Shown here: positions 1-64,000 of the stretch, piece by piece | Numbering within the stretch: the first letter of the stretch is position 1 | Layout: each line of letters opens with the position of its first letter | Assembly: GCF_000763385.1 (NCBI RefSeq) | Contig: NZ_JQFA01000005.1 | Coordinates: 186,001 to 250,000 of the forward strand | Direction: 5' to 3' | From: Leptolyngbya sp. KIOST-1 | GTDB taxonomy: Bacteria; Cyanobacteriota; Cyanobacteriia; Phormidesmidales; Phormidesmidaceae | Length of the DNA: 64,000 nucleotides | Notes under the pieces: generated by a model | The model's input: the letters and a program-made list of their open reading frames with translations, nothing else | The model's database searches: none | Told to the model about the DNA's origin: nothing | Program-made: the position numbers and the translations under genes

Positions 1-1
1 C

Positions 2-598
2 ATTCTCTTTGCCGATATCGTCGGCTTTACCAGCCTCTCCAACCGGATGTCCCCCATTCGGCTGGTCGACCTGCTCAACCAAATTTTCTCCGCCTTCGAC
101 AGCCTGGCCGAGCAGCTGGGGCTAGAGAAAATCAAGACCATCGGCGATGCCTATATGGTGGCCGCTGGACTGCCCACGCCCAAGGACGACCATGCCGAGG
201 CGATCGCTGAAATGGCCCTGGCCATGCAGCAGGTGACGGCCTCATTTAAGGCGGAATCGGGAGAGCCAATCGAAATTCGTATTGGCATCAACACCGGGGT
301 GGTGGTCGCCGGGGTGATTGGCACCAAAAAGTTTATCTACGACCTCTGGGGCGATGCCGTCAACGTGGCCAGCCGCATGGAGTCGTCGAGCGAGCCGGGC
401 CAGATTCAGGTGACCGCCGCCACCTACGAAAGACTCAAGGACAACTATCGGCTCGAAAAACGCGGCTGTATTGCCGTCAAGGGCCGGGGCGAGATGGAAA
501 CCTACTGGCTGCGCGGACACCGTCCCGACTCCCTGTTTTGCCCGCTAAAGACCGTAAACGCTGCTTCTGGCAGCACCGAACTGCCCACGGTCACTTAG
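2..598 (+). CDS. Class III adenylate/guanylate cyclase catalytic domain, 5' end missing
   Basis: The reading frame is open from the window edge, so the upstream sensory part of the protein is not visible. What remains is a near-complete class III cyclase domain. FADIVGFTSL carries the first metal-binding Asp, KTIGDAYM the second Asp, and YDLWGDAVNVASRM the Asn and Arg that bind the transition state. The Lys before TIGDAY and the Asp of YDLWGD form the pair that normally selects ATP, so cAMP synthesis is more likely than cGMP. About 30 poorly conserved residues follow the domain. The family is certain; the sensor and the exact substrate are inferred. Confidence 0.93.
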   Translation: MLFADIVGFTSLSNRMSPIRLVDLLNQIFSAFDSLAEQLGLEKIKTIGDAYMVAAGLPTPKDDHAEAIAEMALAMQQVTASFKAESGEPIEIRIGINTGVVVAGVIGTKKFIYDLWGDAVNVASRMESSSEPGQIQVTAATYERLKDNYRLEKRGCIAVKGRGEMETYWLRGHRPDSLFCPLKTVNAASGSTELPTVT

Positions 599-733
599 GC
601 TAGCCCCTTCAGCCTGGGTTAGCCTGAGTTTGAATTAACGCCGTCCCCTACAGGAATAACCGTCCCGGCTGTATCAGGAAGATAAGATAGCGTTGAGCCG
701 AATCTAAAAAATGATGGCACTAAGCTTTAATAA

Positions 734-804
734 GCGGGTAACGCGATTCGAACGCGCGACATTCACCTTGGCAAGGTGACGCTCTACCACTGAGCTATAC
801 CCGC
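734..804 (-). tRNA. tRNA-Gly (GCC)
   Basis: On the minus strand a 71-nt cloverleaf runs from GCGGGTA to its paired TACCCGC. It has a D arm (AGCTCAGTGGTAGAGC), a five-pair anticodon stem around the loop TTGCCAA (anticodon GCC), and a T arm with GTTCGAATC. No CCA is encoded, so the 3' CCA must be added enzymatically; a tRNA nucleotidyltransferase gene lies about 1 kb away. Confidence 0.97.
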
Positions 805-849
805 ATAAAAACCAGAGTCGGAGGTGTTCGTTCGCTGGTTTTGACTTTA

Positions 850-909
850 CCTAGAATCTCAAAAAACGGTGACTATGTCAACATCCTTTTGGATTTTTTT
901 GAGTCTAGG
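850..909. terminator. Imperfect inverted repeat at the 3' end of ribH
   Basis: CCTAGA-AT-CTCAAAAAA on the left pairs with TTTTTTGAGTCTAGG on the right, with a two-base bulge. It overlaps the ribH stop codon and lies between ribH and the tRNA gene. The A/T-rich inner arms suit a transcription terminator usable from either side. Function is inferred from position only. Confidence 0.4.
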
Positions 910-1480
910 CCGAGCCCGATTCTGGGCCAATCACCGGCTGTGCCGTTACCGCCACCCCAGGCCCCAGGCGAGCCGCACCATTGGCGGCACCGCTGCCCAT
1001 CACCGAGTGAATCTGCCCCATCAGGCTGGCCATTTCCAGGGCGCTCATGGCGTAGTCCCAGCCGTGGTTAGCCTTGATGCCCGCCCGCTCCAGGGCCTGC
1101 TGCAGGGTGTCGGTGGTGAGTACCCCAAAGATGATCGGTACCCCGGTTTGAAATCCAGCGGCGGCGACGCCCTTGGCCACCTCTGCCGCCACATAGTCAA
1201 AGTGGGGAGTAGAGCCGCGAATGACGGCCCCCAGGCAGATAATGGCGTTGTAGCGCCCGCTGAGCGCCAGTTGGCGAGCTACCAGCGGAATCTCAAAACT
1301 GCCCGGTACCCAGGCGTAGTCCACCTGAGTACCCTCGGGGCTAACGTCGATGCCGTGGCGCTTGAGGCAGTCCTGACAGCCCTCCAGCAGTTTGCCTGTG
1401 ACTAAATCGTTGAATCGGCCCAGCACAATGGCAAACCGGGGAGACCCTGTGGAAACTAACGTGCCTTCAAATACCGCCAT
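905..1480 (-). CDS. ribH: 6,7-dimethyl-8-ribityllumazine synthase
   Basis: This cytosolic enzyme makes the penultimate intermediate of riboflavin synthesis from 5-amino-6-ribitylaminouracil and dihydroxybutanone phosphate. The 191 residues carry the family signatures: the substrate loop [10 protein letters not shown] (58-67) and [14 protein letters not shown] (84-97), where His93 is the expected general base. The usual family length is about 155-165. The extra Gly/Ala/Pro-rich tail after about residue 165 is not part of the fold. The gene starts 13 nt after the psbZ stop, so the two are probably co-transcribed. Confidence 0.96.
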
Positions 1481-1493
1481 AAAAAATTAGTAT

Positions 1494-1682
1494 CTACACC
1501 ACAAAGTAGTTGAGGCCGCCGACGACAACCACCAGCACACCCCAGATAATGGAGCCAAACAGGATCAGTTTCTTGGACTGGTCCCAGTCCTGGGGAGAGG
1601 CGTAGGCCACCGGCACATACACCACCAGCACAAATGACATCAGCACCAGGGCAAACAGCGCGAGTTGAAACAGAATTACCAT
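1494..1682 (-). CDS. psbZ: Photosystem II protein Z (Ycf9)
   Basis: A 62-residue two-helix thylakoid membrane protein of the photosystem II core, which stabilises the supercomplex and the antenna contact. Two hydrophobic helices (about 3-25 and 38-60) flank the conserved lumen/stroma loop [16 protein letters not shown], and the protein ends in NYFVV as the family does. A longer open frame starts 17 codons upstream, but the internal ATG at 1682 gives exactly the family length and N-terminus, so I chose it. It is followed closely by ribH. Confidence 0.95.
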
Positions 1683-1842
1683 TGGTTTATCTTTAGCTCT
1701 CTCAAACACAGCAGCGGAGACGGCGGTAAGCAACCCGGCAAATAGCCCAGAACCAGGTTAGCAGCCACACTACCCTAACCAGTACGCTATCAGAAAGAGG
1801 CCCCTGGGAAAAGTACGGTTTCAAAAGATACGACCCCAACCT

Positions 1843-4665
1843 ATGGACCTAGTGCTCTGCCACACCACCGCCGACTTTGACACCCTGGGGGCCGCCGTGG
1901 GGCTGGCCCGCCTGCAGCCGGGACGGCGAATCGTGTTAACCGGGGGCAGTCACCCCACGGTGCAGCGGTTTTTGGCCCTCCACCGCGACGAGTACCCGCT
2001 GATTGAGCGGCGGGCCGTAGACCCCAGCCACATTCACCACCTGACCCTGGTCGATGCCCAGCAGCCGGAGCGGTTTGGCCCGGCGGCAGGCTGGATTGCC
2101 CAGGCCGTCAAAAATCAGGTACCCATCACCGTATACGACCACCATCCCACCGCCGAGGATCCCGCTAACAAGGAGCCTGATGGCACAGCGGCCCTGGTGC
2201 AAGCTGAGGAAAAAACGATTGAGGCGGTAGGGGCCGCAACGACGCTGGTGGTAGAAGCGCTACAGCAGCGGGGCATTGAGCCCACTGTGGCCGAGGCGAC
2301 GGTGATGGCCCTGGGCATTCATGTGGATACGGGTTCGCTGCTGTATGAGACCGCCACCGCCCGCGATGCCGCCGCGCTGGCCTGGCTGATGGGTCACGGG
2401 GCCAGCCTGGCGGTGATGGCCGATTTTGTGGAGCCGGGGCTGAGCCCGACCCTGCAGGATCTGCTGACTGCGGTGCTGGCAGCGCTTCAGGTGGAGACAG
2501 TGGAGGGCCAGCGCCTGGCCTGGGTGCTGATCCCAGTCGATCGCTACCTGCCAGGGCTCTCGGGTTTGGCCGAGCGGCTGATGTCGCTGGCCGAAGCCGA
2601 CGCCCTGCTGTTTGGGGCCTACTATTCGAGCGCGACTTCTAGCACCAAACTGGCGGCGGCGGACCAGGGGGAAGGCGCGCCAGGCGATCGCGCCTTTGCA
2701 GAACCCGTCCCTCAAAAGCTGACCCTGATTGCTCGCTCCGGGAGTGGCCTGGGCGATCGCCTGGACTGGGGGGCGCTGCTGACCCCGTTGGGCGGCGGCG
2801 GCCATCCCACGGCGGCTTCGGCGTCGCTGACTACGGCTGAGCCGGAGGCCGTGATGCAGCGCTTGCTGGAGCGGGCGCGATCGCAGCTCCCCCCCCAACC
2901 CACCGCCCGCGACCTGATGTCGTCGCCGGTACGGACCATTCGTCCCGACACGACCATTCGCGAGGCCCAGCGCATTCTGTTGCGCTACGGCCATTCCGGG
3001 CTGTCGGTGGTGGACGAAGGCGATCGCCTGGTGGGGGTAATCTCCCGCCGCGATCTGGACCTGGCCCTCCACCACGGCTTTAGCCACGCCCCGGTGAAGG
3101 GCTACATGGCCACCAACCTGAAGACCATCGCCCCTGACACTCCCCTCAACGAGATCGAGCACCTGATGGTGACCTACGACGTCGGTCGGCTGCCGGTGCT
3201 GCGCCAGGGGGCACTGGTCGGCATTGTCACCCGCACCGATCTGCTGCGCCACCTGCACCAGGAGTCGGCGTTTGCCACTGCCCAGGCGCTGCCGACCCGC
3301 CCCACGGCGGCCACCCTGCAGCATATTTTGGAGACCAGTCTGTCCCCTGCGCTGCACCAGGTTCTGCGGCAGATTGCCGCCGCCGCCCAGGAGCGGGGCT
3401 GGCACCTCTACCTGGTGGGCGGTGCGGTGCGCGATTTGCTGATCTGTAGCGATCGCACCGCAACCGTCCTGCCCGATCTCGATCTGGTGGTCGACGGCGG
3501 CCTTAACCCGGTTCAGGCAGGCGCTGGTGTGGAGCTGGCCGCCGCGATCGAGCAGCACTTCCCCGAGGTCGATGTGCAGGTGCACGGGCGGTTTCAGACG
3601 GCGTCGCTGGTGTGGCGCAAAGATCTGGACCACAGCCTGGCCGGGCTGATGATCGACATTGCCACGGCCCGCACCGAGTTTTACCCCTACCCGGCGGCCA
3701 ACCCCGAGGTGGAGGCCAGCTCCATTCAGCAGGACCTGTACCGCCGCGACTTCACGATCAACGCCCTGGCGCTGCGGCTGACCCAGCCTGGGTCGGGGCA
3801 ACTGCTCGACTACTTTGGCGGCCTGGTGGACCTGCAGCAGGGCGTGATTCGGGTTCTGCACGCCAACAGCTTTATTGAGGACCCCACCCGGATCTACCGC
3901 GCCGTTCGGTTTGCGGTGCGCCTGGGGTTCAGCCTTGACCCCCAGACCGAGGGCTACATTCACCACGCCCTGGCCAGCGGAGCCTACACCCAAATGCAGC
4001 GCCAGGTCAGGCGCGCCCCCGCCCTCCAGGCGCGGCTAAAAAACGAGCTGAAGTACATCCTCGAAGCCCCCTACTGGCAGGCGGCCCTGACCCTGCTCGA
4101 CCAGCTCCAGGCCCTGCGCTGCCTGCACGACGATCTGGCCATGACCTCAGTCCTGTGGCAGCAGCTGCGCCGCCTCAGCCGCTGGCTGGAGCAGTTCGAC
4201 TGGGCCGAGGTCGGCCCTCCCTGGCTGCTGCGGCTGGAGGGACTGCTGGCGGCGGTGCCCGCCGAGGCGCGATCGCCCCTGGCCGCCGATCTGCATTTGA
4301 GCGATCGCAGCCTGGAGCGCCTTGCCCACCTCGACGAGCGAGAACACCGCTGGCAGGCCCTGGTGGCCACCAACCCTACCCCCAGCCAGCTCTATGCCGC
4401 GTTCGATCAGGCCGATACCGCCACCCTGCTGCTGGCCAGCGCCCGCCATCCCCGCCGCCTGGGTCCGGCGATCTGGCGGCACCTGAGGCAGTGGTCTGTC
4501 GCCCCGGCCTTAGTCGACGGCAACCGCCTCAAAGCCCTGGGTTACCGGCCAGGGCCGGAGTTTCGGCCCATGCTAGAGGCCCTGTTTGCCGCCCAGCTCA
4601 ACGGTGACATTGCCACGGTAACCGAGGCCGAAGCCTTTCTGGCCCTGCACTATCCCCGGGGGTAA
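1843..4665 (+). CDS. DHH-CBS-tRNA nucleotidyltransferase (CCA/A/CC-adding) fusion
   Basis: A 940-residue multidomain protein. The N-terminal DHH phosphoesterase domain has ADFDTLGA and YDHHP (Asp99-His-His101), and its DHHA1 part ends in GGGGHPTAAS. Two CBS domains follow (about 355-475). The C-terminal half is a class II tRNA nucleotidyltransferase: LYLVGGAVRDLL (522 onward), catalytic D545-L-D547, RRDFTINALAL and DPTRIYRAVRFAVRLGF. Some bacteria, including cyanobacteria, divide CCA addition between a CC-adding and an A-adding enzyme, and long forms with this extra N-terminus exist. Which nucleotides this one adds cannot be read from the sequence. The substrate of the DHH domain is unknown; CBS domains usually sense adenosyl nucleotides. 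Confidence 0.93.
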   Translation: MDLVLCHTTADFDTLGAAVGLARLQPGRRIVLTGGSHPTVQRFLALHRDEYPLIERRAVDPSHIHHLTLVDAQQPERFGPAAGWIAQAVKNQVPITVYDHHPTAEDPANKEPDGTAALVQAEEKTIEAVGAATTLVVEALQQRGIEPTVAEATVMALGIHVDTGSLLYETATARDAAALAWLMGHGASLAVMADFVEPGLSPTLQDLLTAVLAALQVETVEGQRLAWVLIPVDRYLPGLSGLAERLMSLAEADALLFGAYYSSATSSTKLAAADQGEGAPGDRAFAEPVPQKLTLIARSGSGLGDRLDWGALLTPLGGGGHPTAASASLTTAEPEAVMQRLLERARSQLPPQPTARDLMSSPVRTIRPDTTIREAQRILLRYGHSGLSVVDEGDRLVGVISRRDLDLALHHGFSHAPVKGYMATNLKTIAPDTPLNEIEHLMVTYDVGRLPVLRQGALVGIVTRTDLLRHLHQESAFATAQALPTRPTAATLQHILETSLSPALHQVLRQIAAAAQERGWHLYLVGGAVRDLLICSDRTATVLPDLDLVVDGGLNPVQAGAGVELAAAIEQHFPEVDVQVHGRFQTASLVWRKDLDHSLAGLMIDIATARTEFYPYPAANPEVEASSIQQDLYRRDFTINALALRLTQPGSGQLLDYFGGLVDLQQGVIRVLHANSFIEDPTRIYRAVRFAVRLGFSLDPQTEGYIHHALASGAYTQMQRQVRRAPALQARLKNELKYILEAPYWQAALTLLDQLQALRCLHDDLAMTSVLWQQLRRLSRWLEQFDWAEVGPPWLLRLEGLLAAVPAEARSPLAADLHLSDRSLERLAHLDEREHRWQALVATNPTPSQLYAAFDQADTATLLLASARHPRRLGPAIWRHLRQWSVAPALVDGNRLKALGYRPGPEFRPMLEALFAAQLNGDIATVTEAEAFLALHYPRG

Positions 4666-4775
4666 ACGGTTCCCGGCAGGCGATAGGCGGCAGGGGGCAA
4701 GATAGTGGCACACTGAGCCCTGAACCGGTTGAGAACGGGTTAAAGTGGCAAAGAACTGGACCGCTTCGAGATGTT

Positions 4776-6368
4776 ATGACCCTAGCCGTGGGCACCGCCC
4801 TCAAGAATGGTACCTACGTGATCGACGCCTGGGTAGCGGACGACACCATTGGCCCCGTGTACCTGGCAATGGATGTGTCGAGAGGGCAGTGGATTCGGCT
4901 GCGGGTGCTGGGCAGCCGCAGCCCAGAGAACCTGCCCGACGCCCTGGAGCGCGAGGCGTTTTATCGGTACCTCGATCGGGTCAATGGGTTGAACCACGGA
5001 GCCCTACCCCAGTGCCTGGGCGGCTTTGAAGAGGATGGCGTCTGCTACCAAACCCTGGCCAACCCCGCCGGAACAACCCTCGATCGCCTGGTTGCAGACC
5101 ATTACCCCCTCACCCCTCAGGTTGCCCTGGCGGTGCTGCGTCAGCTAGTAAAGGCGATCGAGAGCCTGCGGCCCCTGGGGTGGACGGGGCTACGAATTTG
5201 TCCCGACCAGGTCTGGTATCAGCCGGAGGCGAAAACCGTTATCTTTACAGGCTTTGATCTGGTGCCAGCCGGCCCAGGCTACTCTGAGGTCGCTGCTCCA
5301 GAAACCGCTCCAGAAATCCCTGCAGCGGCTGCTTCAGAGAGCGCCCCAGAGACCGCTCCAGAGAGCGCCCCAGAGACCGCTCCAGAAACCGCTGCCGAGC
5401 GCCCCATCGACCCGGCAGAGACCGCCCTGGTGCGGAGTCTTACTCACCTGCTGTACTTTCTGCTGACGGGGCAGCGGGCCGAGGCCACCAAAGCCCCCCT
5501 GGCGGTGGACCTGCGCCGCTGTCACCCCGCCCTCCCCCACAGTATGGATCAGGCCCTGGAGGCGGGCAGTCCGCCCCCAGGCGCTCCGCCTGTTTCGCTG
5601 GCGGATTGGGTGGCCCTGCTGCCCACCGCCGCCCAACTGCCCCCTGAGCCAGCGGAGGCAATGCTGCCGGAACGGGGGGTGCCGACCACCGTAGCTGTGG
5701 TGGGTCATCCGACAGACCATCGCCCCTCGACCAGTCCAGTAGAGCCCCCAAGCGAAGACCGCGATCGCCCCACCGCCGCCGGGGCGGGTCCGCGGCGGCG
5801 ATCGGGTTTGGGCCTGGCCCTGGTGCTGACCGGCATTGCGGCCACGGCCAGCGGCCTGGGGTTCGGCCTCTACGCCCGCCTGCAGCCCACTGGCTCCACC
5901 ACCTCAGAACGGCTCAATCCCAATCAGTCGTTTCCTCCCCTGCCCGACTGGAATGGCAACGACCTCTGGCGGCCCTGGAACGATGCGCCCGCCCTACGCG
6001 ATCGCCCGGCCTACAGCGATACCCCTCCCCCAGGCTCAGCGGTGGAACCCGTCTTTATCCCCGAGCAGGAGCCCGCCGCCCCCCCACCGGCCGTATCTCG
6101 CCCGGTGCCAACCCCGGCCCCCACGGCCCCGCCAGAGGAATCCTGGAACCCTCCCGCCGAGCCCTCGACTCAGCCTGGGGCTGAGCCAACACCAGCGGAC
6201 AGTCCGGCCTCGCCGCCCCCGGTGGCTCCGGCCCCGGCCCCGGCCCCAGAACCGCTGACGCCTCCAGCGCCCCTGGAAGCGCCTTCCCTGAGCGCCCCCG
6301 AAGGAGCAGCGCCCCCCCCGCTGATCAATCCCCCCCGGCCCCCCGCCCCGGCCCCGACCTCTAGCTAG
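4776..6368 (+). CDS. Membrane-anchored protein-kinase-like protein (degenerate kinase)
   Basis: A 530-residue protein. Residues about 6-160 follow a Ser/Thr kinase lobe plan, but the motifs are lost: no VAIK lysine is recognisable, the catalytic loop position reads RICPDQVWY instead of HRDxKPxN, and the DFG position reads TGFDLV. Next come a tandem APE(T/S) repeat (about 172-205) and a single transmembrane helix (GLALVLTGIAATASGLGFGL, about 345-370). The C-terminal 150 residues are Pro/Ala/Glu-rich. This fits a catalytically dead kinase anchored in the membrane with a disordered, probably periplasmic tail. Partners are unknown. The ATG at 4776 was chosen because the kinase-like homology begins at once. 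Confidence 0.7.
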   Translation: MTLAVGTALKNGTYVIDAWVADDTIGPVYLAMDVSRGQWIRLRVLGSRSPENLPDALEREAFYRYLDRVNGLNHGALPQCLGGFEEDGVCYQTLANPAGTTLDRLVADHYPLTPQVALAVLRQLVKAIESLRPLGWTGLRICPDQVWYQPEAKTVIFTGFDLVPAGPGYSEVAAPETAPEIPAAAASESAPETAPESAPETAPETAAERPIDPAETALVRSLTHLLYFLLTGQRAEATKAPLAVDLRRCHPALPHSMDQALEAGSPPPGAPPVSLADWVALLPTAAQLPPEPAEAMLPERGVPTTVAVVGHPTDHRPSTSPVEPPSEDRDRPTAAGAGPRRRSGLGLALVLTGIAATASGLGFGLYARLQPTGSTTSERLNPNQSFPPLPDWNGNDLWRPWNDAPALRDRPAYSDTPPPGSAVEPVFIPEQEPAAPPPAVSRPVPTPAPTAPPEESWNPPAEPSTQPGAEPTPADSPASPPPVAPAPAPAPEPLTPPAPLEAPSLSAPEGAAPPPLINPPRPPAPAPTSS

Positions 6369-6516
6369 CCCCGCCCGCCAGAGGATCTGGCTCACCCAGA
6401 AGCCAACAAACCGGCATTTACCTCGATCTCTCCCCCGTGTTAGATGAATAAGAACGTTATAATTCTCTACAGTTAAGCGAATTTCTGTTACACAATCCGT
6501 TTTCCTGAGGTTTGCC

Positions 6517-6840
6517 ATGAGTAGCCCTGTGCTGCACGCGTTTTACGTAGGCCGCGCCCTGGCCGATGCAGTCAACGAGCGCGCCGAGCGTCTGCTGACC
6601 GATGGCCTCAGCCTGGTGGGCAAGTTTGACGCCGAACAGCGGGAAAACCTGCGCCAGTTCACCGAAGAGGTAATGGTGCGGGCTCAGCAGGCCGAGGCCG
6701 AAGCAGGGGTCTCTTACACCGCTGCGGCCTCTAACGCCGGTACCGTGACCGATCTCCAGGCCACCATCGACACCTTACGGGCCGAGATTGCCCAGGTGCG
6801 GGTTGCTCTGCAACAGTACCGAACTACCTCCCAGATCTAG
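6517..6840 (+). CDS. Small conserved cyanobacterial helical protein
   Basis: A 107-residue protein with no membrane segment. It begins MSSPVLHAFYVGRALADAVNERAE and ends in a helical heptad-like stretch (DLQATIDTLRAEIAQVRVALQQYR). It resembles a small protein conserved across cyanobacteria and plant chloroplasts that has been linked to thylakoids; I recognise the pattern but cannot assign a reaction. TGAGG 8 nt before the ATG serves as ribosome site. It stands alone between the kinase-like gene and the ABC1 kinase gene. Confidence 0.7.
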   Translation: MSSPVLHAFYVGRALADAVNERAERLLTDGLSLVGKFDAEQRENLRQFTEEVMVRAQQAEAEAGVSYTAAASNAGTVTDLQATIDTLRAEIAQVRVALQQYRTTSQI

Positions 6841-6960
6841 ACGCCTCCTCGGCTCGGTGGGGGTTCCCCGCCTCCAATCGACCGTCCTGCGACCGTCCTG
6901 GGCTGATTCACTTTCAGATAGCCGCTGCTGTCGCCCTGTTTTCCTTTCCTAGGAGCCTGA

Positions 6961-8907
6961 GTGTCTGCTGTTTCAGATTCTTCCGCATCGTCCAAACTTC
7001 CTCCTCCCCTGGGTGGGGAGGGGCACGGGAGCTATGCCTCCGACGGCGGTGTTCTGGATGCTGCGGTATCCCCGGTGTCGTCGAAGGCCGTGGGGCCCGA
7101 GGGTGCCCTACCCGAGAATGCTCTGCCCGATCGCACCCTACCCGAGCACTCTGCCCCATCCCATCGTCCCCTGATCGCCCCCCCCGGTTCTGAGCCCCCT
7201 GGGGGCAACGGGCAGGAGAAGGCATTGCCCTTCCGCCAGGAGGCCTACCGCTGGAACCAGGGTCGCTACTCTCGTCAGCGGCGCTTTGTCGATATTTGGA
7301 GCTTTGTGCTCCAGCTGCTGTGGGCTCGCTGGCTCTACGGCAAAGCCTGGAGTTACGGTGGCACCATCACCCCCGAGGTCCAGGCGGCCCGCAGGCGCAA
7401 ACTGGCCGCCTGGATTCGCGAAACGCTGCTCGATCTGGGGCCGACGTTCATTAAGGTCGGTCAGCTGTTTTCGACCAGGGCCGACATTTTTCCCATCGAG
7501 TTTGTCGAAGAACTCTCCAAGCTCCAGGACCGGGTGCCCGCCTTTAGCTATGAGCAGGCCCGCGACATCATTGAGGCCGACCTGGGCAAACCCATCCACA
7601 CCCTATACCGCACCTTTGATCCGATTCCGCTGGCAGCCGCCAGTCTGGGCCAGGTTCACCGTGCTCAGCTTCACAGCGGCGACGAGGTGGTGGTCAAGGT
7701 ACAGCGGCCGGGGCTGCGATCGCTCTTCACCATCGACCTCTCCATTCTTAAAGGCATTGCCCACTACTTCCAGAACCACCCCAGCTGGGGCAAGGGGCGC
7801 GACTGGATTGGCATCTACGCCGAATGCTGCCGCATTCTGTGGGAAGAAATTGACTATCTCAACGAGGGCCGCAATGCTGACACCTTCCGCCGCAACTTTC
7901 GCGGCGAAGACTGGGTCCACGTGCCCCGGGTATTTTGGCGGCTGACATCGTCACGGGTTGTCACCCTGGAGTACATGCCCGGCATCAAGATCAGCCACTA
8001 CGACGCCCTGGAGGCCGCCGGGCTCGATCGCAGCCGCCTGGCCCGTTTGGGCGCCCAAGCCTACCTGCATCAGCTGCTCAACAACGGCTTTTTCCACGCC
8101 GACCCCCACCCCGGCAACATTGCGGTCAGCCTGGACGGATCGCTGATTTTTTATGACTTTGGCATGATGGGCCAGGTGCAACCCCTGACCCGGCAGCGGT
8201 TGATGAACACCTTTATGGGTATCGCTCAGCGCGACGCCGAACGGGTGATGAACTCGCTGCTAGAACTGGGCGCGCTGGCCGAAATTGAGGATATGAGCCC
8301 AGTTCGGCGCTCCATCCAGTATATTTTGGATAACTTCATGGACAAGCCCTTTGAGGAGCAGTCCATTAACGCCATCAGCGATGACCTCTATGCCGTCGCC
8401 TACGACCAGCCCTTTCGCTTTCCCGCCACCTTTACCTTTGTCATGCGGGCTTTTTCTACCCTGGAGGGGGTAGGGAAAGGTCTTGACCCGGAGTTCAACT
8501 TTATGGAAGCGGCCAAGCCGTTTGCTGCACAGCTTATGTCTAATGGTAATTCGACCGATGGCGCTAACAGTCTGCTGGGTGAACTCAGCCGCCAGGCGGC
8601 CCAGGTTAGCACCTCCGCCCTGGGCTTACCCCGGCGCATAGAAGATACCCTCGACAAACTAGAGCGGGGCGACATTCGGGTCCGGGTGCGATCGATCGAA
8701 ACCGATCGCGCCCTGCGGCGGATCAGCGGCGTCACCATGGCCAACAACTACGCCATTCTGCTAGGTGCATTTACCCTCTCAGCCACCGGACTACTGCTGT
8801 CGGAGTTTGTCTGGTTGGCCGTGGTGCCGGGGGTACTGGCGGTGGGCAGCGGGATTGCATTTTTGCGATCGATGCTCAAAGTCAACCGGGCCGATCGCCT
8901 GCCCTAA
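6961..8907 (+). CDS. ABC1/UbiB/AarF-family atypical kinase
   Basis: A 648-residue membrane-associated atypical kinase/ATPase; relatives support prenyl-quinone synthesis or lipid homeostasis. Family marks: the KxGQ motif K166-VGQLFSTRADIFP, the Ala-rich loop AAASLGQVHRAQL that replaces a P-loop, VVVKVQRPG with the lysine, HADPHPGN (379 onward) and YDFGMMG (Asp399). Two hydrophobic helices close the C-terminus (about 600-640). The start is GTG with AGGAG five bases upstream. The first 95 residues are low-complexity Pro/Gly/Ser and not part of the family fold. The next gene starts in the stop codon of this one (TAATG), implying translational coupling to a PP2C phosphatase. Confidence 0.93.
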   Translation: MSAVSDSSASSKLPPPLGGEGHGSYASDGGVLDAAVSPVSSKAVGPEGALPENALPDRTLPEHSAPSHRPLIAPPGSEPPGGNGQEKALPFRQEAYRWNQGRYSRQRRFVDIWSFVLQLLWARWLYGKAWSYGGTITPEVQAARRRKLAAWIRETLLDLGPTFIKVGQLFSTRADIFPIEFVEELSKLQDRVPAFSYEQARDIIEADLGKPIHTLYRTFDPIPLAAASLGQVHRAQLHSGDEVVVKVQRPGLRSLFTIDLSILKGIAHYFQNHPSWGKGRDWIGIYAECCRILWEEIDYLNEGRNADTFRRNFRGEDWVHVPRVFWRLTSSRVVTLEYMPGIKISHYDALEAAGLDRSRLARLGAQAYLHQLLNNGFFHADPHPGNIAVSLDGSLIFYDFGMMGQVQPLTRQRLMNTFMGIAQRDAERVMNSLLELGALAEIEDMSPVRRSIQYILDNFMDKPFEEQSINAISDDLYAVAYDQPFRFPATFTFVMRAFSTLEGVGKGLDPEFNFMEAAKPFAAQLMSNGNSTDGANSLLGELSRQAAQVSTSALGLPRRIEDTLDKLERGDIRVRVRSIETDRALRRISGVTMANNYAILLGAFTLSATGLLLSEFVWLAVVPGVLAVGSGIAFLRSMLKVNRADRLP

Positions 8908-9698
8908 TGGTTTGGTCCAAGGTTGTCATGGTAGACTGCATTTTCTCAGGACTCTCCGACCCCGGGCTGCTGCGCACTAGCAACCAGGACGATTACTACA
9001 TTGACCCCAAGGGGCGGTTCTTCATCGTCGCCGATGGCATGGGGGGCCACGCGGGCGGACAGGAGGCCAGTCGGCTGGCGACAGCTACCATCAAAGCGTT
9101 TCTCGACCAGCACTGGCACCTCGAAACCGCCACGGCACAGCTGCTGGAACAGGCCCTAAAGCAGGCCAACAACGCCATTCTTGACGATCAGCGCCGTCAT
9201 CCAGAACGGGGCGATATGGGCACCACCGTGGTCATGGTCACCTTTCGGGACAGCGACCCCCAGCCCTGGTGTGCCCACGTGGGCGATTCGCGGCTTTACC
9301 GCCTGCGGGGTCACCATCTGGAACAGCTGACCGAGGACCACACCTGGATTGCCAAAGCGATTCGCGCCGGTGAGGTATCTCCGGTTCAGTCCCGCAGCCA
9401 CCCCTGGCGGCACGTGCTGTCCCAGTGCCTGGGCCGCGATGACCTCAGCGAAATTGGCATTCAGCCCATGGAGGTCCAAAACGGCGATCGCCTGCTGCTG
9501 TGTAGCGATGGGCTCACGGAAGAACTCTCGGATCACCTGATTGCCTCCCACTTGAAATCCATCCGCGCCTGTGAGGCGGCGGCAACCGCCCTGGTCAACT
9601 CGGCCAAGCAACGTGGCGGCCGCGACAACATCACCGTCGTGGTGGTAAACATTACTTCACCCCTAACTGGCTCCGATTTGGATGCTGACGTCAGTTAA
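8907..9698 (+). CDS. PP2C-type Ser/Thr protein phosphatase
   Basis: A 263-residue metal-dependent phosphatase with all motifs of the soluble bacterial PP2C class: SNQDDYYID, VADGMGGHAGGQEAS (metal Asp and Gly), GTTVVMV, AHVGDSRLYRL, LTEDHTW, LLLCSDGLTEELSD and GGRDNITVVVV. It probably removes Ser/Thr phosphates placed by the kinases of this genome. Its ATG overlaps the stop of the UbiB-like gene; a second in-frame ATG at 8928 would shorten it by seven residues and cannot be excluded. The coupling suggests joint regulation with the upstream kinase, but a direct enzyme-substrate link is only inference. Confidence 0.95.
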   Translation: MVWSKVVMVDCIFSGLSDPGLLRTSNQDDYYIDPKGRFFIVADGMGGHAGGQEASRLATATIKAFLDQHWHLETATAQLLEQALKQANNAILDDQRRHPERGDMGTTVVMVTFRDSDPQPWCAHVGDSRLYRLRGHHLEQLTEDHTWIAKAIRAGEVSPVQSRSHPWRHVLSQCLGRDDLSEIGIQPMEVQNGDRLLLCSDGLTEELSDHLIASHLKSIRACEAAATALVNSAKQRGGRDNITVVVVNITSPLTGSDLDADVS

Positions 9699-10221
9699 GG
9701 GGACTTTAACGGCTCCCTCCAGCGATTAGTCTTTGGCGATGGGTAAATCTACCTGCCGGGTCATGGCGCGGCGGCAAAAATTGCTCCGTCACTGACAACG
9801 GACTGCCGATGGAAAACCTGGGCCTACGAAGTTGTGGCGTTTTGGCCTCCAGCTTGGGAGCCATGCCTACCTAAAGGAAGAATAGATTAAGAAGTTTGCC
9901 CTGAGCATTTTTGCTTAGCAAACATTGATAAAAATTGTAAATTCTCGACCGGCAGATGACGGTTCGGGGATGACTTGTTATATTCGCTCATAACGCCAAC
10001 AACTGGATCTTTGTCAAATGGTTGTTATAATTTGTAAACCATCGCGCATTGACTGCCGTTGGCCTTGTGGTTAAACCCACTCCAGAACAGAGACCCGCTG
10101 CGCTCAGTCAGTTTTCCGGATTGGAGGACTCGCTGAATGTTCGGGTCAACGACCCCAGGCAATTCAGGCCTGGGTGATCCATGTCCGCTGGGGTGTTGTT
10201 CTCTCTCTCAGGAGTAAATCC
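9699..10221 (+). promoter_or_regulatory. Long upstream region and leader of nblA
   Basis: This 523-nt stretch contains no credible gene. A TATAAT box lies at 10026-10031 in an AT-rich patch (9880-10045) that contrasts with the GC-rich neighbours; no good -35 is visible, as expected for a stress-activated promoter. If transcription starts there, the leader is about 185 nt. A hairpin CCCAGGC (10154-10160) / GCCTGGG (10168-10174) lies 48 nt before the start codon, and AGGAG (10210-10214) is the ribosome site. No clear GTA-N8-TAC NtcA site was found. Confidence 0.5.
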
Positions 10222-10416
10222 ATGAACGAACCGATGCAACTCTCGCTTGAGCAGCAGTTCAGTCTGCGGTCATTTGAGACTCAAGTCGACAAAATGAGCC
10301 GCGAGCAAGCTCAACAGTTTCTGGTCAAGCTGTACGAGCAGATGATGATGCGTGAAACCATGTACAAGCACTTTCTCAAGCACGAATGGGGGATTGGGCC
10401 GAATCCTCAGTTCTAA
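10222..10416 (+). CDS. nblA: NblA, phycobilisome degradation adaptor
   Basis: A 64-residue helical protein that binds phycobiliproteins and delivers them to Clp protease when nitrogen or sulfur runs out, bleaching the cell. The family pattern is clear: MQLSLEQQFSLRSFETQV, MSREQAQQFLVKLYEQMMMRE and MYKHFLKHEWG. An upstream in-frame codon at 10174 would add 16 residues unlike the family; the ATG at 10222 with AGGAG seven bases before it gives the right N-terminus. It is a single gene with a long leader. Confidence 0.95.
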   Translation: MNEPMQLSLEQQFSLRSFETQVDKMSREQAQQFLVKLYEQMMMRETMYKHFLKHEWGIGPNPQF

Positions 10417-10512
10417 CCCTTGAGCAACGTCTTACAGCATGAAGACGGCGACCTCCCTCTCTTGCACGGTTACGTTGAACCAGGCCGGGGATGTCGGGGC
10501 GTCAGCTTCAAT

Positions 10513-10556
10513 GCTAAATGTTCGATCCAAAATGTTCGATGCTAAATGTTCGATCC
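10513..10556. repeat. Short tandem direct repeats
   Basis: GCTAAATGTTCGATCC occurs at 10513-10528 and 10541-10556, with a partial copy (AAAATGTTCGAT, 10529-10540) between them. They lie between nblA and the ISAs1-type element. They may be slippage products; no function is evident. Confidence 0.6.
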
Positions 10557-10623
10557 AGGCGCAGCCGCATGCTCAGCGCAGCTAGAATGCCAAATTAACC
10601 CTCTCCGTAGGTCAAGCACCAGG

Positions 10624-10633
10624 CCCAATTTGC
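10624..10633. repeat. Target-site duplication, left copy (ISAs1-type element)
   Basis: CCCAATTTGC directly precedes the left inverted repeat and recurs exactly at 12101-12110 after the right inverted repeat. A 10-bp duplication is within the range known for ISAs1-family transposition. Confidence 0.9.
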
Positions 10634-10690
10634 TAGGGCAAACGCATACTCGAGATGAGAATATTAAGACTCATTTCTAGGAAGTGAGTT

Positions 10691-10733
10691 ATGTGTTCTG
10701 CCCAGCCCCTATCGCCGTTAATCGAGCATTTTC
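10691..10733 (+). pseudogene. ISAs1 transposase, N-terminal remnant
   Basis: From the ATG at 10691, 40 bases after the left inverted repeat, the frame reads MCSAQPLSPLIEHF, the usual start of ISAs1-family transposases. After about codon 14 the sequence switches abruptly to an acr3 fragment in the opposite orientation. Confidence 0.75.
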
Positions 10734-10734
10734 A

Positions 10735-11063
10735 TGGGCAAACAGCACCATAGTGAAGGGTTTGATCAGCCAGTTCACCGCCAGGGTGAGTAGCACGGGC
10801 CGGGGGGTTTGGGCCGCCCGCTTGGCCTGGGCAAAGTCGATCTTCACCATGATCGGGTACATCATGAAAAAGAGACAGATGGCGATCGGTACCGACACCT
10901 GGTAGATGCTCATGGCATCCAGGGCGATCGCCACCCCGGGCAGCAGCCGCCCCAGGGCAATGCCAGCCGCAATGCACAGCAGCACCCACAGGGTGAGGTA
11001 GCGCTCGAAAATGTTGAGCTGTCCCCCGGCGACTGGGGCAGCGGCAGGCTGTCTGGTGGACAT
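10735..11063 (-). pseudogene. acr3: Arsenite efflux permease Acr3, 5' fragment
   Basis: The first about 108 residues of an Acr3-type arsenite/H+ antiporter (normally about 350 residues with ten helices). LTLWVLLCIAAGIALGRLLPG, SVPIAICLFFMMYPIMVKIDF and LAVNWLIKPFTMVLFA are characteristic. Homology stops after MVLFA, where the transposase remnant begins; the last residues of the open frame are antisense transposase sequence. The promoter side is preserved, including an ArsR-type operator. It cannot make a working transporter. Confidence 0.9.
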
Positions 11064-11099
11064 AGAGGTTTGAAGCTAATGATTCTAGGGCCAGTATAC

Positions 11100-11115
11100 A
11101 TCAATAAAAATTGAT
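11100..11115 (-). promoter_or_regulatory. ArsR-type operator upstream of the acr3 fragment
   Basis: ATCAA-N6-TTGAT (ATCAATAAAAATTGAT) lies 37 nt upstream of the acr3 start codon. This inverted repeat is the site known for cyanobacterial ArsR repressors of arsenite-resistance operons. No arsR gene is visible nearby, so the site is a captured relic. Confidence 0.7.
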
Positions 11116-11171
11116 ATATTGAGCAGTATCCTGTCCTAACGGTTATTACTCTGCAGCAGAAGTCAGTCGAC

Positions 11172-11318
11172 TGTACGGGGACGGTGGTGGCGGCCTGTCT
11201 GGTGCGGCTGGGCTACAGCGCTGAGGCGGCGATCGCCACGGTGCAGAGCGTCCACGCCGGGGCCCTTGGCGTAGTCGCCCAGCGGACCTTTATCCACGAC
11301 TTTGCGGCCCAGACCTAG
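11172..11318 (+). pseudogene. Dual-specificity/tyrosine phosphatase-like, 3' fragment
   Basis: The frame ending at TAG 11316-11318 reads TGTVVAACLVRLGYSAEAAI and ends RTFIHDFAAQT. This matches the helix after the CxxGxGRTG loop of small tyrosine/dual-specificity phosphatases. The catalytic Cys loop itself is missing: homology begins within RTG. Its stop overlaps that of the opposing EamA fragment, so the two were probably captured together as one piece of a convergent gene pair. Confidence 0.65.
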
Positions 11319-11655
11319 GGCGGGGCCTCCAGGCTCTTGTCGGGCAGGCTGGCCCAGAGGGTGGTGCCCAAAATAATCGCGCCGCCGACCAGGGTGCGGG
11401 GGACGGGCACTTCCCCCAGCAGCAGGGCCGCCAGGGCAATGCCGTAGACCGGCTCCAGGCCGCTGATCACGCTAGCGGTCTGGGCTCGCAGCACCGCCAA
11501 ACTCTCAATAAATAATGTGTGGGCGACGGCGGTACACAGCACCCCCAGCACCAGCAGCAGGCCCAGGTCCTGGGGTGTCAGGGCCAGGCTGGCCAGGGGG
11601 GTGACCAGCAGCAGGCAGAGGAAGGCAAACAGGTCCTGGTAAAAGGCGATCGCCA
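11315..11655 (-). pseudogene. EamA/DMT-family transporter, C-terminal fragment
   Basis: About 112 residues matching the second EamA repeat of drug/metabolite transporters, with four hydrophobic helices and the signature HTLFIESLAVLRAQTASVIS followed by EPVYGIALAALLLGE. The native stop is present but the N-terminal half is absent. The upstream side joins directly to the ISAs1 transposase remnant at about 11655. It is not functional. Confidence 0.85.
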
Positions 11656-12084
11656 CTGCCCCATACCGCTTTCATCCGCCGCCACTGGTTGCTCGATGGG
11701 GTCGAGCACCTCATCAACGCTGAGCGCTGGGTTGGCTTAAAACGCGTTGGCCTCGTGGAGGCTGAACGCCGTATCCTCGGTCAACCCCCGACCATTGAGC
11801 AGCGCTACTATCTCGTTAGTTTTGACGGCGATGTCCAACGCTTTGCCCAAGGGGTGCGCAGCCACTGGGGTATTGAAAACCAGCTCCACTGGGTGCTCGA
11901 TGTCGCCTTCCACGAAGATGCCTCTCGAATTCGTAAAGACCACGCCCCCGCTAATCTGGCCGTCGTCCGTCACATCGCCCTCAATCTGCTGCGTCAGGAC
12001 GCTTTTGCCAAAGGGGGTATCAAGGCTAAACGCTTGCAAGCAGGATGGGATAATGACTACCTAATTCGGCTACTCTCCTCCTGA
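11656..12084 (+). pseudogene. ISAs1 transposase, C-terminal remnant
   Basis: The frame reads HTAFIRRHWLLDGVEHL, then RYYLVSFDGDVQRFAQGVRS, HWGIENQLHWVLDVAFHED, NLAVVRHIALNLLRQDAF, and stops at 12084 just before the right inverted repeat. HW.IEN.LHWVLDV.F.ED is the hallmark of the ISAs1 (H-repeat-associated) family. About 200 central residues are replaced by foreign DNA. Confidence 0.9.
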
Positions 12085-12100
12085 GTATGCGTTTGCCCTA

Positions 12101-12110
12101 CCCAATTTGC
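12101..12110. repeat. Target-site duplication, right copy (ISAs1-type element)
   Basis: CCCAATTTGC follows the right inverted repeat immediately and matches 10624-10633 exactly. Confidence 0.9.
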
Positions 12111-12644
12111 AGACTAATTTGCAGGCTACAGAGCCAACAACCTGCTGCCTGTCTTACCAAAACACCGTTAGTTTTTCCCCTCAACCGCTGTGGCCCTGAG
12201 TTACGCTACGTGTACAGCCACCACAGCAGAGACAGCTCTCCTTTGCAGTACGGCTAGAGCCTAGAGCCCGTTGAAATAGAGATATTTTAGGCCGATGGGC
12301 CGTGTCCCCCCCACTCGCTCCTGGCAATGGGAACAGCCGGGATGGATACGCTACACAATTTTTCCCTGCCACCTTTGCCGATCTAAAAGCCAGCTTCTGG
12401 TGCTGGGGATCTCTAATTCATTCTGACTCACCCTTGAATAAACCAGGTCAGCCCAAGCAGGGTTGCAACTGTCCGCGCAAACGCTATGGTTGTTAGGGGA
12501 GGGGTTTTTCCCCAGCGCTGGCGCACAGCTGGGAAAGCACCGCCCAGGGGCCAGGCTGGCTCGGTAAGCGAGGTGATGACCTTCCAGCAGCGGTCCTTGC
12601 CCCTTAGACCCTGGCCCAATTTGTTGCACCTGAACGGGGGAACT
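12111..12644. other. Intergenic stretch without recognisable gene
   Basis: Open frames here are short and resemble nothing known. A G/C-rich hairpin (GGGGAGGGGTTTTTCCCC, about 12495-12513) lies about 130 nt before the next start codon. The frame of the next gene stays open back to 12486, but those extra 53 codons do not look like protein. Confidence 0.5.
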
Positions 12645-13517
12645 ATGTTTCAGCGCGCACTTATCTGTACCGACTTTACCGATGGCATCTACCGCCTGGC
12701 TCAGTTTGTCCCCAGCTTAGCCGCTGGAGGATTCAAGTCGCTGGTATTTTTTCACAGCATGCCCGTCGAGAGTGGACCAGAGATTCCCCGGGCCAGTCCA
12801 GAACGCTTAGAACCTGCGCGACAGCGGCTTCAGGAACTGCTGCGAGAGGCACCCGACACCGTTGAAGTCACTATTGAAGTCCAGTGGGGGCGCACCAGCG
12901 ACAATATTCTGCGGCTGGCCAAGCAGCACCAGGTGGACGTGATTTTTTTGGGTTCGCCTACCCGCACTTTGCTGGAAGAAAAGCTGTTTGGCAGCACCAC
13001 GGCGGCCCTGGCCGAAAAAACCGGCGTGCCGCTGATTATTTTGCGGCCCCAGCTGATGTCAACCTACACGACCGCTGAGCTGGAGCTGCGCTGCGCCCAC
13101 CTATTTCGCTACCTGCTGGTGCCCTACGACGGCACCCAGGGCGGCAAAAAAATCGTTCAAAATATTCGCCAACAGGTCAAAAACAATCCCAACTCAGTGC
13201 TGGAGCGGGTGCGGCTGCTGTGGGTGATTGACGACCACGTCCGCCGGGAACTGCTGGGTGACCATCCTGTGCAGCAGGCCCAGCAGGAGCTGGACCAACT
13301 TCAGTCTGAGCTGGCCGCCCTAAATTTGGTGGTGAACACAACGGTTGTAGAAGGTAACCCCCTGGAAGAAATTATGAAAACGGCTGAGATCCACGACATT
13401 GGTGCGATCGCCGCCTGCTCTGGTGGGGCCGAAGGTATTTTTAAGTGGTCTGCCCCCAGCCTCACCCACGAAATTCTGCGGCGCAGCTGGCATCCGGTGC
13501 TCTTTTTCCCCAGCTAG
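12645..13517 (+). CDS. Tandem universal stress protein (UspA), two domains
   Basis: A 290-residue protein with two Usp folds. Domain 1 (1-145) begins FQRALICTDFTDG and holds VDVIFLGSPTRTLLEEKLFG leading to PLIILRP. Domain 2 (about 160-290) begins YLLVPYDGTQGGKKIVQNI and ends HPVLFFPS. The ATP-binding GxxG-x9-G(S/T) pattern is only partly kept (GSPTRTLLEEKLFGST), so nucleotide binding is uncertain. The ATG at 12645 fits the fold start; the longer open frame adds a Gly/Arg/Pro-rich stretch of no known family. It has no operon partners. Confidence 0.85.
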   Translation: MFQRALICTDFTDGIYRLAQFVPSLAAGGFKSLVFFHSMPVESGPEIPRASPERLEPARQRLQELLREAPDTVEVTIEVQWGRTSDNILRLAKQHQVDVIFLGSPTRTLLEEKLFGSTTAALAEKTGVPLIILRPQLMSTYTTAELELRCAHLFRYLLVPYDGTQGGKKIVQNIRQQVKNNPNSVLERVRLLWVIDDHVRRELLGDHPVQQAQQELDQLQSELAALNLVVNTTVVEGNPLEEIMKTAEIHDIGAIAACSGGAEGIFKWSAPSLTHEILRRSWHPVLFFPS

Positions 13518-13565
13518 CGCGTTTGCGCCCCAGGAGATGAAAATCCGGAACAGGGCACAGGATGG

Positions 13566-15107
13566 TCAGTCGGACAGACTTGATCCCGTATCGACATAGA
13601 TCGACTCCAGCTTTTGTAAGACCTTGGCCTTGAGTTTAGTTTGGAGTTCGTTGCGCAGCAGATCGCGACTGGTGGCGATCGCCCCGGTAGAGGGGCGACT
13701 GCGGGCCGTCAGCACCCACTCCTGCAGGAGGCTGCGCTGGGGCTCCGACACGCTACAGCTGAGCACGTGGGCGCAGCGGCGCGGATTTTCGAGGGAGAAC
13801 AGCAGGAGCTTGTAGGTGCCATTGTTGCCCAGCAGGCCGGCCATATCCTGGCCCAGGGCCGTTTTGAGATCGAGGTAGCAGGGCAGCCAGCGGGCTCCGT
13901 GGGCGCTGCTGTAGAGCACCGTCAGCCACAGCAGCATCGGGTGGGGGGCCATGGTGCAGATAAAGGTGTTGTAGCGGGTGCTAACCAGGCGTCGGTGGAT
14001 TTCGGCATCGGGCATCATCGCCCAGAGGGTGGCCAAGGCCCCCTGGCTGGTCGGCAATGGGTGGGGAAAGACGATTTCCGCCACAGGCTTGGTGGCAGGC
14101 CACACCGTCAGCTTGCACACCTGGTCTTCTTGCAGGGTTTCGTTGGGAGCTGGCTGGCGGGTGACGGGTACTCGATTGAGGGTGGTGCCAATCCGCTGGC
14201 TAATCCGAAATCCGTTGACGTAACGGGACTGCAGCGGCTCCAGGATTTGTAAAATTTCGTGGGTGCTCTGGGGGCGGTCCTCGGCGGGCTTGGCCATACA
14301 GCTCATGACCAGATCTTCGAGCAGCTTGGGGACCTTGATATTGCTGGCAACCTCACCCATGCGCTTGGGGGCCTGGGTCTGGTGTACCTTGTACCACCCC
14401 CCAAAGGTGTGGCTGCTGGCCCGCAGGGGTAGATGGCCGGTCAGCATCTGAAACATCATCACCCCGAGGCTGTAGATATCGGAGCGGCTGTCGAGCTCGC
14501 GGCCTTCCATCTGTTCGGGAGAGGCGTAGGCCAGGGTACCCATGAAGCAGTTGGTCTGGTCGCTGTCGATCTGGACCAGTTTGGCGATGCCAAAGTCTAA
14601 GATCTTAGCCAGCTCCCCCAGGGTGGGGTCCTGCACGATCATGATGTTGCTGGGCTTGATATCGCGGTGGATAATGGGCACCGGATCGGGCTGGGTTTTG
14701 AGAATGATGCCATCGTGGGCGGACTGGAGCCCCAGGCAAATTTGGCGGATCAGACCCAAAAATCGAGGCACGGGCAGGGGCTGGAGGTTGATCAGGTGGC
14801 TCAGGCTTTGCCCCTGGAGGTACTCCATAACATAGAAAGGCACCCCTTCGTCGCTGACGCCGTAGTCGGTGACGCGCACCACATGGATGCTCTTCTGGCC
14901 GAGCTGGGCGCAGGTCATGGCCTCCTGCATAAAGCGATCGCGCATTTTTTCGCCGGGCAGGGTCTGGGACAGCAGCTTGATCGCTACCTTGACGCTGCCC
15001 AGCAGTAAATCCTCCGCCATGTACACACGCCCCATGGACCCCTGGCCAATGGGTTCGAGGAGTTCGTAGCGATTGGCCAATTTACAGCCCAGATTGGAGT
15101 CAGCCAT
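13566..15107 (-). CDS. Serine/threonine protein kinase (PknB-like)
   Basis: A 513-residue soluble kinase with a complete Hanks-type domain: ANRYELLEPIGQGSMGRVY (glycine loop), VAIKLL (lysine), IIHRDIKPSNIMIV (catalytic loop), KILDFGIAKL (DFG), GTLAYASPEQM (activation segment) and SRSDIYSLGVMMFQMLTG. After about residue 275 a roughly 240-residue C-terminal region shows no transmembrane helix and no family I can name; it may sense a ligand or bind the substrate. The ATG at 15107 (MADSNLGCKLANRYELL) was preferred to a TTG 13 codons upstream. Transcribed alone; a PP2C phosphatase for counteraction lies 5 kb away. Confidence 0.93.
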   Translation of the reverse strand: MADSNLGCKLANRYELLEPIGQGSMGRVYMAEDLLLGSVKVAIKLLSQTLPGEKMRDRFMQEAMTCAQLGQKSIHVVRVTDYGVSDEGVPFYVMEYLQGQSLSHLINLQPLPVPRFLGLIRQICLGLQSAHDGIILKTQPDPVPIIHRDIKPSNIMIVQDPTLGELAKILDFGIAKLVQIDSDQTNCFMGTLAYASPEQMEGRELDSRSDIYSLGVMMFQMLTGHLPLRASSHTFGGWYKVHQTQAPKRMGEVASNIKVPKLLEDLVMSCMAKPAEDRPQSTHEILQILEPLQSRYVNGFRISQRIGTTLNRVPVTRQPAPNETLQEDQVCKLTVWPATKPVAEIVFPHPLPTSQGALATLWAMMPDAEIHRRLVSTRYNTFICTMAPHPMLLWLTVLYSSAHGARWLPCYLDLKTALGQDMAGLLGNNGTYKLLLFSLENPRRCAHVLSCSVSEPQRSLLQEWVLTARSRPSTGAIATSRDLLRNELQTKLKAKVLQKLESIYVDTGSSLSD

Positions 15108-15532
15108 AGATACAGAAGTAGCCAAACGTGGGGGCGGGCGGTACAAGGAACAGTACTGTCAGCAACAGGGAAAAACCAGGGCGGCGGCTAAGTCAATCGG
15201 CCCCAGGCCAAAAGGGTAGGGGTCTACCCCAGGGGCAAACCCATCACCGTCAGCCCGCCAAGCACCTCAGGCCCCGGCAGCCGTAGGACAGGGGCAATCC
15301 CTGGCTGGCTCGCTTCTGGAGCCAACTTAACGCACTGTCACCTGATGAGACTCTCGATCATGCACCCAGCCATCGGCTCAGAATCAGGTTAGCCCAATGC
15401 CCCTGCTCCATAGGCCCCAGGCTTTAGGGCCCGGACCTTATCCCTAATATGCCCAACTACAGCTCAGAGACATTGTTTTTACTCTAGTACATTCCCGCCT
15501 GGGGCTTGGGATGCCGCCGCCAGGCTGAGGGC
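15108..15532. other. Intergenic stretch without recognisable gene
   Basis: This stretch separates the kinase start from the 3' end of the next minus-strand gene. I see no RNA gene, repeat family or strong promoter motif in it. Confidence 0.5.
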
Positions 15533-15985
15533 CTAGGGCGGGAGGCTCTGGAGGTGCAGCGTTGCCTCCATGGCGCTGGTCAGGTAGTGGCCGGTCATAA
15601 TTCCGCTGGAGAGATGGTAACGGTCCTGGTCGAGGCGGTAGAGGGTTTCAAATCCGGTGCGGCGCTGGCGATCGCCCAGGGCCCAGTAGCGCTGAATGAT
15701 CGAGTCGGGGGCCACCCAGCCCTCCCCCTCCACCCGCCCCAGCAGGCTGTGCTGCAGCACAAAGGTGTACTGGCAGTCGCCGCTGGTCAACCGACCGCGA
15801 TACTGAAGCGCCATTTCCCCCGGCTGGGCGTCGGGCATGGCCAGCTTCATTACCATGGTGAACCAATCGTCGCGGCTCCAGGCGATTAAAATTTTGCCTT
15901 TGACCGGGGTGGGCAGGCGATCGCGCTCCATCCAGCTCCCCTGCAACGTCCAGCGGCCAGGCTCAATTAAAAAGCTATGCACCAC
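15533..15985 (-). CDS. Conserved cyanobacterial protein of unknown function
   Basis: A 150-residue soluble protein beginning MVHSFLIEPGRWTLQGSWME, with many aromatic and polar residues in an alternating pattern suggesting a small beta barrel (for example GRLTSGDCQYTFVLQHSLLG and WVAPDSIIQRYWALGD). I recognise it as a protein recurring in cyanobacteria but know no function for it. It has no close operon partner: anmK ends 140 bases upstream on the same strand. Confidence 0.7.
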   Translation of the reverse strand: MVHSFLIEPGRWTLQGSWMERDRLPTPVKGKILIAWSRDDWFTMVMKLAMPDAQPGEMALQYRGRLTSGDCQYTFVLQHSLLGRVEGEGWVAPDSIIQRYWALGDRQRRTGFETLYRLDQDRYHLSSGIMTGHYLTSAMEATLHLQSLPP

Positions 15986-16125
15986 ACCCTGCTCCCCCAG
16001 CCATCAACATCCCCGTCATCCTGCGTTAGTTCAGTCTGGCCCCCATCACTATCTAGGTATCTATGCTTCTCAAGCATACGTCCTATTGCTCAGACTGAGC
16101 TATGGCCGACAGGCCACTCCCTGGA

Positions 16126-17298
16126 CTAAAGCGTTCCGGCAGGAGGACTGAGGCGCCCGAGCACCACGGGGCCGCTGGCTCCGGTGACGGCGGGCAAGTT
16201 GCCCGCAAATCCCTGGCGCTGCCAGTAGCCCAGCACGGCAAAAGCGATCGCCTCCTTGTAGCTGGCCGAGAGCCCCACCGCATCGGTGGGCTGTACCGGA
16301 AGATCGGGCAGGTGAGCCTGGAGGCGCGCCATCAGCACCGGGTTGTGGCTACCGCCGCCGCTGACCAGTACGCGATCGGGCAGGGTGGGCAAGAAAGTGC
16401 GGTATTCGCGGGCCACCGAAGCAGCGGTGAACTCCGTCAGCGTGGCGAGGATATCCACGACACTCAGGCCCTGCCGCTGCGCCTCCTGATGGCACCGCTG
16501 GAAAAACTCCCAGCCAAACAGCTCGCGCCCGGTGGATTTTGGCGGTGGCTGCACAAAGTAGGGGTGCTCAAGCCAATCGTTGACAAGCGCCAGACAGGGG
16601 GTACCCTGGGCGGCCCAAGCGCCGTCCTCGTCGTAGGTGAGGCTGCCCTCGGAGAGGGTATAGATGGCGATATCGATCAAGGAGTTGGCCGGTCCGGTGT
16701 CCCACCCCAGCACCTTGGGCGGACTGCCCCGGCGGTGCCAGGGAGGCAGGTAGGCGACATTGCCAATGCCGCCCAGATTTTGGACGCAGCGGTGCTCGGT
16801 GGGGTGGCTGAGCAGACAGAGATCTAACACCGGAGCCAGGGGGGCACCCTCCCCTCCCGCTTCAATGTCGGCCTGGCGAAAGTCGCTGACCACAGGCAGG
16901 CCCAACCGCTGGGCCAGCACGGCACCGCGCCCCAGTTGCAGGGTATAGCCCAGCTGTACTGGCCCCTGGTGGCTCAGGGCCGGACGCCCCACCGGACGGT
17001 GAAAGACCGTTTGCCCGTGGGAGGCCACCAGCTCAGCGGGGCCGGCCTGGGCCATGAGCGCCTGGGCCGCATCGACAAAGGTGTGGGCCACGGCATCGTC
17101 TAGCCGGGCCAGGGTCTCCAAATCCACCGCTTCCCCGGCGCAGAGGGCTAAAATTTGCTGCTGAAGCTCGGTGGGGTAGGGCCAGGTCAGTCCGTCCAGC
17201 AGGGAGAGGCTGAGCTCGTAGCCCTGCCCGCCCACGTCCACCAGGGCGGCATCGATGCCGTCTACGGAGGTGCCGCTAATCAAACCAATCACGCGCAT
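16126..17298 (-). CDS. anmK: Anhydro-N-acetylmuramic acid kinase
   Basis: This cytosolic enzyme cleaves and phosphorylates 1,6-anhydro-MurNAc to MurNAc-6-phosphate in peptidoglycan recycling. The 390 residues match the usual length. The N-terminal GLISGTSVDGIDAALVDV carries the ATP-binding and catalytic Asp region; VQNLGGIGNVAYLP, LGWDTGPANSLIDI and RVLVSGGGSHNPVLM complete the ASKHA-fold signatures. It starts two bases after the ktrA stop, so the pair is one operon, though no functional link is obvious. Confidence 0.95.
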   Translation of the reverse strand: MRVIGLISGTSVDGIDAALVDVGGQGYELSLSLLDGLTWPYPTELQQQILALCAGEAVDLETLARLDDAVAHTFVDAAQALMAQAGPAELVASHGQTVFHRPVGRPALSHQGPVQLGYTLQLGRGAVLAQRLGLPVVSDFRQADIEAGGEGAPLAPVLDLCLLSHPTEHRCVQNLGGIGNVAYLPPWHRRGSPPKVLGWDTGPANSLIDIAIYTLSEGSLTYDEDGAWAAQGTPCLALVNDWLEHPYFVQPPPKSTGRELFGWEFFQRCHQEAQRQGLSVVDILATLTEFTAASVAREYRTFLPTLPDRVLVSGGGSHNPVLMARLQAHLPDLPVQPTDAVGLSASYKEAIAFAVLGYWQRQGFAGNLPAVTGASGPVVLGRLSPPAGTL

Positions 17299-17300
17299 GG

Positions 17301-18005
17301 CTATACCGGTAGACGCTCCAGGCCTTTGTTGCTGCCGATCACGACCATCAGGCCGCCCGCCTTCAGCCGGGTGACAGGGCTGGGGTTGATCTCAAACTGG
17401 TCGGGATCGTTGTCCTGGCTGATAGCCAGCAGGGTGAGTTCGTAGCGGTTGCGCAGGTCAAGGTCAACGATGGTCATCTGGTCAAAGGCCTTGGGCACGA
17501 TGATTTCGGCGATGCAGTGGTTGGGGTCGATCTCAAAGCGATCGAGAATGCCGGGGGAGGTGAGCGATCGCGCCAGTTCACAGCCCATCTCGTGCTCAGG
17601 AAACACCACGTGGTCGGCCCCCACGCGATCGAGCAGCTTGCCGTGGATCTCTGACGAGGCCTTGGCCACCACGTTTTTCACCCCGGCCTCTTTGAGGTTG
17701 AGGGTGGTAATGATGCTCTCCTCGACGTAGTTGCCGATCGCCACAATTACCGTGTCGAAGTCGGTGATGCCCGCCTCGCGCAGGGCCGAGGGCTGGGTGG
17801 TGTCGAGCTGGAGGGCGTGGGCGGCAATCTGGTCGGTGAGAGCCTGACTGACCCGACGCTCGTCGGTATCGGCGGCCAGCACCTCATAGCCCAGGTTATT
17901 GAGGGTGCCGCACACCGCCCGACCGAAGCGCCCCAGCCCAATGACGGCAAACTGGCGATTGGGCGATCGCATCTTGCGCAAAAATGTCAGCGATGACAGG
18001 TTCAC
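17301..18005 (-). CDS. ktrA: Potassium uptake regulatory subunit KtrA/TrkA (RCK domain)
   Basis: A 234-residue cytosolic gating ring subunit for a Ktr/Trk potassium channel. The Rossmann motif FAVIGLGRFGRAVCGTL and the acidic LAADTDERRV bind NAD or adenine nucleotides. The second half (about 155-230) is a TrkA-C domain (CIAEIIVPKAFDQMTIVDLDL). The membrane subunit KtrB is not in the window. First gene of a two-gene operon with anmK. Length and motifs agree with cyanobacterial KtrA, which serves osmotic adaptation. Confidence 0.93.
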   Translation of the reverse strand: MNLSSLTFLRKMRSPNRQFAVIGLGRFGRAVCGTLNNLGYEVLAADTDERRVSQALTDQIAAHALQLDTTQPSALREAGITDFDTVIVAIGNYVEESIITTLNLKEAGVKNVVAKASSEIHGKLLDRVGADHVVFPEHEMGCELARSLTSPGILDRFEIDPNHCIAEIIVPKAFDQMTIVDLDLRNRYELTLLAISQDNDPDQFEINPSPVTRLKAGGLMVVIGSNKGLERLPV

Positions 18006-18177
18006 AACCCTTTGTTTCCCTCAAAAATTACGCAGTCCTGGCTCAGGTCTGCCCAATATTATCACCCGATATTGCTATCGACACTGGCCCGAAGGTTTCG
18101 GACAACGGCTATACGCCGAGAATTCTTTTTTGCTAGGCTAGCCTAATGGTTTTGGTCCAGAGGGTAAAGGTAAGGAC

Positions 18178-19341
18178 GTGAATATACAACTTGGTCGCGG
18201 CAAAGTCGTTCGCAGAGCATACGGCATTGATGAGATTGCCCTGGTACCGGGGCCAAGAACCCTAGACCCAAGCCTGGCCGATACCCGGTGGCACATTGGC
18301 GGGGTTGAGCGCGAGATTCCGATTATCGCCAGCGCTATGGACGGAGTGGTCGATGTCGGGATGGCGATTCGGCTGTCGGAGCTGGGGGCTCTGGGGGTGC
18401 TGAACCTGGAGGGCATCCAGACTCGCTACGACGACCCCGAACCCATTCTCGATCAGATTGCCTCGGTGGGCAAAGACGAGTTTGTCGGGCTTATGCAAAC
18501 CCTCTACGCCGAGCCCGTCAAGCCAGAGCTGATCACTAAACGAATTCAGGCTATCAAATCGGGTGGCGGAGTGGCCGCGGTGAGCCTGACCCCGGCGGGG
18601 GCCGCTCGCTTCGGCAAAACCGTGGCCGAGGCGGGGGCCGACCTGGTCTTTGTGCAGGCCACCGTGGTGTCGACGGCCCACCTGTCCCCCGCCGAGATCA
18701 GCCCGCTCGATCTGTCCGCCTTCTGCGCCAAGATGCCCATGCCGGTGATTCTGGGCAACTGCGTCACCTACGAGGTTGCCCTCAACCTGATGAAGGCCGG
18801 AGCCGCCGCCGTCATGGTGGGCATTGGTCCCGGGGCGGCCTGCACCTCGCGCGGGGTGCTGGGCATTGGCATTCCCCAGGCAACGGCGGTGGCCGACTGT
18901 GCCGCCGCCCGCGACGACTTCTTCGCCGAAACCGGCCGCTACGTGGCGATTGTGGCCGATGGCGGCCTGGTCACGGGGGGCGACATCTGCAAGTGCATCG
19001 CCTGCGGGGCCGATGGGGTGATGATTGGCTCGCCTTTTGCCCGCGCCGCCGAAGCGCCGGGTCGGGGCTTCCACTGGGGGATGGCGACTCCCAGCCCGGT
19101 GCTGCCCCGGGGCACCCGCATTAAGGTGGGCACCACGGGCAGCCTGGAGCAAATTCTGCGCGGCCCCGCCGGCCTGGACGACGGCACCCACAACTTTTTA
19201 GGGGCGCTGCAAACCAGCATGGGCACCCTGGGCGCTAAGGACCTAAAGGAAATGCAGCAGGTGGAGGTGGTGATCGCCCCCTCGCTGCTGACCGAGGGCA
19301 AGGTGTACCAGAAGGCCCAGCAGCTGGGTATGGGCAAGTAG
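18178..19341 (+). CDS. guaB3: GuaB3-family IMP dehydrogenase-related protein
   Basis: A 387-residue TIM-barrel protein of the GuaB3 group, which lacks the CBS domains of ordinary IMP dehydrogenase. It opens [20 protein letters not shown]. The loop [17 protein letters not shown] holds a Cys at about 222, the position of the catalytic cysteine, and [20 protein letters not shown] forms the phosphate site. The start is GTG with AAGGA five bases upstream. Whether it oxidises IMP, or reduces GMP, or does neither, cannot be told from sequence. A strong hairpin follows the gene. Confidence 0.88.
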
Positions 19342-19370
19342 ACAGGCCCCACCAGGGCGGGTTTGCTGGG

Positions 19371-19412
19371 GCCAAGGCGCTCGGTCTCCCTACGGAAACC
19401 GAGCGCCTTGGC
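19371..19412 (+). terminator. 15-bp perfect hairpin after guaB3
   Basis: GCCAAGGCGCTCGGT (19371-19385) pairs perfectly with ACCGAGCGCCTTGGC (19398-19412) around a 12-nt loop, 30 nt after the stop codon. No T-tract follows, so it may stabilise the mRNA end or assist a factor-dependent stop. Confidence 0.6.
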
Positions 19413-19587
19413 TGCAGCTTCCAGTTCGCCTCCCTGGCAGAACGACCGGCCCGCCAAACTGTCGCCGTTTCAGTTTCCTCAGTTTGGCATTGCTTTGGAG
19501 CGGAATGCCCTGGGGAGGAAGCGCGATCGCAAGCATCCTGGGCCTGGGGCAATGTGGCAGAATTAGGCAAACCGCTGGAGTCAAATC

Positions 19588-19917
19588 ATGGTTGACATGC
19601 AGCAGATTGAAGCGCTGAGTCGGCAAATTGCCGAACAGTTTAACCCCGATCGCATTATTCTGTTTGGCTCCTACGCCTACGGCGAACCCACCGCCGACTC
19701 CGATGTCGATCTGCTGGTGGTTTTACCCTTCGAGGGTTATCCGGCTCGCAAAGCAGCAGAGATCCGTTGTCAGGTTAGACCGGGGTTTGCCCTTGATTTA
19801 TTGGTGCGAACTCCTGAATACTTGACTCAGCGTTTGACCATGCGGGACTTTTTTTTAGAAGATATCGTTAATAACGGCAAAGTGCTGTATGACAGCGACT
19901 CTACAGGAGTGGATTGA
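19588..19917 (+). CDS. MNT-domain nucleotidyltransferase (MntA-like antitoxin)
   Basis: A 109-residue minimal nucleotidyltransferase of the Pol-beta fold. IILFGSYAYGEPTADSDVDL gives the GSx10DxD catalytic signature, and the following LDLLV supplies the third acidic residue. Relatives neutralise a HEPN toxin by AMPylating or adenylating it. It overlaps the next gene by 29 nt, the usual layout of HEPN-MNT modules. Confidence 0.88.
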   Translation: MVDMQQIEALSRQIAEQFNPDRIILFGSYAYGEPTADSDVDLLVVLPFEGYPARKAAEIRCQVRPGFALDLLVRTPEYLTQRLTMRDFFLEDIVNNGKVLYDSDSTGVD

Positions 19918-20272
19918 TAAAGCAGAGGCAGATTTTGGCACAGCTGGCCGAGAATTGCAGGTTCGGCAGTTGCCAAATTACGATGCCGTTTGTTTTCACA
20001 CTCAGCAGTGTGTCGAAAAATATCTCAAGGCAAGACTGCTAGCCGCTGACATTCCCTTCCCTAAAATCCATGACCTGACTGCTCTGCTAACTTTACTTAA
20101 TCCTGTAGAGCCTGAGTGGGAGCGCTTTCGCCCGGCTTTGGCTCTGCTGACTGACTTCGCTGTTGAAGTGCGGTATCCAGGATTTGTCGCTGATCAGGAC
20201 GTTGCGATCGAGATGTATGAACTGTGTGCCGAGGTGCGGCAGGCCGTGCGGCAAAGCCTGGGTCTACCCTAG
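19889..20272 (+). CDS. HEPN-domain protein (toxin partner of MNT)
   Basis: A 127-residue helical protein with the HEPN pattern: EWIDKAEADFGTAGRELQV, YDAVCFHTQQCVEKYLKARL, then KIHDLTALLTLLNP and AVEVRYPGF. The RNase motif Rx4-6H is not evident; many HEPN proteins encoded next to MNT genes have the same RYPG form. It may therefore bind nucleotide or act through its partner rather than be a canonical RNase. Its start lies inside the MNT gene, so translation is coupled. Confidence 0.85.
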   Translation: MTATLQEWIDKAEADFGTAGRELQVRQLPNYDAVCFHTQQCVEKYLKARLLAADIPFPKIHDLTALLTLLNPVEPEWERFRPALALLTDFAVEVRYPGFVADQDVAIEMYELCAEVRQAVRQSLGLP

Positions 20273-20350
20273 AGCAGCCAAACCGCCGGAGTATAGCCGT
20301 AGTCAATCGGGTTCGAACATTTAGAAATCAGACATTTAGACACTTGAGCA

Positions 20351-20370
20351 ACGTTTGAACGTTCAAACGT
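20351..20370. repeat. Perfect 20-bp palindrome
   Basis: ACGTTTGAACGTTCAAACGT is its own complement over all 20 bases. It lies between the convergent HEPN gene and chlP, so it is far from any start codon and is unlikely to be a promoter operator. It may be a small dispersed palindrome or a cruciform site. Confidence 0.65.
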
Positions 20371-20404
20371 CAGGGCACCGAGAACCTAAGCGGCACCAAG
20401 ACAA

Positions 20405-20438
20405 AACTGGCTTTGACAACCTTTTGCCAAAGCCAGTT
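20405..20438 (-). terminator. Rho-independent terminator of chlP
   Basis: AACTGGCTTTG (20405-20415) and CAAAGCCAGTT (20428-20438) form a perfect 11-bp stem with a 12-nt loop. Read on the minus strand it lies 38 nt after the chlP stop and is followed by TTTTGT. Confidence 0.75.
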
Positions 20439-20475
20439 ATCTTAGGGGGTTAGAAAGGAACTGAACGATCGCACC

Positions 20476-21711
20476 CTACCAGCTGCGGGTCGGAGCCAGG
20501 GCGTGGCCGCGAATCAGGCTGCCCACGGTTTTGGCGGTGATTTTCATCTGCACCAGGGGGTTGGCGGGCACCACGGTCTTGTAGAGGTAGCTGTCGAAGG
20601 TGAGCTTCTGCACGTCCATGTCAGAGCACATTTCGACGAATGCCTCGCGGGTGGCGTCGGAGCGGTAGAACACCGTTTGCAGCAGATCCAGAACCTTGTA
20701 GGTCATGCCGTACTGCTTGTCCCAGCGCTTCAGGTAGACCTTGAGGTCGGCTTCGGTGGGAATGCGAGCACCGCTGTTGGAGAACTCGACAATGGTTTCG
20801 GCGCACATGCGGGCCGACTTGGCGGCGAAGTAGATGCCCTCGCCGGAAGACTTGGTGACGGTACCAGCGGCATCGCCCACCAGAGCGACCCGACCGACAA
20901 CGCGGCGGGGACGGGGATGCTCGGGGATGGGGTGGGCTTCGACTTTGATGATTTCACCACCTTCCAGGCGTTTGGCGGCGCGGGCGCGGATGCCCGCCTG
21001 GAGGCTCTTAATCTTGGCCTGGTTGACCCGCATGGTGCCGGTGCCCACGGCCACATGGTCGTACTTGGGGAATACCCAGGCGTAGAAGTCGGGGGAGACA
21101 TCGTTGCCCACGTACATTTCGGCCAGGTCTTCGTAGTAGGCCATCTTGTCTTCGGGCAGGCGAATGCGCTCCTGGAAGGCGATCGCATAGTTGTAGTCCC
21201 CGGCCTTGATCGCCTTGGCGACGCGGGAGTTGGCCCCGTCGGCCCCGATTACCAGATCGACCTGGAGGGACTTGTTGTCACCCACCAGCCCGTCTTCACG
21301 GTGCTCGGTGTAGTGCAGGGTGTAGGCCCCATTCTCCGTGGCGGGCAGCTCCAGGGTGTGGACGGTGCCGTTGATCAGTTTGGCCCCGTGCTGGGCGGCG
21401 CGATCGCGCAGGAACCCGTCCAGCACCTCGCGGCGGCACATGCCGATGTACTCGTCGTCCTTGAGGGTGCTGCCGATGTTGACCTCGACGTTGGAGGGGG
21501 AGATCATCTTCATCTTGCGCACGCGGCGATCGATGATTTCAGGAGGCAGGTCAAACTCGTCGACCATACACAGGGGAATAGCCCCGCCGCAGGGCTTGGC
21601 GTTGTCGAGCTTGCGCTCGAAGAGGTACGTTTCAATACCGGCTTTAACTAATGTCTCGGCTGCCGAGGAGCCTGCCGGACCCGATCCTACTACTGCTACC
21701 CGAAGTACCAA
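20476..21711 (-). CDS. chlP: Geranylgeranyl reductase
   Basis: This flavoenzyme reduces geranylgeranyl chains to phytyl on chlorophyllide or on the diphosphate, feeding chlorophyll a and tocopherol synthesis at the thylakoid. The 411 residues begin VLRVAVVGSGPAGSSAAETL (FAD Rossmann). They continue KPCGGAIPLCMVDEFDLP, VDLVIGADGANSRVAKAI and VGRVALVGDAAGTVTKSSGE (second FAD motif), typical of the plant/cyanobacterial ChlP group. It is transcribed alone, with a terminator hairpin just downstream. Confidence 0.96.
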   Translation of the reverse strand: MVLRVAVVGSGPAGSSAAETLVKAGIETYLFERKLDNAKPCGGAIPLCMVDEFDLPPEIIDRRVRKMKMISPSNVEVNIGSTLKDDEYIGMCRREVLDGFLRDRAAQHGAKLINGTVHTLELPATENGAYTLHYTEHREDGLVGDNKSLQVDLVIGADGANSRVAKAIKAGDYNYAIAFQERIRLPEDKMAYYEDLAEMYVGNDVSPDFYAWVFPKYDHVAVGTGTMRVNQAKIKSLQAGIRARAAKRLEGGEIIKVEAHPIPEHPRPRRVVGRVALVGDAAGTVTKSSGEGIYFAAKSARMCAETIVEFSNSGARIPTEADLKVYLKRWDKQYGMTYKVLDLLQTVFYRSDATREAFVEMCSDMDVQKLTFDSYLYKTVVPANPLVQMKITAKTVGSLIRGHALAPTRSW

Positions 21712-21869
21712 GGGTGCCTACTCCACTATTGCGAAAAGCTACGGATGAATCGTATCACGGGATTTTGGGCATTTTGGGCCACTCCTACGGGTTGTAACTC
21801 GATTGAAACACTCGTTTACATTGAGTCACGGGAACCGGGTGAAGATCTATTTTCTGAGCAGAGAGAATT

Positions 21870-22232
21870 CTATGAACCCTGCAGATCGACCCCCAGTTCG
21901 TCGGCCAGCCAGTTGATCACCTGCTGGCGTTCGCCGGGAGTGAGGTAGAAGCGGCCCGTCTGACGGAGGCGATCGTTCATGGCTTCGGTGTCGGCCAGGG
22001 TAAACAGGCCGGCGGTGGTGCCCAGGGTGCAGAGAATGTCGTCCTGGCCCTGCTGGTCGAGGTTGCCGTAGCGGTAGCGAGCAATGTGCTTGCCCATGCG
22101 CCCAAAGTCGTAGCTGTCCTGGGAGAGTCGCTGCTTTTTGTCGTCGGGGATCGGTTCGCCCGCCGCCATTTTGGCGTAGTCGGTATCCAGCATGTCGAGG
22201 GGAACGATGCGGGGCTCGGAATAGGAACTCAA
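21870..22232 (-). CDS. Conserved protein of unknown function
   Basis: A 120-residue soluble, acidic protein beginning MSSYSEPRIVPLDMLDTDYAK, with a middle section DSYDFGRMGKHIARYRYGNL and a C-terminal helical part ERQQVINWLADELGVDL. No membrane segment, Cys cluster or known motif is seen. GGAGG lies six bases before the ATG (CCTCC read on the plus strand), so it is well equipped for translation. I do not recognise its function. Confidence 0.7.
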   Translation of the reverse strand: MSSYSEPRIVPLDMLDTDYAKMAAGEPIPDDKKQRLSQDSYDFGRMGKHIARYRYGNLDQQGQDDILCTLGTTAGLFTLADTEAMNDRLRQTGRFYLTPGERQQVINWLADELGVDLQGS

Positions 22233-22365
22233 GCTGCCTCCTATGGTCGTAGATCGACCAAGAACATCTGCACAGGGTACGGCTGTCAGAGCTACCAGGG
22301 TAATTGACCGGCTGCGATCGCCCCTGGTTCTGTTGGATAGTTTTTAGAAACGCTCCCAGCCCGTC

Positions 22366-22959
22366 TCAGGGCAGGTTCGCTATTTCCATCGCCTGGTAGT
22401 CCCCCTCGCAGAGCAGATCGGATTCTGACTGCACCCGGTCGAGAAATACTTTGCCCTCCAGATGGTCGGCCTCGTGCTGAAAGATGCGGGCCACAAAGCC
22501 CTCCCACACCCGGCGCTGGGACTGGCCGTAGCGATCGCAGTACTCCACCTCAACCACGCGGTGGCGAGGGACCCGACCGCGCACCCCCGGCACGCTGAGG
22601 CAGCCTTCCCAACCCAGCTCCAGCTCGTCGCTGGCGGCAATTAGACGGGGATTGAGCATCACGACCGGCTCCATTTGCGGTGCGTGGGGATAGCGCAGAT
22701 TGGGGCGCGAGGCCACCACCAGCAGGCGCAGGGAGTGACCGAGTTGGGGGGCAGCGATGCCGACGCCGTTCGAGGCCTGCATGGTCTGGAGCAGGCGATC
22801 GACCAGCCTCTGCAGGGTCTCGTCGGTTAGGGCCTCGTCGGTCCCCAACTCTAGGGGCTGAGCTACCTGGCGCAGCACCGGATGCCCCAGGGTCAGCACC
22901 TGAACGTCGGGGGGTGGGTCTGGAACCTTTGGCTGGCCTGGCTTATAGGATTTAGACAT
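22366..22959 (-). CDS. def: Peptide deformylase
   Basis: This metalloenzyme removes the formyl group from the N-terminal Met of new proteins. All three motifs are intact in the 197-residue product: GVGIAAPQLG (65-74), EGCLSVPG with metal ligand Cys120, and QHEADHLEG with His162, catalytic Glu163 and His166. The open frame extends 40 codons upstream, but the ATG at 22959 is preferred because the added stretch (Cys/Ser-rich) is unlike the family. The approximately 17-residue N-terminal lead MSKSYKPGQPKVPDPPP is longer than in E. coli Def. Confidence 0.95.
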   Translation of the reverse strand: MSKSYKPGQPKVPDPPPDVQVLTLGHPVLRQVAQPLELGTDEALTDETLQRLVDRLLQTMQASNGVGIAAPQLGHSLRLLVVASRPNLRYPHAPQMEPVVMLNPRLIAASDELELGWEGCLSVPGVRGRVPRHRVVEVEYCDRYGQSQRRVWEGFVARIFQHEADHLEGKVFLDRVQSESDLLCEGDYQAMEIANLP

Positions 22960-23390
22960 AGCAGTTGGCCCGCAGTGGAGGCACGAAAAACGACAAATAC
23001 TGTAGTCATTGTATACATGCGCCCCAGGAGCTGAAGACCTGTGCTTCAATAGACCAGCAGGCAGCCTCTGGCGGCTCACCTGATTGGAGCACGACGGGAT
23101 CCGATTTTTGTCAAAGCGCTATATCTAGAATCAGGGACAATTTTTAACCATATATCTAGTACCCTAAAGATCCCTAAATACTGCTGTAGCAGGCCGACCC
23201 CAGGTCTAGGAGCTAGGCCCCTGGGTCAGGTTTGGGAGCCGGGCTGCTCTGCCTGGACAGCCCAGGTATGACGCCAGGGATGGCGGCTCAGTTTTAGCGG
23301 CCTAGGGTCAGCCCAAGAGTTGGGCTGGCTCCGTTTGTCAACTTATGCGATGTGTCTGCCCTTGGGCAGCGGTAGTTTAAGAGGTAAGTC
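22960..23390. other. Intergenic region between def and dnaA
   Basis: This 431-nt spacer holds the divergent promoters of def and dnaA. An AT-rich patch lies at about 23095-23180. I found no DnaA boxes (TTATCCACA or TTTTCCACA types) and no iterated motif, so nothing here supports a replication origin. Confidence 0.5.
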
Positions 23391-24806
23391 GTGGATCAGG
23401 CCCTGAATCGGTTGTGGGAAGAGGTGCTGAATCAGCTTCAGGTGGAGCTGAGCCGCCCCACCTTTGAGACCTGGATCAAGCCCGCCCAGGCCCAAACCCT
23501 GAGCGATCGCGCCCTGGTCATTTCCACCCCCAATCCCTTTGCCCGCAACTGGGTGCAGAAGCACTACGCGGGCACCATCACCCAGGTGGTCAACAACATT
23601 TTGGGCAAAGCCATTGAGCTTCAGGTTACCGTGGTGCCCGAGGGGGAAACGGCGGCGGCGGCGCTGCTGCCTATGGCCGAAGTCAGCTGGCCCACCCAGA
23701 CCCCTGCCCTGCCCTCCCGCCCCGTGGTGCCCCCCCGCCCGGCCCCGGCGGAGTTGCCCGCCCCCGCCCAGGACCCCTACAACGACCTCAACCCCAAGGC
23801 GGTGTTTTCGCGCTTTGTGGTGGGGGCCAACAACCGGATGGCCCACGCGGCGGCCCTGGCGGTGGCCGAGGCACCGGGGCGCGAGTTTAACCCGCTGTTT
23901 CTCTGCGGCGGGGTGGGGCTGGGCAAAACCCACCTGATGCAGTCCATCGGTCACTACCGCCAGGAGATTGCCCCCCAGGCGCGGGTGGCCTACGTGTCCA
24001 CCGAGCAGTTCACCAATGACCTGATCACCGCCATCCGGCGCGACAGCATGCAGCACTTTCGCTCCCACTACCGGGATGTGGACATTCTGCTGGTGGATGA
24101 CATTCAGTTTATCGAGGGCAAGGAGTACACCCAGGAGGAGTTCTTCCACACCTTCAATACGCTCCACGAGGCGGGCAAGCAGATTGTGCTGGCCTCCGAT
24201 CGCCCCCCCAACCAGATCCTGCGCCTCCAGGACCGGCTGATCTCGCGCTTCTCCATGGGGCTGATCGCCGACATCCAGCCCCCCGACTACGAGACCCGGA
24301 TGGCGATTCTGCAAAAGAAGGCCGAGTACGAGCAGGTGCAGCTGCCCCGGGAGGCGATCGAGTACATTGCCGCCAGCTATACCTCCAACATTCGAGAGCT
24401 GGAGGGGGCGCTGATTCGCGCGATCGCCTACACCTCGATTTCGGGCCTGCCCATGACCGTCGAGCACCTGATGACGGTGCTCAACCCGCCCGCCGACAAG
24501 ATCGAGGCTTCCCCTGGAGCCGTGGTGGCCGCTGTCGCCGAGCACTTTGGCGTGTCGGTAGAGGACCTCAAGGGCTCGTCGCGGCGGCGCGAGATCAGCC
24601 AGGCCCGCCAGGTGGGCATGTACCTGATGCGGCGGCACACCGACCTCAGCCTGCCCAAAATTGGCGACGCCTTTGGCGGCAAGGATCACACCACCGTGCT
24701 CTACAGCTACACCAAAATTGAGAAGCTGCTCAAGCGCGATCTGGATCTGGCCCAGACGATTCGGCAACTGGGCGATCGCATTACCATGGCTGAGCGAGGG
24801 GGGTAG
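23391..24806 (+). CDS. dnaA: Chromosomal replication initiator DnaA
   Basis: A 471-residue AAA+ protein that binds DnaA boxes and melts the origin. Domain I (1-95) starts [20 protein letters not shown]; domain II is a Pro/Ala linker (about 105-140). Domain III has Walker [16 protein letters not shown] (about 170-184) and Walker [12 protein letters not shown]. Domain IV carries the signature [20 protein letters not shown] leading to [11 protein letters not shown]. The start is GTG, weakly preceded by AGAGGTAAG. In cyanobacteria dnaA is often not next to the origin and is dispensable in some species, in line with the lack of boxes here. Confidence 0.97.
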
Positions 24807-24923
24807 AGGCTTCTTGGAGGGGGTGGGTTAGGTGAGTGGGTGGGTGGGCTAGAGCTGATTTCATCACCTCTCTGGCATAAAACTTTGGGCAAGGCTTACG
24901 GCCCAAAACCTTATGGATCGCCT

Positions 24924-25517
24924 ATGACTGCTCAAACGCCAGAAAATTCCGTCCAGGTGGAGAGTCGGGCCGAGTGGCGCGACTGGTTGATGGCCAACCA
25001 TGCCCGCACCGAGGGCATCTGGCTGATCACCTACAAGAAATTACCGGGTCGACCCTACGTTTCCTATAGCGACGTGGTCGAAGAAGCCCTTTGCTTTGGC
25101 TGGATTGACAGCAAGCCCAACCAGCTCGACGACGAACGCACCATGCTGTGGCTGGCGCGGCGCCAGTCGGGTTCCGGCTGGTCGGCACTCAACAAAAAAC
25201 GCGTTGAGGCAATGACGGCGGCGGGGCTGATGATGCCCTCCGGGCTGGCCAAAATTGAGGCGGCGAAGCAGGACGGATCGTGGGAAAAGCTCGACGCGAT
25301 CGAGCGGCTAGAGGTGCCCCCGGATCTGGCGGCGGCGCTGGCGGCCAATGCCGCAGCCCAGACTAACTTTGAGGCCTTTCCGCGATCGGCCAAGCGGGGC
25401 ATTTTGGAGTGGATCGCCAGCGCCAAGCGGGCTGAGACGCGCGATCGCCGCGTTGCCGAAACGGTGGAACTGGCGGCGCAGAACCTTCGCGCCAATAGCT
25501 GGCCCCGGCCTAACTAG
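24924..25517 (+). CDS. YdeI/OmpD-associated family protein
   Basis: A 197-residue soluble protein of the YdeI group. The pattern EWRDWLMANHARTEGIWLIT, then YVSYSDVVEEALCFGWIDSK and SGWSALNKKRVEAM is typical, and the C-terminal ANAAAQTNFEAFPRSAKRGI leads into a helical end. Relatives have been linked to bacteriocin or peptide tolerance, but no biochemical role is established. The open frame begins at 24840; the ATG at 24924 matches the family start. Confidence 0.85.
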   Translation: MTAQTPENSVQVESRAEWRDWLMANHARTEGIWLITYKKLPGRPYVSYSDVVEEALCFGWIDSKPNQLDDERTMLWLARRQSGSGWSALNKKRVEAMTAAGLMMPSGLAKIEAAKQDGSWEKLDAIERLEVPPDLAAALAANAAAQTNFEAFPRSAKRGILEWIASAKRAETRDRRVAETVELAAQNLRANSWPRPN

Positions 25518-25552
25518 GGCCGCTGTCTGGCGTGCAGGACCGGATTGGCCGA

Positions 25553-27769
25553 TCAATTTCGATCGACCCAGCGGGGGGACGAGTGCTGGAGTAGGGTACT
25601 GGCCGCATCCAGGGAGAGGGGCTGAGAGAACAGGTAGCCCTGGGCGGCTTCGCAGCCGATCTGCTGGAGTTGGTCGAGTTGGGCTTCGGTTTCGACTCCT
25701 TCGGCGATGCAGTCCATCTCCAGGTTGTGGGCCAGATCGACAATGGCCTGCACGATACCCTGGCGCTGGGGCTGGATCTGGCTGACGAAGGAGCGATCGA
25801 TCTTGAGGGTCTGGACGGCAAACTGGCTCAGGTAGCGCAGCGACGAGTAGCCGGTGCCAAAGTCGTCGATGCTGAGCTGCATGCCGCGGGCGGTAATTGC
25901 GGCCAGGGTTTTGGCAATGCTGTCCGACTGCTCCAGCAGCACCCGCTCGGTGATCTCCAGCTTGAGGCGATCGCCCCGCACGCCGGTGGCCGCTAAAATT
26001 TGGTCGAGGGTAGCGATGAAGGTGGTGTCGCGGAACTGCTGTCCCGACACGTTGACGCTGACCCGAAAGGTATTGTTTAGAGCATAGGCCGCTTCCCACT
26101 GGTGGATCGCCTCGCACACTTGGTACAGCACCTGGCTCCCGATCGCTTTAATCAGGCCGGTATCTTCGGCCAGGTCGATGAACTCACTGGGCATAATCAG
26201 CCCCCGCTCCCAGTGCTGCCACCGCACCAGGGCCTCGAACCCGATCAGGGCTCGGCTGGGCAGGGCCATAACGGGCTGAAAGTAGGTGACGAAGTCCTGG
26301 CGCTGAATCGCCTGGCGCAGATCGTTTTCCAGGTTGAGCAGCGCGATCGCCTCCTGGTACATTTCGAGCCCAAAAATCTCGTAGCGGTTGCGGCCCGACG
26401 CCTTAGCTCGGTAGAGGGCAATATCGACATCGCGAAAAATGTCGTTGCTGGTGGTATAGCCGCTGTTGCCGATCAAAATGCCGATACTGGCCGAGGTGAA
26501 GATGATCTTGCCATCCACTTCAATCGGACTTTCCAGGGCGGTTTTGATCCGCTCAGCCACCTGAATGGCCTCTTTGAGATCGGCAATGCGATCGAGAAAA
26601 ATCACAAACTCATCGCCGCCCCAGCGCGCCACCATATCGATATCGCGCACGCAGCCCTTGAGCAGGTTGGCCACGGCAACCAGCAGTTTATCGCCGGTCA
26701 GGTGGCCCAGGCTGTCGTTGACCGCCTTAAAGCGATCGAGATCGATCATCAGCAGGCCAAAGCAGTTGTGGCTGTAGCGCTGGCACTGCAGAATTTCTAG
26801 CTCTAGCCGCTTGGCCAGCCAATCGCGGTTGGGCAGATGGGTCAGCGCGTCGTGGAGCGAATCGTAGCGCAGCTGCTTCTCAATTTTGACGCGGCGCGTG
26901 ACATCCCTTGAGTTGGTGACAATGTTCGTCACCTGCCCGTCTTCACCCAGTACGGGCTTGGCCAGGGTTTCCAGCCACAGGTAGCGGCCCGACTGGCAGC
27001 GAAACCGGTAGCAGAGGGTGATGGCTTCGTAGGACTGATGCGGGGTTTGAAACTGGAGCTGCACGTGGGGCCCATCGTCGGGGTGGCAAAAGTCAGCGAT
27101 CTGCTTGCCCAGCAGCACGTCTGGCGCGTAGCCCAGCAGGGTTTGAGCCGACGGACTGACGTAGAGGAACTGCCCGTTGACATCGTGCAGACAGACCAGA
27201 TCGCCCATATGGTCGGCAATCAGTCGATAGCGAAATTCACTGTTGCGCAGCTCCTGCTCCACCTGTCGCCGCACCTGAATCTCTGCCTGCAGCGATCGGT
27301 TGGCGGCCCCCAGCTCCCGGGTGCGCTGCTGCACCTGGTACTCTAGCTCCTGGTTAAACCGCTGCAGCTGCTTCTGGGCCTTTTGCAGGCTCAGGTGGGT
27401 GTTTACCCTGGCCAGCAGCTCGACCGCCTTAAAGGGTTTGGTGATGTAGTCCACCCCACCCACGGCGAAGGCTCTGGCCTTGTCGAGCGCCTCGTCCAGG
27501 GCGCTGAGAAAGATCACCGGAATCGATGCGGTGGCAGGGTCGGCCTTCAGCTGCTGGCAGACGCTGTAGCCGTCCATATCGGGCAGCATGATGTCGAGCA
27601 AAATCAGGTCGATGGGGGTAGATCGGGCCACGGTCAGCGCCATAGTGCCCGTCAACACGCCCCGCGTTTCGTAGCCCTCAGCGGTTAGCTCCCGCGTCAG
27701 CAGGTGCAGGTTATCCGGAATATCGTCAACAACTAGAACAGTAAAGTGAGGGCGGCTAGTGGTGGTCAT
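25553..27769 (-). CDS. Response regulator with PAS, GGDEF and EAL domains
   Basis: A 738-residue cytosolic regulator of cyclic di-GMP. Domain order: REC ([10 protein letters not shown]; phosphorylated Asp in [13 protein letters not shown]), a short coiled coil, PAS/PAC ([15 protein letters not shown]), GGDEF ([14 protein letters not shown], intact) and EAL ([40 protein letters not shown], all intact). It may both make and break c-di-GMP. Its ATG at 27769 lies 14 nt inside the end of the hybrid kinase gene, which makes that kinase the likely phosphodonor. The longer open frame back to 27850 is read-through of the kinase gene in another frame. Confidence 0.94.
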
Positions 27770-30700
27770 TGTCCCCGCGGGTAAGGGTGATAATTTTGTC
27801 GAACTGAAAATTGAGAGTCCAGTGGTGAAGGGTTCGACGGACGCTGTCATGTTCTGGGGGGAGCGCCTCGAACAGCTGCAGGAGGGTCTGCTGATCGGCC
27901 TGGGTGGCCGACTGGTAAGCGCGATCGCGCCAGGCCGAGGGCATACCGTCTAGGCTACCCGCCCCAAGGTCAACCACCTCAGGTACTGCCACCGCTGGGG
28001 CGGAGTCGGGCTGAGCGTAGACAAACTCCACCCCCAGGTGCTGCCTCAGCTTCTCGATGATGACGCCCTGCCGAAAGGGCTTGCGAATAAAGTCGTCGCA
28101 GCCCGCCGAGAGCACCAGCGACTTTTCTTCGTCAAAGACACTGGCGGTCAGGGCCACAATGGCAGTGGCCTGACCCTTGAGCTGCGCTTTGATCTGGCGG
28201 GTGGCTTCGTAGCCATCCATTACGGGCATGCGCATGTCCATCCAGATCAGGTGGGGCTGCCAGGCCTGCCACTGGGCGATCGCCTCCTGCCCGTTGCAGG
28301 CTTCACGCACCTCAAACCCCAGGTCAGTTAAGAACTGGCTCAGCAGTCGCCGATTGCTTAACTGATCGTCCACTACCAGCAATCGGTAGGTGGGCTGCTG
28401 GGGAGCCAGTCCGGTGACGGTATGGTTGGAGGGAGCTGGAGACAGCTGGTCCGCCGTGGCCAACTGTACCGGCACCAGCACCGTAAACTGCGATCCCTGG
28501 TTCAGGTGGCTTTGCACCTCAATGCGACCACCCATCAGCTGGACAAACTGATCGCTAATTCGCAGTCCCAGTCCTGTGCCTTCCTGGCTGCCCCGTCCGG
28601 TTTGGGTCTGTGAAAAGGCCTGAAACAGCAGCTCTAGCTCCTCAGGGGCAATGCCAGGGCCAGAGTCAACGACTTCAAACCGCAGCCAGAGGTCCTGGGC
28701 AGCACCTGGGGCCGCCATAACCTGCAGGGTGACGTGGCCCCTTGCAGTGAATTTGATCGCGTTGTTGAGCAGGTTGATCAACACCTGACGCAGCTTGCGT
28801 TCGTCGGTTTGAACAACTTGCGGTACATCCGCCCCGCGCTCTACGGTAAATCGAATCGCCTTGGCTTCCGCCCGCAGAGAAAAGAGTGTTTCCAGATTGC
28901 TCAACAGGTCGTATAGGTCGAACACAGTGCGATTGATCGTAATGCACCCGGCCTCAATTTTGGCCAGGTCGAGCACGTCATTGATCAGCTCCAGCAAGTG
29001 CTCGCCGCTGGATTTGATTAAATCCAGCTCCCCATAGTGCTCGACTAGGGTAGGCTGTCGGCGCAGCAGGTCGGTAAACCCCAGAATGGCGTTGAGCGGG
29101 GTGCGCAACTCATGGCTCATGCTGGCCAAAAACTCACTTTTGGCCTGGTTGGCCACTTCCGCCTTCTGCTTGGCCTGCTGTAATTCCTGAAATTTTTGAC
29201 TCAGGGTGGTGGCCATCTGCTGAAAGTTTTGCACCAGCGATCGCAGCTCCAGCACCGGGCTACTTGGCCACCGAATCACCTGTCGCTCCTGGATCTGGCT
29301 GGGCAAGTTCGTGGTGGTCTGGGCCAAATCAAACATCGGAGAGACAAACCGACGGCTGAGCCAGGTGGCCGTCGCCAGCGCCAGCCCAGTCACCCCCATG
29401 AGAATTAGCAGGCTATTGGTGTGCTCTCGCTGTACTTCAAACATATGAGGCTGGAGCGGCGATTCCACAACCAGCGTCCAGTTGGCAAGTTTGGGCAGGG
29501 GCGACTCCCGCACAAAAACGGAATTGCGCCAGCGCAGGGCGTAGATAGTGCTGCCCAGGGTGGGCAACCACTGGTAGGTGTGCTCGTCCAGGTTAGTGAC
29601 CTCCCCGGTTTGATGCAGGTCGAACAGCGTGCCCCAGGGGCGTCGCGGATCGGTGCTGATCAGCACCCTGTGGTGCTGATCGACAATGTGCACCTGGACC
29701 TCTAGCTCGCTGGCCATTGCCGCCAGCAGGGACTGCAGCCAGGCCAGGTCAATTTCTCCCCAAACCCGTCCCACCACCTGCCCCTGAACGAGAATCGGCT
29801 GACTCAGCAGAACCGTATCTTCCTGACGGGCATCGACGCCCAAGCTCTTGGAGGACAGGACAGGTTGCAAGGAGGTGTGGCTGGCAAAGGGGAGCCGAAT
29901 GGTGTGGCTGTCGCTAGCGGCCACCGCGTGAGCCACGACGTTGTTGTCACCATTGGTCACTACCAGATGGTTAAAGTCTGGGATCAGCGCCTGAATGGTT
30001 TCGGTCTTCACCTGCAAAAGAGTGGGGTTTGAGGTGGCTATAGTGGCCGCAATTTCGGCCAGGGTGTTCGTCGCCCTGATTCGGCGGTCGTACCAGCTGT
30101 TGATATAGGCCGTCAGGGGTTGGGCCAGCAGGTTGAGGTTAGCCTGCTCCGCAGCCGTGATGTCAGCTACAACCCGGTGGCTGTTGAGGGCCAGCAGCAT
30201 CAGCGTCGGGAAAAAGGCGGCGGCCACCAGCAGGTTGAACAGGGTCTGCTGGAGCGATAGAGCACGGGTGGCCTGGGGTTGACCCAGCCAGCGATGCACG
30301 GGCGTATAGGCCAGCAGCAGACTGGCCACCAGGGCATTAAAAATGCCGTTGACCGCCTGCTTGAGCATGACAATGTGGACCTGGTTGGGGTCCAGGCCCA
30401 ACACCTGCTGGTAGAACAGCCACACCAGAGGCATACCCAAGACCACCCAGAAGAGGGCATTCAACAGCACCAGGTTGCGCTGATGGCCTCGGGACAGAGC
30501 GGCCACCACCAAAAACTCTGCCGAAAAAATGACTACGGCATAGGGATGGTGCCACAGAAAAAAGGTCAGACTGGCGGAGACCAGCGCGGCGATCGCTCCC
30601 CAACCAGCCCCATAGAGGCTGAGCACCAGCCAGACCGCGATAGTACCGAACAAAAAGTCGATATGAAAGAAAATGGACCAGCGAAAGTAGTTGCCTAAAA

Positions 30701-30812
30701 CGCCTAAAACCAGCAGAAGGCCCAATCTCAATCCACTCTGCCAACGGTTTAAGATTTTTTGCGGCAGCACCAATCCGCTTAGCTCATTGCCCATCGCCTC
30801 TAACGACTGCAT
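27756..30812 (-). CDS. Hybrid sensor histidine kinase (membrane, REC at C-terminus)
   Basis: A 1018-residue membrane sensor. The N-terminal 200 residues hold about six hydrophobic helices resembling a MASE1-type sensory domain. Then come an extracytoplasmic Cache-like segment (about 215-475), another helix ([20 protein letters not shown]) and a HAMP-like linker with coiled coil. HisKA has [19 protein letters not shown]. HATPase has [31 protein letters not shown] and [11 protein letters not shown] receiver follows ([14 protein letters not shown], phospho-Asp in [13 protein letters not shown]) with about 80 more residues. The overlapping downstream GGDEF-EAL regulator is the probable output. 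The signal is unknown. Confidence 0.92.
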
Positions 30813-31417
30813 ACGTTATCCTCACCGGCAGGATTACAGACTTATACGAGTCTGTACTGGTTTGTAAAACTCAGCCCAAAACTTAGGCTGAGTCGATCGC
30901 TGCTTTTAAGCAAGCTAAAGGTAGGTTCACCTAACCTTAAAGTGCCCACAGGACGGCAAAACCCACTTTAGTAAAGGAAATTAACCTTGGGCTGGCTGGC
31001 GCGATCGCAGCCCCTCAATAACACTAGCCCCGCGTCGGTTTCCACGGCGCTTCACCCAACTATCTTTTAAGTTTCTGTCCGGCAACCGGCCTCTATTCTG
31101 GGTTTTCGGTTGGTTGTGGCAACGGCTAAGGGCTGTCACCAATTAGCCTTTGGCATTGATAACACGCCCTGGGGTAATAGGTTCTTTGCTAAATTTGACA
31201 TACCCTTGAGAGCTGAAGCCCCTAACGGCGAAAGTTTGTCGCCAAACCGAAACCGTTGACACAAGTCAGGGGCTAAGATCGATCTAGACTGGAGGCATCT
31301 GTGCAAATGCTCGATTAGCCCATGGCCCAAAAACTGTTGCCAAAGTCAGCTCAAGGAGGTTTGAATCCGGGACTGAGGCCAACAGTTTCGCTTATGTAGC
31401 CCAAAGAGGATCACCCA
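30813..31417. other. Divergent intergenic region, kinase / universal stress gene
   Basis: Both flanking genes are transcribed away from this 605-nt stretch. It contains a hairpin ACTCAGCC (30869-30876) / GGCTGAGT (30886-30893) near the kinase start. A 64-codon open frame on the minus strand (31136-31330) looks random. I see no RNA gene. Confidence 0.5.
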
Positions 31418-31846
31418 ATGACTCTATTTACTAGCCGCAACGTTCTAGTACCTATTGATTTCTCTGAAGAGGCAAGTCAGGCGCTAGTTGAAACCCTCAA
31501 TTTTTTCGGTGACGCCACAAATATTCACGTGGTCCATGTTCTGCCCGCCCTAGAACCAACCCAGCCCGGCATGGTATGGCAAACCGTTGACGACCAAACC
31601 CGCGTTGACCACATCAAGGCGCTTTTCCATGAAAAATTCGCCGAGCCAGCTTACCAAAACGTCAGGTTTGTAGTCTCTGTTGGCAATCCCAGCTCTGAAA
31701 TCATTGACTACGCTGAAGCCAACGGCATCGATCTGATTGTCATTTCCTCCCACGGACGCACCGGGCTTTCCAGATTTTTCCTGGGCTCTGTAGCCGAGCG
31801 CGTGGTGCGCTTTGCCCGCTGCCCGGTTTTAGTATTGCGCCACTAG
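31418..31846 (+). CDS. Universal stress protein (UspA family)
   Basis: A 142-residue single-domain Usp. It starts RNVLVPIDFSEEASQALVET and ends IDLIVISSHGRTGLSRFFLG-SVAERVVRFARCPVLVLRH. The full ATP-binding signature GRTG-x-SRFFLGS is intact, so it should bind ATP and form dimers, unlike the tandem Usp at 12645. It is followed by a hairpin element with a T-tract that probably ends the transcript. Confidence 0.93.
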   Translation: MTLFTSRNVLVPIDFSEEASQALVETLNFFGDATNIHVVHVLPALEPTQPGMVWQTVDDQTRVDHIKALFHEKFAEPAYQNVRFVVSVGNPSSEIIDYAEANGIDLIVISSHGRTGLSRFFLGSVAERVVRFARCPVLVLRH

Positions 31847-31869
31847 TGCCACCGATTGATTAACCTGTT

Positions 31870-31970
31870 GGCGTTGCTGAATTGAGGCATGAATTTGGGT
31901 AGGTGCAAACGGCCGTTTGCCCCTACAACAGGTGTTGATTTTTCGATTCATACCTGTGTTCAGCAACGCC
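31870..31970 (+). repeat. MITE-like element with nested palindrome
   Basis: A 101-bp unit bounded by 12-bp inverted repeats GGCGTTGCTGAA (31870-31881) and TTCAGCAACGCC (31959-31970). The ends resemble those of cyanobacterial IS elements. Inside lies GCAAACGGCCGTTTGC (31905-31920), the perfect core of a 28-bp palindrome (31899-31926) with one mismatch, a motif widespread in cyanobacteria. TTTTTTT follows directly, so the folded unit can also act as terminator for the universal stress gene. Confidence 0.75.
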
Positions 31971-32019
31971 TTTTTTTGAGTAGAAGATAAATCATTCGTT
32001 GCTGCCATCGGAGAAAGAC

Positions 32020-32160
32020 CTAACAATTATGAACAACAAACTGGTGCAGCACGTTGGCAATCATGATTGGCAAAGGAGTTTCGGATTGGTTTGCCAGAGC
32101 CTGTAGAAACTGAAGATCCTGAGAAGAAATCTCCACCTTGATTTCCTGAAGTTCTTCCAT
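32020..32160 (-). pseudogene. Antitoxin-like C-terminal remnant
   Basis: A 46-codon frame reading MEELQEIKVEISSQDLQFLQ and ending ANVLHQFVVHNC. The pattern matches the C-terminal, ribbon-helix-helix-like half of a small antitoxin family (usually RINIRISSKDLEALQKRAL...ISSILHKYV). It lies in the same frame as the remnant at 32251-32391, with 30 codons containing stops between the two. A short independent protein is possible but less likely. Confidence 0.45.
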
Positions 32161-32250
32161 CTGATACCAATACTTTATGAGGACGAGCATAATCTAACGT
32201 CTGAAAACCCTTCCGTTACAGGGTTATAGCCTTTGACTTTCCGCTCATCT

Positions 32251-32391
32251 TCAAATTGGATTGGTATGAGCCTTAGCGTAGCTCTGGTAGCGCTTGATTT
32301 CTGGCTCAAGATCAGGAACCGAAAGCCACTCATCGTTTTCTACGGATGCTAGAATTTCCTGTTCCTCTTGCGTCAACTTAACGTCTTCCAT
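32251..32391 (-). pseudogene. Antitoxin-like N-terminal remnant
   Basis: A 46-codon frame preceded by GGAGG reads MEDVKLTQEEQEILASVEND and continues EWLSVPDLEPEIKRYQSYAK. This is the N-terminal half typical of the same antitoxin family (LTxEEQEILxSxExxEW). After the TGA another frame continues FEDERKVKGYNP, suggesting a frameshift. Just upstream, a fragment ending KTIIPSRKMKKKYLGG in a frame with a TGA may be what is left of the toxin gene. Confidence 0.45.
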
Positions 32392-32518
32392 TTATCCTCC
32401 CAAATATTTTTTCTTCATTTTTCGGCTTGGAATAATGGTTTTTAGAAAGATGCTGTTCTCGTCTTCTTGTCAGCACTCCACAACAGCGGTTTCATGATCG
32501 TTGCTCAACTATAGCGAA

Positions 32519-32544
32519 AAGGGGCAGGCCTATGCCCACCCCTT
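32519..32544 (-). terminator. Rho-independent terminator of chlH
   Basis: Read on the minus strand, AAGGGGTGGGC pairs with GCCTGCCCCTT around the loop ATAG (two G-T pairs), followed by TTTT. It lies 23 nt after the chlH stop. Confidence 0.7.
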
Positions 32545-32567
32545 CTCAATCAGCTATCGCTCAGGGA

Positions 32568-35500
32568 CTATTCCACCCCTTCGATCCGGTCTTCGACTTC
32601 CTGGTAGAGCTCTTGCAGCTTCTCCAGGTTTTCGTCGCTGGTTTCCCAGTAGCCGCGCCCGTTCACCTCCAGCAGGGTCGAGACCATGCGGCGGAAGGAG
32701 TTGGGGTTGAGGTCCATCAGCCGCTTGCACATTTCCGGGTCTTGGATGAAGGTGGTGTTCACGTCTTCGTAGACCCAGTTATCGACCGCACCAGCGGTGG
32801 CTGACCAGCCCATGGTATTGACCAGGCGCTTGGAGAGTTCCCGCACGCCCTCGTAGCCGTGGGAGAGCATGCCCTCATACCACTTGGGGTTGAGCATTTT
32901 GGTGCGGGCGTCCAGGCGCACCGTTTCCGACAGGGTGCGCACCTGGGCGTTGGCGGTGGTGGTGTCGGCGATGTAGGCCGCCGGGGCTTTGCCGTCCTCG
33001 CGCAGAGACGCGACCAGCTTGGTGGGGTCGGAGTCGAAGTAGTGGGACACGTCGGTGAGGGAGATCTCCGAGGAATCCAGGTTTTGGAAGGTGGCCTCGG
33101 CGGTCTTGAGGGCCGACTCAAACAGGCCCCGGTTGCTATCCATCACGCCGGGGTTGTCGGAGTTGAAGGCAAAGGACTTGCGCTTCAGGTACATCTCCTG
33201 GAGTTCGGCCTCGTTTTCCCAGGTGCTGTTCTCCACCGCCAGGTTGATGTTGGAGGAGTAGGATCCCGAGGCGTTGGAGAAGATGCGGGTGGCGGCTTCG
33301 CGCACCCCAATCCCCATCTCCTCGGCCTGTTGCAGGGCGTGCTTGCGCACGAAGTTCATCTCCAGGGGCTCGTCGGCCTCAGCCGCCATTTTCACGGCCC
33401 GGTCCAGCAGGGCCATCTGGTTGATGAACAGGTCCCGGAAGACGCCGGAGCAGTTGACCACGATATCCACCCGGGGCCGACCCAACTCCTCCAGGGGGAT
33501 CAGCTCCAGCTTGTTGACCCGGCCCAGGGAGTCGGGCAGGGGCTTGACTCCGACGAACCACATCATCTGGGCCAGGGATTCGCCGTAGGTCTTGATGTTG
33601 TCGGTGCCCCAGAGGACGGTGGCAATGGTTTCGGGGTAGTTGCCGCCGTTCTCCTGGCGCTGGCGCTCCAGCAGGCGATCGACCACGATTTTGGCGGACT
33701 GGACCGCCGCCGTGGTGGGGATGGACTGGGGATCAAGGGCGTGGATGTTTTTGCCGGTGGGCAGCACCTCGGGGTTGCGGATGGGGTCGCCGCCGGGGCC
33801 GGGGAGGATGTACTCGCCTTCGAGGGCTTGCAGCAGGCCGCCCAGTTCGTTGTCGGCGCAGACCTGCTCCAGGCAAAACTCCAGGTACTCCATCAGCGGT
33901 TTGATGGCGTCGGCGTCCACGTTCCTGTAGCCCGCCTCGTGGAGGGCCTTGATCCAGGGCTCTTTGCGACCAATGTTCAAGAAGTTGAGCCGGGAGACCA
34001 TGCTGACGCGCCCTTCGGCGTCGATCTGCTCGTGGACGAGGGCGGACACGGCGGCCCGTACCCCCTGGTTGATGTCGTAGAGCAGTTGGACATCGGCCAG
34101 GACGCCGCGATCGCTGTTCCGGTAGATTTCCTCAATATCGCGCCCCAGGCTGGTAGCGATGATCCGCTGGAGGCTCTGGATGCCGTCCTCTTCGCGATCG
34201 AGGCCAGCGATATTGACCAGGGTGGCGATCGCCTCTTCGGCGCTGGGGGGCTTGCCTACCACGTGCAGACCGCAGGGCAGCAGCCGCGATTCAATCTCCA
34301 TCAGCTTGATGTAGATCTTGCCCACCAGGCCGTCCCGCTCCTCGGCGGACAGGTCGCCGGAATCCCCCTCGGGCAGTTCTACGTCTTTGTCCAGGTTGCA
34401 GACCCGCGCCGTCTCAATGATGGCGTTGACGATCTGCACCGCCCGACCGCTCTCCTTGTTGCCCTGGTAGGAACCGATCAGCTCACTCAGCTCCTTCAGC
34501 CCCTTGTACAGACCCGCATTTTCAGCGGGGGGCGTCAGGTAGCTGATGGTTTCGGCATAGCCCCGGCGCTTGGCGATCGTCGCCTCCGAAGGATTATTTG
34601 CCGCGTAGTAGTAGAGGTTGGGGATGCTGCCGATCAGGTTGTCGGGGTAGCAGGTGCCCGACATGCCCATCTGCTTACCGGGCATAAACTCCAGGGAGCC
34701 GTGGGTGCCAAAGTGCAGCACCGCATCCGCACCCCAGATTTTGTTCAGGAAGGTGTAGTAGGCGGCGAAGCCGTGGTGGGGGCTGGCGGAGCGGGAGAAC
34801 AGCAGCCGCATCGGGTCGCCCTCGTAGCCGAAGGTGGGCTGCACGCCGATGAACACGTTGCCAAAGGCCTTGCCGTAGACCAGCATGTTCTCACCGTCGG
34901 TGTTGAGGTTGCCCGGCGGCGGGCCCCAGTTTTCCTCCAGTCGTTCGGCGTAGGGGGTGAGGGCCTGGTACTCGCGCACGGGCATGCGGTAGGCCACATT
35001 CAGCTCGGGGCTGCTGTACTGGGCCTGGGCGTCGTGGATCACCTCCTGAAGCAGGGCTTCGGGCGACTCGGGCAGATCCTGCACGTCGTAGCCGTTGCGC
35101 TGCATCGCCTCCAGCACCTTATAGATGGAGCCGAATACATCCAGGTAGGCGGCGGTACCGACGTTGCCCTTGTCCGGCGGGAAGCTGAAGATGGTGATCG
35201 CCAGCTTTTTGTCGAGCTTGGGCTTGCGGCGCAGGTTGGCCCACTTCATCGCCCGCTGGGTGATGGACTCGATTCGGTCTTGCAGGGAAATGGCGCGGCC
35301 CGTCAGCCCGTCGCGGCCCGACAGCACGATGGGTTCAATGGCCCCATCCAGCTCAGGAATCGCCATCTGTAGCGCCACCTGGATTGGGTGCAGGCCCAGG
35401 TCGCTGCCCTCCCACTCCTCGGTGGTCTGGAACACCAATGGCAGGGCCACCATGTAGGGCCGGTTGAGCCGTTTCAGGGTCTCGATCGCCTTGGGGTGAT

Positions 35501-36569
35501 CCTGCCGGGCGGGGCCGCCCACCAGGGCAAAGCCGGTCAGCGACACCACCGCATCGACGATCGCCCGGTCCTTATCCACCGGGTCGAAGAAGTAGGCATC
35601 CACGGGCTTGGAGAAGTCCAGCCCGCCCGCAAACACGGGGATCACCTTGGCACCCAGGTACTCAAACTCCTGCACCATGGCCACATAGTGGGCCTCGTCG
35701 CCGGTGACCAGGTGGGTGCGTTGCAGCACCAGGCCGATGGTGGGGGCAAGGGGATCCTTGAGATCCTCGGAGATGTCGCGGCGGGAGCTATGCCAGTTGA
35801 GGTATTCCTTGATGTCCTCGAACATCTGGGGGGCCATGGGGTGCCAGATGCCCATATCGGGGTAGGTGACGGGCTCTTCGTACTCCAGGCTGCCCTCGGC
35901 CTGGGGTGCGCCTTCGATCTGGCTGTCGGTGATCACGTAGCGATCGGCCAGCATCAGGAAGAAGTTCTCCAGGTTCTCGGGGGAACCGCCCAGCCAGTAC
36001 TGGAAGCTGAGCATAAAGTTGCGGGCATCCTGGGCCTTTTCCACCGGCAGGTACTTCAGCACCGTGGGCAGGGTGCGCAGCAGCTTCAGCATGGCGTCCT
36101 GGAAGCCCGACCCGGACTTCTCCTTCCGCTTCTTCATGAAGGAGGCGATCATGCTCTTCGACTGGCCGAGTTGGGCCATGGAGAAGCTGCCCATTTTGTT
36201 GAGGCGCATCACCTGGGGCATGGAGGGGAAGCACACGGCCACATCGAGCTGGTCACGCACGGGGGCGACGGCTTCGACTACCTTATCGGCCAGGTCTTCG
36301 ATGAAGATCAGCGAGGCGATGAATACGTTGGCCTCGGCCACATCCTGCTTGAACGCCGCGTAGTTGTTGGCGTCGCGCAGTTCTTCGATCAGGTAGCCGT
36401 TAACCTCAAAGGCCACCTGGGAATTGTTGGCGTTGATCGACCGGATGGCCGAGGACAGAGCGCTCTGGTACTGAGGCTCCAGAACCACATAGACCACCTT
36501 GACCAGCCGCCGCCCGTTCAGGTCCTCGGGGGCAATGTGGCGCACAGTGGGCTTGACGTGGGTGAACAT
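32568..36569 (-). CDS. chlH: Magnesium chelatase subunit H
   Basis: The 1333-residue porphyrin-binding catalytic subunit that inserts Mg2+ into protoporphyrin IX with ChlI and ChlD (neither in the window), the first committed step of chlorophyll synthesis. It opens [20 protein letters not shown]; internal hallmarks include [40 protein letters not shown] and [20 protein letters not shown] of the cobN/Mg-chelatase family. Length is as expected. It is a single-gene unit with a clear terminator and a 490-nt upstream region. The 837-codon open frame antisense to it is a composition artefact. Confidence 0.98.
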
Positions 36570-37063
36570 GCAATCAGACTCCTTTCGCGGGCTAAAGCTG
36601 GGGCAATGGAACGAACGGGGCCCAGAGGGCAGAGCTAGCGACCGGGGCGACCCCCGGAGCGATCTATAGAGAGGATCCAGCGCAGGCTATAGAAATATTT
36701 CGTAATGAAAGCAAAATCGAGTATACCTTTCATGTTTGTACCAGAAAACCTTGTTAGATAAGGATCTGGGCGATTAGGCGACACAATTTGAAATAAACAA
36801 CGGTGGCGTTTGCTTACAAAACTTATCGCAAAGCGCGATCGCTCCTCTCAGCTTTGTAACAAAAGCTTAATGATCACCCGGCAGCGGAAATCTCTCCTTT
36901 TGGATCCAAATTTCCTTGGGAGTGAGGCGTTTCCCCCTGGCTGGGGCACAGCCCCGGGCTAAGCAGGTCTAAACCGTGAAAGTTTGAGTAAGTTTCTGAG
37001 CATTGGGATCCATCGCAGTCGGCCAATGCCAGAACAGAGTCATCTTGACAAGTCCGTTCTGCC
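36570..37063. other. Upstream region of chlH, divergent from the YaaW-like gene
   Basis: This 494-nt region holds no gene. An AT-rich part at about 36690-36880 is the likely promoter zone of chlH, but I cannot fix a -10/-35 pair with confidence. Confidence 0.4.
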
Positions 37064-37735
37064 ATGGCTCTGCACGAATTCAGAAAAATTGTCAAAGCGG
37101 CCATCGCCGAGCAGCGCCACAACCTGGGAGAACTGACCGGTTCGGGCTTTGGCAGCGACCCGGACACGCTCTGCAACCACATTCGCTACCTGCGGGCGGG
37201 CAGCCTTGGACAGCTCTTTTGGGATGAGCCGTGGAAGCAGGTGGTCACCGATGTTGCAGACCATGTCGGTATTGACTGGACGGCGCTTCTCGATGGGCGA
37301 CGCTGGCAGCAGCTCGACACCTGCGAGATTGAAAATGCTGTGGTGGTCAAGGTGTTTCAGGAGATGTTTGACCGCCTGCCCCCGGACCAGCGGGAGCAGG
37401 TGATTTTGGAGATGCAGCGCCACAGTGATGATCCTAGCTTGGCGGGGCTGCTGCTGGCGGGGGGAGCGATCGCGGCGGCAAAGGCGAGTGGGTTTGGGGT
37501 GTATTTGATGGCCAGCACGGTGCTGGGCGGGTTGACCAGTGCCCTGGGGCTGACGCTGCCGTTTGCGGTTTACATGGGCATGAGCCAGATGATCGCGCTG
37601 GCCCTTGGCCCGGTGGGGTGGGTGGCGTTGTTGGGCGGGCTGGCGTTCACGCTGAACCAACCCAACTGGCAGCGGCTAACCCTTGCGGTGGTCTATGTTT
37701 CGGTGATTCGGCATGGGTCTGGTAAAGAAAGATAG
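37064..37735 (+). CDS. YaaW/UPF0174-like protein
   Basis: A 223-residue protein. The N-terminal part (ALHEFRKIVKAAIAEQRHNL, then DTLCNHIRYLRAGSLGQLFW) is helical and soluble. The C-terminal part contains hydrophobic helices (SLAGLLLAGGAIAAAKASGF, LGGLTSALGLTLPFAVYMGM, ALGPVGWVALLGGLAF). The order resembles the YaaW/UPF0174 group, of unknown function; the match is by pattern only. The ATG follows the weak site CTGCC, with no clear Shine-Dalgarno sequence. Confidence 0.6.
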   Translation: MALHEFRKIVKAAIAEQRHNLGELTGSGFGSDPDTLCNHIRYLRAGSLGQLFWDEPWKQVVTDVADHVGIDWTALLDGRRWQQLDTCEIENAVVVKVFQEMFDRLPPDQREQVILEMQRHSDDPSLAGLLLAGGAIAAAKASGFGVYLMASTVLGGLTSALGLTLPFAVYMGMSQMIALALGPVGWVALLGGLAFTLNQPNWQRLTLAVVYVSVIRHGSGKER

Positions 37736-37824
37736 GGTGGGAATAACCCGCAGGTTTGCAATGAAGGTTTACGAGCTATGCTTACGAAAACAGTAGTCAC
37801 TGACCCATCACAGGTCTAGAAACG

Positions 37825-38073
37825 ATGCCTGATAATGAGCTTTTAGACCGAATCACGACCAACCCCAAAGTCATGGTTGGCAAACCCGTGGTTAAAGGGA
37901 CTCGTCTTACTGTCGAATATATTCTGAATCTTTTGGCCCACGGGGCAACAACGACAGAGATTTTAGAAGAGTACGAAGGTTTAGTCGAAGACGATATCCG
38001 AGCCTGCTTACTATTTGCTTCACGGTCTTTAGAAAGTGCAAGTTTTATGCCCCTGCAAAAGGAGATTGCATAA
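37825..38073 (+). CDS. DUF433 antitoxin
   Basis: An 82-residue protein of the DUF433 group: ITTNPKVMVGKPVVKGTRLT, VEYILNLLAHGATTTEILEE and VEDDIRACLLFASRSL. The short helix-turn-helix fold is the usual antitoxin beside DUF5615 PIN-like toxins. The toxin gene begins at the next base after its stop codon, so both are translated together. It probably represses its own operon. Confidence 0.9.
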   Translation: MPDNELLDRITTNPKVMVGKPVVKGTRLTVEYILNLLAHGATTTEILEEYEGLVEDDIRACLLFASRSLESASFMPLQKEIA

Positions 38074-38430
38074 TTGCGGTTTTTAGTGGACGAAAATACA
38101 GGGGTTTTTGTATCCCGATGGTTGAGAAGCTTGGGCCATGAAGTTTTCTCGGTATACGAAGAAGCACGCGGCATTGACGACGATAAGATTATAAAGAAAG
38201 CCTTTGATGAAAACTGGATTTTGATCACCAGTGATAAAGACTTTGGTGAGAAAGTCTACCGGGAACGGTACCCCCACCGAGGAATTATTTTTCTAAGGCT
38301 TGAGAATGAAAGATCTGCAAATAAGGTTGCGGTCTTACAAAGATTTCTAGAAAATTATTCTGATCGGGCTTCTGACAATTTTGTCGTGGTGACTGAGAGA
38401 CAAGTTCGTTTTGCAAAGATGCTGTTGTGA
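38074..38430 (+). CDS. DUF5615 PIN-like toxin
   Basis: A 118-residue PIN-like (Mut7-C type) predicted RNase. The acidic residues sit in MRFLVDENTG, SVYEEARGIDDDKIIKKA and ILITSDKDFGEKVYRE, with RGIIFLRLEN and NFVVVTERQVRF closing the fold. The start is TTG directly after the antitoxin stop (TAATTG). Activity is inferred from family; the pair is complete and seems intact. Confidence 0.88.
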   Translation: MRFLVDENTGVFVSRWLRSLGHEVFSVYEEARGIDDDKIIKKAFDENWILITSDKDFGEKVYRERYPHRGIIFLRLENERSANKVAVLQRFLENYSDRASDNFVVVTERQVRFAKMLL

Positions 38431-38552
38431 ATTTCCAAATGACAAGGAAAAAGATGCAGGCGAGGCGTGGTGGGTGAAAACGTTGTTTGAGTGGCAGGAA
38501 ATGTCCAAACTTTAAGCCTTGCAAAAGCTAGCCAAAAAGAGAGAAGATAAAT

Positions 38553-39824
38553 ATGATTAGACCCACAATCATAAAAATTGAAAATGCATTTCTGCCATCT
38601 AGAGAGATCACTGAATCCGAGCGTTTTGCTGGAAGAGAGAATGCGATAAGAGATACATATTATGCTTTAATTTCTGAGGGGTCTAATATTGCAATCGTAG
38701 GTAATCGAGGAGTCGGAAAAACATCACTTGCTAGACAGGTTATTAATATTGGCACTGGTAAAGCAGAAATACTAGAAAAGACAGGCATTGTCTTCGATGA
38801 AAAGCTAGACTTTTTATCTATTTATATGGCATGTGGCAGGCAGATTAGCTCAACTAATGAGTTGTTAGAGAGATTGCTGACTTCATCAAGTTGTTTGGCA
38901 GATTGGATATATGACATTCCAAATGCCAAGAAAATAATGATTAATTATTCACCTAAACTTAGTGCCAATGTTTTTGGGGTCGGGGTAGAGCTTGGTGGAA
39001 CTAAGGAAACTGAAACTACAGCTTCGCCGATTATATCCAATCATAGTGTAGATGTGGTGTTTACAAATATTGTTGAGGCAATCTCCAAAGAAAAACTTTC
39101 AAAAAATGGACTTCTCATAGTGATTGATGAATTTGATCAAATATCTGATCCAACTGGGTTCGCTTCTTTTATAAAGTCACTGGCAACGAACTGTCCAAAA
39201 GTAAAGTTCTGCATCGTCGGTGTTGCCAAGGACATACAGATGTTAATGAAGGAACATGAATCAAGCGACCGGTTATTTGCAGGAAGCATAATTAACATGG
39301 AGCCAATGAATGCATCTGAGCTAAGAGAAATTATTTCCAATGCAGAAAGATATATTGATGATTACATTGTTTTTGAGGAGCCTGCAATTGAGAAAATTGT
39401 CTCCTTGGCGCAAGGGCATCCTTATATGGTGCATCTTATTGGAAAATTTTCGTTGAGAACAGCATTTCAGGCTTCGAAAACATCAATATCATACGATGAT
39501 ATTGAGATTACTCTTAGGGATATTGCTCAGAGAAGAGCAGATCCAGTGCTAGAAGGTAAATATAGAAAAGCAGTAGCTTCCTCTCCTCAGCGTGAATCGG
39601 TATTAAGGGCTATGGCTCAAGTAAAAGATGAACATGGGGAAATATGGACAACTACAGCGTACAAAATCGCATCAGATATGGGTGTTGATAATGCAAGTCA
39701 ATACGTTGGACATTTAGCCTCCAAAGAGTATGGCGAAGAATTAGAGAAGCTTAGAGAACGTTATTACAGATTTAAAGATTCTCTCTTTCATGCCTATGTT
39801 TTGGCTCGACCACCAATGTACTAA
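38553..39824 (+). CDS. AAA/STAND-type ATPase with C-terminal helical domain
   Basis: A 423-residue cytosolic ATPase. Walker A is IVGNRGVGKTSLARQV (Gly50-Thr57 core), Walker B is LLIVIDEFDQISD, and an Orc/Cdc6-like lid follows (MEPMNASELREIIS, LAQGHPYMVHLIGKFSL). The C-terminal 110 residues look like a winged helix. It is strikingly AT-rich beside its GC-rich neighbours and uses AT-ending codons, a sign of recent transfer. No obvious effector domain is present and the genes around it are toxin-antitoxin pairs, so a role in defence or in controlling a mobile element is possible but unproven. Confidence 0.8.
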   Translation: MIRPTIIKIENAFLPSREITESERFAGRENAIRDTYYALISEGSNIAIVGNRGVGKTSLARQVINIGTGKAEILEKTGIVFDEKLDFLSIYMACGRQISSTNELLERLLTSSSCLADWIYDIPNAKKIMINYSPKLSANVFGVGVELGGTKETETTASPIISNHSVDVVFTNIVEAISKEKLSKNGLLIVIDEFDQISDPTGFASFIKSLATNCPKVKFCIVGVAKDIQMLMKEHESSDRLFAGSIINMEPMNASELREIISNAERYIDDYIVFEEPAIEKIVSLAQGHPYMVHLIGKFSLRTAFQASKTSISYDDIEITLRDIAQRRADPVLEGKYRKAVASSPQRESVLRAMAQVKDEHGEIWTTTAYKIASDMGVDNASQYVGHLASKEYGEELEKLRERYYRFKDSLFHAYVLARPPMY

Positions 39825-39923
39825 ATATATGCTTAGAGACAATTTATAAAGTCAACCTAGCCTTTGGCAGGCTGATTCATAGATTGGGTTCTTAGGACTT
39901 TGAAAATAGGCTCCTAGAGCATC

Positions 39924-40079
39924 TCAGTCTAAGAAAACGGTCATTTCTAGTGACCTAGAGTGGGGGCTGGCCACAATTCTATAGCGTGGTTCGCCAACCG
40001 ACAGATACAAGACATCCGCTTCATCGTCATAATCCCAGTTGGCCTGATCAGATGCTTGTAGAATTTTCAACGTGTCCAT
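39924..40079 (-). pseudogene. Truncated copy of a DUF2283 gene
   Basis: A 51-codon frame whose first 32 residues (MDTLKILQASDQANWDYDDE, then ADVLYLSVGEPR) equal the start of the DUF2283 gene at 42728-42940. After that the sequence diverges and the family C-terminus is missing. The duplicated block, including the upstream AAAACCTCCC region, covers about 39984-40108 and matches about 42844-42969. Confidence 0.75.
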
Positions 40080-40177
40080 AAAACCTCCCATTGTTTTGAT
40101 GGGCGGCCAGTTTAGAACCTAACGAAGCCAGTTTTTGGGATGAGTTCAGCTGACTTGCTGGCAAGCCTCTTGAACTA

Positions 40178-40426
40178 TTAATCCGACAGTCGTTCTAGCT
40201 CATCAGCTAGGGAAGCTTGCAGCTCATCGTCGCAGTGGGTGTGCAGGTGGATCGTAGCCGCTGTCAGTTCAGCCAAGATTTCAGCCTTCTGTCCATCTTG
40301 CAAATCGGGCAATTGCAGTTGATGAATCAACTCCAGCACACGACCGCATTCATCTCCCAACTCTCGAATGAGCACCCCTAGCGTCTCATCTTGAATGGCA
40401 AGCGACCTTTCTCTCAATTGCATCAT
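40178..40426 (-). CDS. Small helical protein of unknown function
   Basis: An 82-residue acidic, helical protein (LGVLIRELGDECGRVLELIH, QKAEILAELTAATIHLHTHC, ASLADELERLSD). GGGAGGGA immediately precedes two adjacent ATGs (40426 and 40423); the second has the better spacing. A longer frame up to 40495 adds an Arg/Ser-rich stretch. It follows hicB on the same strand and may belong to that operon. I recognise no family. Confidence 0.5.
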   Translation of the reverse strand: MMQLRERSLAIQDETLGVLIRELGDECGRVLELIHQLQLPDLQDGQKAEILAELTAATIHLHTHCDDELQASLADELERLSD

Positions 40427-40505
40427 TCCCTCCCTAGTCGCGTTTTCGATTGTTGAATCTCTTGACTGCCTTCTCTCAGCTGTGAGAGATCGCACAAATT
40501 ATTTG

Positions 40506-40745
40506 TTAGGCAGAACCGCTGAGGCTTAGGGTTTTAACTTTCTCGATCGCATGGTTGACATTGGGCAATGTCTTTCCATTTTTTTGTGCAGTTTCAAGCC
40601 AAAGCTGTTTAACGATCGCCAGTTCTTCTAAAGTCTCAGCCAGGGTTTCGCCCTGAGCTAAGCATCCCTTCAATGCCGGAACTTCCGCCACAAAGCCACC
40701 TTCATCGCAGGGATAGATAACAATAGGATAATTTAGATGATCCAT
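40506..40745 (-). CDS. hicB: HicB-family antitoxin
   Basis: A 79-residue HicB protein: IVIYPCDEGGFVAEVPALKG, CLAQGETLAETLEELAIVKQ and LWLETAQKNGKTLPN form the truncated RNase-H-like fold that blocks HicA. AAGGAGG lies 8 nt before its ATG. It begins 20 nt after the 3' end of the interrupted hicA, so the two formed a normal hicA-hicB operon before the insertion at 40820-42176. Expression from the original promoter should now be cut off. Confidence 0.9.
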   Translation of the reverse strand: MDHLNYPIVIYPCDEGGFVAEVPALKGCLAQGETLAETLEELAIVKQLWLETAQKNGKTLPNVNHAIEKVKTLSLSGSA

Positions 40746-40765
40746 ATCATGGCCTCCTTCTGAGT

Positions 40766-40819
40766 TTAGTTATCTTCTTGCTCGATTAATTCGATCACTC
40801 GCTTAACGTAAACTGTCTT
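40766..40819 (-). pseudogene. hicA: hicA, 3' part cut off by the insertion
   Basis: After the target duplication (KTV) the frame continues YVKRVIELIEQEDN and stops at 40766. Joined to the 63-codon 5' part at 42177-42365, with one 9-bp target copy removed, it restores an uninterrupted frame of 78 codons of ordinary HicA length. Confidence 0.88.
40811..40819. repeat. Target-site duplication, left copy (ISKra4-type element)
   Basis: AACTGTCTT directly precedes the left inverted repeat and recurs at 42177-42185 directly after the right one. Both copies belong to hicA. Confidence 0.92.
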
Positions 40820-40828
40820 GGGAGCATG

Positions 40829-40918
40829 TCACCTTTGTAACCCAATGGCTCCATTGAGATAAGCACAACGATGGGCCAGCACCTGGGGAACATTGTCCTC
40901 ATTCCACTGGGCCCCTGA
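40829..40918 (-). pseudogene. ISKra4 transposase, C-terminal remnant
   Basis: The frame reads SGAQWNEDNVPQVLAHRCAY then LNGAIGLQR and stops inside the inverted repeat. This is the usual end of ISKra4-type transposases in cyanobacteria. Upstream on its strand it joins porin sequence at about 40919. Confidence 0.75.
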
Positions 40919-41805
40919 GCGAATTGGCCACCCTGCGCGGTCGTGTCGATGCTCTGGAAGCCGAAACCGCGACCCTGCGGGCTCAGCAGTTCTCGACTAC
41001 CACCAAACTGCGCGGTGAGGCGGTATTCAACTTAATCACGCCCTTTGACACCCTGGCTCCCGAAACCAGCACCAGTGTTGCCTCTCGGGCTCGTCTGAAC
41101 TTTGACACGAGTTTTTCCGGTCGCGATCGCCTGCGCATTCGTCTACAGGCCGGGGATGGTAACGCTATCACGGGTGGCCCCGGCAACCCTCTGGGCGGTC
41201 TAGCTACCGCTGCTGGCGGTGGCTTTAACGTCGATGTCACCACCTTCGCCTACAGCTTTCCCCTCGGCAACCGCATCAATGCTACTGTTTCTGCGCGAGG
41301 CAACGCTGGCAGGGACTGGGTAAACCCCGCTACCCGCCCCTTCGATGGCCCTTCCGTGGCCAACGCGGGTCGCGTTCAGTTCTATGACACCTTTGGCAGC
41401 ACGTCTAACGGTGCTGGCGTTGGCCTGAACATCGCCTTCACCGACAACCTGATTCTGGACTTGGGCTACACCGCTTCGAATCCTGGCGGTGCTACCAACC
41501 CTGCCGTTGGTATTGCCGCTGCCCGAAACCAGAGCTACATCGCTCAGCTTAATCTGGTCAACGCTGGAATTCTCAATTTAGCGGCGGCCTATCTGCACAG
41601 TGATGGTGCGGCCGCTGGCTTTGCGGTTCCCACCGCCACCGATACCTTTGCAGGGCTGGTGAACCTCAACTTTGGCGGGTTCTTTATCGCTGGCCACGGG
41701 GCGTTTACCTCGTTCACCGGGGGAGACGACTTTAGCTGGACGGCGGGTCTCGGGATCAACAACTTCCTGGTGGAAGGCGCAAGATTTGGCGTGTACGGTG
41801 GTCAA
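40919..41805 (+). pseudogene. Iron-uptake/OprB-type porin, internal fragment
   Basis: About 295 codons of a cyanobacterial outer-membrane porin. The coiled-coil lead ELATLRGRVDALEAETATLR is followed by FSTTTKLRGEAVFNLITPFD and beta-strand repeats (SRARLNFDTSFSGRDRLRIR, NLILDLGYTASN, DFSWTAGLGINNFLVEG). The signal peptide and SLH domain before the coiled coil and the last strands of the barrel are missing. No stop breaks the frame, so capture may be recent. It cannot form a porin. Confidence 0.88.
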
Positions 41806-42007
41806 CTACCCACTGCCAGTCGTCCGCAATGTGCTGATTCCAGAGTCGCTGCCCGCCCTGGTGCTGGGCCTCACCCTGATGGTGATCAGCCTGATTGGCA
41901 ACTCAGCCATGGCGGGGGTAGTCGGCGGCGGCGGGCTGGGCGATCTGGCCATTCGCTACGGCTTTCAGCGCTTTGATACGCGGGTGATGCTGTTCACCGT
42001 GGTGATT
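41806..42007 (+). pseudogene. metI: Methionine ABC transporter permease MetI, C-terminal fragment
   Basis: The frame reads VRNVLIPESLPALVLGLTLM, ISLIGNSAMAGVVGGGGLGD, LAIRYGFQRFDTRVMLFTVV. This is the permease EAA loop and following helices of MetI. Homology begins about 41810-41830 after the porin fragment and ends at 42007, where antisense transposase begins. About 70 residues remain of roughly 215-230. Confidence 0.85.
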
Positions 42008-42105
42008 TCTAGAGTCTGCATGTCAGCCGGATCGCTCTCCTCGTAGAGCAATTGAGCGATTGCTGCGAGATGAGTTTTGAGTTGGGTGGCTTTCTCAGGG
42101 GTCAT
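42008..42105 (-). pseudogene. ISKra4 transposase, N-terminal remnant
   Basis: From ATG 42105 the frame reads MTPEKATQLKTHLAAIAQLL then YEESDPADMQTLE. This is the typical ISKra4 transposase start, and it breaks off at the metI junction. Confidence 0.78.
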
Positions 42106-42176
42106 CAGTTAGGCCTTTAGGTCAACACTTGCATCCTCACCTGTTTCAGCCGACCTTGCAAACCTGACATGCTCCC

Positions 42177-42185
42177 AACTGTCTT
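42177..42185. repeat. Target-site duplication, right copy (ISKra4-type element)
   Basis: AACTGTCTT, identical to 40811-40819, directly after the right inverted repeat. Confidence 0.92.
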
Positions 42186-42365
42186 GACCTTGTTATTGTG
42201 AACAGGTACGACAAACGTAATGTCGTCTTTCAAAAAAATATGGTGACTACCCGTGACGCGGTCAAGTGTAAATCCTTCATATTCTAAAAGCTTGCGAATA
42301 TCTGAGAACCTTGCATTGGCTGGGTTGTTCTTCAGTCGTTCGCGTAGCTTATCTCGCTTGGTCAT
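42177..42365 (-). pseudogene. hicA: hicA mRNA interferase toxin, 5' part, interrupted
   Basis: Sixty-three codons of HicA with SDIRKLLEYEGFTLDRVTGS-HHIFLK, the double-stranded-RNA-binding-like fold whose His (GSHHIF) is catalytic. The native frame meets the inverted repeat after VKTV; the open frame then runs 20 codons into the element (to 42117), giving an altered C-terminus. The original last 15 codons lie at 40766-40810. Whether the chimera is still toxic cannot be told. Confidence 0.88.
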
Positions 42366-42435
42366 GGTTTAGGAGTCTCGCTCTAGCACGGCAGGTTAAG
42401 CAAAGTGTCAGCGGAACCCAACAAATAGAACCTGT

Positions 42436-42462
42436 GTTGGGTTTCACTTCGTTTCACCCAAC
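42436..42462. repeat. Dispersed hairpin repeat between hicB-like gene and hicA
   Basis: GTTGGGT (42436-42442) and ACCCAAC (42456-42462) flank TTCACTTCGTTTC. This GTTGGGTTTC...ACCCAAC motif is a short palindrome common between cyanobacterial genes. Confidence 0.6.
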
Positions 42463-42487
42463 CTACAGTTGCTGAAATCCTAAACTT

Positions 42488-42706
42488 TCAAGCTGTAGCA
42501 GGTCTGAGTTTATACAGGTGCAATCCATCTTCCTCTAGCAGCAGTTGTAGAACCTCTTGTCCATTCTTGGCAGCTTCTTCATAGCTGCCGCCGTGGGTGC
42601 GATAGGTCTGTTCAGGAAAATCAGGTAAATTCACCAGATAACAGTCATCCTCCTCTGACCACACAATCACCATTTCGTAGCGAAGATCACTTATTCCTCT
42701 AGCCAT
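42488..42706 (-). CDS. HicB-like antitoxin (type II toxin-antitoxin)
   Basis: A 72-residue HicB-type protein: YEMVIVWSEEDDCYLVNLPD, FPEQTYRTHGGSYEEAAKNG and QEVLQLLLEEDGL. It has the beta-strand core but no DNA-binding C-terminal extension. It lies 122 nt upstream of the interrupted hicA, separated by a dispersed repeat, so hicA is flanked by two hicB-type genes. It may be an orphan or a second antitoxin. Confidence 0.85.
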   Translation of the reverse strand: MARGISDLRYEMVIVWSEEDDCYLVNLPDFPEQTYRTHGGSYEEAAKNGQEVLQLLLEEDGLHLYKLRPATA

Positions 42707-42727
42707 ATAATCACGCTCCTGATATAA

Positions 42728-42940
42728 CTAGGCCGCCTCAGCAAGCTTGGCTCGTAACCCAATCACTGTTAGGCCAACAACTTCCTGAGTGTCTTCGTCG
42801 TAGCGCAGCACTACACCATCGCCAATGTCGATGCCAACTGCAGGGCGTGGTTCACCAACCGACAGGTATAAGACATCTGCTTCATCGTCATAATCCCAGT
42901 TAGCCTGATCAGATGCTTGTAGAATTTTCAACGTGTCCAT
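42728..42940 (-). CDS. DUF2283 protein (putative antitoxin)
   Basis: A 70-residue protein of the DUF2283 group: ANWDYDDEADVLYLSVGEPR, PAVGIDIGDGVVLRYDEDTQ and EVVGLTVIGLRAKLAEAA. Such proteins are commonly encoded with a DUF4258-type partner, and here the start overlaps that gene by 13 nt. A truncated copy lies at 39924-40079. Antitoxin function is inferred from the arrangement. Confidence 0.85.
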   Translation of the reverse strand: MDTLKILQASDQANWDYDDEADVLYLSVGEPRPAVGIDIGDGVVLRYDEDTQEVVGLTVIGLRAKLAEAA

Positions 42941-43239
42941 AAAACCTCCCTTTGTTGTGATGGGCGACGAGTTAGATAAGCCGTTAAAATAAAACCATCG
43001 GTAGCGCTGACCTCTCGGTAAGCAACCACAACATATTTACGCCCTAGCTGAGTTGATTCATAAAGTCGAATGGCAAGGAGTTCACCCGAATCCCCTGCCT
43101 GAATAAAATCGGGTTCAGAAACGGTTTCAGCAACGAGAATTTGAGAGCCTTCCATTTCTGGATGTCTCCGAATAATATGACTCCACCGCTCGTCTGAAAG
43201 ACGAATTGGAACTCCATTGTGCGACGTTGAAACCTCCAT
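42928..43239 (-). CDS. DUF4258-like protein (putative toxin partner of DUF2283)
   Basis: A 103-residue protein: IRLSDERWSHIIRRHPEMEG, then ETVSEPDFIQAGDSGELLAI, GRKYVVVAYREVSATDGFIL and TAYLTRR. The HIIRRHPEM histidines and the late Tyr/Arg fit a small RelE/Barnase-like nuclease fold seen in DUF4258 and related families. It is the first gene of the pair. Toxicity has not been shown for this type as far as I know. Confidence 0.75.
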   Translation of the reverse strand: MEVSTSHNGVPIRLSDERWSHIIRRHPEMEGSQILVAETVSEPDFIQAGDSGELLAIRLYESTQLGRKYVVVAYREVSATDGFILTAYLTRRPSQQREVLWTR

Positions 43240-43384
43240 TTTCTTCTAATTATAAATCCCCTTCATAGTTTAGGGTTGAGTTTTGCTGATGCCCCCCACC
43301 TGCGGGCGGTATCTTAGGCCACTCAAACAGAATGCTTCAATTTTAACCAAAGTAATAATCAGTGATTCACTTACTACCCATCGT

Positions 43385-43636
43385 CTAACCACGGTGCAGT
43401 TCTTCTTCAAATTCTTTAGGGGTAGCTTGAAACGGCGACACTTCAAGACGATTCAGGGCGGCTAAAAACTCTTGCCGACTCATGCCCACAATTTCTGCTG
43501 CTTTTGATTGGGAAATCAACCCTACTTCGTACCACTTCACCACAGCAGCAATCAGCAACTCTCGGCCCAACTCATCGGGGGTGCTGCGTAAAGCCGAGAA
43601 AGCACTCTCTGGCAGATTAAGCTGAATTTGAATCAT
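43385..43636 (-). CDS. UPF0175-family antitoxin, orphan
   Basis: An 83-residue UPF0175 protein: LPESAFSALRSTPDELGREL, LIAAVVKWYEVGLISQSKAA and EIVGMSRQEFLAALNRLEVS contain the helix-turn-helix. The usual partner is a DUF3368 PIN toxin starting at the antitoxin's end. Here only a trace is seen: 43376-43280 read in one frame gives VVSESLIITLVKIEAF, reminiscent of a toxin N-terminus. The ATG at 43636 (MIQIQLNLPES) is favoured over one three codons upstream. Confidence 0.8.
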   Translation of the reverse strand: MIQIQLNLPESAFSALRSTPDELGRELLIAAVVKWYEVGLISQSKAAEIVGMSRQEFLAALNRLEVSPFQATPKEFEEELHRG

Positions 43637-43899
43637 AGAAACCACCGAAGTTTATCGTTTTTGCTTCGTCAATACGGTTGAACTCCCTAGCCACTTAGCT
43701 TATTATGCTTTTGCGGGGAATGACTTCTAGGCGGGGAAGAGAGAGGTGGCAGCCTCTCAAATCCCCTGAGACATCCCTCTTAGCACAGGTAAGTGAGATG
43801 CCCTTAGGAGCCATTCTAAGCTAGCGTCTTGTTTTACCCTCACCTGGGACCGCTAGAGCGTTCCCCGTTTTCCTTAACCCGAAAACGGAGAAACCGTCC

Positions 43900-44136
43900 A
43901 TGTATCAACCCAACGCCGGAGACCTGACCGTCTCCACCCCGTTCCGGCTGCCCACCTACCAGCCCGATCGCCTCTGCCACATCCTGCTGGGCGACTACGC
44001 CGCCGTCGTCGGTGCTATCAACCAGATGGAGGTGTTGCGCTATTGCGACAGAATCGCCTGGCTTGACCCCATCCCCACCGGGCGCAGCGGCGAATACATC
44101 AGCCTGATGTCGCGGCGGATTGCCCCACAGGAGTAG
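43900..44136 (+). CDS. Small conserved cyanobacterial protein
   Basis: A 78-residue protein beginning MYQPNAGDLTVSTPFRLPTY, with a middle AAVVGAINQMEVLRYCDRIA and an end GEYISLMSRRIAPQE. ACGGAG lies 9 nt upstream. Codon use fits the GC-rich genome and the pattern looks conserved in relatives, but I know no function. It stands alone between small antitoxin genes and the CHAT operon. Confidence 0.55.
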   Translation: MYQPNAGDLTVSTPFRLPTYQPDRLCHILLGDYAAVVGAINQMEVLRYCDRIAWLDPIPTGRSGEYISLMSRRIAPQE

Positions 44137-44191
44137 GCACGAGTAAGCCAGCGGGGGCAGCGGTAGCCAGATTTGCCCCCGCCGGTGAGCA

Positions 44192-44222
44192 ATGGATCTC
44201 GGCCCCGCCGATGCCACCTACG
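44192..44222 (+). repeat. 31-nt exact copy of part of the DUF305 gene
   Basis: These 31 bases equal 50545-50575, inside the DUF305 lipoprotein gene (codons for MDLGPADATY). The next bases CTTTATCAACGC also resemble 50878-50889 of that gene. No reading frame around it is intact, so it looks like a relic of a decayed or recombined copy. Confidence 0.7.
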
Positions 44223-44322
44223 TACGCTTTGCGCTTTATCAACGCAGGGAAGCCCAGTTCGGCAATCTGCCAGCTCTATCGTCAGAATCCCTACTACCTG
44301 AGGGTTTCTTGGCCTGAGGCCG

Positions 44323-45003
44323 TCAACGCTTGGGAAAGTACCGCTGAATCAACTTCTCCGAGCCGCCGAAGCGGCGCAGCGCCTCCGGTAAATCTGGGCG
44401 GCGTACCTCCAGCAGGTTGCGAATCGCTTTGACCTGCTCGTTGCGAGGGGACGCGGCTTTGGCTAGCGTAATGCGCTCCTGATAGCGCTGTTTCTCGTCG
44501 GCGGTGAGTGATACATCTTCTTCAAAGTACAGCGCCAGGTATTGAAACCCAGAGTTAAAGTCAGCGGTGCTCTGCTGTAGGTCATCGGTGACATCAGCCC
44601 AAAATCGAGCGGTTTTGCCCGTCTGACCAGCAGCAATTTGATTGCGGGCGTACTTGATCAGCAGGTTGTACAACTGCTTGATATCCACGGTGGGCAGCGC
44701 CGAAATGTCGGTGCGGCTGTTCAGCACCACCACAAACCCCAGGCCAAACCCCAGGGCCTGCCCCCACAGTTTGAGGTCAATGGGGGGCCGGGTTTGGAGG
44801 TCGACCAGCAGCCAAAACAGCCCCGCTGGAATGGCAAACTGCAAAAAGGCCCAGAACCAAAACCCAGGACTGCGGAGGGGTTGGAAGAAGGGCAGGCGAC
44901 GACATTCCTTCAGCAGCTCGTCGATCGCCACGGCAATATTGAGCAGCCCTGGGAGGGCTGCCACCACCAACCAGGCTCCCCACGTCGATATCCACTGACT
45001 CAC
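44323..45003 (-). CDS. Membrane protein, third gene of CHAT operon
   Basis: A 226-residue protein with three N-terminal hydrophobic helices (GAWLVVAALPGLLNIAVAI, FWFWAFLQFAIPAGLFWLLV, LWGQALGFGLGFVVVLNS). A cytosolic helical tail follows (VDIKQLYNLLIKYARNQIAA, then RRFGGSEKLIQRYFPKR). No known family is recognised. The GTG at 45003 with GGAG eight bases upstream is the likely start; it lies 13 nt after the preceding gene. Because it follows a CHAT protease and a winged-helix protein, it could be the membrane effector or substrate, which is inference. Confidence 0.65.
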   Translation of the reverse strand: MSQWISTWGAWLVVAALPGLLNIAVAIDELLKECRRLPFFQPLRSPGFWFWAFLQFAIPAGLFWLLVDLQTRPPIDLKLWGQALGFGLGFVVVLNSRTDISALPTVDIKQLYNLLIKYARNQIAAGQTGKTARFWADVTDDLQQSTADFNSGFQYLALYFEEDVSLTADEKQRYQERITLAKAASPRNEQVKAIRNLLEVRRPDLPEALRRFGGSEKLIQRYFPKR

Positions 45004-45016
45004 GCCCGGTACTCCA

Positions 45017-45739
45017 TCAAGCCTGGTCGCGGTGGAACTCAATCACGGGGTTGAGTTTGAAATAGCCCTTGGCGGTGAGGGTGAGAAAGGTTTGGTCATC
45101 GAGCGGGGCCGATTTGTGGGGGTATATCCCAACCAGCGGCAGCACCATGGTCAAAAAGCCGCTGGTCAGCGGGCTAACGTAGCCGCTGGTGCGCAGTCGA
45201 TTGCACAGCTTCCGCACCTGGTCGAGCCCCAGATTGAGCCCGTAGGAGAGGTTTTCGAGGGTGGCGGGCCTGCGCTCTAGCTCCTTCATCAGCAGCACGG
45301 AGAGGGGGTCGAGGGTGGCCACGGTGCGCTGGAGCGATCGCAAAAATGGCTGTAGTTCCGGCTGATGGCCCCCCTGCCCCCTCAGCACCCGCTGGGCCGC
45401 ACTGCGAAAGTCGTCGGCGCTGAGGATGGGCACCGCCACCTGCTCCAGAGCCAGAGCAGCGGTGCTGCTGGCTCCATGGGGGCCGGGCTGCCAGCCCTTG
45501 GCCCGCTCCTGGCTGCGGTACTGCTCTTGCAGGGTGAGCCGGGCCATGTCGTAGTGCTGGTGCAGGTCGGGGTGCTGGGTGACTAACTCGCGCAGTTGAC
45601 TCACGGCATTGGGATCGTGGGCCTCTAGCGCCTGGCCGAGGGCCTGCACCTGCTGGTGCAACTCGATGGGCAGCTCGGTTTCGAGCTTGGCCAGGGCGAT
45701 CAGGCAGGCTTCTAGGGTGAGGGCATCAGTGGCTTTCAT
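45017..45739 (-). CDS. Uncharacterised protein, second gene of CHAT operon
   Basis: A 240-residue soluble protein. The N-terminal 75 residues are helical (ALTLEACLIALAKLETELPI, HQQVQALGQALEAHDPNAVS). The C-terminal 90 look like a winged helix (LLMKELERRPATLENLSYGL, NLGLDQVRKLCNRLRTSGYV) ending in TLTAKGYFKLNPVIEFH. It overlaps the CHAT gene end by 14 nt. It may be an adaptor or regulator for the CHAT protein; no family known to me. Confidence 0.65.
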   Translation of the reverse strand: MKATDALTLEACLIALAKLETELPIELHQQVQALGQALEAHDPNAVSQLRELVTQHPDLHQHYDMARLTLQEQYRSQERAKGWQPGPHGASSTAALALEQVAVPILSADDFRSAAQRVLRGQGGHQPELQPFLRSLQRTVATLDPLSVLLMKELERRPATLENLSYGLNLGLDQVRKLCNRLRTSGYVSPLTSGFLTMVLPLVGIYPHKSAPLDDQTFLTLTAKGYFKLNPVIEFHRDQA

Positions 45740-48700
45740 CGCAGAACCCGCTGAGAATAAAGGCTGCCCAAAAGTAAGGGTCGCTGTAAGGATCTTGTTT
45801 TAATCCTACTCTATCGGCATTGGTCTGGAGTTCTTGAATTTCAATAGCCAGGGCATCGTAAACACTGCCATCGGCGGCTTTAAGATCCGCAGTGAGGTGG
45901 GTCTGTAGCCAGGTGGCTAGATCTGCATAGGTGACCCCGCGCAGCCAGGTCTGTGCTCGATGCAGCGCCACCGCCGGGGAAGCCCCAGCCAAGAGCTGCT
46001 CGTAGAAATACACCATCAACCAGGCGTTGGACACCGACTCCACCGTCCACAGGGTGCTGAGCACGGCGCTGGCTCCGGCTTTGAGAAAGGCGCTGGCCAG
46101 CCCCACGTACTCGGCCTGGATGGTCTCGGTGCCCGTCACCGCTGTTTCGCAGGCGGCCAGGCTGACCAGGCCGCAGCCCCCAAGTTTCAGGCTCCGGATG
46201 GTCTCGACGGTGAGCTGGTCGGTGCCCGCCAGGGCCAGGGCCGACTGGCGGGGTTGGCGATCGTCAAAGAAGCCGTGCCCAGTGAGGTGGGTCAGGGGAG
46301 CCCCCGCCTCCAGCGCTGCTGTCACCCTGGCCTGGGTGGCCTCGTCGGCGGCGATGCGGGTGGCCTGGGCAAAGCCCTGGGCAATCAGCGCCGACTCGAT
46401 TTCGGCAAACACCAGGGGGGCCAGCTCGGCGTTGGCGGGTTCTTCGATGCTGAGCAGGGGCGTTTGGGGAGTGACGGGCCAGAAGGGAGCCCGCTGCCCC
46501 AGGGCCAGCCCCACCTGGGCACTGGGCAGGTGGGTGATGGTAAAGGGCGGGGTGAACAGGCTGGGCAGGGGCAGCCGATGCAGGTGGCGGTGGGGCACCA
46601 GCCGCAGGTGGGTAATGCCCGCCTGGGTCAGGGTTTGCTCCAGGGCGGGGATGTCTAGAATCTCCCGCAGGGTGGCCAGCCGCCCCGGCACGTTTTGTCG
46701 CCAGGGGTGCTGCTGCCGCTGCCAGGCGTCTACGGTTTTGCCCTTGGCGCGGTAGTCGGTGTAGTCGGCATCCCAGGCTTTGAGCCAGGTTTCTAATTTT
46801 TGGGAGGTCTGTACTGAGGCGGTGATGGATGGCTCTGGGTGGCCGGGCAGCACCACAAAGCGGGTGAGGGCATCGGGGCTGAGGTGCCACTGCACCAAGG
46901 CAGTGGAGCCGTGGGCCAGGGCGGCAATCTCGGCTGCGCTGGGGCTGGGGACGGTGTCTTGCCAGGTAGCCAGCAGCCAGGTGAGGGTGCGGTTTTTGTA
47001 GCGATCGGCGGCCTCCAGGGCGGCGGCGGTGGAGCCCTGCTGCACCAGCAGGTCTACGGCCAGTTGGCTAAAGCCGGAGAACTGTAGCTCTAGCTGCTCT
47101 CGCTGGCGGGGGGAGGTTTGGCTGTTGAGCAGGGTGCGAAAGACCGCTAGCCCCTGCTCCCGCAGCCGCGCCGCCTGGGCGGCATCGCCCAAACCCAGGT
47201 GGGCGCGAATGGCGTCTTGCAGCACCTGCAAATGTTCCCGGGGAAACGCCGCCGCCGTGAGTGTGGCGAGCGCCTGGCTGTACTCGCCAATGGCCTGCCG
47301 AAAAAAGTGGTTGGCCTGCTCGGTAAAGCGCCCGTGAAAAAAGTGGGCCCGCCCCATGACTCGGTGCAACTCCCCCCAGCCCAGAGGGTCTAGGAGGGGA
47401 TTAACCTGCCGTAACCCCATTTGGTAGGCGGCAATCTGCCCTGGATAGCCCCGCTGGTCGAGGGCAGGGTCTTGCAGCGTCGCTGGCAGAGTCAGACGCA
47501 CAGAGGTGTGGCACCGCTCAGACGCCCCGGCTGCACTTCCTCGGTTTATCCAGGCTTCGTGATAGTCGGGTTTGATGGCTAATGCAGCATCGCAACACGT
47601 GATCGCTGTCTCGTACTGGAAAAAGTAAAGCAGCGAATTTCCTTTGTTGTTAAGCGCTTGATACAAGTCGGGATTTATAGTTAACGCGGCATCGTAGCAG
47701 GCGATTCCTTCAGATAGCCTCGCTAACGACCCTTCTAATCGTCCCAAATCACACAGAGCAACTCCCTTATTGTAAAGCGTTTCGTAAGCGTCGGGTTTGA
47801 GGTTTAGGGCAGCATTGCAGCAGTTGATCGCTTTTTCATACTGACCCAGGGCATACAGCGCATTCCCTTTCTTGGAGAGCGCTTCGTGATCGTCAGCTTT
47901 TAGGGCTAAGGCGGCATCAAGGCAAACGATCATAGCCTCATATCGGCCCAGCGCATGCAGAGCAATTGCTTTGTTAGATAAAGTATCGTGTCTATTGGGA
48001 TTAAGAGCTAAGGCGCCATCGTAGCAGGTGATCGCCGCCTCGTGCTGGCCCAAGGCCGTTAGCGCATTCCCTTTGTTGGATAGCGCGTTGTGGTCGCTGG
48101 GATTGAGGGCTAAGGCGGCATCGTAGCAGATGATCGATCCCTTGATATCTCCAGCCGCAGACATTAAAACACCCTTGACTCCCCAGGCTTGATAGTAGTT
48201 TGGGAAAGCTTGTGTAGTGTGTTCTATAGCAGTCATTGCCCCAGCTATATCGCCGTTTTGATAAGTCTGAATAGCTTTTTTAACTAACTTTTCAGCGGTT
48301 TGCTCAGCGCCTGTTGGGGCATTCTCTACAGATCGAGGCCCATTTGCAGAAGATTGGGCAATTACTGCTTGATCTGACAACGGTTTTTCACCATCTGGAG
48401 TCTTATCCCGCAGCAGCTCCCGCCCGATCGCCCCCGCCAGCACCCCCAACTCCCCACAGCCCATCTCCCCCAGCCGCACCATCCGCCCCGCCAGTTCCCG
48501 GTTGGGCTCCGGCGACCTCAGCAGGCGCGTATAGCCAAACCGCCGCAGCCAGTCCGCAAAGCGGCGATCATACACCCGATCCCCCAGGTGGGCCAGCACC
48601 TGGGCCTCGCCCCACCCCGCCGCCAGACCATCCATCGCCTGCATCCACAAAAACTCATAGCCCGTGTCATCCAGCGGGGGCAGGGGCGGCGGGGCGGGCG

Positions 48701-48764
48701 GGGCAGGCGGGGCAAACCACCGCCGCCACCGCCGCCGAAGCCATTGCCAGAGTCGATGCAGCAT
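45726..48764 (-). CDS. TPR-CHAT protease (caspase-like)
   Basis: A 1012-residue protein. The N-terminus has a basic, Pro-rich lead (WQWLRRRWRRWFAPPAPP) and a conserved domain (DDTGYEFLWMQAMDGLAAGW, FADWLRRFGYTRLL). Six to seven TPR repeats follow (about 180-420; CYDAALALNPSDHNALSNKG type), then a helical middle. The C-terminal CHAT domain has THLTGHGFFDD (catalytic His about 830) and VSLAACETAVTGTE (catalytic Cys about 872), both intact. CHAT proteases act in programmed cell death and in phage-triggered systems. Two uncharacterised genes overlap or abut it downstream, and a DUF433/DUF5615 pair lies upstream. Confidence 0.92.
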   Translation of the reverse strand: MLHRLWQWLRRRWRRWFAPPAPPAPPPLPPLDDTGYEFLWMQAMDGLAAGWGEAQVLAHLGDRVYDRRFADWLRRFGYTRLLRSPEPNRELAGRMVRLGEMGCGELGVLAGAIGRELLRDKTPDGEKPLSDQAVIAQSSANGPRSVENAPTGAEQTAEKLVKKAIQTYQNGDIAGAMTAIEHTTQAFPNYYQAWGVKGVLMSAAGDIKGSIICYDAALALNPSDHNALSNKGNALTALGQHEAAITCYDGALALNPNRHDTLSNKAIALHALGRYEAMIVCLDAALALKADDHEALSKKGNALYALGQYEKAINCCNAALNLKPDAYETLYNKGVALCDLGRLEGSLARLSEGIACYDAALTINPDLYQALNNKGNSLLYFFQYETAITCCDAALAIKPDYHEAWINRGSAAGASERCHTSVRLTLPATLQDPALDQRGYPGQIAAYQMGLRQVNPLLDPLGWGELHRVMGRAHFFHGRFTEQANHFFRQAIGEYSQALATLTAAAFPREHLQVLQDAIRAHLGLGDAAQAARLREQGLAVFRTLLNSQTSPRQREQLELQFSGFSQLAVDLLVQQGSTAAALEAADRYKNRTLTWLLATWQDTVPSPSAAEIAALAHGSTALVQWHLSPDALTRFVVLPGHPEPSITASVQTSQKLETWLKAWDADYTDYRAKGKTVDAWQRQQHPWRQNVPGRLATLREILDIPALEQTLTQAGITHLRLVPHRHLHRLPLPSLFTPPFTITHLPSAQVGLALGQRAPFWPVTPQTPLLSIEEPANAELAPLVFAEIESALIAQGFAQATRIAADEATQARVTAALEAGAPLTHLTGHGFFDDRQPRQSALALAGTDQLTVETIRSLKLGGCGLVSLAACETAVTGTETIQAEYVGLASAFLKAGASAVLSTLWTVESVSNAWLMVYFYEQLLAGASPAVALHRAQTWLRGVTYADLATWLQTHLTADLKAADGSVYDALAIEIQELQTNADRVGLKQDPYSDPYFWAAFILSGFCDESH

Positions 48765-48948
48765 GGAGAAAGAGTGAAGGCAGAAGGATAACAGAAGCGC
48801 TAAGCCAGTTTAATTTAAGCAGCTAGCGTCCTAAAGCGGTGTCCATCCTTTGTCACCACGACAAACGCCTTCGACAATGCCACCGTCGAGTATTGAGCAA
48901 TGACCCGCTTCAGCTCACCATGCACAGCCTCCAGGGTAGAGGGCACCA
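48464..48948. repeat. Direct repeat, copy 1 (CHAT 5' end plus DUF5615 3' end)
   Basis: This stretch covers about 100 codons of the CHAT N-terminus, the spacer and the last 44 codons of the DUF5615 gene. It recurs in the same orientation at about 49775-50259 with high identity. Confidence 0.8.
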
Positions 48949-49174
48949 TTCGCAGATAAATTACCCCTGTACCGAGCGATCGTACAAAAACCAAATTGCC
49001 ATAGTCTCGATCACGAGTGATCAAAATTCTTTCCTGCGCCTGAGCTGTGCTGAGTATTGCCTCATCTTTGGCCTGGGACATACCCAGTTCTGCCACACGA
49101 ACTAGGTCGTGTCCCTCGTCTCGCAAAAATCGCTCTGTCTTGGCGTAGACATCCTGATCTAGCAAAAATCTCAT
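48815..49174 (-). CDS. DUF5615 PIN-like toxin
   Basis: A 119-residue PIN-like predicted RNase: MRFLLDQDVYAKTERFLRDE, VRVAELGMSQAKDEAILSTA and ERILITRDRDYGNLVFVRSL carry the acidic residues, and AFVVVTKDGHRFR closes the fold. It starts within the stop region of its DUF433 antitoxin (4-nt overlap ATGA). It is related to but clearly different from the toxin at 38074. Its 3' third is duplicated at 50126-50259. Confidence 0.88.
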   Translation of the reverse strand: MRFLLDQDVYAKTERFLRDEGHDLVRVAELGMSQAKDEAILSTAQAQERILITRDRDYGNLVFVRSLGTGVIYLRMVPSTLEAVHGELKRVIAQYSTVALSKAFVVVTKDGHRFRTLAA

Positions 49175-49401
49175 ATCGCAGCCGGTACAAGGTTTATGTC
49201 CTCAGCCGCAATCAGAGCAATAGCGTAGCGCAAACAGGCTTGAATATCTTCAGCCGATAACTCTGGATAGTAGTCGGCGGTAATCTCCTCGAAAGAAAGC
49301 CCTTCGGTCAAAAGCTCTAGAACGTTTTGCACGGTAATGCGAGTCCCCGCTACACAGGGCTTACCAAAATGAATTTGAGGATCAACTGAAATTCTATCCA
49401 T
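49171..49401 (-). CDS. DUF433 antitoxin
   Basis: A 76-residue DUF433 protein: ISVDPQIHFGKPCVAGTRIT, VQNVLELLTEGLSFEEITAD and YYPELSAEDIQACLRYAIAL. It overlaps the following DUF5615 toxin gene by four bases, the normal coupling in this type of module. It is preceded by another antitoxin-type gene 19 nt upstream, so three small genes may share one transcript. Confidence 0.9.
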   Translation of the reverse strand: MDRISVDPQIHFGKPCVAGTRITVQNVLELLTEGLSFEEITADYYPELSAEDIQACLRYAIALIAAEDINLVPAAI

Positions 49402-49420
49402 ATCGCCCTAGGCTCCTTGA

Positions 49421-49675
49421 TTAGAACAACGTTTTCAGCCAGCTAGATGCGATCGGCAAACCCAAGCGTTGTTTCACTTCTTCCCAGGTTGAACCAGCAG
49501 TTGGGTCTTGTTGATACTGCCCTAACCGCCGATCCAACTCTTGCTCTTGAGCCTCGCTTAACACTAACTCTTCTGAATTGTCCAGAATGCTGTCCCAAAG
49601 GTCTTCAGCCAGTTGGATACGCTCAGCAATGCTGAGTTCCGAGATATCGAGCTTCAGGAGAGGATGATTGCCCAT
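49421..49675 (-). CDS. Addiction-module antitoxin component (TIGR02574-like), orphan
   Basis: An 84-residue protein with the pattern of the putative addiction-module family: LDISELSIAERIQLAEDLWD, SILDNSEELVLSEAQEQELD and RRLGQYQQDPTAGSTWEEVK. Partners are normally RelE/ParE-like toxins encoded just downstream. Here a DUF433 gene follows instead and no RelE-type frame is visible, so the antitoxin is orphaned or has changed partners. Confidence 0.82.
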   Translation of the reverse strand: MGNHPLLKLDISELSIAERIQLAEDLWDSILDNSEELVLSEAQEQELDRRLGQYQQDPTAGSTWEEVKQRLGLPIASSWLKTLF

Positions 49676-49760
49676 TGGTCAGTACACAGTAGGGGTTGTG
49701 CGTCTTACCCACTCTAGCCTAAGGCACACTACCTAAAGCCGTCGAGAACTAGAATGCCTA

Positions 49761-50075
49761 TTAATACACAGCAGAGTAGTCCGTCTTCCCCAACCGCACC
49801 ATTTGCGCCCCTAGCTTCCGATTTGGCTCTAGCGACTTCAGCAGGTGCGTATAGCCAAACCGCCGCAGCCAGTCCGCAAAGCGGCGGTCATGCACCCGCT
49901 CCCCCAGGTGAGCCAACACCTGGACCTCACCCCATCCCTCCGCCAGGCCATCTATCGCCCGCATAAACAAAAACTCGTAGCCCGTGTCATCCAGCGGTGG
50001 CGGGGGCGGCGGGGCAGGCGGGGCAAACCACCGCTGCCACAGGTGCCGAAGCCATTGCCAGCGTCGGTGCAGCAT
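49761..50075 (-). pseudogene. Truncated copy of the CHAT protein N-terminus
   Basis: A 104-codon frame, about 96 codons of which match the CHAT protein start (WQWLRHLWQRWFAPPAPP, DDTGYEFLFMRAIDGLAEGW, FADWLRRFGYTHLL). It ends after QMVRLGKTDYSAVY, where homology stops. The TPR and CHAT parts are absent. It belongs to the duplicated block 49775-50259. Expression of a short competing N-domain is possible but unproven. Confidence 0.8.
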
Positions 50076-50259
50076 GGAGAAAGGATGAAGGCAGCAGGAT
50101 AAAAGAAGCGCTGGGCCAATTTAATTTAAGCAGCTAGCGTTCTAAAGCGGTGTCCATCCTTTGTCACCACGACAAACGCCTTCGACAATGCCACCGTCGA
50201 GTATTGGGTAATGACCCGATTCAGCTCACCATGCACAGCCTCCAGGGTAGAGGGCACCA
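49775..50259. repeat. Direct repeat, copy 2
   Basis: Second copy of 48464-48948, same orientation, about 1.31 kb away. Spacer and coding parts are both conserved. The copy ends abruptly at 50259 inside the DUF5615 homology. Confidence 0.8.
50126..50259 (-). pseudogene. DUF5615 toxin, 3' fragment
   Basis: The last 44 codons of a DUF5615 gene, nearly identical to 48815-48948. The catalytic N-terminal part is missing. Confidence 0.8.
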
Positions 50260-50314
50260 GATGCGATCGCCCCATGGGCACGCAAGCTTTGCCCATCCTT
50301 CGCCTGTCGCGCCC

Positions 50315-50346
50315 TTGACCCTACACTCCACTGGAGTGTTTACCCT
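50315..50346 (+). promoter_or_regulatory. MerR-family (CueR/ZntR-like) promoter-operator
   Basis: A -35 box TTGACC (50315-50320) and a -10 box TACCCT (50341-50346) are 20 bases apart, too far for normal RNA polymerase use. The spacer holds the perfect dyad ACACTCCA-C-TGGAGTGT (50323-50339). This layout, and the similarity to metal-responsive copA-type promoters, points to activation by a MerR-family metal sensor. No merR-type gene is in the window. Confidence 0.75.
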
Positions 50347-50376
50347 AGGGTAGAGAACGCAGAAGGAGAGCGACCC

Positions 50377-51048
50377 ATGGCAACCAACCGAACCCTGGCA
50401 TCGGTGCTGGCCCTGGCGGCCCTGGTGCCCCTGGCGGCCTGCGCTGGCGGTTCCAGAGACGCGCAGCAAAGCGACCTCCAGGGGGGCCACCACGACCACC
50501 ACGCCACGATGCACGGCGACGCCCATGGGGGCCACGACCACGCCATGGATCTCGGCCCCGCCGATGCCACCTACGACCTGCGCTTCATCGACGCCATGAT
50601 CCCCCACCACGAGGGGGCTGTAACCATGGCCGAAGCCGCCCTCCAGCACTCCCAGCGGCCCGAAATCCGCCAACTGGCGGAGGAGATCATTGCTGCCCAG
50701 GATGCGGAAATTGCCCAGATGCAGCAGTGGCGCGCCGCCTGGTATCCCGACGCCCCTGCCGAGCCGATCGCCTACCACGCCGCCATGAACCATGACATGC
50801 CTATGACCAAGGAAATGATCGCCGCCATGCGGATGGATGTGGACCTGGGTGGGGCCGACGACGAGTTTGACCTGCGCTTTATCAACGCCATGATCCCCCA
50901 CCATGTGGGAGCGGTGGATATGGCGGCAGACCTGCAACAAAAGAGCACCCGGCCCGAACTGCTGGCCCTGGTCGACGACATCATTAGCTCCCAGCAGGCG
51001 GAGATCGACCAGATGGAGCAGTGGCGGCAGGCCTGGTACGGGCAGTAG
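50377..51048 (+). CDS. DUF305 lipoprotein (ferritin-like, possible metal-related)
   Basis: A 223-residue exported lipoprotein. The signal peptide ends in LVPLAAC, a lipobox, and is followed by a His-rich linker (HHDHHATMHGDAHGGHDH). Two DUF305 repeats follow, with DLRFIDAMIPHHEGAVTMAE and DLRFINAMIPHHVGAVDMAA; each carries the paired His typical of this four-helix, ferritin-like family. The family is often linked to copper or other metal resistance. The upstream MerR-type promoter supports a metal role. AAGGAG lies 9 nt before the ATG. The second repeat looks like an internal duplication. Confidence 0.9.
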   Translation: MATNRTLASVLALAALVPLAACAGGSRDAQQSDLQGGHHDHHATMHGDAHGGHDHAMDLGPADATYDLRFIDAMIPHHEGAVTMAEAALQHSQRPEIRQLAEEIIAAQDAEIAQMQQWRAAWYPDAPAEPIAYHAAMNHDMPMTKEMIAAMRMDVDLGGADDEFDLRFINAMIPHHVGAVDMAADLQQKSTRPELLALVDDIISSQQAEIDQMEQWRQAWYGQ

Positions 51049-51070
51049 GCTTTAATTTAGTGACAACTGA

Positions 51071-51487
51071 CTACTCCAGCCACTGCTTGACGCGGGCCAG
51101 GTTCTTCCAGTCGGGTTTGCGGGAGAGACCGTCGTCAATGCTCTGCATCACTTCGGTGCGCAGGTCATCGGCCACAGCCATGACCTGGCTGGCGATTTCG
51201 ACATGCTCGCGCACGCCGGGTTTGCCCGCGTCTAGCATAGCCACCGCCAGGTTGACCCGTCCTTGGGGGTCCTGGGGGTTGAGCTTGACCGATTTTTGGG
51301 CTGCCTTGAGGCCAGCGTTAGGTTTGTCGGTGAGCAGGTAGAGCCAGGCCAGGCAGGCCCAGGCGGCGCTGCTCTTGGGGGCGCGATCGCACACCTCTTT
51401 AAAGACCGAAATCAGTTCGGTGGGGTCTTCGCCTTTTTTGTAGCGCTCAATGCCCTCATCAAACAGGGCTTCTACAGTTTGGGTCAT
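51071..51487 (-). CDS. TPR-repeat protein
   Basis: A 138-residue soluble protein with two to three TPR-like helical pairs: LFDEGIERYKKGEDPTELIS, SSAAWACLAWLYLLTDKPNA and GLKAAQKSVKLNPQDPQGRV. It is related to small cyanobacterial TPR proteins without an assigned role and probably serves as a protein-interaction module. Convergent with the DUF305 gene, 22 nt apart. Confidence 0.82.
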   Translation of the reverse strand: MTQTVEALFDEGIERYKKGEDPTELISVFKEVCDRAPKSSAAWACLAWLYLLTDKPNAGLKAAQKSVKLNPQDPQGRVNLAVAMLDAGKPGVREHVEIASQVMAVADDLRTEVMQSIDDGLSRKPDWKNLARVKQWLE

Positions 51488-51522
51488 GGTCGGTCAATGT
51501 CTGGGCCAACATCTAGCTAACC

Positions 51523-51615
51523 ACGAATGGTGGCCAGGCGGGAAATAGGAGGGTACAAGGTGTACGATCTGCGGTCTATGGCAAACCGTGCACCATGTAC
51601 CGTGTACCGCAGGCC
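51523..51615. repeat. Intergenic inverted-repeat cluster
   Basis: Several short GTAC-containing arms (GTACAAGGTGTAC, ACCATGTACCGTGTACC) and outer arms TGCGGT/ACCGCA can fold into a branched structure. It resembles the small dispersed intergenic repeats of filamentous cyanobacteria. It lies upstream of the TPR gene and downstream of sufA. Confidence 0.45.
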
Positions 51616-51619
51616 GCAA

Positions 51620-51976
51620 CTACGCGCCGAAGGATTTGCCGCAGCCGCAGGTCTGCACAGCGTTGGGGTTGGTGAACTGGAAGCCGCCGCCGATTAGGGC
51701 GTCGCTGTAGTCGAGCATGAGGCCGTAGAGGTACAGCAGGCTCTTTTTGTCGCAGATCACCTGGAAGCCGTCGTAGTCGTAAACTTCGTCGTGCTCGTTG
51801 ATGTTGGTTGGATCTTCAAAATCCATGGTGTAGGACATGCCAGAGCACCCCCCCTGGCGTACCCCCACCCGCAGGCAGAGTGCTTTATTGCCCTGGGATT
51901 CCTGGAGTGCCTTGACGTGCCGCAGGGCCGTCTCTGACATTAAAATGCCTCGGGTTTGTTCAGTGGCTTGGGCCAT
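51620..51976 (-). CDS. sufA: Iron-sulfur cluster assembly protein, SufA/IscA type
   Basis: A 118-residue A-type Fe-S carrier protein. The three conserved cysteines are present: [15 protein letters not shown] and the C-terminal [10 protein letters not shown]. It receives or transfers Fe-S clusters in the cytosol; cyanobacterial SufA/IscA are also linked to iron and redox sensing. Two in-frame ATGs lie at codons 1 and 13; family members often start near the second ([13 protein letters not shown]). Confidence 0.93.
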
Positions 51977-52363
51977 TGCAACCTTGTAGTTTTAGGACAA
52001 CAACATCTCTAATGATAAACAGACTCACCCCCAACCAGAACGGGAGCGGCCAAATTGTTTTGAAATCTAACACTTTCGCGCCCTGGACTTAGCCGTTGCC
52101 GCCAAGAATTTCTATAGTTTATAGCAGCCGCCCGGGGGGGCGCGGGGCTGTCTCAGCGCCGGCGCTGTTAGGCCGATACCTGCGGCGTGCAGGCGGCGAT
52201 CGCCCCAGGCCAGCGGGCAGAGTGGGCGTTTGGCTACTAAACTTGGCTATGCTGGCCACAGCTAATGGCTTGAGCGAGCCGAGGCACCCCACCCGTTTTC
52301 CCTGGGCCTCTGGCTTCCCAGACTTTCACGCCAATTTCCCTCCGCCCTTGTTACTCTTAGCCC
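51977..52363. other. Divergent intergenic region sufA / DUF6930 gene
   Basis: No gene or RNA was recognised in this 387-nt stretch. It is G/C-rich (CCCGGGGGGGCGCGGGG near 52130) except near sufA, and must hold both promoters. Confidence 0.4.
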
Positions 52364-54046
52364 ATGACCCGACTGAACCGCATCACCCTAGATCGCCTCA
52401 AGCGGCTGCCTCGCGTGGCCAGCGTTTGGGAGGGCGATCGCCGTTCGGTCGGCGGGTTCATGGATGACGAAGGCGGCCTGCGCCAGCGCCACAGCGAAAC
52501 CAGCGACTGCATTCTCTGGGTGGACAGCAGCCACGGGGCGGTGCGGGGGCTGACCATTGTGCCCAGCAGCAGCGGCTACGAACCGGTGGTCCGGACGCTG
52601 CTTCAGGCGATCGAGTCGCCCCAGGGCAACCTGCCCCCGGCCCGGCCCCAAAAGATTGTGGTCAGCGATCGCGAAATTCAGTTTTACCTGCGCGGTGCCC
52701 TGCAGGGGCTCGACATCGCGATCGACTACGCCCCCGAGCTGCCCCTGATTGACGAACTGTTTAACGCCCTCCAGCAGTCCGCCGAGATGGCCGAGGCCGA
52801 GCTGCCCCCCCGCTACGCCGAGGCCATGATCGACAAGGCCATGGAAATTTGGGAGCTGGCCCCCTGGAACACCCTCAACGAGCAGCAGGTGCTGGCGGTC
52901 GAGCTGAATGCCTGGGACATTGACACCCTCTACGTGTCGATGCTGGGCATGGGCGGCGTGGAGTACGGTCTGCTGATGTACCGCTCCCTCGACTCGCTGA
53001 AGCAGTTTCGGCAGCGGGTGCTGATGGGGCAGCAGTCGTCCAAGCAGATGCAGGAGGCGTTTTTAGAGCAGGACTGCCTGTTTCTCAACTTTGAGCTGTT
53101 TGACGACGAGCCCTTTGGCGATGGGTTGCAGCCCGCGAGCTGGTTGGGCAATGCCCCCGAAGCCGTACAGCCCGACTTTGGCAGCATTCACCCCCTGGAG
53201 GGCATGCGCAGCCAGCTCGCCGACGAAGAGGGGGCCACCTTTTTGGTGGCGATGGAGGCGATTCAGCGCTTTGTCAGCCGTTACCGGGCCCAGCTCGAAA
53301 AGCCCCCCCTCAAAGCCCTCAAGGGCAGCTACAAAATTCCCAACCCGGAGCGTAACGGCAGCGCCTTGCCGCTGAAGGTGACGGTCAGAACCCTGCCCGA
53401 TGTCACCGAAGAACTGATGGCCGAGACCGACCAGGCCCTGGACGGAGCCAGCGGCCCCACCGGACTGGTCAATTTCCCCGTGCTGCGCGACGACTACGTA
53501 CCCGAAGGGGCAATCATCATCCTGACCCAGTTTCGACAGCAGCTGCTCGACAACCTGCGCCACGACCCGGCGGTGACCTTTCAGTCCCAGGGCACCCTCA
53601 AGATTCTCAAGGGAACCGCCGACGGGCCTGACTTGCCCGTGGTGCTGATTCAGACCTCGCGGCCCAAGGCCAAAACCCTGATTCAGCAGCTGCAGCAGGC
53701 CCAGGGGGTGCAGGCGGTGTGCTTTAACCCCGGCAGTGACCCCTTCAGCGGCGAAGCCTTTGAGCTGGGGCTGCTGCAAACCGGCGACGGCGAGCTGCAC
53801 CTGTTCGCCGAGTACGAAACCACCGGCAGTACCGATCGCCGTCTGCTGGAGCGCTGGAATACCTGGCAGCACGACTGTAACGGGGCCTGCGCCGTGATCA
53901 TCGCCAGCGGCATTACCGGCAACAGCAAGGGCAACCCCGCCATGAAGGACATTCTGGCGGTGTTTGAGGCCCGCTGCAAAACCCCCAAAGAGTTGAACCT
54001 GCCGCCGCTGATGCTTCAGTACGCGGCGGAGTGGGAGCTGGATTAG
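52364..54046 (+). CDS. Conserved cyanobacterial protein with DUF6930-like region
   Basis: A 560-residue soluble protein without signal peptide. It starts MTRLNRITLDRLKRLPRVAS and contains a region I associate with DUF6930 (DCILWVDSSHGAVRGLTIVP, RPQKIVVSDREIQFYLRGAL). Its C-terminal part contains VVLIQTSRPKAKTLIQQLQQ and CNGACAVIIASGITGNSKGN. No enzyme motif is recognised. It is followed 15 bases later by a VOC gene, so the two may be co-transcribed. Confidence 0.7.
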   Translation: MTRLNRITLDRLKRLPRVASVWEGDRRSVGGFMDDEGGLRQRHSETSDCILWVDSSHGAVRGLTIVPSSSGYEPVVRTLLQAIESPQGNLPPARPQKIVVSDREIQFYLRGALQGLDIAIDYAPELPLIDELFNALQQSAEMAEAELPPRYAEAMIDKAMEIWELAPWNTLNEQQVLAVELNAWDIDTLYVSMLGMGGVEYGLLMYRSLDSLKQFRQRVLMGQQSSKQMQEAFLEQDCLFLNFELFDDEPFGDGLQPASWLGNAPEAVQPDFGSIHPLEGMRSQLADEEGATFLVAMEAIQRFVSRYRAQLEKPPLKALKGSYKIPNPERNGSALPLKVTVRTLPDVTEELMAETDQALDGASGPTGLVNFPVLRDDYVPEGAIIILTQFRQQLLDNLRHDPAVTFQSQGTLKILKGTADGPDLPVVLIQTSRPKAKTLIQQLQQAQGVQAVCFNPGSDPFSGEAFELGLLQTGDGELHLFAEYETTGSTDRRLLERWNTWQHDCNGACAVIIASGITGNSKGNPAMKDILAVFEARCKTPKELNLPPLMLQYAAEWELD

Positions 54047-54061
54047 GGGGCGGAGCGGGCT

Positions 54062-54466
54062 GTGGGCGGTGCTGCAGGCGGTGGATCCCTGGGCTGTAGC
54101 GGTGCCTTTGTGGCCCTGGCCAGCGAGCGGTTTGAACCCCTCGTCGCCTTCTACAGCGCCCTGCTGGACCAGGAGGCCCGTCCCTACCAGCGCGATCGCT
54201 ATGGGGAGTTTCAGCTGCCGGGGCTGAGGCTGGCGATTTTTAAGCCCAAAGCCGACCAGACTGCTCAATTTCAGGATCCCACCAGCGGCGGGTTCAGTCT
54301 CTGCCTGGAGGTGGTGGATCTGGCGGCGGCGATCGCTCACCTGACCGAGCTGGGCTATCCGCCCCCCGGCCCAGTCATGACCGCCTCCCACGGGCGCGAG
54401 GTCTACGCCTACGACCCCGATGGCAACCGCCTGATTCTGCACCAGAGTTCTACCCAAAGATTTTGA
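54062..54466 (+). CDS. VOC (glyoxalase/bleomycin-resistance) superfamily protein
   Basis: A 134-residue single VOC protein: FVALASERFEPLVAFYSALL, RLAIFKPKADQTAQFQ, FSLCLEVVDLAAAIAHLTEL and VYAYDPDGNRLILHQ follow the paired beta-alpha-beta-beta-beta pattern. The metal-site Glu/His positions are not all evident, so the reaction is unknown. The GTG at 54062 is the first start; a later one near residue 15 would suit the fold equally well. Confidence 0.8.
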   Translation: MGGAAGGGSLGCSGAFVALASERFEPLVAFYSALLDQEARPYQRDRYGEFQLPGLRLAIFKPKADQTAQFQDPTSGGFSLCLEVVDLAAAIAHLTELGYPPPGPVMTASHGREVYAYDPDGNRLILHQSSTQRF

Positions 54467-54549
54467 GGAAACGTGGCAGTATTGAGAGGGATAGGCCCCA
54501 ACGGGACTGTTCCGCAGCGTATGGCAATCGTGGCCAGGTGGGCTAACCC

Positions 54550-55581
54550 ATGACCCAAGACCCCAACTTTCCCGCAGAAATTCCGCCGATTCCGCCCCCG
54601 CGCCACCCGGATGCCGAGGAAGCGGATGATGGTATGGCGTTCCCAGTCGATGCCGGGACCGATCTGGAGAATGCTAAGACTGGCCCCGATCGCCCCGTCC
54701 GCCCCGACCCGGCCCCCTGGACCGACAGCGACCTGGAGAATGTCGAAGATCCGCTGCCGGTGCCCACCCCCGACCCCCAACCCGCCTATTTAGATCGAGG
54801 TTCGGACCGGGGTCAGCGCCCGACGACCAGGGCCTCTACTCCCCAGCGTGCGGCGGCTCCCGCCGAGGATGTCTGGGCCGATACAGGCGTTCCCTACCAG
54901 CCCAAGGAACTGGGCGTAGTCGATCAGCTGCTGCTGCTGCTGGCCGAGGGGACAACGCTATGGAAAAAGGGGGTGCGGTGGGTGCGATCGCAGCTGCCCC
55001 CCGACTTGCAGCGCCAGCTCTCAGACGGGCTGCTGACCGCCATTGCCCTGGGCCTGCTGATGCTGTTGTTGGCCCTGTGGAATCCGCTGGGGTTGGGGCA
55101 GCGGGAGCGGGTAGCCACCGCCCCAACCCTGCCAGCCGCCGAGGAACCGAGCTCGGCGACAGAAGCCTCGCCCTACGGTGAGGCGAGCGAAGGGACTGCT
55201 CCAGAAGCGGCTCCAGAACCAGCCCCAAAGCCGACTCAGGGGGCGGAACCCACCCCCGAGCAGAGCCTGATCGCCGACATCCAGAACCGGGTCAGCAACA
55301 TTAGCCGCTCCTACGGGGCGGGGCTGATTCAGTCGGTGGAGGTCAACCTGCCGGAGAATACGCTGGGGGTCAACGTGGCTGAGGCCTGGTACGGGCTGCT
55401 CTCTAGCCAGCAGGACGAGGTGGCCCAGGACATTTTTGCCCAGGCCCAGGGGCTAAATTTTGGCACCCTGCAGCTGCGTGACCCCGACGGGGCTGTGGTG
55501 GCCCGCAACCCGGTGGTGGGGCCGAATATGGTGGTTCTGCGGCGGCTGAGATCGCTGGATGCCGATTGGCGGATGCAGTAG
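54550..55581 (+). CDS. Single-pass membrane protein, unknown function
   Basis: A 343-residue protein. A Pro/Asp-rich disordered N-terminal 120 residues is followed by a helical section (LGVVDQLLLLLAEGTTLWKK), one transmembrane helix (LLTAIALGLLMLLLALW, about 160-178), a Glu/Ala/Pro linker, and a C-terminal periplasmic-like domain. The last 75 residues (IQSVEVNLPENTLGVNVAEA, WYGLLSSQQDEVAQDIFAQA) look conserved. The plan suggests an envelope-associated protein; no family assigned. Confidence 0.65.
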   Translation: MTQDPNFPAEIPPIPPPRHPDAEEADDGMAFPVDAGTDLENAKTGPDRPVRPDPAPWTDSDLENVEDPLPVPTPDPQPAYLDRGSDRGQRPTTRASTPQRAAAPAEDVWADTGVPYQPKELGVVDQLLLLLAEGTTLWKKGVRWVRSQLPPDLQRQLSDGLLTAIALGLLMLLLALWNPLGLGQRERVATAPTLPAAEEPSSATEASPYGEASEGTAPEAAPEPAPKPTQGAEPTPEQSLIADIQNRVSNISRSYGAGLIQSVEVNLPENTLGVNVAEAWYGLLSSQQDEVAQDIFAQAQGLNFGTLQLRDPDGAVVARNPVVGPNMVVLRRLRSLDADWRMQ

Positions 55582-55676
55582 GGAGTGGGTGCGTAGGTGG
55601 GTGTAGACGCGGGGTGGCTTCTGTTCTCTTCAACGTGATTTGGGGAGCGGAGTAGAAATCTTTTGGGAGTAATGCA

Positions 55677-57365
55677 ATGGCCGGGCAACGGGTGAGGGGG
55701 CGGGCGCTGGTCCTGGGCGGTCTGAGCCTGGGGGCAATGCTGCTGGCTGGGCTGCCGGTGCAGGCAGCGGAGGCGATTTTCTTTCGCTACGGCCCGGTGG
55801 AGCGATCGGTGCAGACCCGTTCGCTTGAAACCTTGATTGAGTCGGGGCAGCTCACCGACGACCTGGCCTTTTACGTCAACCTGGTGGGGCTCAGCGAGGT
55901 CGAGGTTGAGCAGCTGCGGCAAAATCTCGATCGCCCCCTGGAGGTAGACGGGGTGCTGCTGTCGCGCTTTCTCTACACCAGTCTGGGGGAAGAGCTGCTG
56001 GAACAGGTGGGCAGCATTTTGCGGACCCGGGTGGGCGACAACGGCAAGCTGTCGCTGCGGGCAGCCCTGATTCAGGCGGCGACTTCGCCGGAGGGGCTGT
56101 CGGCCATCAATGTGGTGCGATCGCTGCCCACGGACATGCAGATCAATGTGCAAGATGCCATGGCCGTCGCCAATGCCGTCGATCGCATCGTCCTTGCCAC
56201 CACCGACTCTGTGACCCAGATGGGGGCTCTGACGGCCCAGCGGACCGCCCAGGAGCAGCCGATTGACTATGCCCGCCTGGCGGACTTGACCGCCCCGGGT
56301 TCTGCCAGGGTGCAGATTCAGCGGTTTAACCTGACCGACACCCAGCGTCAGCGCCAGCTCTACATGGATGTGGTGCGCCCCCGGCAGTGGCGGGGGCAGG
56401 CCCCGGTAATGGTGTTTTCCCACGGGTTGAGCGCCAGCCCCGAGTCCCGGCACCGGTGGGCCAGCCACCTCGCCTCCCACGGCATTGTGGTGGTGCTGCC
56501 CCAGCATCCGGGCAGCGATACCCGGCAGGTGGCGGAGTTTCAGGCTGGCCTCAGCTCTGACGTGTTTGATTTGCAAGAATTTATCCATCGCCCCCTCGAC
56601 ATCAGCTTTGTGCTCGACCAGCTAGAGCAGCTCAACGCCACCGAGTTTGAGGGGCGGCTCAACCTGGAGCAGGTGGGGGTTGGGGGTCACTCCCTGGGGG
56701 GCTACACCGCCCTGGCGGTGGCGGGGGCCGAGATCAGCTTTGACCACCTGGAGTCGGCGTGCAACCGCAGCCTCATTCACCTCAATATTTCGCTGCTGCT
56801 GCAGTGCCAGGCCCTGGACCTGCCCCGGCAGCCCTACCGCTTTCGAGATCCGCGCATCAACTCGGTGCTGCTGGTCAACCCGGTCAACAGCAGTGTGTTT
56901 GGCCCAGAGGGGCTGGCGGCAGTGGCGGTGCCGGTGATGGTCATCGCCGGTAGCCACGACCCGGCTACTCCGGCGGTGTTTGAGCAGTTTCGCACCTTTC
57001 CCTGGTACACCACCGAGCAGCGATCGCTGGCGCTGATCGAAGGGCAGGCCCACGTGGATCTGTCGGCCCTCGACGCCGGTCTCTCCCACCTGCTGACCAC
57101 CCTGCCCGGTCTCACCCTGGCCGAGCCCGAAGTCGTCGATCGCTACCTGAATGCCCTGGGACTGGCCTTTGTTGGTCGCTACGTGGCCCGCCGCCCGGAG
57201 TACAGCCTCTACCTGCGATCGGGCTATGCCGCCTACCTCAGCCAGAGCGAGCCCTTTCAGCTGTTTATGGTCAATGCGGGGCTTGACGTTGAACGGGGGC
57301 TGGTAGAACCGCTGGAAAACTTCCTGGAACCCCTAGGCCTACCTAACCTGCAGCCCGGTGGGTAG
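55677..57365 (+). CDS. Secreted alpha/beta hydrolase with DUF1400 domain
   Basis: A 562-residue exported protein. The signal peptide (LVLGGLSLGAMLLAGLPVQA, cleavage near AEA) is followed by a DUF1400 region (AIFFRYGPVERSVQTRSLET, LESGQL-type core; about 33-165). An alpha/beta hydrolase comes next (VMVFSHGLSASPESRHRWAS oxyanion loop). The nucleophile elbow is GVGGHSLGGYTAL, the likely Asp is in VIAGSHDPATP, and the His in EGQAHVDLS. It resembles dienelactone hydrolase/PAF-acetylhydrolase-like enzymes of cyanobacteria; the substrate is unknown. Confidence 0.88.
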   Translation: MAGQRVRGRALVLGGLSLGAMLLAGLPVQAAEAIFFRYGPVERSVQTRSLETLIESGQLTDDLAFYVNLVGLSEVEVEQLRQNLDRPLEVDGVLLSRFLYTSLGEELLEQVGSILRTRVGDNGKLSLRAALIQAATSPEGLSAINVVRSLPTDMQINVQDAMAVANAVDRIVLATTDSVTQMGALTAQRTAQEQPIDYARLADLTAPGSARVQIQRFNLTDTQRQRQLYMDVVRPRQWRGQAPVMVFSHGLSASPESRHRWASHLASHGIVVVLPQHPGSDTRQVAEFQAGLSSDVFDLQEFIHRPLDISFVLDQLEQLNATEFEGRLNLEQVGVGGHSLGGYTALAVAGAEISFDHLESACNRSLIHLNISLLLQCQALDLPRQPYRFRDPRINSVLLVNPVNSSVFGPEGLAAVAVPVMVIAGSHDPATPAVFEQFRTFPWYTTEQRSLALIEGQAHVDLSALDAGLSHLLTTLPGLTLAEPEVVDRYLNALGLAFVGRYVARRPEYSLYLRSGYAAYLSQSEPFQLFMVNAGLDVERGLVEPLENFLEPLGLPNLQPGG

Positions 57366-57402
57366 CCTTGGGCGGGTTGGCGGAAAACTCCTGCCCCTTC
57401 AG

Positions 57403-58041
57403 CTATCCCTGATGTCGAACAGGCTCTACCGCAACCCATAGGCCATTGTCGTTGCGGTGCTGCCCCACCATCACGCCCTGAACCCCTACCTGGGCGCGGT
57501 CTAACGTGCGCGTAGGGTGGGCCGGGTTAGCTGGCCGCAGCGTGATCTGGGTGTCGCCTTCACCGTAGTAAACATGCTTGAGGGTGGTGCCTTCCCCTGC
57601 GATCCAGATCACGCCAATCCGGCCTGGGCGAATGGCCCAGAGGTCCTCTGTGGGGTGAATGACTACAATATCACCGTCATAAATTTGGGCGTTTGCCATG
57701 CTGTCACCACGGACTGAGAGAGCGTAATCACTCGGTTTATAGCGGTTGCCGTCCAGACGCACCTGCTCAAAATATCGTTCGGGGTGCTCGGTGAGATAGC
57801 CGGCCTGAATGATTCCCTTCAGGGGAAGCTCGCCGTATAGCAGGCGAATGGCCCGTGCTAAACCCTGCTGCCTGTCAATAAATCCCTTCTGCTGCAACCT
57901 GTCCAGCAAATCTTGCACAAAGGAGCTAGACGATTCTTGCAACATCGTTTTCATCTCTCGAATTGTGGGGGCATAGCCGTGTAGATGAATCCATTGCCTC
58001 AGGCCATCGTATAGGCGGCGTTCAGACGGTAAAAGAACCAT
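57403..58041 (-). CDS. lexA: LexA repressor, autocleavage-competent
   Basis: A 212-residue SOS-type repressor. A winged-helix domain (LPSERRLYDGLRQWIHLHGY, PTIREMKTMLQESSSSFVQD) binds DNA. The C-terminal S24 peptidase domain has the cleavable bond Ala80-Gly81 (GIIQAGYLTE), the nucleophile Ser114 (VRGDSM) and the general base Lys155 (GTTLKHVYY). Some cyanobacterial LexA proteins, such as that of Synechocystis, lack these residues and do not respond to DNA damage; this one should. A palindrome 10 nt before the start codon suggests autoregulation. Confidence 0.93.
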   Translation of the reverse strand: MVLLPSERRLYDGLRQWIHLHGYAPTIREMKTMLQESSSSFVQDLLDRLQQKGFIDRQQGLARAIRLLYGELPLKGIIQAGYLTEHPERYFEQVRLDGNRYKPSDYALSVRGDSMANAQIYDGDIVVIHPTEDLWAIRPGRIGVIWIAGEGTTLKHVYYGEGDTQITLRPANPAHPTRTLDRAQVGVQGVMVGQHRNDNGLWVAVEPVRHQG

Positions 58042-58050
58042 GGGTTTAAC

Positions 58051-58066
58051 TAATACATTTGTATTA
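58051..58066 (-). promoter_or_regulatory. Palindromic LexA-box candidate at the lexA promoter
   Basis: TAATACATTTGTATTA is a perfect 16-bp palindrome ending 10 nt upstream of the lexA ATG. Its spacing (AATAC-N4-GTATT) equals that of the known cyanobacterial LexA box AGTAC-N4-GTTCT. The position allows repression of its own gene. Confidence 0.7.
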
Positions 58067-58138
58067 ATTTACCACTCAGTAGGCGATGTATCAATAGGTT
58101 CATCTGTACGGAGAACTCGTGGCGGCCATACAACAAAA

Positions 58139-58163
58139 GCCCGGCTGACCAGTTCAGCCGGGC
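58139..58163 (-). terminator. Rho-independent terminator after the 58186 gene
   Basis: GCCCGGCTGA (58139-58148) and TCAGCCGGGC (58154-58163) form a perfect 10-bp stem with a 5-nt loop. Read on the minus strand it follows the stop codon by 22 nt and is followed by TTTTGTTG. Confidence 0.85.
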
Positions 58164-58185
58164 CTGAGTCGTTGAACAATTGGCG

Positions 58186-58824
58186 TTACTTGGCCAATGC
58201 CTTGAGCGATTGGCTGCCGAGGTCGAAGGCGGTATTGAGAGACAGGATGTTGTCGCTGACGCCCTCCAGTTGATCGCGCAGGTTGTCGGCATCGATCTGT
58301 CCGGCGCTGGTGGCCAGGTCGCTCAGGGTGGCGGCGATCGCCTTGTAGGTGTCCTCGTTCTGGCTGAGCTGGGTGTGCAGGTCGCCCTTGACCCGCTGGA
58401 GCAGGTCTTCGATCGCCCCCTGCAGCCGCTGCTCAAAGGCTTCGCTGTCGGTAGCCAGATCGCTGAAAGAAGCGGCCAGATCGCCCAGGGAGGCCTCCGA
58501 CTGATTGACGCTGGTGAGGAGAGCGGCGCGATCGCTCACTTTCACGTCGGGGTCCGCGGCTTTCTCCAAATCTTCGGCCAGGCCATTGACCAGCTTCTGG
58601 GCTTTCTTCAGGGAGTTGCCGTAGGTATCCTGCGACTCCTTGGCGTAGTCCTTCAGCACCGAGGACAGGTAGCTCTGGCCCGCCGAGGCCAGGTCGTCCC
58701 CCAGGGTGCTGGCCTGGGCCTCGCCGCCCCAGACCGTCAGGGTCAAGAGCAACAGCACCGTCAAGCAGCCGCTCACCAGACGCTGGAGGACTTTGAAGTA
58801 GGTATCCATGCGGTTTGTGTCCAT
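58186..58824 (-). CDS. Exported helical protein of unknown function
   Basis: A 212-residue protein. A signal sequence (VSGCLTVLLLLTLTVWGGEA, cleavage near AQAS) is followed by about 175 residues of almost pure alpha-helix rich in Ala, Ser, Asp and Leu (LGDLAASFSDLATDSEAFEQ, IAATLSDLATSAGQIDADNL). Start choice is open between codons 1 and 6 (both Met). It is the last of a run of four same-strand genes and ends in a clear terminator. It may be a periplasmic or lumenal coiled-coil protein. Confidence 0.65.
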   Translation of the reverse strand: MDTNRMDTYFKVLQRLVSGCLTVLLLLTLTVWGGEAQASTLGDDLASAGQSYLSSVLKDYAKESQDTYGNSLKKAQKLVNGLAEDLEKAADPDVKVSDRAALLTSVNQSEASLGDLAASFSDLATDSEAFEQRLQGAIEDLLQRVKGDLHTQLSQNEDTYKAIAATLSDLATSAGQIDADNLRDQLEGVSDNILSLNTAFDLGSQSLKALAK

Positions 58825-58840
58825 ACAGTTTCCAAGGGGG

Positions 58841-59725
58841 CTAAATTTCGGCGATCGCCCGTTCGACCAGGCGGCGGGCCAGGGTCTGGGTGCCGGTGTG
58901 CTCGTAGTACTTCACCGACATGTCGAGGAATGCGCCCAGGTAGTCGAGCTTGCTCTTGGAGCCCTCAATGAAGCCGCCCAGGTTGTCGACCAGGCCGCTC
59001 TGGGTGATGTTGTGGTCGCGGACAAAGCGATCCATCCAGCCCTTGGTGGACTCAAAGCTCTCGGTCATGAAGGCGAGCTTGGCCCTGTCGTTGCCGCCGG
59101 GAATTTCGTCCTTAACCCCCTTAAAGGTCTGGTTGCCGTCCAGGTCGGCTGGCCCCATGCCCTTGATAGCGTTGAGCGCCTTGGTGGAAAAGTCGGCCCC
59201 CAGGGGAATAATGCCGTCGAAGCTGACCAGGGCCGCCATCCGAATCAGCGACTCGCTGCTGTAGTCACCCAGGGCGGACAGAAAGTCCCCCAGGCTGTCG
59301 CCGGGGATGCCGCTGATTTTGCAGAAGGCGACCACCTCGGCCACCAGCTTCACCACCAGGTCGATGGTCTGCGCTTTTTCGGGCTTGGGGGAGAGGTTCT
59401 TGAGAAAGCCCAAAAAGGTATCCTGGCCGATGCGGTTGGCCAGCGCCGCCGCCCCCAGCAGCCCCGAGGCGGAATCAACGGTTTCGTAGAGCCAGAGGGC
59501 GCTCTGGTAGCCCTGCTTTTTGTCGTTGAACAGGGCGATCGCCCGTTCGCCAATCGCCTGCACCATGGCCTCGTCGGTTTCGCCGGTCACGGTTTTGATC
59601 GTGTTGTCAAAGCCGACCAGGTTGTTCCACTGACCGGGCACAAAGGTGTCGAGGGTTTTCAGTGCCCGCACGGTCAGGCCCCCAGTGGGGAGCTTGTCCA
59701 CAATTTCGTAGATTTTTTTGCTCAC
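58841..59725 (-). CDS. Conserved helical protein of unknown function
   Basis: A 294-residue soluble protein, largely helical: MSKKIYEIVDKLPTGGLTVR, GQWNNLVGFDNTIKTVTGET, LNSPKPEKAQTIDL-like and WMDRFVRDHNITQSGLVDNL segments. It shows no signal peptide or cofactor motif. It begins 62 bases after the lipoprotein gene and ends 16 bases before the exported helical protein gene, so it is probably co-transcribed. I do not recognise a family. Confidence 0.65.
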   Translation of the reverse strand: MSKKIYEIVDKLPTGGLTVRALKTLDTFVPGQWNNLVGFDNTIKTVTGETDEAMVQAIGERAIALFNDKKQGYQSALWLYETVDSASGLLGAAALANRIGQDTFLGFLKNLSPKPEKAQTIDLVVKLVAEVVAFCKISGIPGDSLGDFLSALGDYSSESLIRMAALVSFDGIIPLGADFSTKALNAIKGMGPADLDGNQTFKGVKDEIPGGNDRAKLAFMTESFESTKGWMDRFVRDHNITQSGLVDNLGGFIEGSKSKLDYLGAFLDMSVKYYEHTGTQTLARRLVERAIAEI

Positions 59726-59787
59726 AACTTACTCCTTAGGTCTGCCCTTATTGTGCTGTGGATGTCATCACTGCCTGGGACTGCCGC

Positions 59788-60462
59788 CTAGGAGGCGGGC
59801 TGGAGACTGGGCGACAGGCCCGGAAGCTGCACCCTGGGCAGCTTAAAGCCGGGTTGAGCCCCTGCCGGAGCCGGTTCGGGAGTAACCGGGGGGGCAGCGG
59901 CGCTGGGCGTCTTGGGCAGGGTCTTGGTGGGCTTAGTCGCCGGGGTAATCGCTCCCTTGAGCTGGGCCAGCCCCTGAAGATCAAACTTTTGCAGCCAGGC
60001 CACCCGGTCTGCCTTGGTAAAGGAGGGGTCGCGGGAGAGCACCTTGACCTGGTAGCGACCATTTACCAGGACGCCGGTGGCGGTGCTGCCCTGATCCACC
60101 GCGGGAAACCCATTGACCGATTCCGCAGCGGCGCTGTACTTCTCGGCGGACCCTGGAATGCCGGTGGTGTCGCTAATGGTGAGCATGGCCAGGGTTTTGC
60201 CGCCCTGTTCCAGCTTGTACTCGGCGAACCCCTTCTTCTCCTGGTAGGGAATGACGCTGTAGTTACCCTGATCGCCGGGGAAAAACTGGTTGAAGGTGCC
60301 CCCCTTTTCCGCCTTTTTGTCCACCGCCGCCGGAGCCCTGAAACCCGTGGTGTCTTTTTGCACCTGGTCGTATTTGGACGGGGCGGATGAACAGGCGGTA
60401 ACCAGCAGCACCAGGCACACCATCAGGGGGGCCAACCGACGCAACCAGCGGGTAAAACTCAT
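59788..60462 (-). CDS. Lipoprotein of unknown function
   Basis: A 224-residue lipoprotein. The signal peptide MSFTRWLRRLAPLMVCLVLL ends in the lipobox LVTAC. The soluble part (KYDQVQKDTTGFRAPAAVDK, GTFNQFFPGDQGNYSVIPYQ, EKKGFAEYKLEQGGKTLAML) looks like a beta-rich domain, followed by a Pro/Ala/Thr tail. GGAGGAGAG lies close before the ATG at 60462, which rules out the longer open frame to 60501. Second gene of the run 61225-58186. Confidence 0.75.
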   Translation of the reverse strand: MSFTRWLRRLAPLMVCLVLLVTACSSAPSKYDQVQKDTTGFRAPAAVDKKAEKGGTFNQFFPGDQGNYSVIPYQEKKGFAEYKLEQGGKTLAMLTISDTTGIPGSAEKYSAAAESVNGFPAVDQGSTATGVLVNGRYQVKVLSRDPSFTKADRVAWLQKFDLQGLAQLKGAITPATKPTKTLPKTPSAAAPPVTPEPAPAGAQPGFKLPRVQLPGLSPSLQPAS

Positions 60463-60745
60463 AACACTCTCCTCCAAAGGCAATGTCGTGGGCGAACTCA
60501 TCGATAAAATCGGCCACAGGGTGTCCCATGGCCAGCTTCAGGGACTATTCTCGACCGTGGCATAGAAACATAAGGCTTCGGTAAGCAAAAATTATCTTTG
60601 GCAAGAAGGTATTTGGGGGGAAGGGGAAGGGCGGACGGTGCACAGTGCACGGCTTGACCCAGGGGGTGAATTCTGGCTGCTCGAGGTTTCTGCCTACCTC
60701 CCTTGAGGGATGGTAGGCCAGGGCTTTTCCCCAGGGGCAGCAAGC

Positions 60746-61225
60746 CTAAAGCCCCAAAGCGACTTTGAAACGGGCCAGGGTAGCGGCTTCGGCGGTGCTG
60801 ATCTTGCTGCGGCCCAGGCCAAACAGCCCTTCCCCGGCGGCTGCAGCCACGGCCACACCGCAGTCGTAGATGAACTGCTTGTACTCAGCGATTTCGGCCT
60901 CGCTAGCCTTACCTGCCACCGCGGTCAGAGCGGCGGCAATATCGGCGATCGCGTGGTCAACCATGGCCCCCGACTGCACGTCCTCGGGCTTAATGTCGGG
61001 CTTCTCGAGTTTGGCCTCGTCGCGCTTGAGTGCCGCCTCGGAAAAGGCGGCCTGAATAATGGCATTGGCGGGGTATTTTTCGGCGGCTGCGGCAATTTGC
61101 TTCGACATGGCGGCCGCCTCCATCGCCGTAGACACAATACCGATGTCCACGAGGGCCACCGATAGCCCGACCATCATGGGGGCTTTGACCACGGCCTGAA
61201 GCTCGGCGGGAGTGTAGTTGCTCAT
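60746..61225 (-). CDS. Small conserved protein of unknown function
   Basis: A 159-residue Ala-rich helical protein starting MSNYTPAELQAVVKAPMMVG. It continues LVDIGIVSTAMEAAAMSKQI and FIYDCGVAVAAAAGEGLFGL-GRSKIS. An upstream Met at 61273 gives 16 extra residues of low plausibility, so the ATG at 61225 was chosen. Moderately hydrophobic but without a clear membrane helix. First gene of a run with the lipoprotein and two helical proteins; no function known. Confidence 0.65.
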   Translation of the reverse strand: MSNYTPAELQAVVKAPMMVGLSVALVDIGIVSTAMEAAAMSKQIAAAAEKYPANAIIQAAFSEAALKRDEAKLEKPDIKPEDVQSGAMVDHAIADIAAALTAVAGKASEAEIAEYKQFIYDCGVAVAAAAGEGLFGLGRSKISTAEAATLARFKVALGL

Positions 61226-61315
61226 GGCTGACTCACAAGAGGGCATTGATTGCATGAATAGCGTAAGCAACAACGATAAGAAACCCCTAAGACGGCGGAT
61301 TTGCCCAAGGCGACC

Positions 61316-62164
61316 CTAGGGATTGCAGTAGGGGCACTGGCTGGGATCGGCGGTGAGGGGAGCATCGGGGGCGGGGGCGGTTTGCTGAAGCTGGCAGTGC
61401 TGGCACTGGTACAGCACCGAAAGGGTGAGCAGGGTGGGGGTGCCGCACAGGCCGCAGGGTCGTCCGGGAAACCGTTTGACCACGGCAAAGCCGGGGTAGT
61501 GACAGGTGGGGCAGGTCTGGGCGATCGCGCGCAGCAGATCGTCGGTCGCCTGGGCGATCGCCTGCATGCGGGTGGGGTTGTAGAGGGCGCGCATGTCGGT
61601 TTCGAGGTGGGCGGTGGGCGACTGGTCCAGGGCCTGCTCGACGGCGGCCACCAGCTCGGCAACACTGGTAATCCCCTTGGCCACAATGATGCCGGCCGGC
61701 TCGGTTTTGACCACCAGGCCGTGGCTGGGAAAGCTGACCGCCTCGGCAAAGGTGAGGGCTTCGGCGGGGCTGCGGACGGTCTGGTGGCGGTAGTTGGTGG
61801 TAGTGGTCAGCGCTTCGCCGACAATTTCCAGCTGGTGCTCGCGATCGCACAGCAGCACCAGCTCGCGATCGCAGGGCACAAAGGGAATTTGCGGGTGCGG
61901 CCCAAAGCTGCCCTCACTGGCGATGGCGAGGGTCTCGCCCGTGTGTCGCAGGGCGGCCTCGGCCTTGAGCCGGGCGGTGTTGAGCTGATCGGCAGGGCGC
62001 TGAATGTCGTTGGTAAAGGTGCCAAAGGCGTCGGTGTTAAACCCAGAGGGTACGCTGACCCTGACCCCCAGGTGGGTTTCGAGCCGGGGCGCGATCGCCT
62101 GCTCCTTGCGGTGCATGGTGGCCAACACCGCCACCCGTCCAGCAAATAGGTCCAGCTCAGCCAC
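61316..62164 (-). CDS. DUF6671-type protein with C-terminal zinc ribbon
   Basis: A 282-residue soluble protein: LFAGRVAVLATMHRKEQAIA, LGVRVSVPSGFNTDAFGTFT, LRHTGETLAIASEGSFGPHP and TEPAGIIVAKGITSVAELVA form an alpha/beta domain. The last 90 residues hold four CxxC-type pairs (CPTCHYPG, CGLCG, CQHC, CPYC), two zinc knuckles. GTG at 62164 with GGAGGAGG upstream is the preferred start over 62188. The family is uncharacterised as far as I know; the zinc ribbons suggest nucleic-acid or protein binding. Confidence 0.75.
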   Translation of the reverse strand: MAELDLFAGRVAVLATMHRKEQAIAPRLETHLGVRVSVPSGFNTDAFGTFTNDIQRPADQLNTARLKAEAALRHTGETLAIASEGSFGPHPQIPFVPCDRELVLLCDREHQLEIVGEALTTTTNYRHQTVRSPAEALTFAEAVSFPSHGLVVKTEPAGIIVAKGITSVAELVAAVEQALDQSPTAHLETDMRALYNPTRMQAIAQATDDLLRAIAQTCPTCHYPGFAVVKRFPGRPCGLCGTPTLLTLSVLYQCQHCQLQQTAPAPDAPLTADPSQCPYCNP

Positions 62165-62357
62165 GGCTATTGCCCTCCTCCTCAGCACAATTTAAGTCTC
62201 GAACCGCGTTAGCCGCCACCCAACAACGCCACCCAGCGCCGGGTTCACCAGCCCTGGCCCTGGAGATTCAGGCCTCCCCTGAGCGAATCAATCCCTGTTC
62301 CCCGCTTAACCGAGATAATAGGGGAAGCCCCCTGTCCGCAATCCTGGTATCGGCATT

Positions 62358-63101
62358 ATGTATCAAACCGACCCGCCGCAGCCGGCCAAAGCCACCCTGC
62401 CCACCATGTACGACCTCCCCAGCGAGCACCCGGAGGACCCTGGTTTGCCCGATGAGTTTCACCTGCTCCAGCCGGAGCTATTGCGGTTGACCTTCCGTCC
62501 CCCGACCTACGCCGCCGACCACGTCTTTTCGGCCAGCGACCTCAACCTCTATTACGACGCCAGCCACGTGCAGTGGTACAAGCGCCCTGACTGGTTTGGC
62601 GTGCTGGGGGTGCCTCGCCTCTACGAAGAACGGGACCTGCGCCTGAGCTACGTCACCTGGCAGGAAGGGGTGACCCCGTTTGTGGTCGTCGAGCTGATCT
62701 CACCCGGCACCGAAGCCGAAGACCTGGGCCGCACCCTGCGCGACGCCAGCAAACCACCCAACAAGTGGACCGTCTATGAGCAAATTTTGAGAATTCCCTA
62801 CTACATCGTCTTTAACCGCTACACTGACGAGCTACAGGCCTTCGGGTTGATGATGACCCGCTACCAGCCGATTCCCCTGGAGGGGCTGGGGGTATGGTTT
62901 GAGGACGCTGAGCTGGGCCTGGGCCTCTGGGAAGGAACCTACCAGGGCATCCACCGTCTCTGGTTGCGCTGGTATAATCGCGACCAGCAGTGGGTTCTCA
63001 CTCCCGCCGAGCAGGAAGCCCAGCGGGCGGAGCAGGAAGCCCAGCGGGCCGAGCGTCTAGCGGCGCAGCTGAGGGCCCTGGGGGTGGAGCCAGACGCCTA
63101 G
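62358..63101 (+). CDS. Uma2-family (DUF820) predicted endonuclease
   Basis: A 247-residue protein of the Uma2/DUF820 group, which expanded greatly in cyanobacteria and has a PD-(D/E)xK nuclease fold. VFSASDLNLYYDASHVQWYK (Asp), VTPFVVVELISPGTEAEDLG (Glu-x-x motif) and KWTVYEQILRIPYYIVFNRY give the core. The C-terminus carries a repeated EQEAQRAE coiled coil. Targets are unknown. GGCATT is the only weak ribosome site before the ATG. Confidence 0.88.
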   Translation: MYQTDPPQPAKATLPTMYDLPSEHPEDPGLPDEFHLLQPELLRLTFRPPTYAADHVFSASDLNLYYDASHVQWYKRPDWFGVLGVPRLYEERDLRLSYVTWQEGVTPFVVVELISPGTEAEDLGRTLRDASKPPNKWTVYEQILRIPYYIVFNRYTDELQAFGLMMTRYQPIPLEGLGVWFEDAELGLGLWEGTYQGIHRLWLRWYNRDQQWVLTPAEQEAQRAEQEAQRAERLAAQLRALGVEPDA

Positions 63102-63144
63102 TTCCCCAGGGGGCGGAGCGCAGTTGTTATCTAAGGGATAAGCC

Positions 63145-64000
63145 GTGGTCAAAATCGTCAGTCGTCAATCGCTGGGTGTGCAGCCCGTCTACGACATTGG
63201 GGTGGCCCGCGACCACAACTTTTTGCTGGCCGACGGTCCGGTGGCCGCCAACTGCTTTAACAAGTCCCACTCCACCGCCTACGGGTTTGTCACCTTTCAG
63301 ACCGCCTACCTGAAGGCCAACTACCCCGTGGAGTACATGGCGGCGCTGCTGACCTCCAACAGCGGCGACCAGGACAAGGTGCAGATGCACATCGCCAACT
63401 GCATCGCCATGGGCATTGAGGTGCTGCCCCCCGATATCAACCGATCGCTGGTCGATTTCACCCCCGAGGGCAAGAGCATTTTGTTTGGCCTCTCGGCGGT
63501 TCGCAACGTGGGTCTGGGGGCGATCGAGTGCATTCTCAGGCACCGCGAAGAGGAGGGGCCGTTTAAGTCGCTGGCGGAGCTTTGCGATCGCGTCGATCTG
63601 CACGCCGTCAACCGCCGCGCCCTGGAATCGCTGATTCTCAGTGGAGCCCTCGACCCCATCGACCCCAACCGCAACCAGCTGATGCAGGATCTGCCCCTGG
63701 TGATCGAGTGGGCCCAGGGGCGGGCCAAGGATCGCGAGATTGGCCAGGGCAACCTGTTCGACATGATGCTGGGCGGTGGCGACAGTCAGGCCGCATCCCC
63801 CACAGCGGGTTACGAAACCGCGCCCAAAGCGCCTCCGGTGGCCGATTTTGAGGCCCAGGAAAAGCTGCGCCAGGAAAAAGAACTGCTGGGCTTCTACATC
63901 TCTGACCACCCGCTCAAGTCGGTACAGCGACAGGCGCGGGTGCTGGCCCCCATCAACCTGGCGGAGCTGCACGAGCAGCCCGACAACGTCACCCTGAGCG
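63145..64000 (+). CDS. dnaE: DNA polymerase III alpha subunit, C-terminal part, with split-intein C-half (runs off the end)
   Basis: The first 36 residues ([34 protein letters not shown], 63145-63252) are the C-intein half of the cyanobacterial DnaE split intein, ending in the catalytic Asn. Cys+1 of the C-extein (63253) begins [20 protein letters not shown], the normal DnaE sequence, followed by the fingers and helix-hairpin-helix part ([20 protein letters not shown]). The mature polymerase forms by trans-splicing with a DnaE-N/IntN protein encoded elsewhere. Start is GTG with AAGGG nine bases upstream. The 3' end lies beyond the window. Confidence 0.96.

Follow-up and report, generated by a model that had tools for sequence, protein, structure and literature searches.

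Within the window, that is, the whole 64-kb stretch of DNA that was analysed, a gene for a CopM-family DUF305 lipoprotein (50377-51048) stands alone, its downstream neighbour (51071-51487) lying on the opposite strand, and a promoter element at 50315-50346 ends 30 bp ahead of it. The features of this locus are collected in Table 1 together with the best further sites of the same element in the genome. Upstream of the promoter there is a segmental duplication (48458-48948 and 49778-50259; 86-92% identity, spacing about 1.3 kb), the end of which lies about 55 bp from the copM promoter. The duplication leaves shortened copies of the start of a TPR/CHAT gene and of the end of a DUF5615 gene, and between the duplicate segments there are DUF5615, DUF433 and addiction-module antitoxin genes.

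Table 1. Features of the copM-type locus in the window, and further sites of its promoter element in the same genome found with model R1 (contig:position)
Feature	Position	Strand	Remarks
-35 box TTGACC	50315..50320	+	read from sequence; TTGAC in 16/18 aligned sites, TAGAC in 2/18
Predicted 22-bp MerR-family operator ACCCTACACTCCACTGGAGTGT	50318..50339	+	centre 50328.5; from conserved element and symmetry peak
Spacer, 20 bp	50321..50340		read from sequence
Perfect 17-bp dyad ACACTCCA-C-TGGAGTGT	50323..50339		centre 50331; present, not conserved in orthologues
-10 box TACCCT	50341..50346	+	20 bp past -35 box; TA and final T invariant in 18/18 aligned sites
Ribosome-binding site AAGGAG	50363..50368	+	from sequence
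CopM-family DUF305 lipoprotein gene	50377..51048	+	223 aa; ATG 50377, stop 51046-51048
Signal peptide with lipobox LAAC (residues 19-22), Cys22	50377..50442	+	read by eye
His-rich linker	50488..50547	+	8 His in residues 38-55; His/Met-rich yet variable among relatives
First DUF305 repeat, PHH motif (HH 77-78)	50575..50744 (approximate limits)	+	
Second DUF305 repeat, PHH motif (HH 175-176)	50869..51045 (approximate limits)	+	
R1 row 2	C2:1660986	+	before DUF2933 gene; VTT, Csp, DUF305 and Cu-ATPase genes downstream, same direction
R1 row 3	C4:982252	-	before multicopper oxidase; divergent Csp, DUF305 and Cu-ATPase genes adjoin
R1 row 4	C2:1660748	-	before another multicopper oxidase
R1 row 5	C2:1400354	+	before HMA chaperone and copA (copZ-copA)

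The description of the product in the original prediction holds. The lipobox is present, the product scores 138.9 bits (1.8e-40) with Pfam PF03713 against a cut-off of 27 and passes the NCBIfam CopM model NF049983 (123 bits against a cut-off of 90), and the His-rich linker and the paired-His repeats are both there, the two DUF305 repeats lying 294 bp apart at the DNA level. A phmmer search matched the Synechocystis CopM structure 5fej over residues 67-223 (7e-33). The protein alignment of relatives took in 24 of 30 loci, two of which were set aside, L054 because it starts inside and L057 because it is out of frame; the lipobox cysteine, preceded by a small residue, is kept in 21/22 readable relatives. 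CopM of Synechocystis is described as a copper-binding, copper-induced protein, and three Anabaena homologues as copper-induced (PMC4335983).

Direct reading confirmed the two promoter boxes and their spacing as first predicted, and the 20 bp between them falls within the 19-20 bp of long-spacer promoters. The same prediction had taken the perfect 17-bp dyad in the spacer for the operator, and this part did not stand. The dyad is the single perfect copy of its sequence across the genome; nevertheless, it is weak evidence on its own, since the window holds 15 perfect dyads with 8-bp arms (loops 0-5) at 12 distinct centres. When 17 orthologue sites were analysed together with the window site, pairing within the 32-bp element was highest at centre 14.5 (0.61 of 11 pairs), the second-best centre being 18.0 (0.43), and at the dyad's centre, 17, it was 0.31, with 8/8 pairs at the window site and 1-5 of 8 in the orthologue sites. 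It is reported that the palindrome centre of 22-bp MerR and HMRTR sites is fixed 8 bp after the -35 box (PMC5045206); centre 14.5 lies at this distance, whereas the dyad at 50331 misfits the rule. The dyad was rejected as the operator because it is not conserved and because such dyads are not rare in the window. Judged by conserved symmetry, the predicted operator is the 22-bp element centred 2.5 bp upstream of the dyad centre. At this centre the window operator makes 7/11 pairs; its left half departs from the consensus, and both boxes, the spacer length and the right half are kept.

The element is conserved at copM-family loci. A protein search of 63 family genomes gave a match in 38, and the upstream region was read at the best match in 30 genomes; a 32-bp element with a consensus of about TTGACNCTMYAGYNNNCTRGARTGTNTANNCT stands directly upstream of the gene at 21 of these 30 loci (one per genome, window included). 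With a matrix built excluding the window, the window site scores 39.8, and no score above 8 was seen on one strand of a letter-shuffled control of 339,650 bases. Among the nine copM loci lacking the element, three (L059, L060, L062) have TTTCA-N6-TTTCA repeats in its place, such a repeat lies farther upstream at L063, and L050 has a degenerate stretch. At L065:1386-1528 (G043:C1:120834-120976, minus), a good copy of the promoter lies ahead of a truncated copM relative of which only the final 37 residues are left; this remnant has kept its promoter and adjoins a multicopper oxidase gene.

A model, R1, was made from 18 sites with the window excluded, namely 17 from copM loci plus a second site at L052; because model and pattern alike require a 20-bp spacer, elements with other spacer lengths would be missed. 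In a scan of the host genome, 150 of 2519 first-look candidates were scored, and 12 rows at E ≤ 10 were found among these. The best match in the 6.3-Mb genome was the window site (E = 4e-5, such E-values being rough), and since a model that had never seen the window ranks it first, the 32-bp element as a whole is well beyond chance. The next four rows stand before copper genes (Table 1), and the three Cu-ATPases of these stretches score 612.9, 610.1 and 660.1 bits, above the 397-bit copper cut-off. Row 6 is the opposite strand of the C4 site, and rows 7-12 (E of at least 0.44) have no tested copper gene beside them.

Across the 63 family genomes, R1 matched in 43 at E ≤ 0.01 with stricter filters, and a tested copper gene or the MerR gene described below adjoins the site at 27 of the 30 loci examined. 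Two of the other three (L190, L192) show copper genes when a larger region is considered, and the third (L191) is at a contig end. Because most of the 27 trained the model, independent support comes from the sites of the host's own genome and from L117, L118, L120, L123, L124 and L125. A gene for a SAM-dependent methyltransferase also recurs at the MerR-type element (L052:735-1394, L065:1570-2208, L112, L121), where the elements adjoin copM, multicopper oxidase or HMA-domain genes.

The original prediction proposed a search of the genome for MerR or CueR homologues. There are eight MerR-domain matches, and three small metal-type MerRs were studied, the principal one being encoded at C4:637384-637809 (hereafter C4 MerR); from the named relatives of this protein, the host is probably near Nodosilinea. 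The element was found upstream of 42/51 C4 MerR relatives in named genomes, with controls of 0 in each of 20 column-shuffled matrices and 1/50 in the downstream region. It also precedes 29/30 C4-type MerR genes in the family genomes, the C4 gene included (L092 has none), with scores of 15.7 at both L083 and L084 and 29.2 at L091. The operator of C4 MerR itself is weak (-35 TTTACC, score 13.7) and is absent from the R1 genome matches at E ≤ 10. Since the element precedes its own gene and those of 42/51 relatives, C4 MerR is likely to be a self-regulated activator. The MerR-type class of the promoter, as first proposed, is upheld by the conservation of the element, by the copper genes and by a MerR gene that carries it, though it was reached through a dyad unlikely to be the binding site, the conserved symmetry lying elsewhere.

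A C4-type MerR (at least 84% identity) is present in 16/18 genus genomes with the copM element, and the two genomes without one, G027 and G041, are 83% and 85% complete. The link between the copM element and this MerR is not strict, since three of the four genus genomes whose copM lacks the element keep a C4-type MerR (68-74%); moreover, in three genomes from beyond the genus copM is preceded by the element, yet their MerRs reach only 33-38%. A tested copper gene occurs within about 5 kb of a C4-type MerR at 10/51 named loci, and none of the tested copper genes is near it at the other 41. These neighbours are copZ-copA (L155), copM (L152, L180), Cu-ATPase genes (L169, L174), multicopper oxidase genes (L156, L163, L173, L179, L180) and an ATPase gene at L159, the product of which is of the Zn/Cd type.

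We consider it probable, at roughly 0.7, that the copM-type gene is under the control of the C4 MerR-family activator by a copper mechanism; we infer DNA binding, metal identity, activation, lipidation and operon extents from sequence. A dimer of C4 MerR would sit on the 22-bp operator within the over-long 20-bp spacer and keep the promoter poor. Binding of cytosolic Cu(I) by Cys84 and Cys132 of MerR would then distort the spacer so that RNA polymerase could use both boxes. The product would be exported, lipidated at Cys22 and bind copper outside the cytoplasm, with its His/Met-rich linker and both DUF305 repeats, each of which contains HH, as putative copper ligands. The same activator would also raise copZ-copA, the multicopper oxidases, the stretch from DUF2933 through Csp and DUF305 to the Cu-ATPase, and itself.

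It may be argued that the promoter is indeed MerR-controlled, by one of the other small MerRs of the genome, encoded at C2:1643646-1644083 (the second MerR) or after the thioredoxin-like gene at C2:1647738 (the third). Both are metal-type, the second is 51% identical to C4 MerR, and the window operator shares 14/22 positions with the C4 MerR site, 13/22 with that of the second and 11/22 with that of the third. A related long-spacer element of the TTGACTCTCAAGCCAACCTCAGGGTTTAC type also lies upstream of the second MerR and its relatives on the other strand, at 9/9 scored loci (scores 12.3-24.8; a tenth, L202, partial, was left unscored). Against these likenesses, the core of that element is CAAG/CTCAG rather than the YAG/CTRGA of the C4 type, no R1 match at E ≤ 0.01 lies beside the nine listed relatives of the second MerR whereas twelve C4-type genes have one, and, of the 18 genus genomes in which copM has the element, 9 contain a close relative of the second MerR (at least 81%), or 10 if a partial match is included. 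The third MerR has a different promoter, of the ACCTTGAA type. We regard control by either of these proteins as unlikely, and C4 MerR is favoured by its distribution and by the whole family of sites rather than by the window site alone. At the nine loci of the second MerR (L193-L201) the long-spacer element faces away from the MerR gene and is near-identical. In the host genome (L014:13397-14372), the third MerR, after the thioredoxin-like gene, has the long-spacer promoter ACCTTGAAGCTAGGTTCAAGGT and adjoins a small membrane protein that is MerF-like by eye.

With regard to the metal, copper is the most likely, being favoured by the genes behind the sites: copZ-copA, Cu-ATPases, multicopper oxidases and CopM. 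The geometry of the window site is that of ZntR and MerR (22-bp site, 20-bp spacer), not that of CueR (21 and 19). C4 MerR scores 84.5, 84.0 and 83.5 bits with the MerR, Zn and CueR models. It reaches none of the curated cut-offs listed, CueR's included (TIGR02044, 83.5 against 147.4; NF007590, 56.3 against 244 bits). All 30 C4-type relatives have the second loop cysteine and a cysteine at the ZntR/MerR position, without CueR's first loop cysteine, and one of the 30 has a further cysteine in the tail. We take these positions to be metal ligands by comparison with CueR, ZntR and MerR and from the alignment, and a two-cysteine site of this kind would suit linear Cu(I). CueR proper was rejected on these scores, on the 20-bp spacer and 22-bp site, and on the missing first loop cysteine. 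The 22-bp site with a 20-bp spacer is the geometry described for ZntR (PMC5045206, PMC1526738). This, the near-equal scores with the three models, the cysteine at the ZntR/MerR position and the one nearby Zn/Cd-type ATPase could be taken to mean that another metal (Zn, Cd, Hg or Ag/Au) is the main signal for the regulator, the copper genes being induced within a broader metal response; set against the copper genes behind the sites, with Cu-ATPases above the copper cut-off, this seems quite improbable.

CopR of Synechocystis probably reads TTTCAT repeats, although the literature search gave no passage in support of this. The two full-length copM paralogues of the host, C2:1649030 and C4:1007301, are preceded by TTTCA repeats and lack the MerR element, and thus the CopM family seems to be split between two sensors. 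For the window gene itself a repeat of the CopR kind was considered and rejected, there being no TTTCA-N6-TTTCA in the 64-kb window. That the element is a relic and the gene constitutive or under a CopRS-like system is very improbable: though Synechocystis copM is described as CopRS-controlled (PMC4335983, PMC12292863) and the window operator is off consensus, the boxes, the spacer length and the right half are kept and the repeat that both full-length paralogues possess is missing here. Upstream of both multicopper oxidases of the host (L015:8778-8913, L016:6281-6442), the MerR-type element lies beside two TTTCA-N6-TTTCA repeats, an arrangement that suggests dual control by MerR and a two-component regulator.

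Control by C4 MerR thus remains our preferred reading for the window gene. Taken more broadly, we lean, a little beyond even odds, to the view that a clade of cyanobacterial MerR copper sensors, with an unusual cysteine pair (Cys84 and Cys132, CueR's first loop cysteine being absent) and 20-bp-spacer, ZntR-like promoters, controls a cytosolic-copper regulon of copZ-copA, multicopper oxidases and lipoprotein CopM, while CopM paralogues are under control of the CopRS type. If this is true, many filamentous cyanobacteria possess a MerR-type cytosolic copper sensor, two sensors share out the CopM paralogues of a single cell, and the regulator offers a natural case for asking how a MerR protein could sense copper when it does not have the cysteine pair of CueR. 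The parts are familiar, and a MerR-type copper switch of copM and copper genes in cyanobacteria seems to be little described. The reviews consulted tell copper resistance in cyanobacteria mainly through CopRS of Synechocystis, and MerR and CueR are absent from the main text of a 2025 review (PMC12292863). A literature search, with most subscription journals outside its scope, yielded no description that we recognised of a cyanobacterial copper regulon of MerR type that includes copM. Counting against novelty, one paper counts 22 cyanobacterial MerR-family factors and an HMRTR (Cyanobacteria) group (PMC5045206), and another counts cyanobacterial homologues of copper-responsive systems (PMC10141476).

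The window protein shares with CopM of Synechocystis PCC 6803 two DUF305 repeats with HH, richness in Met and His, and export. However, the Synechocystis protein is described as having a cleaved signal peptide (PMC4335983), whereas the window protein has a lipobox and a His-rich linker; and Synechocystis copM belongs to copMRS under CopR, whereas the window gene is solitary with a MerR-type promoter. With the CueR/HmrR copper regulons of proteobacteria the system has in common a MerR-family regulator, long-spacer promoters and copper ATPase, chaperone and multicopper oxidase targets. CueR is reported to use a 19-bp spacer and a 21-bp site (PMC1526738, PMC5045206), and its regulons to hold cueO, a copper ATPase and in some cases a chaperone (PMC1526738). 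Here, in contrast, the promoters have a 20-bp spacer and a 22-bp site, the regulator appears to be autoregulated, lacks the first loop cysteine and falls below the CueR cut-offs, and copM is included. The ZntR and MerR/HMRTR subfamilies share with it the 22-bp site centred 8 bp past the -35 box and, for ZntR, the 20-bp spacer (PMC5045206, PMC1526738). They differ in that the half-site is about ACYCTMYAG here and ACTCTGGAGT in theirs, and in that the putative targets are copper genes here and zinc or mercury genes there.
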